34,120 nt of DNA from Eubacteriales bacterium (GTDB lineage Bacteria > Bacillota > Clostridia > Christensenellales > Aristaeellaceae), in contig JAQXRL010000158.1 of the NCBI GenBank assembly GCA_029218505.1, positions 1 to 34,120 on the forward strand, in the 5' to 3' direction. The translations under genes were made by a program, and so were the position numbers. The notes under the pieces are model-generated. The model was not told the DNA's origin, searched no databases, and saw only the letters and a program-made list of their open reading frames with translations. This document shows positions 1-34,120 of the stretch, in pieces (position 1 is the first letter of the stretch; every line of letters starts with the position of its first letter).

Positions 1-2320
1 CCAGGTTCAGATACATCGTCTCCGTCATGAAAGGAATATAGGGCGCCAGCAGCTTCGACAGCGTGGTCAGCACGGTGTACAGCGTTTCAAACGCCGCCAG
101 CTTGTCGCCCTCCATGCCCTTGCCCCAGAAGCGCTGCTTGCAAAGCCGCACATACCAGTTGGACAATTCGTCCACAAAGGCAGAAATGGCGCGGGCGGTT
201 TCCGTAATCTTGTATTGTTCCAGGCCCTCGTCCACATACTGCACCAGCGTGTTCAGCTTGGACAGCACCCATTTGTCCATCAGGGCAAAATCTTCCGGCT
301 TTGCGTGCTGCGTGGCTGGCTTGTAATCGTCAATGGACGCGTACAGCGTAAAGAACGCGTAGGTATTCCACAAAGTGCCCATAAACTTCGACTGCATTTC
401 GCTGACCAGTTCATGAGAGAACCGGGTGGGCAGCCACGGCGCGCCGTTCGCGTAGAAATACCAGCGAACCGCGTCCGCGCCCTGCCGGTTCAACACATCC
501 CATGGATCCACCACATTGCCGATGTGCTTGGACATTTTCCGGCCTTCGGCATCCTGCACATGTCCCAGCACAATGCAGTTTTCAAAGGGCGCCCGGCCAA
601 ACACCAGCGTGCCGATGGCAATGAGCGTATAGAACCAGCCGCGGGTCTGATCGATGGCCTCGGAAATAAAATTCGCCGGGAAGTTCGCCTCAAAGATTTC
701 CTTGTTTTCAAAAGGATAGTGCCACTGGGCGAAAGGCATGGAGCCGGAATCATACCAGCAATCGATCACTTCCGGCGTGCGATGCATTACGCCGCCGCAT
801 TTCTCGCAGGGAATGGTGACCGCATCGATATAAGGACGATGCAATTCGATGTCTTCCGGCACGTTGGCGCCCAGCCGCCGCAGTTCTTCCCGGGAACCGA
901 TCACATGAATGTGTCCGCAGGAGCAAACCCATACCGGCAGCGGCGTGCCCCAATAACGTTCTCTGGACAATCCCCAGTCAATGACGTTTTCCAGGAAGTT
1001 GCCCATGCGCCCTTCCTTGATGTTTTCCGGCATCCAGTTTACCGCCCGGTTGGAAGCCACCAGTTCGTCCCGGATTGCGGTCATGCGAATGAACCATGTC
1101 GCGCGGGCATAGTAAATCAGCGGCGTATCGCAACGCCAACAGAAGGGATAATCATGGGTAAACTCCGCCGCCCGCACCAGCAATCCGCGCTGATCCAGAT
1201 CCGCCAAAATCATGGGGTCCGCTTTTTTCACAAAGGTTCCTGCCCAGGGCGTGGCCTTGTCCATGCACCCTTTGGCGTCCACCAGCTGCAAAAAGGGGAT
1301 CTCGTTATCGCGGCCCACCCGCGCGTCGTCTTCGCCGAATGCCGGCGCAATATGCACGATGCCGGTACCGTCCGTCATGGTGACATAACCGTCCGCCACC
1401 ACGCGGAACGCCTTCTCCGGATGCTCCAGCAAGGCCGGCTGGAAGTCAAACAGCGGCTCGTAGCGCATGCCCACCAAATCTCTGCCGGGCATGGTGCGCA
1501 TGTCGGAAATCTGGGCGTCGTCGCCCAGCACTGCGCCGATAAGCGCCGTGGCCATGATGATGGTTCTGCCTTCGCAGACGAAGCGGCCGTATTCCTCGTC
1601 CGGATTGACGCACAGCGCCACGTTGCTGGGCAGCGTCCATGGCGTGGTCGTCCAGGCATATAAATACGTGTTTTCCTCGCCGGTTACCTTGAAGCGCACG
1701 AACGCGGATTTCTCCGTCACGCTTTTGTATCCCTGGGAAACCTCATGGGAGGACAGCGCCGTACCACAGCGCGGGCAATAAGGCACAATCTTATGCCCTT
1801 TGTACAGCAGCCCCTTGTCCGCGATGGTCTTCAGCGACCACCATTCGCTTTCGATATAATCGTTGTCATACGTGATGTACGGATGTTCCATATCCGCCCA
1901 GAAGCCCACCCGGTCGGACATCTTTTCCCATTCGCCCTTGTATTTCCAAACGGATTCCTTGCATTTGCAGATGAACGGCTCGATGCCATATTGTTCAATT
2001 TGTTCCTTGCCGTCCAACCCGAGTTGTTTTTCCACTTCCAATTCCACCGGCAGGCCGTGGGTATCCCATCCTGCCTTCCGGGTAACGCTTTTGCCCTTCA
2101 TGGTCTGATATCGGGGAATCAAATCCTTGATGGCGCGCGTTTCAATGTGACCAATATGGGGCTTGCCATTGGCCGTCGGAGGACCATCATAAAAGGTAAA
2201 CACATCGCTGCCCTTGCGCAGATCCATCGTTTTTTCAAAAATGCGATTGTCATGCCAGTACTTTAGAACCGCTTCCTCCCGGGAAAGAAAATCCATGTTG
2301 GCAGGCGCTTTCTCAAACAC
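1..2320 (-). CDS. ileS: Isoleucyl-tRNA synthetase, N-terminal and central part (gene continues beyond left edge); probable GTG start at 2318-2320
   Basis: Reverse-complement translation reads VFEKAPANMDFLSREEAVLKYWHDNRIFEK...FYDGPPTANGKPHIGHIETRAIKDLIPRYQTMKG...GWDTHGLPVELEVEK...GRKMSKHIGNVVDPWDV, with HIGH and KMSKH signatures. SD-like GGAGGG lies just upstream of the GTG. Missing from the ORF track because it has no stop inside the window. Confidence 0.95.
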   Translation of the reverse strand, partial: MFEKAPANMDFLSREEAVLKYWHDNRIFEKTMDLRKGSDVFTFYDGPPTANGKPHIGHIETRAIKDLIPRYQTMKGKSVTRKAGWDTHGLPVELEVEKQLGLDGKEQIEQYGIEPFICKCKESVWKYKGEWEKMSDRVGFWADMEHPYITYDNDYIESEWWSLKTIADKGLLYKGHKIVPYCPRCGTALSSHEVSQGYKSVTEKSAFVRFKVTGEENTYLYAWTTTPWTLPSNVALCVNPDEEYGRFVCEGRTIIMATALIGAVLGDDAQISDMRTMPGRDLVGMRYEPLFDFQPALLEHPEKAFRVVADGYVTMTDGTGIVHIAPAFGEDDARVGRDNEIPFLQLVDAKGCMDKATPWAGTFVKKADPMILADLDQRGLLVRAAEFTHDYPFCWRCDTPLIYYARATWFIRMTAIRDELVASNRAVNWMPENIKEGRMGNFLENVIDWGLSRERYWGTPLPVWVCSCGHIHVIGSREELRRLGANVPEDIELHRPYIDAVTIPCEKCGGVMHRTPEVIDCWYDSGSMPFAQWHYPFENKEIFEANFPANFISEAIDQTRGWFYTLIAIGTLVFGRAPFENCIVLGHVQDAEGRKMSKHIGNVVDPWDVLNRQGADAVRWYFYANGAPWLPTRFSHELVSEMQSKFMGTLWNTYAFFTLYASIDDYKPATQHAKPEDFALMDKWVLSKLNTLVQYVDEGLEQYKITETARAISAFVDELSNWYVRLCKQRFWGKGMEGDKLAAFETLYTVLTTLSKLLAPYIPFMTETMYLNL

Positions 2321-2340
2321 GCGTATCCCTCCAAAACAAA

Positions 2341-2600
2341 AATAAGCCTCGTCCGACATGGGACGATGGCTCGCGGTACCACCCAACTTGGCGCATTTGC
2401 GCCCTCTCATGGCGCGCATGCACGCGCCTTCGCGATAACGGGCGAACCCGGCGCTGCTTAATTGCGAAACGATCGCGTTCGGCATGCGGCTCCAGGGCGA
2501 TTTCCCTGCGGCGGCGCTTGCCGGACTTCCACCATCCTCCGGCTCGCTTCAAAGCCCTTTCCGCGGGCGTTCCCTATCAAAGCGTTTCCTATGATTTTAT
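2341..2600 (-). promoter_or_regulatory. T-box leader (Ile specifier ATC at 2499-2501) with terminator hairpin at 2346-2370 followed by T-rich TTATTTTTG
   Basis: Minus strand contains AAGTTGGGTGGTACCGCGAGCC (canonical T-box bulge sequence). Stem-I-like AGCGAGCCGGAGGATGGTGGAAGTCCGG is followed by GGGAAATCGCCCTGGAGCC with ATC in the expected specifier position. Terminator stem is GCCATCGTCC/GGACGAGGC. Located directly upstream of ileS. Confidence 0.93.
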
Positions 2601-2604
2601 TATA
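2599..2604 (-). promoter_or_regulatory. -10 box (TATAAT) of the promoter for the T-box/ileS transcript
   Basis: Minus strand TTTTGTATTGATCGGCTATAATAAAATC just upstream of the T-box leader; -35 box is weak. Confidence 0.6.
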
Positions 2605-2648
2605 GCCGATCAATACAAAACCAGAAAGCGTGGGCGTGTTAATTTCCA

Positions 2649-3152
2649 TCACTGCGCCCTTCCCACGCGAAACCTGTGGCTTCGAAGCCCGCCGCATGCC
2701 GATGAAGCGCAGGCATCCCGCGCGGCGCGTTCTGCCCGAACATATTTGGGATTTCCGGGGCACTGGTGCATCGCTACGGTGAGAAACGTCAGCGCTTTTT
2801 CATATTCCCGCAGCCGATACAGCACCGCGCCAAAGAGATAATTCCATTCCGCGCAGCGGGTGCTGAACCGCATCAATTGCGCCCGGGCGTCCTGCAGCAA
2901 ACCGCCCTGGATCATCGTTTCTATCTTCTGCAATTGCTCCGCTTCGGCGCAGCGCTGCCCATCCGCCTTTGCTTCGCTCAGGCATTGCCGGTATGCCGCG
3001 TTGATCTGCGCCATCTTCTCGTTGGCCCAATCCCGTTCCGGTCCGGCCATGAACCGGTCCGGATGCCAGCGCCGGGCCAGTTTTCGATAAGCTTCCCGAA
3101 TCTGCGCCTGGGTCGCTCCATGAACCACGTTCAAGATCTCATAGGCGTTCAA
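2649..3152 (-). CDS. J-domain (DnaJ-like) protein with a short C-terminal helical, possibly TPR-like region
   Basis: MNAYEILNVVHGATQAQIREAYRKLARRWHPDRFMAGPE...: J-domain with HPD motif. Confidence 0.85.
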   Translation of the reverse strand: MNAYEILNVVHGATQAQIREAYRKLARRWHPDRFMAGPERDWANEKMAQINAAYRQCLSEAKADGQRCAEAEQLQKIETMIQGGLLQDARAQLMRFSTRCAEWNYLFGAVLYRLREYEKALTFLTVAMHQCPGNPKYVRAERAARDACASSACGGLRSHRFRVGRAQ

Positions 3153-3578
3153 CGTCTATCACTCCATCCTGAAAGTCGCGCAAGCCCGTTCGTCCGCAAA
3201 AGATTTTATGCATTCCAACGCCAGCGCAACCCAATCCAACAAAAAAAATCGCCAATATGATACATTTTATCAGCCGTTCGTTCTTCTGTCAAGCACAGAT
3301 TTCTTCCTCGGGAAATCATTTCAAAAATGTTGCAAATATTATCCACTTAGGAAATTTCTATCAAAATGCCGTCCCGCCTGTTTACTATGTTCCCAAAATA
3401 TACTACAATATTCTTTGGTAGTATTGGGATTTTTGTCAATTCCTGGCGAATAAAGGACGTGACTTCCTTGCAGCATCGCGCAAACCGGCGCACTTTCGAC
3501 AACGCTCGCAGGCGGAAACAAAACAGCGCTCATATTTTGCGCTGTCTTTTGTTGTGCTTTCCGCATGGATTGGTGCTG

Positions 3579-4013
3579 ATGTGGAAAAACAGCTGCACGT
3601 GGCGGCGTTCTTTGAAAATCGCCATAACCTGCGTCTATGTGGCATTGGCGCTCACGGTGGTGCTATATCCCGCTCCCGGCAAGGAAAAATCGGGCAGCGT
3701 GGAAATCGTCGGTCTGCAACGCGAAGTGGAGGTATTTGGTCCGGAACTTCCCGAAACCATGCCCGAAAGCAATTACGCCTATACCGCGACCGATTCCGTC
3801 GTGTTAACCTCAAACGGCGACGACGACACCGTATACGTATATGCATCCAAGGGCGCCAGCTGCTATCATCTTTTTGAATGCAAATACGCGTTTGCCAGCG
3901 CGCAGCGCCTGACGGTTTACGAAGCAACATTCCTGGGATACACGCCTTGCGGGCTGTGCCATCCGCCGGAATATGGTCAAGAAAACGCGCCCGCCGAAGG
4001 AGAAAACCCATGA
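3579..4013 (+). CDS. Small single-pass membrane/secreted protein with C-terminal Cys-rich (CYHLFEC...CGLCHPP) motif
   Basis: ORF 3366..4013; internal ATG at 3579 gives MWKNSCTWRRSLKIAITCVYVALALTVVLYP (TM/signal) and C-terminal VYVYASKGASCYHLFECKYAFASAQRLTVYEATFLGYTPCGLCHPP. Stop overlaps the rnhB start (ATGA). Confidence 0.65.
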   Translation: MWKNSCTWRRSLKIAITCVYVALALTVVLYPAPGKEKSGSVEIVGLQREVEVFGPELPETMPESNYAYTATDSVVLTSNGDDDTVYVYASKGASCYHLFECKYAFASAQRLTVYEATFLGYTPCGLCHPPEYGQENAPAEGENP

Positions 4014-4636
4014 CAAGGGAAACCGCAACGCAAAAGCTCGAACGCATGACGGCGATCGAGCTTTCTCTGTGGAAAGACAATCTGTCCGTGGCAGGCATTG
4101 ACGAAGTGGGCCGGGGACCTTTGGCAGGCCCAGTGGTAACGGCGTGCGTCTGCATTCCCCGGGAAAAACTGATTCCCGGAGTAGACGATTCCAAAAAGCT
4201 TTCGGAAAAACGCCGGGAAGCGCTGTTCCATCCCCTGCTTGATGCTGCCGACTATGCAAAAACCGCCTTTGTGTCCCCGCAGCGCATTGATCAAATCAAT
4301 ATTCTAAACGCCACCAAAGAGGCCATGGAAGAATGCGGCCGCGATTTCCGCGGCATTTTCCTGGTGGACGCGGTAACGGGGCTTTCCCTGCCGGGAGAAG
4401 TCCGTTCTCTGGTTCACGGAGACGCCATCAGCTATATGATTGCGGCGGCGTCCATCGTGGCAAAGGTCACGCGGGATCGGTATATGATCGCCCTGGACGA
4501 AAAATATCCCATGTATGGCTTCGCAAAAAACAAGGGATACGGTACCGCTGAACACATCGCCGCGCTAAAAAAATATGGCCCGTGCCCGGAGCACAGGCGC
4601 AGCTTCATCTCCAAATTCGTGGTGAATGCGCCGTGA
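4010..4636 (+). CDS. rnhB: Ribonuclease HII
   Basis: MTRETATQKLERMTAIELSLWKDNLSVAGIDEVGRGPLAGPVVTACV...; DEVGRGPLAGPV motif. SD GAAGGAG upstream of ATG 4010. The ORF-track start at 3878 is extended. Confidence 0.96.
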   Translation: MTRETATQKLERMTAIELSLWKDNLSVAGIDEVGRGPLAGPVVTACVCIPREKLIPGVDDSKKLSEKRREALFHPLLDAADYAKTAFVSPQRIDQINILNATKEAMEECGRDFRGIFLVDAVTGLSLPGEVRSLVHGDAISYMIAAASIVAKVTRDRYMIALDEKYPMYGFAKNKGYGTAEHIAALKKYGPCPEHRRSFISKFVVNAP

Positions 4637-4989
4637 ACCGCCGGCAAATTGGCGCGGAAGGCGAAGCCATTGCTCGCCGGATGTTGGAACAGGCAGGCAT
4701 GGTCATCCTGCAAATGAATTATCGCTGCCGCTATGGCGAAATTGACATCATTGCCCGGGACGGCGAACGCACGGTGTTCGTGGAAGTCAAGCGGCGTTCC
4801 GGCGTGGGATACGGTTCTCCCGGGGAAGCCGTGGACGCAAGAAAGCAACGCAAAATCGTGCTGACCGCCCTGGCGTATATGCAGGCAAACGGCCTGCTGG
4901 ACAGCCCCATTCGCTTTGACGTCGTGGAAATTCTTCCGGACGCGGCGCGGCACATTCCCGGCGCCTTTGACGCTACCGGCGTCTGCTGA
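4633..4989 (+). CDS. YraN family (UPF0102) nuclease-fold protein
   Basis: GTG start at 4633 overlapping the rnhB stop: VNRRQIGAEGEAIARRMLEQAGMVILQMNYRCRYGEIDIIARDGERTVFVEVKRRSG...; family pattern GEIDIIA...FVEVK. Confidence 0.93.
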   Translation: MNRRQIGAEGEAIARRMLEQAGMVILQMNYRCRYGEIDIIARDGERTVFVEVKRRSGVGYGSPGEAVDARKQRKIVLTALAYMQANGLLDSPIRFDVVEILPDAARHIPGAFDATGVC

Positions 4990-5020
4990 GGCAAACTTCC
5001 CGGCGCCTTGGCCGCCTTTG

Positions 5021-7417
5021 TCAGCGCGTTTCCTCCATGTTTCGGCGGTATTCGCTGGGGGACATATCATAGAATTTCCGAAAACACCGGGTAAACGTCC
5101 GATAATTGTTAAAGCCGGCGCGCTCCGAAATCTCCGCAATGGTAAACGCGCTGTTTCCCATCAGTTCCCGCGCCCGTTCCACCCTGCAATGGCTCAGATA
5201 ATCCGGAAAGCTTTCTCCCGTCAGATTTTTTACAATTTTGGAAAAATACCCCTCGGAAAGCCGCCAATGCTCCGCCGCGCTGCAAAGGCTGATATCCCGG
5301 TTCCAATTCGCATGGATGTATTCGTCCAGTTCCTTTTGCCCCACCGGCAACCCGCTGGTCTCCATTTGAATCGCGCTGCCCGCCCGTTCAAACATGCCGT
5401 GCAAATATGTCATGGCGTCTTCAAACGTGTCGCAGTTCTCCAGCCGGGCGCACATGTCCCGATAATCTCCCAAGATGAATTCCGCGTCCCGGCCAGAGGA
5501 TGTCATCGCTTTGTACAGCACATCCAGTCCGCCCACCAGCAATTTCCGCATGACGGAACAAGAGATGCCGTCTTCGCACAGCCGTTCATGCAAAAAGCCC
5601 TGCATTTCGTTCCAGGCTTCGTGAACCTTTCCCACATGCAGCAGGGCGATCATCCGGGTTTCCAGGCGCACCGGAGTCAATGCCGGAACCTTGCCATCCA
5701 CGGTTTCCTGCCGAAGAACATCCCACACGCCGCCGGAAGACTGGCTGCGCAAAAAGCATCCCTCAAAGCCCTGGGCGCATTGATCCGCCATTTCCCGCAA
5801 AAGCGCCGCGTTTTCCCGAGCGCTCATGCAGCGCGGACGCGGCATGGACGCCGCATACAGCACCGTTGCGCCAAAATTCGCGATTGTCTGCTCCTGAACC
5901 TGGTCCATTCGCGCGGCGGCTTTCAATCGAAAGGCCTCCGGCGACATGTCATGCGAAAACACGACAAAGATTTCCCCGTCCATCACCGCCGTGCGCACAC
6001 AGAACGCGTCGCTCATCAGTCCATGAATGCTGTGCGCCACCAGGCGCAGCATGCGATTCAGGGATTCCGGCATATGTTGCTGTCGCATTACGTGAGAATG
6101 GGAAAAGCGCACCACCACCAATTGCAAATACTTTTCAGAAAATGCGTTCAGCCATTCCACGCATTCCGGGCCTTCGCTGTTATGCAGCACATGATAGAAC
6201 GCCAAATCGTCCAACATGGGCGTCAGCGCATCCACGGTACGGTTCAGTTTGGCGTTGTCCATCAGCACCTCGTCCACCAATCTGCCGATCGCGGTCAGCT
6301 CATCGGGCGACTTCCCGGCGGCAATTCGCCCCTGGGCCACAAGGGCGTTGATGAGCGTGCCCACGGGCTGATACAGCTTCCTGGAACATCGCAGCGCAAT
6401 TACCGTCACCGCCAGGGAAAAACACAGCGTGAGCATGGCGGAGGTGATCCATGCCTTGTACACATGGCGGTTTTGAAGCGCATTGGACGTGAGATAAACG
6501 TATTGCAAATTGCCAAACGGCAGCTTCTTCTTGCTGATCTGATATTGCCTTCCGTTTAGCGCAACATGGGTGCTTTCGTTTTCCAGCAACGCTTGAATTT
6601 CGGCATCCGTGGGCAAATCGTCCTGATCCAATCCCGCGAAGCCCAACAGTTCCGTGCCGTTGCAAAGCATCTTCGCATCCGTCAGCTTTTCCCCGAATTG
6701 TTCCACCCGGGGCTGGATCACCGCGCAGACATACGCCTTGGGCTGGGATTCCCCCAGGGGCAAGGGCATGATCTCCAGCATATATCCAACCCCCATTACC
6801 CCCTGGGGATTGGGCACATACGTGAGCCTCTTTACGGACAAAATCTGCTGCTTCAACGTTTGCGCCTGATCCCAGTCTCCCGTGATGCGATATCGCAAAT
6901 ATGTATCCGCGCCCTCGCTGCCAATGCTCACAATGATATCCAACCGCGGCACGTACAAAAACAGGCTCTTCAAGCCCTCCGCGCTGGACATCACGCTTTC
7001 AATGCGCTCGGATATGCCCAAAATGGCCTGTATCCGCGCCTGTTCGCCGGAACGGCCCGCTTGCAGCAGCGCGACATCCGATGAACTGGCCAAATTCAAA
7101 ATGGCGCCATTGATTCCCGCAAGCTGCATGCGAATGCTTTCCACGTCCTGATCGCAAATCTGCGTGCGCAGATTTCCAATCTGCTGATCCATATACCGGG
7201 TCAAAAAGAAGGATGTGCACAATCCGGACACAAGCACCGCCAGCACCACCAACACCGTCGTCGTCCGCATCAACCGCATTTGATAGCTGTGCACGCCCGA
7301 AGCCTCGTGAAACAGATTCCCGAGACGCCGCACATATCCTGCGGACTTTTCCAAAGGCCGGCCACACCCCATTGGCGCAAAACCGCCTTGACGGACATCC
7401 TTCCTCAGTCGCTTCAC
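5021..7417 (-). CDS. Transmembrane sensor / AraC-family transcriptional regulator (two TM segments, extracytoplasmic domain, C-terminal HTH)
   Basis: ORF 5021..7453. C-terminus LCSAAEHWRLSEGYFSKIVKNLTGESFPDYLSHCRVERARELMGNSAFTIAEISERAGFNNYRTFTRCFRKFYDMSPSEYRRNM is an AraC HTH. TM segments near the N-terminus and mid-protein. GTG at 7415-7417 has good SD (GGAG, 7-nt spacing), better than the ATG at 7453. Confidence 0.9.
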   Translation of the reverse strand: MKRLRKDVRQGGFAPMGCGRPLEKSAGYVRRLGNLFHEASGVHSYQMRLMRTTTVLVVLAVLVSGLCTSFFLTRYMDQQIGNLRTQICDQDVESIRMQLAGINGAILNLASSSDVALLQAGRSGEQARIQAILGISERIESVMSSAEGLKSLFLYVPRLDIIVSIGSEGADTYLRYRITGDWDQAQTLKQQILSVKRLTYVPNPQGVMGVGYMLEIMPLPLGESQPKAYVCAVIQPRVEQFGEKLTDAKMLCNGTELLGFAGLDQDDLPTDAEIQALLENESTHVALNGRQYQISKKKLPFGNLQYVYLTSNALQNRHVYKAWITSAMLTLCFSLAVTVIALRCSRKLYQPVGTLINALVAQGRIAAGKSPDELTAIGRLVDEVLMDNAKLNRTVDALTPMLDDLAFYHVLHNSEGPECVEWLNAFSEKYLQLVVVRFSHSHVMRQQHMPESLNRMLRLVAHSIHGLMSDAFCVRTAVMDGEIFVVFSHDMSPEAFRLKAAARMDQVQEQTIANFGATVLYAASMPRPRCMSARENAALLREMADQCAQGFEGCFLRSQSSGGVWDVLRQETVDGKVPALTPVRLETRMIALLHVGKVHEAWNEMQGFLHERLCEDGISCSVMRKLLVGGLDVLYKAMTSSGRDAEFILGDYRDMCARLENCDTFEDAMTYLHGMFERAGSAIQMETSGLPVGQKELDEYIHANWNRDISLCSAAEHWRLSEGYFSKIVKNLTGESFPDYLSHCRVERARELMGNSAFTIAEISERAGFNNYRTFTRCFRKFYDMSPSEYRRNMEETR

Positions 7418-7458
7418 ACGATCACTCCAAAACCAGTTTTCATTTTTGAACATGTATG

Positions 7459-7486
7459 CCCGGAGAGATCATACAATCTCTCCGGG
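7459..7486. other. Perfect 11-bp inverted repeat with 6-nt loop between solute-binding protein and regulator genes
   Basis: cccggagagat-catacа region: left arm cccggagagat (7459-7469), right arm atctctccggg (7476-7486); no T-run on either strand. Confidence 0.8.
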
Positions 7487-7515
7487 TTCATGTCAATGGT
7501 GCAGCCGCAACAAAT

Positions 7516-9036
7516 TCACTTGCTCAGGTTATAATTGTCATTCACTTCCTGGGTAATCTGATCCATGCCATACTCCTTCAGTTCCTTCAACAGGCTTTCG
7601 AAGGAATCCCAGTCGGAAATGCCCATGATGTAATTGTCCATTTCGTCCTTCATCGGGGACCAGATATCGGCGCTCAGCTTGCGGTTGGTTTCCGTGTCCG
7701 TGAGGGAAGCGGGCAGCGCGTAATAGGCAAATTCCGCATTGTCCACATACGCATGATAGGCCAGCGCGTCTACCTCGTCCAACTCCTCCAGCGTTTTGCC
7801 CTGGAAGGTGATCTGCAGGAAATTGTCCTCCGTCCAAACCTGCGCCCATGTGCCCTTTGCAATGCCTGCGCCCCGGGCGTTTTCCCAGCTGGTGCAATAG
7901 GGTTCCAGCAATCTGGGCTCGCCGTCCACCTTTTCGTGATGTACGCCCTCAACCCCGAAGTTCGTCAGTTCAATGCCCTCGTCGGAGAACAAGTAGTCGA
8001 TGAACATCATGCAGGCTTCGGGATCCTTCGCCGTGGAGGAAATGGCCATGCAGGTGCTGTAGGGATAGCGGCCCTGAATGTTCTGGCCGCCCACGCCCTT
8101 CATGGGCGGAATGTATCCCAGCAGCGCTTTTTCAAAGCCGTTGGCGCGCAGGGACTTGGTGAGCTTCGTGGATTCATTGCCGGTGGCATACGTGACGCCC
8201 ACCTTGTCCGTGGAAACCAATTCGTCCCGGGAAGGAATATCTCGAACGGTGTATTCGGAATCAATCAAGCCCTCGGAATACAGCTGCCGGAGCAAATCCA
8301 CGCAGTTTTTGAATTCCGGATGCTCATACATGGGAATCAGCTTGCCTTCGTATTCCGTGTAATCCCCCACTACCCGCTTGATGCCGAACGCATCCAGGAA
8401 CACCTGCAAATCGCCGTTCAAAACCATAAACGGGATCTCATCCGCCATGCCGTTGCCGTTGGGGTCGTCGTTTTTGAAGCGGCGCATCACTTCCACGAAT
8501 TCTTCCACGGTGGTGGGCGCTTCCAGATTCAGCGTTTCCAGCCAATCGTAACGAATCATCATGGAATTCAAATACGGGAACGCGTTGTACTGCTTCACGG
8601 AATAGATGCCGCCGTTATAATCGTACTGATAGGGCATGGATTCCTCCGTCCAGAAGCGGGTAATGTTCTGGCCGTATTTTTCCAACAGGTTGTTTTCCGG
8701 ATCGTCCAGGCGCAGCACCGCATCCTGCTCCACCCACGCGGCGGGAACGGCCTGCTTCCAAAGGAAGCTGATCACGTCTGGCAGTTCGCCGGACGCCAGC
8801 ACGGTGTTGATTTTCTCGTCAAAGTTTGCCGACGGCACATAGGTGTATTCCAGCTTGATGTTCAATTTTTCCTGAACCGCCTGTTCCACCGCGTTGTTTT
8901 CCTTGTTGGAATTGACGCCTTCCAAAATGGTAATGGTGATCGTCTCATCCTCCGGCAGGGAACGAGCCGCTTCGGCCAGCCCGCCCGTGCTCAGCAAACA
9001 CAAAACCAGAATCAACGCCAAAATGGTTTTTTTCAT
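7516..9036 (-). CDS. Extracellular solute-binding protein of a carbohydrate ABC transporter (LplA-like)
   Basis: MKKTILALILVLCLLSTGGLAEAARSLPEDETITITILEGVNSNKENNAVEQAVQEKLNIKLEYTYVPSANFDEKINTVLASGELPDVISF...; signal peptide and family pattern; permease genes adjacent. Confidence 0.9.
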   Translation of the reverse strand: MKKTILALILVLCLLSTGGLAEAARSLPEDETITITILEGVNSNKENNAVEQAVQEKLNIKLEYTYVPSANFDEKINTVLASGELPDVISFLWKQAVPAAWVEQDAVLRLDDPENNLLEKYGQNITRFWTEESMPYQYDYNGGIYSVKQYNAFPYLNSMMIRYDWLETLNLEAPTTVEEFVEVMRRFKNDDPNGNGMADEIPFMVLNGDLQVFLDAFGIKRVVGDYTEYEGKLIPMYEHPEFKNCVDLLRQLYSEGLIDSEYTVRDIPSRDELVSTDKVGVTYATGNESTKLTKSLRANGFEKALLGYIPPMKGVGGQNIQGRYPYSTCMAISSTAKDPEACMMFIDYLFSDEGIELTNFGVEGVHHEKVDGEPRLLEPYCTSWENARGAGIAKGTWAQVWTEDNFLQITFQGKTLEELDEVDALAYHAYVDNAEFAYYALPASLTDTETNRKLSADIWSPMKDEMDNYIMGISDWDSFESLLKELKEYGMDQITQEVNDNYNLSK

Positions 9037-9153
9037 GTTTTTCTCCTCCGATGTGAATTCTATTCAGCCACGCCGGCCGCCTTTTCGGAAAAAACCGCTT
9101 CCGCTAGCAAGAAACGCTCCCCTTCCAAGGCTTTGCGGCGCGTACTTCTGCGT

Positions 9154-10044
9154 TCAGCCCTTGACCGCACCGATCATGACGCCCTTGACGAAGTATTTTT
9201 GCAAAAACGGATACACCATCATGATGGGCAGCATGGTCAGGATAATGTTGGCATAAATCAGGGAATCCGACACCACGTCTATCGTGTCCGCGCCTTCGAT
9301 GTACTGGGCGATGGTGTTGGTAAAGACGATGTCCCGCAGCACCAGTTGCAGGGTAAATTTGCTTCTGGTGGACAGATACAAAAGCGCGGGCGTGTATGCG
9401 TTCCAATACCCCACCATCACCCACAGCGTCACCGTTGCAATGGACGGCATCGACAGCGGCACAAGAATCTGAAACAACACCACCAAATCATTGGCGCCGT
9501 CCAGCATGGCGCTTTCTTCCAGGGAAACAGGAATCGTATCAAAAAAACTGCGCATGACGATCACGTTGTACGCGCTGATGGCCGACGGCAGGATCAGCGC
9601 GAACAGGCTGTCGTACAGGCCGATTTTCCGCACCACCAGGAACAGGGGGATCATGCCGCCGGAAAACCACATGGTCAGGGTAATCAAAACGGTAATGATC
9701 TTTCGCCCGGGCAGATCCCGCCGGGACACGATAAACGCCGCCATGGTGGTCAGCAGCATGGAGATGCCCGTTCCTACCGCCACCACAAACAACGTGTTGC
9801 CATAGGCCCGAAAGAAATAATCGTTTTCAATGACCTTGGCGTATGCGCCCATGCCAAAATCCACCGGCCAAAGCGTTACCTTGCCGGAAATTACCGCCTG
9901 TTTTCCGCTCAGAGACACGGCGATGATGTTCAAAAACGGCAGCACCACCACCGCGCAGCACAGCAGCATCACAAATACGATTACGGCGTGGGCCGCGCGT
10001 TCGCCCCTGGAGTCAAATCCGTTTTTCATATCGCACCTCACCAC
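9154..10044 (-). CDS. Carbohydrate ABC transporter permease (YtcP/LplC-like)
   Basis: ...VVLPFLNIIAVSLSGKQAVISGKVTLWPVDFGMGAYAKVIEND...SLEESAMLDGANDLVVLFQILVPLSMPSIATVTLWVMVGYWNAY; EAA-type loop. Confidence 0.92.
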   Translation of the reverse strand: MVRCDMKNGFDSRGERAAHAVIVFVMLLCCAVVVLPFLNIIAVSLSGKQAVISGKVTLWPVDFGMGAYAKVIENDYFFRAYGNTLFVVAVGTGISMLLTTMAAFIVSRRDLPGRKIITVLITLTMWFSGGMIPLFLVVRKIGLYDSLFALILPSAISAYNVIVMRSFFDTIPVSLEESAMLDGANDLVVLFQILVPLSMPSIATVTLWVMVGYWNAYTPALLYLSTRSKFTLQLVLRDIVFTNTIAQYIEGADTIDVVSDSLIYANIILTMLPIMMVYPFLQKYFVKGVMIGAVKG

Positions 10045-11036
10045 AGCGCTTCGCCGGCCAATTTTTTGCTGATGCCATTGGAAATCAAAATGAGCGCCAG
10101 ACTGACCAGGGAATTGAAAAAGCTCACCGCCGTTGCATAACCATAATCGCTGTTGAGCACGCCGCGCTCATACACATACGTGGAAAGCAATTGAGACACC
10201 GACTTGTTTCCGGAGGTTTGCATCAGCATGACCTTTTCAAAGTCCGAATTCATCATTTGTCCCATCCGCAAAATCAGCATGATCAGAATCGTGGAACGAA
10301 TACAGGGCACCGTGATGCGCCACATCTTCTGCCACCAATTGGCGCCATCAATGGTCGCCGCCTCGTAATACACCGGGTTGATTCCCGATATGGCCGCCAA
10401 ATAAATGATGGAATTCCATCCCGTGCCCTGCCACAAACCTGAAATAATGGACAGGGGCCGAAAGTATTCCGCTTTGTTCATAAAATATATCGGCTTGTTT
10501 CCCAGCTTCATCAGCATCTGGTTGATGACTCCGTTGGTGGGCGACAACAGCATATGCATCATGCTGACCACAACCACCGTGGAAATAAAATGCGGCATGT
10601 ATGTAATGGTTTGCACCGTCTTGCAGAATGCCCGGCTGCGCAGTTCGTTCAGCAAAAGCGCAAACAGAATTGGCGCCGGAAACGTAAAGCACAGCGATTG
10701 CAGATTTAAGATCAGCGTGTTTGCAATCACCTGCGCAAATTGCCGGCCATGGACGAAGTCCGAAAAGTTTTGCAATCCGACCCATTCGCTTCCCCATATG
10801 CCCTTGAACACCTTATAATTTTGAAAAGAAATCAAAAGTCCCCACATGGGAACATAGCAAAAAATCAGAAAATAGGCCGCCACGGGAATCAACATGAAAT
10901 AACAATATTTTCGTGCCCACATGCGCTTCAGAAGCGGCGACGCGCTCCGCCGGCTCACAGCCATGTTTCCATTCATTTGCGTCCCTCCGTGCGTTTTTGC
11001 AATTTGTATTTGCATTGTAGCAGGATATTTCAGCAA
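10038..11036 (-). CDS. Carbohydrate ABC transporter permease (LplB-like)
   Basis: ...YCYFMLIPVAAYFLIFCYVPMWGLLISFQNYKVFKGIWGSEWVGLQNF...YYEAATIDGANWWQKMWRITVPCIRSTILIMLIL. Overlaps next permease start by 7 nt. The actual start may be the internal MNGNMAVSRRS. Confidence 0.9.
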   Translation of the reverse strand: MLKYPATMQIQIAKTHGGTQMNGNMAVSRRSASPLLKRMWARKYCYFMLIPVAAYFLIFCYVPMWGLLISFQNYKVFKGIWGSEWVGLQNFSDFVHGRQFAQVIANTLILNLQSLCFTFPAPILFALLLNELRSRAFCKTVQTITYMPHFISTVVVVSMMHMLLSPTNGVINQMLMKLGNKPIYFMNKAEYFRPLSIISGLWQGTGWNSIIYLAAISGINPVYYEAATIDGANWWQKMWRITVPCIRSTILIMLILRMGQMMNSDFEKVMLMQTSGNKSVSQLLSTYVYERGVLNSDYGYATAVSFFNSLVSLALILISNGISKKLAGEALW

Positions 11037-11213
11037 ACGTCAATGTACAGATTCTAGAATTCATGGACAAATCGTAGAATTTTGGTTAAATTCCGTTCGT
11101 TTTCGCCACTATGTCCAAAAGTCTTCAATTCGTCCATTGCCTTCTTCGCGTCATTCTGATACATTATGCGCAGTGAATGGATTCACAATGTGAAAACGAA
11201 AGGAAGTTACAAC

Positions 11214-13289
11214 ATGAACGTCATTCCATCGCCCTGGACGCCCATGGAATCCCGTCAAACCGGGAACACCGTGGAAGCGCGCGTATGGGGCCGCAGTTAT
11301 CGCCAGGAAGGCGCATGCTTGCCCACCAGCATTCAAACCCAGCGCCGTGAACTGCTCTACGCGCCCATGCGCCTCCTGGGCGAAGCCAACGGCGAGGCGA
11401 TTCAATGGGAAGACGAAGGCTGCTATCTGCTGAATCCCACGGATACATCCGCCTGCATCAACGGATATGCGCAAAGCCAATGCCTCATCGTCAATTCCTG
11501 TCTGCAACTGGAATACGATGGCGGCGCCCGATGGGATATTCGCGTCATGCCCCGGGGCATGACCGTTCCTCAGGTATTCGGGCTGGAGCCATGCCCCATC
11601 AAGGGTTGGAACCTCACCAAGCTGCAATTGAAAATTCCCCTTCGCAAAGACATCGTCTCTCTGTACAGCAGCTGGCGTGATTCCTGGGTCGGCGACAACG
11701 GCATTCTCTCTCTGAAAACCGGAAAAAAGCTCATGGAAAACGGTTCCATCCCGGAAGGCGGTTTTGCCATGCCCTTCATGCCCGCCCTGTGGCTGGGCGA
11801 CGAAAAGGCCGGCATTCAATTCGTCGTGGAAAGCGACGAATTCTGGCAATGCGCCGATCCCAACCGTGCCATGGAACTGAAGGATTGCGGCGATCATTGG
11901 GAACTGTGCTGCAATCTGCTGGACAGCCTGCCTCGTTCTTGGGAAAATCCCGACGTATCCTGCCCGGCCATCAGCTACACCTTTGGCCTGATTGCCACGC
12001 CCGTCAAGCCCATTCCACAGAATTTTTTGAAGCGCAACGCCATCCATATCGACTGCTTCACCAAAATTGCCGGAGATTACTGGCCCTTTCTCAACGGCCC
12101 GGTGCGCCCGGAAGATCCCGAAACGGTCATCGACCGGCTGTGCCGCGCAGGCGTCAATCTGTTGATTCTGCATGAGAAATGGAACAAAATTCAAAACAAC
12201 TGGAACGTCGCCGTGTCCACGGAAGAAGAAATTACCAAACTGGTGCGCCTGTGTCACAGCCGCGGCATCCAGGTCATTCCATACTTCGGCTATGAAATCA
12301 CGTCCTCCATGCCCGAATTCACCCAGGTGCGCGACGACGTGATCTGGCGCAAGGAAGGCGGACGGGAAAACGTCAGCGGCTGGTATCGCGTGCCCTATCA
12401 GCGGGCAGCGCGCGTTTGTTACAACAGCAGCTGGGCAGACAAACTGGTGGAAGGCATTTTGAACTGCATCGACCATTTCCACTTTGACGGCGTGTATCTG
12501 GATTCCACCAGTCAGCCCTGCGGCTGCGTCAACACCCGGCATGGCTGCGGATATGCCGACGCCTCCGGTCACGTCCATCCCACCTTCCCCATGTTCGCAT
12601 ACCGCGAGCTCATGAAGCGGATTTGCACCGGCGTACATGCCCGGGGCGGCATTGTCAATCCGCATCCTGCGGGCGCGACGATTCCGTTTATTTCCAGCTT
12701 CTGCGATATGCTGTGGGACGGCGAGCATTTGCAAACCCGCATTCGGGAGGAAGGCCTTCAAACCTTCTCCCTGGACTATTTCCGCGCGGAATACCTGGGC
12801 GGAAACTTCGGAATTCCGGTGCAGTTTATCGTGTACGAGTTCCCCGGCGTTTGGGATTTTGACATGGCGTTGAGCCTTTGCATGATCCACGGCGTATATC
12901 CCCGCCCGAATTCCGTTTTGCATCCGCTGGACGTCATGGAAAAAATTTGGAGCATCACGGGCACCTTCGGCATCAGCGAAGCGGACTTCCTGGGCTATTG
13001 GGAAAACCAGCCGGCCGTGCGCACCAGCAACGACGCATGCAAGGTCAGCTTCTATTCCAGAAAACAAGTGGACGGCTCCATGCGGCTTTTGCTCATTGCC
13101 TCCAATCCCACCACCGAGCCCTGCGAAAACTGCTCCATCGCGGTGCAAAGCGAATTCTTCGGCCTGGGCCGGGTTGTATCGGCATACGACGCCATGGAGA
13201 AGCGCCGCGTTTCCACAGACAACGGAGAGATCCGCCTGTCCCTGAAACCCTATGCCTACGCCATCTATGAAGTCGTCATCGACCGTTGA
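11214..13289 (+). CDS. Putative glycoside hydrolase, TIM-barrel type (resembles DUF6259-type proteins)
   Basis: Start MNVIPSPWTPMES at 11214 with SD AAAGGAAG. Barrel-like segments AGVNLLILHEKWNKIQNNW, GIQVIPYFGYEI, FHFDGVYLDSTSQPCGC. Divergent from the ABC transporter. Confidence 0.65.
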   Translation: MNVIPSPWTPMESRQTGNTVEARVWGRSYRQEGACLPTSIQTQRRELLYAPMRLLGEANGEAIQWEDEGCYLLNPTDTSACINGYAQSQCLIVNSCLQLEYDGGARWDIRVMPRGMTVPQVFGLEPCPIKGWNLTKLQLKIPLRKDIVSLYSSWRDSWVGDNGILSLKTGKKLMENGSIPEGGFAMPFMPALWLGDEKAGIQFVVESDEFWQCADPNRAMELKDCGDHWELCCNLLDSLPRSWENPDVSCPAISYTFGLIATPVKPIPQNFLKRNAIHIDCFTKIAGDYWPFLNGPVRPEDPETVIDRLCRAGVNLLILHEKWNKIQNNWNVAVSTEEEITKLVRLCHSRGIQVIPYFGYEITSSMPEFTQVRDDVIWRKEGGRENVSGWYRVPYQRAARVCYNSSWADKLVEGILNCIDHFHFDGVYLDSTSQPCGCVNTRHGCGYADASGHVHPTFPMFAYRELMKRICTGVHARGGIVNPHPAGATIPFISSFCDMLWDGEHLQTRIREEGLQTFSLDYFRAEYLGGNFGIPVQFIVYEFPGVWDFDMALSLCMIHGVYPRPNSVLHPLDVMEKIWSITGTFGISEADFLGYWENQPAVRTSNDACKVSFYSRKQVDGSMRLLLIASNPTTEPCENCSIAVQSEFFGLGRVVSAYDAMEKRRVSTDNGEIRLSLKPYAYAIYEVVIDR

Positions 13290-13304
13290 CCGAATTGCGC
13301 AAAA

Positions 13305-13334
13305 GCGCCCCGCACGAAATTCCGTGCGGGGCGC
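13305..13334. terminator. Bidirectional intrinsic terminator between convergent genes
   Basis: Perfect 12-bp stem GCGCCCCGCACG/CGTGCGGGGCGC with 6-nt loop; CTGTTTTTG follows on plus, CTTTTG on minus. Confidence 0.88.
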
Positions 13335-13348
13335 CTGTTTTTGAACCC

Positions 13349-14548
13349 TTATTCCAATTCTTCCACAAATTCTTCGATGCGGCGCATGCCCTCCACAATG
13401 CGTTCGCGGCTGGTGGCGTAGCTGAGGCGCACATGCGTGTCGTCGCCAAAGGCCTTGCCCGGCACCACCGCCACATGCTTGTTCTCCAACAACTGCGCCG
13501 CAAAGGTCTCTGAACCATCGATCAGCACGCCGTCATGGCTGAGCCCCATGATGCCGTTCAAATTCAGCATCATATAAAACGCGCCCTTGGGCAAATGGGC
13601 ATACAATCCGTCAATGCTGAGAATCAGCGCATGCATCAAGTTGCGCCGCGTCTGGAATTCTTTCAGCATTTTCTTAATATACGTCGCGCCGGAGGTAAGC
13701 GCCACGCTGGAGGCATACTGGGCAATGGAATTCGCGTTGCTGGCGGAATGGCTCTGGAAAGCCGTCATGGCCTTGATAATGGGCCGGGACGCCGCCGCAT
13801 AGCCAATGCGCCATCCGGTCATGGCATACGTTTTGCTCACGCCGTTTACCACCACCGTCTGCCGCTTGATTTCTTCTCCAAGGGACGCAATGGACACATG
13901 TTCCACGCCGTCGTACAGCAACCGTTCGTAGATTTCGTCCGAAATTACGTAAAATCCCTTTTCCACCGCCAATTCCGCAATGCCCATCAACTGTTCCCGG
14001 CTCCACACGCAGCCGTTGGGATTGTTGGGGCTGTTGATAATCAGCGCCTTGGTGCGCTCCGTCACATAGGGACGAATCTCTTCCGCCGTTACGATAAAGC
14101 CATTCTCTTCCGCGCCCGGCACCATGACCGGCGTGCCGCCCGCGATCATGACCATTTCCGGATAACTGACCCAATAGGGCGACGGAATCAGCACCTCGTC
14201 GCCGGGATTCAAAATCACGCTGAGCGCCGTATACAGACTCTGCTTTGCGCCGCTGGAAACAATGACTTCTTCCGGCGTGTAGGAAAGCGCGTTGTCCCGG
14301 AAGAACTTTTCGCAAATGTGTTCCCGCAAATCCAACGTGCCTGCCACCGGCGTATATCGCGTATATCCCGCGTCAATGGCAAATTTGCCCGCATCGCGAA
14401 TGTATTCCGGCGTGTCAAAATCCGGTTCGCCCACGCCAAATCCAACCACATCCACGCCGTCCTTGCGCAGCGCCTTTGCCCGGGAATCAATGGCCAGCGT
14501 TACCGAAGGCGAAATTGCCAAGGCCCGCTTGGATAGTTCAAGTGACAT
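13349..14548 (-). CDS. Pyridoxal-phosphate aminotransferase, class I/II (aspartate aminotransferase-like)
   Basis: MSLELSKRALAISPSVTLAIDSRAKALRKDGVDVVGFGVGEPDFDTPEYIRDAGK...NSPNNPNGCVWSREQL...NGVSKTYAMTGWRIGYAA (PLP lysine region). Confidence 0.93.
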   Translation of the reverse strand: MSLELSKRALAISPSVTLAIDSRAKALRKDGVDVVGFGVGEPDFDTPEYIRDAGKFAIDAGYTRYTPVAGTLDLREHICEKFFRDNALSYTPEEVIVSSGAKQSLYTALSVILNPGDEVLIPSPYWVSYPEMVMIAGGTPVMVPGAEENGFIVTAEEIRPYVTERTKALIINSPNNPNGCVWSREQLMGIAELAVEKGFYVISDEIYERLLYDGVEHVSIASLGEEIKRQTVVVNGVSKTYAMTGWRIGYAAASRPIIKAMTAFQSHSASNANSIAQYASSVALTSGATYIKKMLKEFQTRRNLMHALILSIDGLYAHLPKGAFYMMLNLNGIMGLSHDGVLIDGSETFAAQLLENKHVAVVPGKAFGDDTHVRLSYATSRERIVEGMRRIEEFVEELE

Positions 14549-14793
14549 CGTATACCGCCCTTCCGCGCATACATCCGCGCTCCGTTCATTCTATATGATA
14601 TATTACGCCTTCTCATCATCCGGATTCACGCCAAAAACCGTGAATTTTCCGTTAAATATGAATTGCACGAAATCCAAATATTCAAATTTTGTTTTTGGGG
14701 GCTTCATCTTCCGCAAATTCCGCGCGCTACTTTTCAAATTTACCATGATGTGATATACTGAAAAGCAGTTCTGACGGAAGGGGAGGTGCATTC

Positions 14794-17241
14794 ATGGAAC
14801 CGGATCGCATGAGCGTTGAGGAAATCAAGGAATCCATTCGTTTGAAGTTGGAAAACAATTTCGGCTGCGGAATCTCCGACGCGACGCAGCAGCAGCTGTA
14901 TCACGCCATCGCGCGCACGGTACGGGACGAGGTAATGCAGCGCAGAACGGCCTCCCGTGGCATGCGCAAGCAGGCGGGCGCCAAAAAAGTGTATTACCTC
15001 AGCGCGGAATTTTTGGTGGGGCGGGCGCTGCACGCAAATATGGTGAACCTGGTAAACGAATCAAACTATCGGCAGGCATTAAAAGAGCTGGGCATTGACA
15101 AAAACGTCATTTTTGAACAGGAGCCGGAACCGGGCTTGGGAAACGGCGGTTTGGGCCGGCTAGCGGCATGCTTTCTGGACAGCCTGACCAGCATGAATCT
15201 GCCCGCCATGGGTTGTACCATTCGATACGAATACGGCTTGTTCCGTCAAAAGATTGTAGACGGATATCAGGTGGAAGTGCCGGACAACTGGCTGGATGAC
15301 GGCAACCTGTGGGAAGTGCCGCGACCGGATCAAACCGTAGAGGTGCATTTTGGCGGCAAATTGGAGGAATATCACGAAGACGGCCGTCTGAAGTTTCGCC
15401 ATCTGGATTATTCCACGGTGGAAGCCGTTCCTTATGATATTCCCACCGTGGGCTACGACACCAGCATGGTCAACATGTTGCGCACCTGGTCCGCCCGTTC
15501 GCCCAAGCGCATCGACATGAACGAATTCAATTCCGGGCAATACGTTCGCGCCGTGGCGGAAAAGGAATTGGCGGAAGTCATTTCCAAGGTGTTATATCCC
15601 AACGACGGCAATTACGAAGGCCGGGAATTGCGCTTAAAGCAGCAATATTTCTTTTCTTCCGCCTCCGTGCAATATGCCGTAAACGATTTTGTGAAAGTAT
15701 ACGGCAAAAACTGGAGCATCTTCCCGGACAAAGTGGCCATTCACATCAACGACACGCATCCCGCCGTTGCCATTCCGGAACTGATGCGCATTCTGATGGA
15801 CGAACAGGAGCTTTCCTGGGACGACGCGGAGGACATCTGCCGCCGCACGTTTGCCTACACCAATCATACGGTGCTGCAGGAAGCGTTGGAAAAATGGCCG
15901 GAAGAAATGATCAAAGTGCAGCTGCCGCGCATCTACATGATCCTGGAAGAAATGAACAAGCGGCTGTGCGCCCGGCTGTGGAACGTCTATCCCGGACAGT
16001 GGGAGCGCATTGGGCATATGGCGATTCTGGCATACGGACAGGTGCACATGGCCAACCTGTGCGTGGCGTATTCGCACAACGTCAACGGCGTTTCCGCCAT
16101 CCATACGGACATCCTGAAGCGCCAAACGTTCCATGATTATTACCTGATGGAGCCATCCAAATTTGTTTCCATCACCAACGGCATCACCATTCGCCGGTGG
16201 CTGATGCAGGCGAACCCGGATCTTTCCTCCCTGTTGGACGAATCCATCGGCCCGGCATGGCGCAAGGATTGGCGCAGGCTTTCGGACGCCGCACCCTTTG
16301 CGGACGACGCGGCCTTCCGGCAAAAATTCGAGGCCGTGAAGCGGGAAAACAAGCGCGCGCTGGCCCAGCATGTGCTGGACAGCCAGGGCGTATCCATCGA
16401 TCCGGACAGCATCTTCCTGTGCCAGGCCAAGCGGTTGCATGAATACAAGCGCCAGCTGATGAACGCGCTGGGCATCCTGATGCTGTACAACCAAATCGTG
16501 GAACACCCGGATATGGACATCCCGCCCCACACCTTCCTCTTTGCCGCCAAGGCGTCGCCGGGATACTATCGCGCAAAGCTGATCATCAAGCTGATCAACG
16601 CCATTTCCGACATGGTCAAACGGCATCCCGTGGCGTCCAAGCGCATCAACGTATTGTTTTTGGAAAACTACAGCGTTTCCGTGGCGGAAATGCTGATGCC
16701 CGCCGCGGACGTATCCATCCAGATTTCCACCGCAGGCAAGGAGGCCAGCGGCACCGGCAACATGAAATTCATGCTCAACGGCGCCGTAACCCTGGGCACC
16801 ATGGACGGCGCAAACTGCGAAATCTACGACGCCGTGGGCGCGGACAACATCTATATTTTCGGTCTCTCCGCCGAAGAGGTGGAACGCGGCTACACCACCT
16901 ATCGTGCGGGCGCGGTGTACGAGCAAAACCCTGCCATTCGCAGGGCGATGGAGCAATTAATCGACGGAACGTTGTCTCCGGACAACCCGCGCCTGTTTTC
17001 CGAACTGTACCACGCACTGCTGTTCGGCGACAACGGCGGCATGGCCGATCCCTATTTCGTGCTGAAGGATCTGCCCGAAATGATGGCGGCAGAACGCAAA
17101 ATTGCCGCCGATTACCGCAAGCGGGAGCTTTGGCTGCGCAAGGCCATCCTCAACACCGCCAATGCCGGCTTCTTCTCCTCGGACCGCACCATTGCCGAAT
17201 ACAACGACAAAATCTGGCATTTGAAGCCCTTAAATCTATAG
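14794..17241 (+). CDS. glgP: Glycogen/starch phosphorylase
   Basis: KKVYYLSAEFLVGRALHANMVNL...EPEPGLGNGGLGRLAACFLDSL...STAGKEASGTGNMKFMLNGAVTLGTMDGANCEI; SD GGGGAGG before ATG. Confidence 0.97.
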   Translation: MEPDRMSVEEIKESIRLKLENNFGCGISDATQQQLYHAIARTVRDEVMQRRTASRGMRKQAGAKKVYYLSAEFLVGRALHANMVNLVNESNYRQALKELGIDKNVIFEQEPEPGLGNGGLGRLAACFLDSLTSMNLPAMGCTIRYEYGLFRQKIVDGYQVEVPDNWLDDGNLWEVPRPDQTVEVHFGGKLEEYHEDGRLKFRHLDYSTVEAVPYDIPTVGYDTSMVNMLRTWSARSPKRIDMNEFNSGQYVRAVAEKELAEVISKVLYPNDGNYEGRELRLKQQYFFSSASVQYAVNDFVKVYGKNWSIFPDKVAIHINDTHPAVAIPELMRILMDEQELSWDDAEDICRRTFAYTNHTVLQEALEKWPEEMIKVQLPRIYMILEEMNKRLCARLWNVYPGQWERIGHMAILAYGQVHMANLCVAYSHNVNGVSAIHTDILKRQTFHDYYLMEPSKFVSITNGITIRRWLMQANPDLSSLLDESIGPAWRKDWRRLSDAAPFADDAAFRQKFEAVKRENKRALAQHVLDSQGVSIDPDSIFLCQAKRLHEYKRQLMNALGILMLYNQIVEHPDMDIPPHTFLFAAKASPGYYRAKLIIKLINAISDMVKRHPVASKRINVLFLENYSVSVAEMLMPAADVSIQISTAGKEASGTGNMKFMLNGAVTLGTMDGANCEIYDAVGADNIYIFGLSAEEVERGYTTYRAGAVYEQNPAIRRAMEQLIDGTLSPDNPRLFSELYHALLFGDNGGMADPYFVLKDLPEMMAAERKIAADYRKRELWLRKAILNTANAGFFSSDRTIAEYNDKIWHLKPLNL

Positions 17242-17255
17242 GAAATCATTCGCAT

Positions 17256-17279
17256 GCAGGGAGACTTCGTTCTCCCTGC
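17256..17279. other. Perfect 9-bp hairpin (6-nt loop) between glgP and the GH13 gene
   Basis: gcagggaga-cttcgt-tctccctgc; no T-run, so not a canonical terminator. Confidence 0.75.
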
Positions 17280-17302
17280 CGCACTTTCCCGGAGGTGGAA
17301 AG

Positions 17303-19129
17303 ATGTATCACGACTCGAGAGATCCGCAGTATCGCACGCCCGTGGGCCCCGCCAAGTGTTGCGCTTCCATAACGCTGCGATTGCGCGCGGACGAAGCCCG
17401 AAGGGCATGGCTGCGGCTTTGGTGGGAAGATAAGCCCATCCTGCAGGAAATGGTCCGCGACGAAAGCGGCCTGTTTTGCTCGGAAATCCTGCTGCCGGAG
17501 CACCCCGGGCTGTTGTGGTATTATTTTATCGCGGAACTGGAAAACCAGGAGCGCGTCTATTACGGAAACGCCGCCGATCAGTTGGGCGGAGAGGGCAATC
17601 CATGCGCTTGGGAACCGCCTTCTTATCAAATTACGGTATACGACCCGAATTATGACACGCCTGACTGGATGCGGGACGGCGTGATGCTGCAAATCATGGT
17701 GGATCGCTATCATCCCAGCGGCACGCCGCGTCGGGAAAATTACCCTGCCTCCGCGCAATTGCACCAGCGTTGGGACGAGGAGCCGCTTTTGCAGCTGGAC
17801 GCGGCGGGAGACAACCAAGCCAGCGATTTTTTCGGCGGCAATCTGCGGGGCATTGCCGAAAAATTGGACTATATTCGCTCCCTGGGCGTATCGGTTCTGT
17901 ATCTGAATCCGATCTTTCTTTCCCCGTCCAACCACAAATACGACACGGCGGATTACATGCGCATTGATCCTGCCTTCGGCACGGAAGCGGATTTCCGGCA
18001 TTTGTGCCGGCGGGCGGCGGATTTGGGCATTCGCGTAATCCTGGACGGCGTATTTTCCCATACCGGCGCAGACAGCGTATATTTCAACCGTTTCGGCCGG
18101 TATCCCGAGCCCGGCGCATATCAATCCAAGGAATCGTGTTATTATCCATGGTATCACTTTGATCGTTGGCCGGAAGCATACGACGCATGGTGGGGCTTCC
18201 CCATGTTGCCCAACGTCAACGAAGATGAGCCTTCTTATCGGGAATTCATTTTGGGAGACGGCGGCGTGATGGACAAATGGTTATGCGCCGGCGCCAGCGG
18301 GTGGCGGCTGGACGTAGCGGATGAACTGCCGATGGATTTCCTGCGCCTGATGCGGTTTCGGGAAAAGCGCAAATACCCGGATGCCGCCCTGATCGGAGAA
18401 GTGTGGGAAGACCCCAGCAACAAGGTCGCTTATGGCAAACTGCGCAGCTACTGCCTGGGAGACACCCTGGATAGCACCATGAATTATCCGTTGCGCCAGG
18501 CGATTTTTGATTTTCTGCTGGGCAAATCAGACGCAAATGCCCTCAAGCGCAGCCTTGATTCCATGACAGAAAAGCTGCCCTTGCCATTTCTGTATGCGCA
18601 AATGAATCTGCTGGGCAGCCACGACCGGGCTCGCGCCGTCAGCGTGCTGGCGGATTGCGGAAACATGGAACCCGAACGCCGGTATCGTTATCCCCGCGCC
18701 TTATCTCCGGAAGAGTATCTTCGGGGCCGAAAGCGCTTCATTGCGGCATGGAAACTTGTGTGCGCCTTGCCGGGCATGCCCTGTCTGTATTATGGAGACG
18801 AGGCCGGCATGACCGGCATGACCGACCCCTTCTGCCGCGGTCCGTATCCCTGGGGACGGGAAGACGCATACCTGACGGAACAGGTGCGGGAAGCCGCGCT
18901 GCTGCGCAATCGCCAATCCGTGCTGCGCAGGGGAAAAATGCGGTTGTATGCCCCTCATCCCGACGTCATCCTGGTTGAACGCTTCGACGACGCCTTCGAT
19001 CCCGCCGCCCGGGAACCCCGCGCGGTGTTGGCCGTGCACCGCGGAGACGAAGATGTGGAATTTTATTTTAACGAAAGGAACTGCCGCATGTCCTCTGTAA
19101 CGGCCATGTGGCTGGTAAAACCGGAATGA
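17303..19129 (+). CDS. GH13 alpha-glycosidase (neopullulanase/cyclomaltodextrinase-like)
   Basis: N-terminal beta-domain, then YLNPIFLSPSNHKYDTADYMRIDPAFGTEADFRHL, RVILDGVFSHTG, GWRLDVADELP, LIGEVWEDPSN, NLLGSHDRAR: the GH13 conserved regions. Confidence 0.94.
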   Translation: MYHDSRDPQYRTPVGPAKCCASITLRLRADEARRAWLRLWWEDKPILQEMVRDESGLFCSEILLPEHPGLLWYYFIAELENQERVYYGNAADQLGGEGNPCAWEPPSYQITVYDPNYDTPDWMRDGVMLQIMVDRYHPSGTPRRENYPASAQLHQRWDEEPLLQLDAAGDNQASDFFGGNLRGIAEKLDYIRSLGVSVLYLNPIFLSPSNHKYDTADYMRIDPAFGTEADFRHLCRRAADLGIRVILDGVFSHTGADSVYFNRFGRYPEPGAYQSKESCYYPWYHFDRWPEAYDAWWGFPMLPNVNEDEPSYREFILGDGGVMDKWLCAGASGWRLDVADELPMDFLRLMRFREKRKYPDAALIGEVWEDPSNKVAYGKLRSYCLGDTLDSTMNYPLRQAIFDFLLGKSDANALKRSLDSMTEKLPLPFLYAQMNLLGSHDRARAVSVLADCGNMEPERRYRYPRALSPEEYLRGRKRFIAAWKLVCALPGMPCLYYGDEAGMTGMTDPFCRGPYPWGREDAYLTEQVREAALLRNRQSVLRRGKMRLYAPHPDVILVERFDDAFDPAAREPRAVLAVHRGDEDVEFYFNERNCRMSSVTAMWLVKPE

Positions 19130-20076
19130 GAAACTTGATTCTGTTGGGAAAGGGCGTCAATCCCCACGAAAACCTGGCACTGGAAGAAGCCTTGATGGAC
19201 GCCATCCAGCCGGGAGACGCCGCCATGTATCTTTGGCAAAACAAGAATACCGTCGTCATCGGCCGAAACCAAAACGCCTGGCAGGAATGCCGTTGCGAAC
19301 TGCTGAAGGAAGAGGGCGGCGTTCTCGCCCGCAGAAGTTCCGGTGGCGGCGCGGTATTTCACGATTTGGGCAACCTGAATTTCACCTTTGCCGCATCCCC
19401 GGAACGCTATGATTTGCAAAGGCAATTGAAGGTCGTGCAGGAAGCGCTGCTTCCGCTGGGCATCGAATCAGAATTTTCCGGGCGCAACGACATTCTTACC
19501 ATGGACGGCCGCAAATTTTCCGGAAACGCGTTCAAGCACACCAAGACCTGCTCCATGCAGCACGGAACGCTTTTGGTGCGCGTGGACATGCAGAAGCTGG
19601 GCCGGTATCTGAATCCTCCGGCGGAAAAGTTGAAGGCCAAGGGCGTCGCCAGCGTGCGATCCAGGGTGTGCAATCTGTGCGAATTCAATCCGGACATCAC
19701 CATAGAAGCCGTTCGCGCCGCCCTGATGGAAAGTTTTCAAAACCTTTACGGCCCGGCAGAGGCCCTGCGCGCAGACGACTTCGACATTACGGAAAAATAT
19801 GCCCGATACTCCAGTTGGGCTTGGAATTACGGCGAAACGCCCGTGTTTGATCTGGAACTGCGAAAACGCTTTGATTGGGGCATTTTGGAGGTTTTGCTTC
19901 AATTGCAGCATGGTGCGGTTTCCAATGTCCATGTGTATTCCGACGCCATGGACGCAGAGCTCCCGCCCAAGCTGGAACAGGCGCTTGCCGGCAAGCCCTT
20001 TGGTTCCTCCCTGCCGGATGCGGTTTCTCCATATCCCGATATTGCGCAATGGCTGCGGGAAGAACTTCCCCTGTAA
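19126..20076 (+). CDS. lplA: Lipoate-protein ligase A family
   Basis: MRNLILLGKGVNPHENLALEEALMDAI...VVIGRNQNAWQECR...RRSSGGGAVFHDLGNLNFTF...SGNAFKHTKTCSMQHGTLLV; ATGA overlap with upstream GH13 stop. Confidence 0.93.
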   Translation: MRNLILLGKGVNPHENLALEEALMDAIQPGDAAMYLWQNKNTVVIGRNQNAWQECRCELLKEEGGVLARRSSGGGAVFHDLGNLNFTFAASPERYDLQRQLKVVQEALLPLGIESEFSGRNDILTMDGRKFSGNAFKHTKTCSMQHGTLLVRVDMQKLGRYLNPPAEKLKAKGVASVRSRVCNLCEFNPDITIEAVRAALMESFQNLYGPAEALRADDFDITEKYARYSSWAWNYGETPVFDLELRKRFDWGILEVLLQLQHGAVSNVHVYSDAMDAELPPKLEQALAGKPFGSSLPDAVSPYPDIAQWLREELPL

Positions 20077-20098
20077 TTTCACGAGCCTTCGAACAAAG

Positions 20099-20129
20099 CG
20101 ACGCGGAATGGCCGATCCATTCCGCGTCG
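20099..20129. terminator. Probable bidirectional terminator between convergent lplA and Na/Pi transporter genes
   Basis: Perfect 13-bp stem cgacgcggaatgg/ccattccgcgtcg with 5-nt loop; flanking T-tracts are weak. Confidence 0.7.
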
Positions 20130-20133
20130 ATCT

Positions 20134-21885
20134 TTATGCTTCGGGCAGGGTGTATTTTTTCAAATATCCAACCAACCGCTGTTGGAATTCGCTGCTGTTG
20201 GCCTTGACTCTGCTAAGGTATTCATGCATGTCAAAGCTTCCATGGGCAGTTTCCAGCACGCATACGGCAATATTGGAACAATGGTCCGAAATGCGTTCGA
20301 AATTGGTCAGCAAATCCGTCAGCACAAACCCCAATTCAATTGTGCATTCGCCCTTGGTCAGCCGTTCAATGTGCCGCGCCTTGAGCATGGATTTCAGCAC
20401 GTCTATGGTTTGCTCCAGGGGCTCCACCTGCGCCGCCGCTTCTAAATCCGTTTGGTCAAACGCGCGCATGGCCAAATCCAGGATTTCTTCTACCGCGTTG
20501 ATCATGATGCTCAATTCCTGACGCGCCTTGGGCGTAAAGGCGAGCTCCTTCTCGTGCAGTTCTTCCGCTGATTCCAGAATGTTCAACGCATGGTCGGATA
20601 TGCGTTCAAAATCGCCGATCAAATGCAGCATTTCCGTGACTTCCCGGCTGCTGGCTTCCGAAAGGCTCATGGTGCTCAGCTTTACCAGATAGGTTCCCAA
20701 ATGGTCCTCCAGCCAGTCCACCCTGGTTTCGCCCTGTCGAACGGCCTCCGCCGTCTTTTCATCATAAACGCGCAGCGATTGAATGGCGTTTTTCAGCGTT
20801 TCCCAGGATGTCTTCGCCATGGTTCGCGCCACGCTGTCCGCTTGCTCTATGGCTACCACGGGCGTTACAAACAGGCGTTCATCCAACAGCTCCGCTTCCC
20901 GGTCACCCTTGCCGTTGGGCACAGATATGTATGCCAGTTGCTCCAATTGCTTGCCAAAGGGCATAAGAAGCGCCGTGGACAGCAATTTGAACGCCGTATG
21001 CGCGAAGGCAATGCCCAAAGGCGAGGCCGCTTCAGAAACAAATTGCAGAGGCACCAGCGCCTGCACCAGGCAAAATACGCTTAGCCAAACCACCATGCCG
21101 ATTACATTGAAATACAAATGAATCATCGCCGCCCGCTTTGCGTCCCGGGACGTGCCCAAAGAGGACAGCAACGCCGTTATGCAGGTTCCGATATTTTGGC
21201 CCATGATAATGGGAATCGCGCTGCCATATGTGATGGCGCCCGTCATGGACAGCGCCTGCAAAATGCCAACCGACGCCGACGAGGACTGGACAATGGCGGT
21301 AAGCACCGTTCCCGCCAGCACCCCCAAAATCGGATTGGAAAACATCAGGAAAATATTCGCAAAATCCGGCATGTCCTTCAGCGGCGCCACCGCGCCGGAC
21401 ATGGTTTCCATGCCGAACATTAACACCGAAAATCCCAGCAGAATCATGCCCGTATCCTTGCGCTTCTGCCGCTTGGAAAACATGTTGAACCCAATGCCCA
21501 CCGCCGCCATGACCGGCGTAAACGTCGCGGGTTTGAAAATCGTCAGATACCAGGCGTCTCCCGTAATGCCTGCCAGAGACAAAATCCATGCCGTTACCGC
21601 CGTTCCCACATTGGCGCCCATGATGATGCCAACGGTTTGCTCCAGTTTCATAACCCCGGAATTCACGAAACCCACCACCATCACGGTGGTTGCCGAAGAG
21701 GATTGAATGACGGCCGTTACACCCAGGCCCAGCAAAAATCCTCTGGCAGGACTGGAGGTCAGCCGGCCCAGAATATTCTTCAACCGATTGCCGGCACGCT
21801 TTTCCAACGCTTCTCCCATCAGGTTCATGCCAAATAAAAACAACGCCAGTCCGCCCAATAGGTTCAGCACGTCCGTGAGACCCAT
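20134..21885 (-). CDS. Na/Pi-cotransporter family protein with C-terminal PhoU-like domain
   Basis: MGLTDVLNLLGGLALFLFGMNLMGEALEKRAGNRLKNILGRLTSSPARGFLLGLGVTAVIQSSSATTVMVVGFVNSG...; repeated QSSSA motifs, then PhoU-like helices. Confidence 0.95.
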   Translation of the reverse strand: MGLTDVLNLLGGLALFLFGMNLMGEALEKRAGNRLKNILGRLTSSPARGFLLGLGVTAVIQSSSATTVMVVGFVNSGVMKLEQTVGIIMGANVGTAVTAWILSLAGITGDAWYLTIFKPATFTPVMAAVGIGFNMFSKRQKRKDTGMILLGFSVLMFGMETMSGAVAPLKDMPDFANIFLMFSNPILGVLAGTVLTAIVQSSSASVGILQALSMTGAITYGSAIPIIMGQNIGTCITALLSSLGTSRDAKRAAMIHLYFNVIGMVVWLSVFCLVQALVPLQFVSEAASPLGIAFAHTAFKLLSTALLMPFGKQLEQLAYISVPNGKGDREAELLDERLFVTPVVAIEQADSVARTMAKTSWETLKNAIQSLRVYDEKTAEAVRQGETRVDWLEDHLGTYLVKLSTMSLSEASSREVTEMLHLIGDFERISDHALNILESAEELHEKELAFTPKARQELSIMINAVEEILDLAMRAFDQTDLEAAAQVEPLEQTIDVLKSMLKARHIERLTKGECTIELGFVLTDLLTNFERISDHCSNIAVCVLETAHGSFDMHEYLSRVKANSSEFQQRLVGYLKKYTLPEA

Positions 21886-22098
21886 GGTTTTTCACTCCTT
21901 CTCGTTTCCGGGCGACCTTGCCGCCCACTTTCGTTTTCATCTTCTTTATCACAATGATACAATATCATGCTCAGGTTAATTCACCATTATCCTCAGGATA
22001 TAATCCAAAAATTCTTCCTTTTTGAAATTTTTCCTTCCATCGTTTGCAATTTTCCAGAGTTCCTATGGAAAATAATTCAAGAAAATGCCTCGAACCAC

Positions 22099-22127
22099 TT
22101 GCAATTGTCACACAGTTGCAATATAAT
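22099..22127 (+). promoter_or_regulatory. Sigma-A-type promoter for the NlpC/P60 gene
   Basis: TTGCAA - 17 nt - TATAAT, 35 nt upstream of the gene start. Confidence 0.75.
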
Positions 22128-22161
22128 GTCATAAGGAAGTCTATATTATGGGAGGGTGCTT

Positions 22162-23172
22162 ATGCCTCAGAAATTGCGAAGGGCACTGACCGCTGTCCTC
22201 ATGTGTTTGATGCTTCTGTCCATGTTGCCTGTTTCCGCCATGGCGGAAACATACGAAGCCAAAGTGTATACATCCAGGATGAACGTATACTCCAGTACGA
22301 GCACGTCATCCCGGTATTATCTGGGATATTTGAAGAAGGGAACCATCTTTACGGTACATGCCATCAAAGGCGAATGGGCAAAGGTTTCCTACAAAGGCAA
22401 GCGCGGTTTTGCGCAGTTCAAAGACATCATTATGCGGAAACGTCTTCTTCGCTACACCAAGAAAGCCGCTCCCGTATACAAAAGCGCCAGCAGTTCTTCC
22501 AAAAAGCTGATGACGCTGCCCATCGGCACGGAGGTGTATCTCGTCGGCAAAGACGGAAGCTATTGGCTGGCACAGAACAAAAGCGGCACCATGATCGCCT
22601 ACATTCACGAAAAATACGTAACATCCAAAAAGCCAACCGTTAAGCCCACGCCTACGCCCACCCCTGTTCCCGACGAGGATGATGGTGAGGATGTAAGCTG
22701 GGGCAAACCGGCCGCCACGCCAAAGCCATCCGCCACTGCCGGCGCTACGCCAACCCCAACTCCAAAGCCCACCTATGCCAGCAAAGCGGATCAGGTGATT
22801 GCGCTGGCCCAGGAACAGCTTGGCAAACCCTACAAGGAAAAATGCAATCCCCCGGACAGTTTTGATTGCGCGTTTTTGGTATATTATTGCTACGAGTCCG
22901 CAGGCGTGGATGTAAAAAGCTCCGCCGAATCCATCGGCTATGACTCCAGCATGGACAAGATTCCCAAAATTTCCGATCTCGTTCGGGGAGACATTGTTTG
23001 CTTCGATACCAACAGCTCGGATTCCGACTTGAGCGACCATGTGGGCATTTACATCGGCAACGGCAAATTCATCCATGCTTCTTCCAGCGCGGAGAAAGTA
23101 ATTGTATCCGATTTGTCGGATCCGGATGGATATTATGTGCGAACCTTCTCCTGGGGGCGCAGACCCTTCTAG
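22162..23172 (+). CDS. Secreted SH3-domain / NlpC-P60 family peptidoglycan hydrolase
   Basis: Start MPQKLRRALTAVLMCLMLLSMLPVSAMA; SH3-like segments; Pro/Thr linker (KPTPTPTPVP, ATPTPTPKPTY); ...IALAQEQLGKPYKEKCNPPDSFDCAFLVYYCY...DHVGIYIGNGKFIHASS. SD GGAGGG. Confidence 0.93.
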   Translation: MPQKLRRALTAVLMCLMLLSMLPVSAMAETYEAKVYTSRMNVYSSTSTSSRYYLGYLKKGTIFTVHAIKGEWAKVSYKGKRGFAQFKDIIMRKRLLRYTKKAAPVYKSASSSSKKLMTLPIGTEVYLVGKDGSYWLAQNKSGTMIAYIHEKYVTSKKPTVKPTPTPTPVPDEDDGEDVSWGKPAATPKPSATAGATPTPTPKPTYASKADQVIALAQEQLGKPYKEKCNPPDSFDCAFLVYYCYESAGVDVKSSAESIGYDSSMDKIPKISDLVRGDIVCFDTNSSDSDLSDHVGIYIGNGKFIHASSSAEKVIVSDLSDPDGYYVRTFSWGRRPF

Positions 23173-23205
23173 CGCTGCCCTTGGAGCCATAGGGTTTTGT
23201 ATTCC

Positions 23206-23237
23206 AGGAACCACGGCATTGCTGTGGTTCCTTTTTT
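23206..23237 (+). terminator. Intrinsic terminator after NlpC/P60 gene
   Basis: AGGAACCAC/GTGGTTCCT 9-bp stem followed by T6. Confidence 0.9.
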
Positions 23238-23277
23238 GCAAAGTTTCGGCGATCTATTGTGAAAAAAACAGCCAAGT

Positions 23278-23340
23278 CAGGACATATCTCCTGCGGATGC
23301 TTGTCAATCCCACGCTTCGCCAATCCTATTTCCGAGGATT
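23278..23340. repeat. Repeat module copy A: hairpin + GCTTGTCAATCCCACGCTT (23299-23317) + hairpin
   Basis: CAGGA/TCCTG hairpin 23278-23293; 19-nt repeat; AATCCT/AGGATT hairpin 23322-23340. Confidence 0.7.
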
Positions 23341-23351
23341 CCTGGTGTTTC

Positions 23352-23367
23352 CGCCTGTTCGGCGAAT
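23352..23367. repeat. 16-nt repeat CGCCTGTTCGGCGAAT, copy 1
   Basis: Identical to 23715-23730; contains CGCC/GGCG mini-hairpin. Confidence 0.75.
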
Positions 23368-23534
23368 ACGGCATAACCACCTTGGGCGGTTTGATCAAGC
23401 CCTGCAAGGGCTTTCAGCTTATCCAAACAGACTTTTTGACAAGCTGGCGGACGGGGAAGCAGGCTCTCCTCGCCACGGCCGTGCTCTCCCTGCGTTTTTC
23501 GACCGTCTGCAGGGGCTTTCCTCCTGTGGCCGCC

Positions 23535-23595
23535 CTCGAAAGAGGCGTCGAGAGGCTTGTCAATCCCACGCTTTGCAAATTCCCTTTTGGGAATT
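23535..23595. repeat. Repeat module copy B: hairpin + GCTTGTCAATCCCACGCTT (23555-23573) + hairpin
   Basis: CTCGA/TCGAG hairpin 23535-23552; identical 19-nt repeat; AATTCCC-TTTT-GGGAATT hairpin 23578-23595, starting at the same offset (+23) as in copy A but with a different stem sequence. Confidence 0.7.
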
Positions 23596-23714
23596 CGTTC
23601 TGCATTCTCTACTATCGATATCTCGCTGTTCCCGGCGGAGTCGCACCTTTGATATGGCTTCATGCCTTTTGCGAAAGCTTTTTCTTCCTGTCCCCCAGTT
23701 CAACCGGGAGGATA

Positions 23715-23730
23715 CGCCTGTTCGGCGAAT
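23715..23730. repeat. 16-nt repeat CGCCTGTTCGGCGAAT, copy 2
   Basis: Identical to 23352-23367. Confidence 0.75.
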
Positions 23731-23734
23731 GCGC

Positions 23735-23776
23735 AAACACGCGCTCAATCCACTTGCCATGATTGAGCGCGTGTTT
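23735..23776 (-). terminator. Long perfect hairpin downstream of rlmH, possible terminator or transcript-end structure
   Basis: 16-bp perfect stem aaacacgcgctcaatc/gattgagcgcgtgttt with 10-nt loop, 9 nt from the rlmH stop; minus strand ends with only TTT. Confidence 0.6.
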
Positions 23777-23785
23777 CGACGCCGA

Positions 23786-24262
23786 TTATTTATGGTAACG
23801 TTCTCCCGCCAGGATGCGCTCCGCCCGATAAAGCTGTTCCAGCAGCACCACGCGCATCAGGCCATGCGGAAAAGTAAGATTGGAAAACGACAGGCGCGCA
23901 TCCGCCCGGGCCAGCACTGCGTCACTCAGGCCATTGGAACCGCCTATGACCAACACCAACCTGCGACCGTCCGCCATCCAATCGCTGAGTTTCCGCGCCA
24001 ATCCGGGAGAATCCGGCGCGGCTGCCTGCACACACAAAGCGACCACGCGGTCTGTGGGACGAATCTGCCGGAGCAACGCCTCGCCTTCCTTTTCCATGCC
24101 CTGGCGGATGAGCGCATCGGACGGGCGTTCCGGATCCCGCACGTCTTCCACCTGCACAATTTCATATTTCCCATATCTGGAAAGGCGCTTCAGATATTCC
24201 TCGCACCCCTGGCGCTGCCATGGCTCCTTCAGTTTGCCCACGCACAGAATCGTAACATTCAT
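23786..24262 (-). CDS. rlmH: 23S rRNA (pseudouridine1915-N3)-methyltransferase RlmH
   Basis: MNVTILCVGKLKEPWQRQGCEEYLKRLSRYGKYEIVQVEDV...LVIGGSNGLSDAVLARADARLSFSNLTFPHGLMRVVLLEQLYRAERILAGERYHK. Confidence 0.97.
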   Translation of the reverse strand: MNVTILCVGKLKEPWQRQGCEEYLKRLSRYGKYEIVQVEDVRDPERPSDALIRQGMEKEGEALLRQIRPTDRVVALCVQAAAPDSPGLARKLSDWMADGRRLVLVIGGSNGLSDAVLARADARLSFSNLTFPHGLMRVVLLEQLYRAERILAGERYHK

Positions 24263-24274
24263 ACGGCGCCTCCG

Positions 24275-25267
24275 TCACGATAAAATCCCCAGCATCAAAA
24301 GAATATCCTCCGCGTACAGCACCAGCGTGGTCACAATGCCGGAAAGCAACACCACCAGCTCTGCGGCGGATGTTTTCACGCCCGTATCCTGCGCCAATGA
24401 AACATTCCGCCGAGTCATTCTGTGTTTGAAAAGATACATAAGCGCCGCAAACAGTCCGAATTGGTAGAAAAACTCCAGCGCCAGCATTGCCATTTCGGAA
24501 ATGTCCGCCTGCATGGCGGCGCTTTCCTGAAGCATTTCTCCGGAGATGGAATTGAACCGCAGCATCGCAAAGTTGATCAACAATACGATGGCGTTGTGGG
24601 CGGTGTGATAAATCATGCCGGCATAGATGGAATCACAGGCCGTTACCAAAAAGGCAATGACCACTCCCAGCAGCAATTGCGAAGGAATTCCCTGCACGGA
24701 TCCATGCAGCAGCATAAACAGCACCGCCGAATACAGCATCGCCTTTCTGCCGCCCCTGCGTTCCCACGCGGAAAGAATCATGCCGCGAAACAAAAATTCT
24801 TCGCAGATGCCCGGCAACACGCAGGAAGAAAACACATACAGCGTCAATCCCCGGGTGCTGGTGGGAATGGTCATCTGCGCGTAAGAAGTATCGCAGCCCA
24901 ACCATTCCAACAGCAGCGTCCAGAAATAGGACAGCACCGTTACCACCATGACCCCGGCGAACGCCGTGAGCACAAGAACGACCGTCGCCCGAAAGGACAG
25001 CGGATTCAAGCGAAGCGCCGGCAAACATTCCGGCCTGCGCCGAGAATACAGCCACACAGGAATGGCCATAAACAGCAGATAGTACAGCGCGTTGAACAGC
25101 AGCATGGCCGCCTCCGCCGAAAGCGACGGGAACAGCGCATACATGCCCCGAAGAATGGGCGCCGAAAACAACCCAAGCACGACCAGTCCGGCCGCGGCCA
25201 GCAGAAAAAGGGCGTTTGCCGCAAACACCGACGGCCTTCGCCCATAACACATTTTTTGATCAGACAT
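24275..25267 (-). CDS. CPBP-family intramembrane glutamic endopeptidase (CAAX protease-like)
   Basis: Multi-TM protein with CVLPGICEEFLFRGMIL, LFMLLHGSVQGIPSQLLLGVVIAF and IYHTAHNAIVLL motifs. Confidence 0.93.
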   Translation of the reverse strand: MSDQKMCYGRRPSVFAANALFLLAAAGLVVLGLFSAPILRGMYALFPSLSAEAAMLLFNALYYLLFMAIPVWLYSRRRPECLPALRLNPLSFRATVVLVLTAFAGVMVVTVLSYFWTLLLEWLGCDTSYAQMTIPTSTRGLTLYVFSSCVLPGICEEFLFRGMILSAWERRGGRKAMLYSAVLFMLLHGSVQGIPSQLLLGVVIAFLVTACDSIYAGMIYHTAHNAIVLLINFAMLRFNSISGEMLQESAAMQADISEMAMLALEFFYQFGLFAALMYLFKHRMTRRNVSLAQDTGVKTSAAELVVLLSGIVTTLVLYAEDILLMLGILS

Positions 25268-26357
25268 TGAACCGGAACAGCGTAACGTCGCCGTCTTTCA
25301 TTACGTAATCCTTGCCTTCGCTGCGAACCAATCCCTTTTCCTTGCAGGCCGCCATGCTGCCTTCCCGGATCAGATCGTCATAGGCGACAATTTCCGCGCG
25401 AATAAAGCCGCGCTCAAAATCGGAATGAATCTTTCCCGCCGCCTGGGGCGCTTTGTCGCCATTGCGAATGGTCCAGGCGCGAACCTCCTTCGGTCCGGCG
25501 GTCAGGAAACTGATCAGGCCAAGCAGACGATATCCCGCCTGCACAAGCCTGTCCAGGCCGGACTGGCCAATGCCCATTTCTTCCAGGAACATGGCCTTTT
25601 CTTCCGGATCCAATTGGGCGATTTCTTCCTCGGCCTGGGCGCAGATCACCAGCAGCTGCGCGCCCTCCGCATCGGCAATTTCCCGAACCCGCGTTACCAG
25701 GCTCAGTTCCGATTCCGGTTTCCCCAGATCCTCTTCGCCAATGTTGGCCGCATAGATGACTTTCTTCATCGTGAGCAAAAACCAGCTGTCCGCCACGGCC
25801 CTTTGATCCTCCGTCAGCGCGGCGGTGCGGGCCGGCTTGCCCTCGTTCAGATGCTTCAGCAGGATCTCTCCCGTTTCGTATTCGTCCACCAGCTTCTTTT
25901 CGCCGTTGCGCACCAGCTTCTGCGCCTTGTCCCGGCGCTTCGTCACGGTTTCAATGTCCGCCAGAATCAATTCCGTGTTAATGGTATCGATGTCTCTGAC
26001 AGGATCCACGCTGCCGTCCACGTGAATTACGTTCTCGTCCTCAAAGCAACGCACCACATGCACAATGGCGTCCACTTCCCGAATGTGGGAAAGGAATTTG
26101 TTGCCCAAGCCTTCTCCCTGGCTGGCTCCCTTGACCAGGCCAGCAATATCCACAAATTCCAGCACCGCAGGCGTGTATTTTTCCGGATGATACATCTCCG
26201 CCAGCACATCCAGCCGATGATCCGGCACCGCCACCACGCCGTTGTTCGGCTCGATGGTGCAAAACGGGTAATTTGCCGCCTGTGCGCCTGCATTGGTAAT
26301 GGCATTGAACAACGTGCTCTTGCCCACGTTCGGAAGTCCGACGACTCCGAGTTTCAT
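25260..26357 (-). CDS. ychF: Redox-regulated/ribosome-binding GTPase YchF (Obg-like ATPase)
   Basis: [52 protein letters not shown]...; stop overlaps the CPBP gene start. Confidence 0.97.
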
Positions 26358-26435
26358 TTCTGCATTCCTCCGTCTTCCTGGGATTGCCGGCATGCGATTT
26401 CCTATTCTCCGCCTGCCAAACCTCGAATTTCCTGC

Positions 26436-28151
26436 TTACATCAGCGCCTGTGCAGCGTCCACGATGCGCGTCAACAGCGCCTCCGTAGCATCGTGAGATT
26501 GCGTCACCGCATTGGCATAGAGCTTGATCTTGGGCTCGGTGCCGGACGGCCGCACGCATACCCACGCGCCTCCGTCCAATTCATAATAAAGCACATTGGA
26601 CTGCGGCAACGAAAGCTTCTGTGTTCCGCCATGGGCATCGGTGCGAACGCCCGTGAGATAATCGTTGACCGCCTCCACCGCTACGCCGCCGAAATCCCGG
26701 GGACAATTTTCCCGCAGGCGCGTCATGATCCCGCTCATCTTGGCCAGACCGTCCTTGCCCGGCAACACCACGGAAACCACCTTGTCGCCATAGCAGCCAT
26801 ACTTCCGAAACAGACCTTCCAAGCCGTCCAGCATCGTCATGCCTTGCTTTTTGTAATAGCAGGCCGCTTCCGCAAGAAGCATACAGGCATTTACGCCGTC
26901 TTTGTCCCGAACGTCCGTGCCGGAAAGGAATCCAAAGGACTCCTCAAAGCCAAACACAAAGGTATATCGGCCGGTTTCCTCAAAATGCTTGATCTGTTCC
27001 GCGATATACTTAAATCCCGTGAGCACCGGAATGTACGTCACGCCAAAATCCTGGCATATTGCTTTGGCCATATCCGTGGACACGATGGAGGACACCACCG
27101 CCGCGTTTTCCGGCAACGTACCCAGCAGCTTTTTCTGCGACAGGATGTAGTGCAAAAGCACGCAGCCGATCTGATTTCCGGAAAGCAGGCGCACGCCGCC
27201 ATCCTCCTCCATGCAGGCGACGCCCACCCGGTCGCAATCCGGATCCGTTCCGATGCACAAATCCGCGCCCACCTGCTTTTGCAGTTCCACCGCCAGGGCA
27301 AACGCGCCTGGATCCTCCGGATTCGGCACCTTCACCGTGGGGAAACGGCCGTCGGGCAATTCCTGCTGTTCCACCACATACACGTTCTCCATGCCGATTT
27401 CCCGCAAAATTCTGCGCACGGGAATGTTTCCGGAGCCATGCAGCGGCGTATAAACGATTTTCAGTTCCCTGCCCATTTCCCGGGCGAGTCCGGGATTGAC
27501 GGACAGCTTTTTGACCGCGGCAATATAATCGTCGTCGATCTTTCCGCCCAAAATGGTGAGCAAGCCTTTCTGAATCGCTTCTTTTTCCTCCATGGGCTGC
27601 GCCTGAGTATAGGAAATGCCCGGCAGCCGGTCCGTAATGGCCCGCACGCTATCGGGAGGCATTTGCCCTCCGTCGCTCCAATAGACCTTGTAGCCATTGT
27701 AAACGCTGGGATTGTGGCTGGCCGTAATCACCACGCCGGCAATGGCGCCGGTATGGCGCACGGAAAAGCTCAGCACCGGCACGGGACGCAGGGATTCAAA
27801 CAGCATGGCCTTCACGCCCATGCCCGCCAAAACCAGCGCCGTCTGCCGCGCAAACACATCGGACTTGATGCGGGAATCATAGGCAATTACCACGCCCCGG
27901 TCCTTTCCGCCGGGAATCGCCAAAATCGATTGCGCCAACGCCAAGGTGGCGCGACGCACCGTGTATATATTCATGCGATTGGTTCCGGCGCCCAGAATTC
28001 CGCGCATGCCCGCCGTGCCGAATTCCAATTCCCGATAGAACCGGTCCTCAATTTGGGCGGCGTCATTCCGAATGTCGGTAAGTTCGCGGATCGTCTCCGC
28101 ATCGTCGGCAAAATCCGACAGCCATTGGCGATACAGTTCCATGGCGTTCAT
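26436..28151 (-). CDS. Phosphoglucomutase/phosphomannomutase (alpha-D-phosphohexomutase)
   Basis: FGTAGMRGILGAGTNRMN...VITASHNPSVYNGYKVYWSDGGQM...GTDPDCDRVGVA...FGFEESFGFLSGTDVRDKDGV...VRPSGTEPKIKLY. Confidence 0.96.
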   Translation of the reverse strand: MNAMELYRQWLSDFADDAETIRELTDIRNDAAQIEDRFYRELEFGTAGMRGILGAGTNRMNIYTVRRATLALAQSILAIPGGKDRGVVIAYDSRIKSDVFARQTALVLAGMGVKAMLFESLRPVPVLSFSVRHTGAIAGVVITASHNPSVYNGYKVYWSDGGQMPPDSVRAITDRLPGISYTQAQPMEEKEAIQKGLLTILGGKIDDDYIAAVKKLSVNPGLAREMGRELKIVYTPLHGSGNIPVRRILREIGMENVYVVEQQELPDGRFPTVKVPNPEDPGAFALAVELQKQVGADLCIGTDPDCDRVGVACMEEDGGVRLLSGNQIGCVLLHYILSQKKLLGTLPENAAVVSSIVSTDMAKAICQDFGVTYIPVLTGFKYIAEQIKHFEETGRYTFVFGFEESFGFLSGTDVRDKDGVNACMLLAEAACYYKKQGMTMLDGLEGLFRKYGCYGDKVVSVVLPGKDGLAKMSGIMTRLRENCPRDFGGVAVEAVNDYLTGVRTDAHGGTQKLSLPQSNVLYYELDGGAWVCVRPSGTEPKIKLYANAVTQSHDATEALLTRIVDAAQALM

Positions 28152-28161
28152 GGAGTTCCTC

Positions 28162-28650
28162 CTATTCAGTCAGCGCCCGCTTCCGCTGAAGCCGGCGCAT
28201 ATGCTGCTGTTCCTGATGGGCGATTTCCAGAAAAACATCCCGCGCGCAGGCATCCCGGGCCTTCTGCGCCAATTCCAAATAGAACAGCACCGAATCCTTT
28301 TCCGACTGAATGGCATAAGAAAGCACCGCCTCGGGGTTATCAAAACCCTCATGCCGAATGGCCATCAGTCCGCCGGGAAATACGACATCCGCGGCAATCG
28401 CCGAAAGATACGCGTTGGTTTCGTCGTCATACGGATCATCCGACGCGTTTTCCATGGCGCGCCTGCGCTGATAAAGGCGCACAAATTCCGCAAAATGCGC
28501 GCGTTCGTCCTCCGCCAGCGATTCCAGCAGCGCTCTGGTGGCTTCGCAATGGGTCAGCTTCGCTGCGCGAAGATAAAAAGCTTCGCCCCGCTTCTCCATT
28601 TCACCCGCGATGCGAAGTCCCTCCAAATCGCTGAAAACATGGGTAAGCAC
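28162..28650 (-). CDS. Ferritin-like/rubrerythrin-family diiron protein
   Basis: GTG start at 28648-28650 with SD GAGGAGG: VLTHVFSDLEGLRIAGEMEKRGEAFYLRAAKL...AEDERAHFAEF...SEKDSVLFYLELAQKA...IAHQEQQHMRRL. The ORF-track ATG at 28698 would overlap the upstream gene. Confidence 0.87.
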   Translation of the reverse strand: MLTHVFSDLEGLRIAGEMEKRGEAFYLRAAKLTHCEATRALLESLAEDERAHFAEFVRLYQRRRAMENASDDPYDDETNAYLSAIAADVVFPGGLMAIRHEGFDNPEAVLSYAIQSEKDSVLFYLELAQKARDACARDVFLEIAHQEQQHMRRLQRKRALTE

Positions 28651-28678
28651 GGCGTTTTCCTCCTCTTTGGAGCGAATT

Positions 28679-28885
28679 CTATTCGCCCTTTTTCGCAAAG
28701 TAATCGTTCAATTCCTTCACCAGGTCATCTGCGTTAACGCCATGGGCGGCGCACGCCATTTCCAGGCTTTCCATGGTGGCATGGGGGCAACCCAGGCAAT
28801 GCATGCCGTAAGACATCATAATGGGCGCGGTATTGCGATCCAGACGGAGCACCTCGCCGATGGACATGGTTTTTTCAATGGTCAT
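28679..28885 (-). CDS. DUF1858-type small redox-disulfide protein
   Basis: MTIEKTMSIGEVLRLDRNTAPIMMSYGMHCLGCPHATMESLEMACAAHGVNADDLVKELNDYF; CLGC motif typical of DUF1858. Confidence 0.92.
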   Translation of the reverse strand: MTIEKTMSIGEVLRLDRNTAPIMMSYGMHCLGCPHATMESLEMACAAHGVNADDLVKELNDYFAKKGE

Positions 28886-28918
28886 ATTTGCTTCCTCCTC
28901 ATTCCATAGGATGTACTT

Positions 28919-28947
28919 AGTTTACCGCAATCCGCGAAGGAATGCAA
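28919..28947 (-). promoter_or_regulatory. Sigma-A-type promoter for the DUF1858 gene run
   Basis: Minus strand TTGCAT - 17 nt - TAAACT. Confidence 0.65.
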
Positions 28948-29092
28948 GCCAATTTCCGCCAATTTCCGCCTTCCCGGGAAGATGACAGGAATTTTTACAC
29001 CGCACGCTTCCCCGAGCCTTCCGGCGTCTTTCCGCATCGCCGCCAAAATCTTGTCATCCGGCCGCGAATTTGCGAACGTTGCGGCCGCGCCC

Positions 29093-29797
29093 TCAGCGCG
29101 CTTCCAGCGTGCTCGGCGCCTTGGGCAACGCTTCATATTGCTCCGTCCAGTGGGCATAGATGATTTCCCCGCCGGTTTCCCGGGCAATGCGCGTCACCTT
29201 TTCTATGGAGTCTCGATAGTTGCCGGCATGATACACATGCTTCGGTTGATGTTCCGGCATCATGTTGTACGGGCCATACATGCAGTCCGACGGAAACAGC
29301 AGCGTCCCTTCCGGCAGCGTCACCTGAAGCCCCAGCAGGTTGGCGGTATGTCCCGGAAGCGTCAGCACGCGAACGCCTTCCAGCAAATCAACCTCTTCGC
29401 CGACGCCAAGAAACCGCAGCCGTTCACGGGGCTGGAACGAATTGCCCAGCCATTTTTCCGCGCCAGCCCATTCCTCCCGGGTGAGATAAACCCTGGCCTG
29501 GGGAAACAAGTCGATATTTCCAATATGATCCCCATGCAAATGCGAAACCACCACTATATCCACGTCCTCCGGGCGAATGCCCGCCAGCGCCAACTGGTGA
29601 ACCATCGTTTCGTCCGGCGCATGGGTATACCCTTCGTCGCCCTCCCGGCTGCCCAAATCAAACAGCAAATTTCCCGCCTCATGGCGAATCAGCAACGCGG
29701 AAATCGGCGCCAATGCGGTCGATTCTTCCGGCGCGCTCCCATCCAACACGCTTGCGGGCACCTGCAGCCAGCCCAGCTTCAGTATGTACAGCTTCAT
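29093..29797 (-). CDS. MBL-fold metallo-hydrolase, N-acyl-homoserine-lactonase-like subfamily
   Basis: MKLYILKLGWLQVPAS...ISALLIRHEAGNLLFDLGSR...VDIVVVSHLHGDHIGNIDLFPQARVYLTREEW...VRVLTLPGHTANLLGLQVTL...LFPSDCMYG. Confidence 0.88.
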   Translation of the reverse strand: MKLYILKLGWLQVPASVLDGSAPEESTALAPISALLIRHEAGNLLFDLGSREGDEGYTHAPDETMVHQLALAGIRPEDVDIVVVSHLHGDHIGNIDLFPQARVYLTREEWAGAEKWLGNSFQPRERLRFLGVGEEVDLLEGVRVLTLPGHTANLLGLQVTLPEGTLLFPSDCMYGPYNMMPEHQPKHVYHAGNYRDSIEKVTRIARETGGEIIYAHWTEQYEALPKAPSTLEAR

Positions 29798-29875
29798 AAA
29801 CTCCATCCCCTATTTTCACCATGATCCCTGCAAACGCCCTCAAAACGCAAACCCGCGCTTCCTTGACGCATCGAT

Positions 29876-29904
29876 ATTATACCATTCTTTTGCGGCGCGG
29901 GCAA
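29876..29904 (-). promoter_or_regulatory. Sigma-A-type promoter for the MBL-fold gene
   Basis: Minus strand TTGCCC - 17 nt - TATAAT. Confidence 0.6.
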
Positions 29905-30030
29905 GAAAAAGCCCCGGCCCGCATGGAACGCCGGCATTCCGTCATGGATTTCTTCTTCGGGGCGTATCTGTTTAGAGAGGCCTGCTTGCCGGCGCAACAA
30001 TCTTGCATGCCTGAAGGAGTGGTTTCCATC

Positions 30031-31554
30031 ATGGACCGGATCGTTTCCATCCACGAAGAACTCCGCCAAATCGTATGGGGATGGCCTATGATGCTGTTGA
30101 TTCTGGGCGCAGGCGTTTACTTTACCCTGGGCACGCGTTTTCTGCAATTTCGGAAATTCGGCCGCATTATGGCGGGCACCATTGGCAAAATGTTTGACCA
30201 AACCGCCGTGGAGGACAAAGGCGCGGTCAGTCCCTTCCAGGCCCTGACCACCGCGCTGGCCGCCACCGTTGGCACGGGCAACATCGCAGGCGTGGCGGGC
30301 GCCATCGCCATGGGCGGGCCGGGCGCCGTGTTTTGGATGTGGATCAGCGCCCTGCTGGGCATGTGCACCAAATATGCGGAAGTTGTTCTTTCCATCAAAT
30401 ATCGGGAACGAAACGCGCAGGGGGAATGGGTTGGAGGCCCCATGTATACCATTCAAAACGGCCTTGGCCCGCGTTGGAAATGGCTTGCCGTCACGTTCGC
30501 CGTGCTGGGCATGACGGCCGCCTTCGGCATAGGAAACATGACGCAGATCAACACCATTGCCGGTTCCGTCAATATGGCGATCGCGTTTTTTGTTCCCGGC
30601 GCGGCAAATTTCCGGAACGCCATCAATGCCGTCATCGGTCTGCTGGTGGCGGCGCTGGCGGCAATGGCGCTGTTTGGCGGCGTCAAGCGCATCGGCCGCG
30701 TCACGGAAAAGCTGGTGCCGATGATGAGCGGACTGTATATTTTCGGCTGCCTGGTGGTGATCTTTGTCAACATCAGCCGCGTTGGCGCAGTGTTCGTCGC
30801 CATTTTTCGCGCGGCGTTCCAGCCCGCTTCCCTGTTGGGCGGCGCAACGGGCATTGGCATCGTCTCCGCCATGAAGCGCGGCGTTTCCCGGGGCGTTTTC
30901 TCCAACGAGGCCGGGTTGGGTTCCGCTCCCATCGCCTATGCCGCGGCCAGCACCGAAAGCCCCGTAGAGCAGGGATTTTACGGAATTTTTGAAGTGTTTG
31001 CAGACACCATCGTCATCTGCACGCTGACGGCGCTTGCAATCCTGACCAGCGGCGTCATTGGCGTTTCGGAAACCGCCGCCTTCGCCTATGGAGACGATTC
31101 CCTGGGCATAAACATGTCCATCGCCGCGTTTGGCACGGTCTTTGGCAACGGCATGGCGGGCATCATCATCTCCATCGCAAGCACGCTGTTTGCCCTGGCC
31201 ACCATTCTCAGCTGGTCGTTGTATGGCGCGCGCTGTTTTGAATATATCTTTGGCGTCAAACACACGCGCGTTTATCAGATGCTGTTCGTGGCGTTTATCA
31301 TGGTGGGCGCCACCATGAAGCTTTCCCTGGCATGGAGCATTGCGGATACCCTGAACGGACTGATGGCCCTTCCAAATCTATGCGCTATCTTAGCGCTTTC
31401 CGGCACCGTATTCCGCTTGACAGCCACATACCGGAATGGTATTCTATGCTCAAAATGTGTGTGTCATCGTTCCACCGCGCTGGCGGAGCAGAAGCCTTCA
31501 GGATTTTCCGCGAAAACGGAAATCAACGGGAATCATGGCATAAAATTGCCTTGA
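30031..31554 (+). CDS. Sodium:alanine symporter family (AGCS) transporter
   Basis: MDRIVSIHEELRQIVWGWPMMLLILGAGVYFTLGTRFLQFRKFGRIM...ALTTALAATVGTGNIAGVAGAIAMGGPGAVFWMW...FSNEAGLGSAPIAYAAA...SADTLNGLMALPN-type end. Confidence 0.95.
   Translation: MDRIVSIHEELRQIVWGWPMMLLILGAGVYFTLGTRFLQFRKFGRIMAGTIGKMFDQTAVEDKGAVSPFQALTTALAATVGTGNIAGVAGAIAMGGPGAVFWMWISALLGMCTKYAEVVLSIKYRERNAQGEWVGGPMYTIQNGLGPRWKWLAVTFAVLGMTAAFGIGNMTQINTIAGSVNMAIAFFVPGAANFRNAINAVIGLLVAALAAMALFGGVKRIGRVTEKLVPMMSGLYIFGCLVVIFVNISRVGAVFVAIFRAAFQPASLLGGATGIGIVSAMKRGVSRGVFSNEAGLGSAPIAYAAASTESPVEQGFYGIFEVFADTIVICTLTALAILTSGVIGVSETAAFAYGDDSLGINMSIAAFGTVFGNGMAGIIISIASTLFALATILSWSLYGARCFEYIFGVKHTRVYQMLFVAFIMVGATMKLSLAWSIADTLNGLMALPNLCAILALSGTVFRLTATYRNGILCSKCVCHRSTALAEQKPSGFSAKTEINGNHGIKLP
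31417..31445 (+). promoter_or_regulatory. Strong promoter candidate inside the 3' end of the AGCS gene, probably for hppA
   Basis: TTGACA - 17 nt - TATTCT, about 150 nt upstream of the hppA start. Confidence 0.65.
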
Positions 31555-31598
31555 AGAGTCCATCGCGAACCAAATTTTTGAAAGGGCGGGGGTTATTC

Positions 31599-33680
31599 GT
31601 GGAAATTACCATGTCGTTCGTCTACGCCGTCTCTCTGTTCACGGTGCTGGTCGCGTTTGCCTTTGCTGCCTACCTGTTTTTGTGGGTGCGCAGGCAAAAG
31701 GAAGGAAACGCGCGCATCATGGAAGTATCTGCGCTCATCAAGGCGGGCGCCAACACATTCATGCGCCGGGAATACGGAATTCTGGCGGTGTTCGCCTGTA
31801 TTGTGGCTGCGCTGATCGTCCTGTTCCTGCCCAAGCCATTCTGGCAGGGAGATTTTTCGCAAAACCTGGCTATGATGGTCGCCTATCTGGCAGGTACCAT
31901 TCTATCCGCCATTGCAGGCAAGATTGGCATTCTCGTGGCTACATCTGCCAATGCGCGAACCGCCGAAGGCGCGCGGCAGGGCATCAAGCCCGCCTTCCTC
32001 ATTGGATTCCGCGGCGGCGCCGTCATGGGCCTTGCCGTGGTGGGCTTCAGCCTGCTGGGCGTTTCCCTGGTGCTGATGCTTCTGGGCGACTCCTCCATTC
32101 TGTTGGGCTTTAGCTTTGGCGCAAGTTCCCTGGCGCTGTTTGCCAAGGCCGGCGGCGGCATTTTTACCAAAACTGCCGATGTCAGCGCCGACCTTACCGG
32201 CAAAGTGGAACTGGGAATTCCCGAGGATGATCCCCGCAACCCCGCCGTCATTGCGGACAACGTGGGCGACAAGGTGGGCGATGGGGCGGGCATGGGCGCG
32301 GATCTATTCGATTCCAACGTGGCGGCCATGACCGCGGCGCTGGTCATTGCAGAAGGGCTGGGCGGAGCAGCAAACACCATGATGGTTTTCTGTTACGCGG
32401 CGCTGGGGTTGATCGCTTCCATCATCGGCATCGCCACCGCGCGCATCAACCAAAACGGCAACCCCACGCGGGCGCTGAATTCTTCCACATATGTTACCAC
32501 CGGTCTGTTCATCGTCCTAACCGCGCTGGCAACGGCGATTTTCCAAGGGTTTTCCTGGCGCGTGTGGGGCGCTTCCACGGTTGGACTGTTGGTGGGCGTA
32601 ATCATCGGCATTACCACGGACTATTTTACGGACGACAGCAAGCCCATCGTGCGCCGCGTAGCCCATGCGTCCCATTCCGGTTCCGCCTTCACGGTGCTTT
32701 CCGGGATCTCTTATGGTTTTATCTCCGTGCTGCCCGCCATGATCGGCATTGCCGTATCCGCGCTGGTAGCATACAAGCTTTGCGCCCCCATGGGTGATGG
32801 CTACGCCATGTACGGCATTGCCATGGCAGCGGTGGGCATGCTTTCCATCGTCGGCATGATCATCAGCAACGATGCCTACGGCCCCATTGTGGACAACGCT
32901 CGCGGCCTTGCGGAAATGGGCAATCTGGGCGAAGAAACCATCCGTGTGGCCGACGAGTTGGACAGCGCGGGCAACACCGTCAAGGCCGTGACCAAGGGCT
33001 TTGCCATTGGCGCGGCGGGACTGACGGTCATCTCTCTGTTGGGCGCATACATGTCCGAAGCCAACGCCGCGCTGATTGCAGCGGGCCGCGAAATCATCAC
33101 CGGGTTCGACGTCATGAATCCCCTGGTATTTTTCGGCATTCTGATTGGCGCAGCGATTCCGGCGGTGTTTTCCGCTATGCTGATGCTGGGCGTAGACAAA
33201 AACGCACAGCGCATGGTGGAAGAAATCCACCGGCAATTCCGGGAAATTCGCGGTTTGAAGGAAGGCAAGGAGGGCGTTCAGCCGGATTACGGACGTTGCA
33301 TCCATATTGCCACCAGCGGCGCGTTGATGGAATTGATTCCTGCGGGACTTGTGGCGATTCTTTCTACGATGGTCGTAGGGTTCATCGGCGGCCCGTTGGC
33401 CATCGGCGGTTTCCTGCTGGGCAACATTGTTAGCGGATTGCTGCTGGCGTTGTTTATGTCCAACGCGGGAGGCCTGTGGGACAATTCCAAAAAATATGTG
33501 GAAGCGGGCAACGAAGGCGGAAAAGGTTCGGAAGCCCACAAGGCTGCCGTCGTCGGGGATACTGTGGGCGATCCCTTTAAGGATACGGCAGGTCCTTCCA
33601 TCAACACGCAAATTACGGTCGTTTCCCTGGTTGCTTCCCTCATGTCCGCCATCTTTGTCGCGTATTCTCTGTTCCGCTGA
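31599..33680 (+). CDS. hppA: Membrane-bound H+-translocating pyrophosphatase
   Basis: GTG 31599 (SD-like GGGCGGGGG) or ATG 31611: MSFVYAVSLFTVLVAFAFAAYLFLWVRRQ...FTKTADVSADLTGKVELGIPEDDPRNPAVIADNVGDKVGDGAGMGADLFDS...DNARGLAEM...GDTVGDPFKDTAGPSIN. Confidence 0.97.
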   Translation: MEITMSFVYAVSLFTVLVAFAFAAYLFLWVRRQKEGNARIMEVSALIKAGANTFMRREYGILAVFACIVAALIVLFLPKPFWQGDFSQNLAMMVAYLAGTILSAIAGKIGILVATSANARTAEGARQGIKPAFLIGFRGGAVMGLAVVGFSLLGVSLVLMLLGDSSILLGFSFGASSLALFAKAGGGIFTKTADVSADLTGKVELGIPEDDPRNPAVIADNVGDKVGDGAGMGADLFDSNVAAMTAALVIAEGLGGAANTMMVFCYAALGLIASIIGIATARINQNGNPTRALNSSTYVTTGLFIVLTALATAIFQGFSWRVWGASTVGLLVGVIIGITTDYFTDDSKPIVRRVAHASHSGSAFTVLSGISYGFISVLPAMIGIAVSALVAYKLCAPMGDGYAMYGIAMAAVGMLSIVGMIISNDAYGPIVDNARGLAEMGNLGEETIRVADELDSAGNTVKAVTKGFAIGAAGLTVISLLGAYMSEANAALIAAGREIITGFDVMNPLVFFGILIGAAIPAVFSAMLMLGVDKNAQRMVEEIHRQFREIRGLKEGKEGVQPDYGRCIHIATSGALMELIPAGLVAILSTMVVGFIGGPLAIGGFLLGNIVSGLLLALFMSNAGGLWDNSKKYVEAGNEGGKGSEAHKAAVVGDTVGDPFKDTAGPSINTQITVVSLVASLMSAIFVAYSLFR

Positions 33681-33694
33681 TTTGTCCGTCGATG

Positions 33695-33720
33695 GGATCC
33701 CGGCCGTTGTGCCGGGATCC
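33695..33720 (+). terminator. Hairpin, probable terminator after hppA
   Basis: 10-bp perfect stem GGATCCCGGC/GCCGGGATCC with 6-nt loop; T-tract weak (TTCTGT). Confidence 0.65.
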
Positions 33721-33748
33721 TTCTGTAAATACAATCATCCCTGTCATC

Positions 33749-33777
33749 TTGACAAAGACCGCTTCTCATGGTAAAAT
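33749..33777 (+). promoter_or_regulatory. Near-consensus promoter upstream of the tRNA-Arg half
   Basis: TTGACA - 17 nt - TAAAAT. Confidence 0.8.
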
Positions 33778-33950
33778 ATACTCTGGTTTTCCGTTCTGCA
33801 AAAAACCGCAGATGCGTTCCGTGGGGCACGATGCAAAGGGTTGTTTGCGAAACCATGTGCGCCCATCGCGCAGCAGGATGGGGCATCCGCCTTCCAGGGC
33901 GAGGATGGGACGCCTTCGGGACGGGCCTCTTCCGCAAAAATTTCCGATAT

Positions 33951-33990
33951 GTCTCCGTAGCTCAGCAGGATAGAGCGTTCGCCTCCTAAG
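33951..33990 (+). tRNA. tRNA-Arg(CCT) 5' half: acceptor 5' strand, D-arm, anticodon stem 5' strand and loop; 3' half not recognisable in the window
   Basis: GTCTCCG-TA-GCTC-AGCAGGATA-GAGC-G-TTCGC-CTCCTAA-G; anticodon CCT at 33985-33987. The expected GCGAA 3' stem and a normal T-arm/acceptor 3' strand do not follow. Confidence 0.75.
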
Positions 33991-34057
33991 AATATGTTAA
34001 TCACGGGCCAAATGATTTTTTGAAATCTGAAGTCCGGTTCGAATGGAGTCGCGATTT

Positions 34058-34076
34058 CGGCGTTTTTCTAACGCCG
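34058..34076. other. 7-bp hairpin downstream of the interrupted tRNA
   Basis: CGGCGTT-TTTCT-AACGCCG. Confidence 0.6.
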
Positions 34077-34120
34077 GGGAAGAGGAACATTTTTAAGAAA
34101 ATTGCTTTCAAGGGGCAAAA

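Follow-up and report, generated by a model that had tools for sequence, protein, structure and literature searches.

The window, a 34,120-nt stretch of the MAG G000 (3.29 Mb in 399 contigs, 86.7% complete), contains a gene-poor island bordered on the left by the Rho-independent terminator of an NlpC/P60 gene and on the right by a terminator hairpin beside rlmH (Table 1). Inverted repeats locate the arms of both hairpins, and these agree with the borders given in the initial annotation. The two repeats described there, together with the hairpins around them, lie exactly where they had been reported: GCTTGTCAATCCCACGCTT occurs as an exact copy at 23299 and 23555, within a surrounding match that extends to 36 nt with 83% identity, and CGCCTGTTCGGCGAAT at 23352 and 23715, within a match that extends to 30 nt with 80% identity. 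Both strands of the island are more stably folded than shuffled sequences (z of -4.1 and -5.1). The reading frames in the island had been described as lacking a recognisable domain, and they indeed have no match in Pfam. A domainless frame of 393 codons (23102-24283, plus strand) crosses the island and runs antisense to rlmH; it is a likely source of false hypothetical-protein annotations. Elsewhere in the window, a T-box leader is found on the minus strand (2356-2589; Rfam RF00230, 97 bits).

Table 1. Features of the island and its borders, in window positions.
Feature	Position	Strand	Basis
NlpC/P60 gene	22156-23172		Pfam PF00877
Rho-independent terminator of the NlpC/P60 gene, left island border; arms 23206-23218 / 23220-23232, then T6	23206-23238	+	Sequence, inverted repeat
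Family A unit 1, with an internal deletion; model positions 142-244 at 23270-23348 and terminal CGCCTGTTCGGCGAAT at 23352-23367	23270-23370	-	Profile hit (L001 1598-1676), alignment with other copies
Family A unit 2, interrupted by B; pieces 23371-23414 and about 23510-23729	23371-23729	-	BLAST, profile hit, tandem junction
Family A hairpin AAGCCCTGCAAGGGCTTT targeted by B; complete left-hand copy, adjoining B	23397-23414	.	Sequence, match to A consensus hairpin AAGCCCTATCAGGGCTT, junction
Element B, MITE reduced to 95 nt by an internal deletion; palindromic 5´ end CAGCTTATCCAAACAGACTTTTTGACAAGCTG, 3´ end TTTTTCGACCGTCTG	23415-23509	+	B consensus match, element ends
CAGGGGCTTT, what is left (3´ half) of the target duplicate on the right	23510-23519	.	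Sequence
Terminator hairpin beside rlmH, arms 23735-23750 / 23761-23776; family A begins within a few bases, as in nearly all copies	23735-23776	.	Inverted repeat, flanks of other A copies
rlmH (SPOUT methyltransferase), right neighbour	23786-24262	-	Pfam PF02590, 1.5e-51

Comparison of the island with its own genome gave 73 matches at E<=10, the majority below 1e-5, which cannot be attributed to chance. These matches fall into two families, A and B, each covering its own portion of the island. Two units of the dispersed repeat A stand there in tandem, and the second is interrupted by a 95-nt copy of B. Two of the origins offered in the initial annotation, a dispersed structured repeat family and a composite non-autonomous element, are therefore both correct: the island combines the dispersed repeat A with the mobile repeat B, seated inside one hairpin of A. 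Beyond the island, copies of the modules are abundant in the host genome, and matches were also obtained in relatives.

The A unit is about 270-280 nt long and contains at least seven short hairpins. Profile searches identified 76 distinct hits among the own-genome loci fetched, and a 25-nt core of A has 40 matches across the genome and none in the control. The units occur singly or in tandem and are joined at or near GGTGGTTATGACTTCGCCGAACAGG; in the window, positions 23513-23729 are 82% identical to the A consensus (BLAST), and the tandem junction resembles those at L006 and L126. Nearly all copies start next to the terminator hairpin and T-tract of a gene, and no duplication was seen flanking the A units. 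Among the 308 genomes of the family, the A core matched one other genome (G569), which belongs to another genus and carries one full copy with 84% identity (L206 1448-1729), again directly after a terminator. Judging from this copy, A too may move or be transferred. A partial copy is present in G030.

Several origins of A were considered and rejected. Since A begins directly after terminators, we considered a group IIC intron, for which there is no intron match in Rfam. A decayed protein-coding gene, named in the initial annotation as one outcome that would overturn its reading, is not borne out: there is no Pfam match, 133 of the 147 internal gaps in 25 A copies have a length not divisible by three, and none of the frames stays open across the copies, although some open frame exists in 14 of the 25 copies and stops are fewer than in shuffles. 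The proposal that the hairpins keep their pairing while their sequence changes finds no significant support. The stems AATCCT/AGGATT and AATTCCC/GGGAATT, on which it partly rested, are homologous, but CAGGA/TCCTG and CTCGA/TCGAG are not homologous repeat positions; among 25 copies, both partners had changed in 8 pairs versus 6.4 ± 1.9 after shuffling, and 132 of 500 shuffles gave a count as high as 8. With covariation at the shuffle level, and with Rfam returning only the T-box at the gathering score and nothing convincing at E<=1, a conserved or noncoding RNA is unsupported.

Element B is 95-300 nt long, typically 190-238 nt; its 5´ palindrome and its 3´ end are conserved, and the part between them varies. 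Its core pattern has 47 matches in G000 and its 3´-end pattern 59, with 0 in the controls. In the consensus, the ends form imperfect terminal inverted repeats, CAGCTTGTCcAAAAA and CAGACTGTCgAAAAA, that are identical at 12 of 15 positions; the outermost bases are conserved as CAG..CTG, and TGTC...GACA lies 5 bp inside the ends. B contains no gene, and the island frames are without a Pfam match. B is a MITE: a short, dispersed, multi-copy element that has terminal inverted repeats and a target-site duplication and lacks a transposase gene. The copy in the window matches the B consensus over 75 nt at 89% and over 30 nt at 97%. The sequence CACGGCCGTG near 23474, listed as a further hairpin, is present, but it is the join of an internal deletion within the inserted B.

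Individual copies vary further. One copy of 300 nt (L055) carries at least about 90 nt of extra internal sequence that the other copies lack; this may be left over from a longer parent or be a piece of host DNA that was picked up. At four loci of G017 (L071, L073, L075 and L085), relatives of B have the body TGTGGACGGGG... without the 5´ palindrome before it; at L071 and L073, a local hairpin stands in the place of the palindrome and is still duplicated at the opposite end, which would suit a palindrome that forms a module of its own. Many B copies are located at most a few hundred bases from contig ends (G000 contigs C9, C21, C155, C174, C263, C292, C391 and others), and such repeats are therefore a probable cause of assembly breaks.

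The main property of B becomes visible only when other copies are compared: its insertion sites are terminator hairpins, and the hairpin is duplicated in full. At the junctions, the same hairpin stands before and after B, and it is another hairpin at each locus. When a left/right flank alignment score of at least 12 is required, 24 of 38 complete B copies have matching flanks, compared with 17 of 3000 trials in which the flanks were taken from different copies. Measured against 32-mers sampled from these loci, 31 of the 38 left flanks fall under the 5th percentile for folding. The duplicate is a complete terminator-type stem-loop of 18-31 nt (median 27.5 nt), identical on both sides in 8 of 24 cases. 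Its length tracks the hairpin span with r = 0.83, a correlation that is partly built in, since a single 42-nt flank supplies both measurements. Of the 24 duplicates, 17 have at least four T among the eight bases after the right copy and 11 have at least four A before the left copy; nine have both features and five have neither, in line with the survival of one complete terminator in most cases.

The remaining 14 complete copies fail the duplication test, and these include the copy in the window (L100), which has a flank-alignment score of only 7 because its right-hand duplicate lacks the 5´ half. The missing half would fit a short deletion between two CTGs.

Nested hairpin-B-hairpin-B-hairpin arrays are found at L112 and L139, and at least seven B copies lie inside three hairpins of A: AAGCCCT..AGGGCTT is the target in the window, CCCCCAG..CTGGGGG at L051 and L111, and TGGAGTCACATC..GATGTGGCTCCA at L009/L098, L020, L055 and L056. 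The same hairpin duplication occurs in other genera, namely at L061 (G030), L065 and L081 (G017), L194, L196 and L197 (G503), and L202 (G654). The sequences themselves show the repeats and their ends, the type of target, the duplication of the whole hairpin, the nesting and the recurrence in independent genera. Tandem terminator hairpins might instead have arisen first, with B-like DNA filling the gap later by recombination, and several hairpins do stand in a row within A units and beside some terminators. We regard this order of events as highly improbable, because the hairpin differs at nearly every locus while the B ends stay constant, and the 24 copies lie exactly between two copies of the local hairpin.

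The B pattern is present in 21 of the 308 genomes and 14 of the 50 genera of the family, with counts of 29, 22, 18 and 17 in some genomes and zero in most. An exact match was also found in Candidatus Alectryocaccomicrobium excrementavium, the genus of which was placed by its authors in Christensenellales, family CAG-74 (PMC8035907); the host of the window may belong to that family as well. This patchy presence, together with the many truncated and nested copies, the shuffle-level covariation and the lack of an Rfam family, makes it very unlikely that A and B are host elements, that is, structured RNAs or 3´-end regulatory modules with a function downstream of genes, a reading that would account for the strong folding and for the position of both families directly downstream of genes and terminators. 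For a phage or plasmid origin, no match was found in INPHARED or PLSDB, and none to the exact patterns in IMG/VR.

A transposase that could mobilise B was sought in the IS1182 family. None was detected in G000 by PF13751 or NF033551, in a MAG of the completeness given above that breaks at repeats. IS1182-family transposases occur in genomes of the same family, intact or partial in G030 and G318 and degraded in G017; across 396 genomes of the order, only two have close relatives. The ends of these elements are CAGACTGTCCGAAAAG in L166 and L167 (G318) and CACCTTGTCTGAAAAC / CAATCTGTCTGAAAAC in L151 (G030), and the corresponding end on a Pseudoalteromonas plasmid is CAGACTGTGTGAAAAC. The 3´ end of B, read inwards as CAGACTGTCGAAAAAC, is identical at 13 of 16 positions to CAGACTGTCCGAAAAG and to CAGACTGTGTGAAAAC, a similarity that is short; the 13/16 identity holds for the ends of L166 and L173. 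In L151 and L166, the two same-family elements with a legible left end, a hairpin is found 7-8 nt from that end; the right end of L151 is a doubled, palindromic inverted repeat like the 5´ end of B. A search for 20-mer inverted repeats yielded clear ends for three of six IS1182 elements (L173, L174 and L175); in the relatives, none of the IS1182 elements found was both complete and flanked by a duplicated whole hairpin. In G030, which has the intact L151, three further IS1182-type transposase genes (L105, L154 and L156) are broken by in-frame TGA codons. The end match, the doubled palindromic end and the hairpin near the left ends make IS1182-type mobilisation the best explanation, short of proof.

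It is unlikely that B, as a hairpin-targeting MITE, owes its movement instead to a different family of transposases that make long target duplications, such as the IS1202/IS481 group. IS1202-group duplications of 16-28 bp (PMC10132070) and the TGTC...GACA found 5 bp inside the ends of B would suit it, but the outer ends of IS1202 are TGT..ACA and its long-duplication group has no recognised target (PMC10132070), whereas B ends in CAG..CTG, has a duplication of 18-31 nt that tracks the hairpin, and matches at its ends the IS1182 elements of relatives. We therefore rejected IS1202 as the mobiliser, as neither its ends nor its duplication pattern fits.

We thus interpret the island as an A dimer carrying B, a hairpin-targeting MITE for which a DDE transposase of the IS1182 family, acting in trans, is the probable mobiliser, and assign this reading a probability of roughly 0.78. 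In the proposed mechanism, the transposase would recognise the ends of B (CAGnnTGTCnnAAAA) and choose its target by shape; the target would be a Rho-independent terminator's stem-loop or another hairpin like it, probably in the form of an extruded cruciform. Joining to the 5´ feet of this structure would then duplicate the whole stem-loop. Because one border would keep the hairpin and its T-tract, the insertion should be nearly harmless to the host. As each insertion creates new target hairpins, nested arrays become possible. What we infer, rather than observe, is the identity of the transposase family and its action in trans, the cruciform stage, where joining takes place and the near-neutral effect on the host.

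B may be seen as a transposon that lands behind genes without disrupting them, and its insertions account for gene-poor, hairpin-rich islands in these genomes, at which assemblies break and false hypothetical proteins may be annotated. Tens of copies with readable duplicates make the family a dataset on how a transposase acts on hairpins, covering length, cut position and orientation. For some IS1182 members, ISfinder lists variable long repeats, so individual whole-hairpin cases may be known to curators.

Among known systems, the closest likeness is to the IS1182 family, some members of which are reported to target palindromic sequences (PMC4923244, PMC5678879). Duplication of a whole stem-loop was drawn by Wan et al. 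(2017; PMC5678879) as a hypothetical pathway b, and had previously only been proposed, for a related insertion sequence; no MITE with whole-stem-loop duplications was found in the open-access PMC literature searched, in which such duplication is undocumented. We lean towards the view that B is a natural high-copy family using pathway b, with joining at the 5´ feet and copying of the whole stem-loop, that finds terminators by their shape, leaves them functional and creates the targets for its next insertions, such that nested arrays accumulate behind genes across a family of gut Clostridia.

Other short or long-duplication elements share single traits with B. RUP and BOX of Streptococcus pneumoniae (PMC3049150, PMC10969869) are likewise short and multi-copy, with end repeats, target duplications and mutual nesting; in contrast to these, B targets a hairpin of any sequence and duplicates the entire hairpin at variable length. 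The IS1202 family (PMC10132070) resembles B in its unusually long target duplications, 16-28 bp in one subgroup, and is unlike B in its outer ends and in having no recognised hairpin target in that group. SPRITE is similarly a small dispersed repeat near gene 3´ ends that is linked with termination; it is itself terminator-like, whereas B inserts at terminators and A follows them. The IS1182 elements of relatives and plasmids (L151, L166, L171-L175) share end repeats of the type CAGACTGTnnGAAAA with B, but they are full-length and carry the gene, with no whole-hairpin duplication shown around them, whereas B is gene-less. Shape-based target choice is known from few transposons. IS1272 and TnSha1 of Staphylococcus, like B, use inverted-repeat hairpins as targets by shape rather than sequence, and the ends of B resemble those of the IS1182 family to which IS1272 belongs. 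The well-studied IS1272 targets hairpins, often terminators, and destroys them (PMC4923244, PMC5678879): it removes or truncates the target stem-loop with no duplication, whereas B, without a transposase gene of its own, keeps the stem-loop and duplicates it whole.
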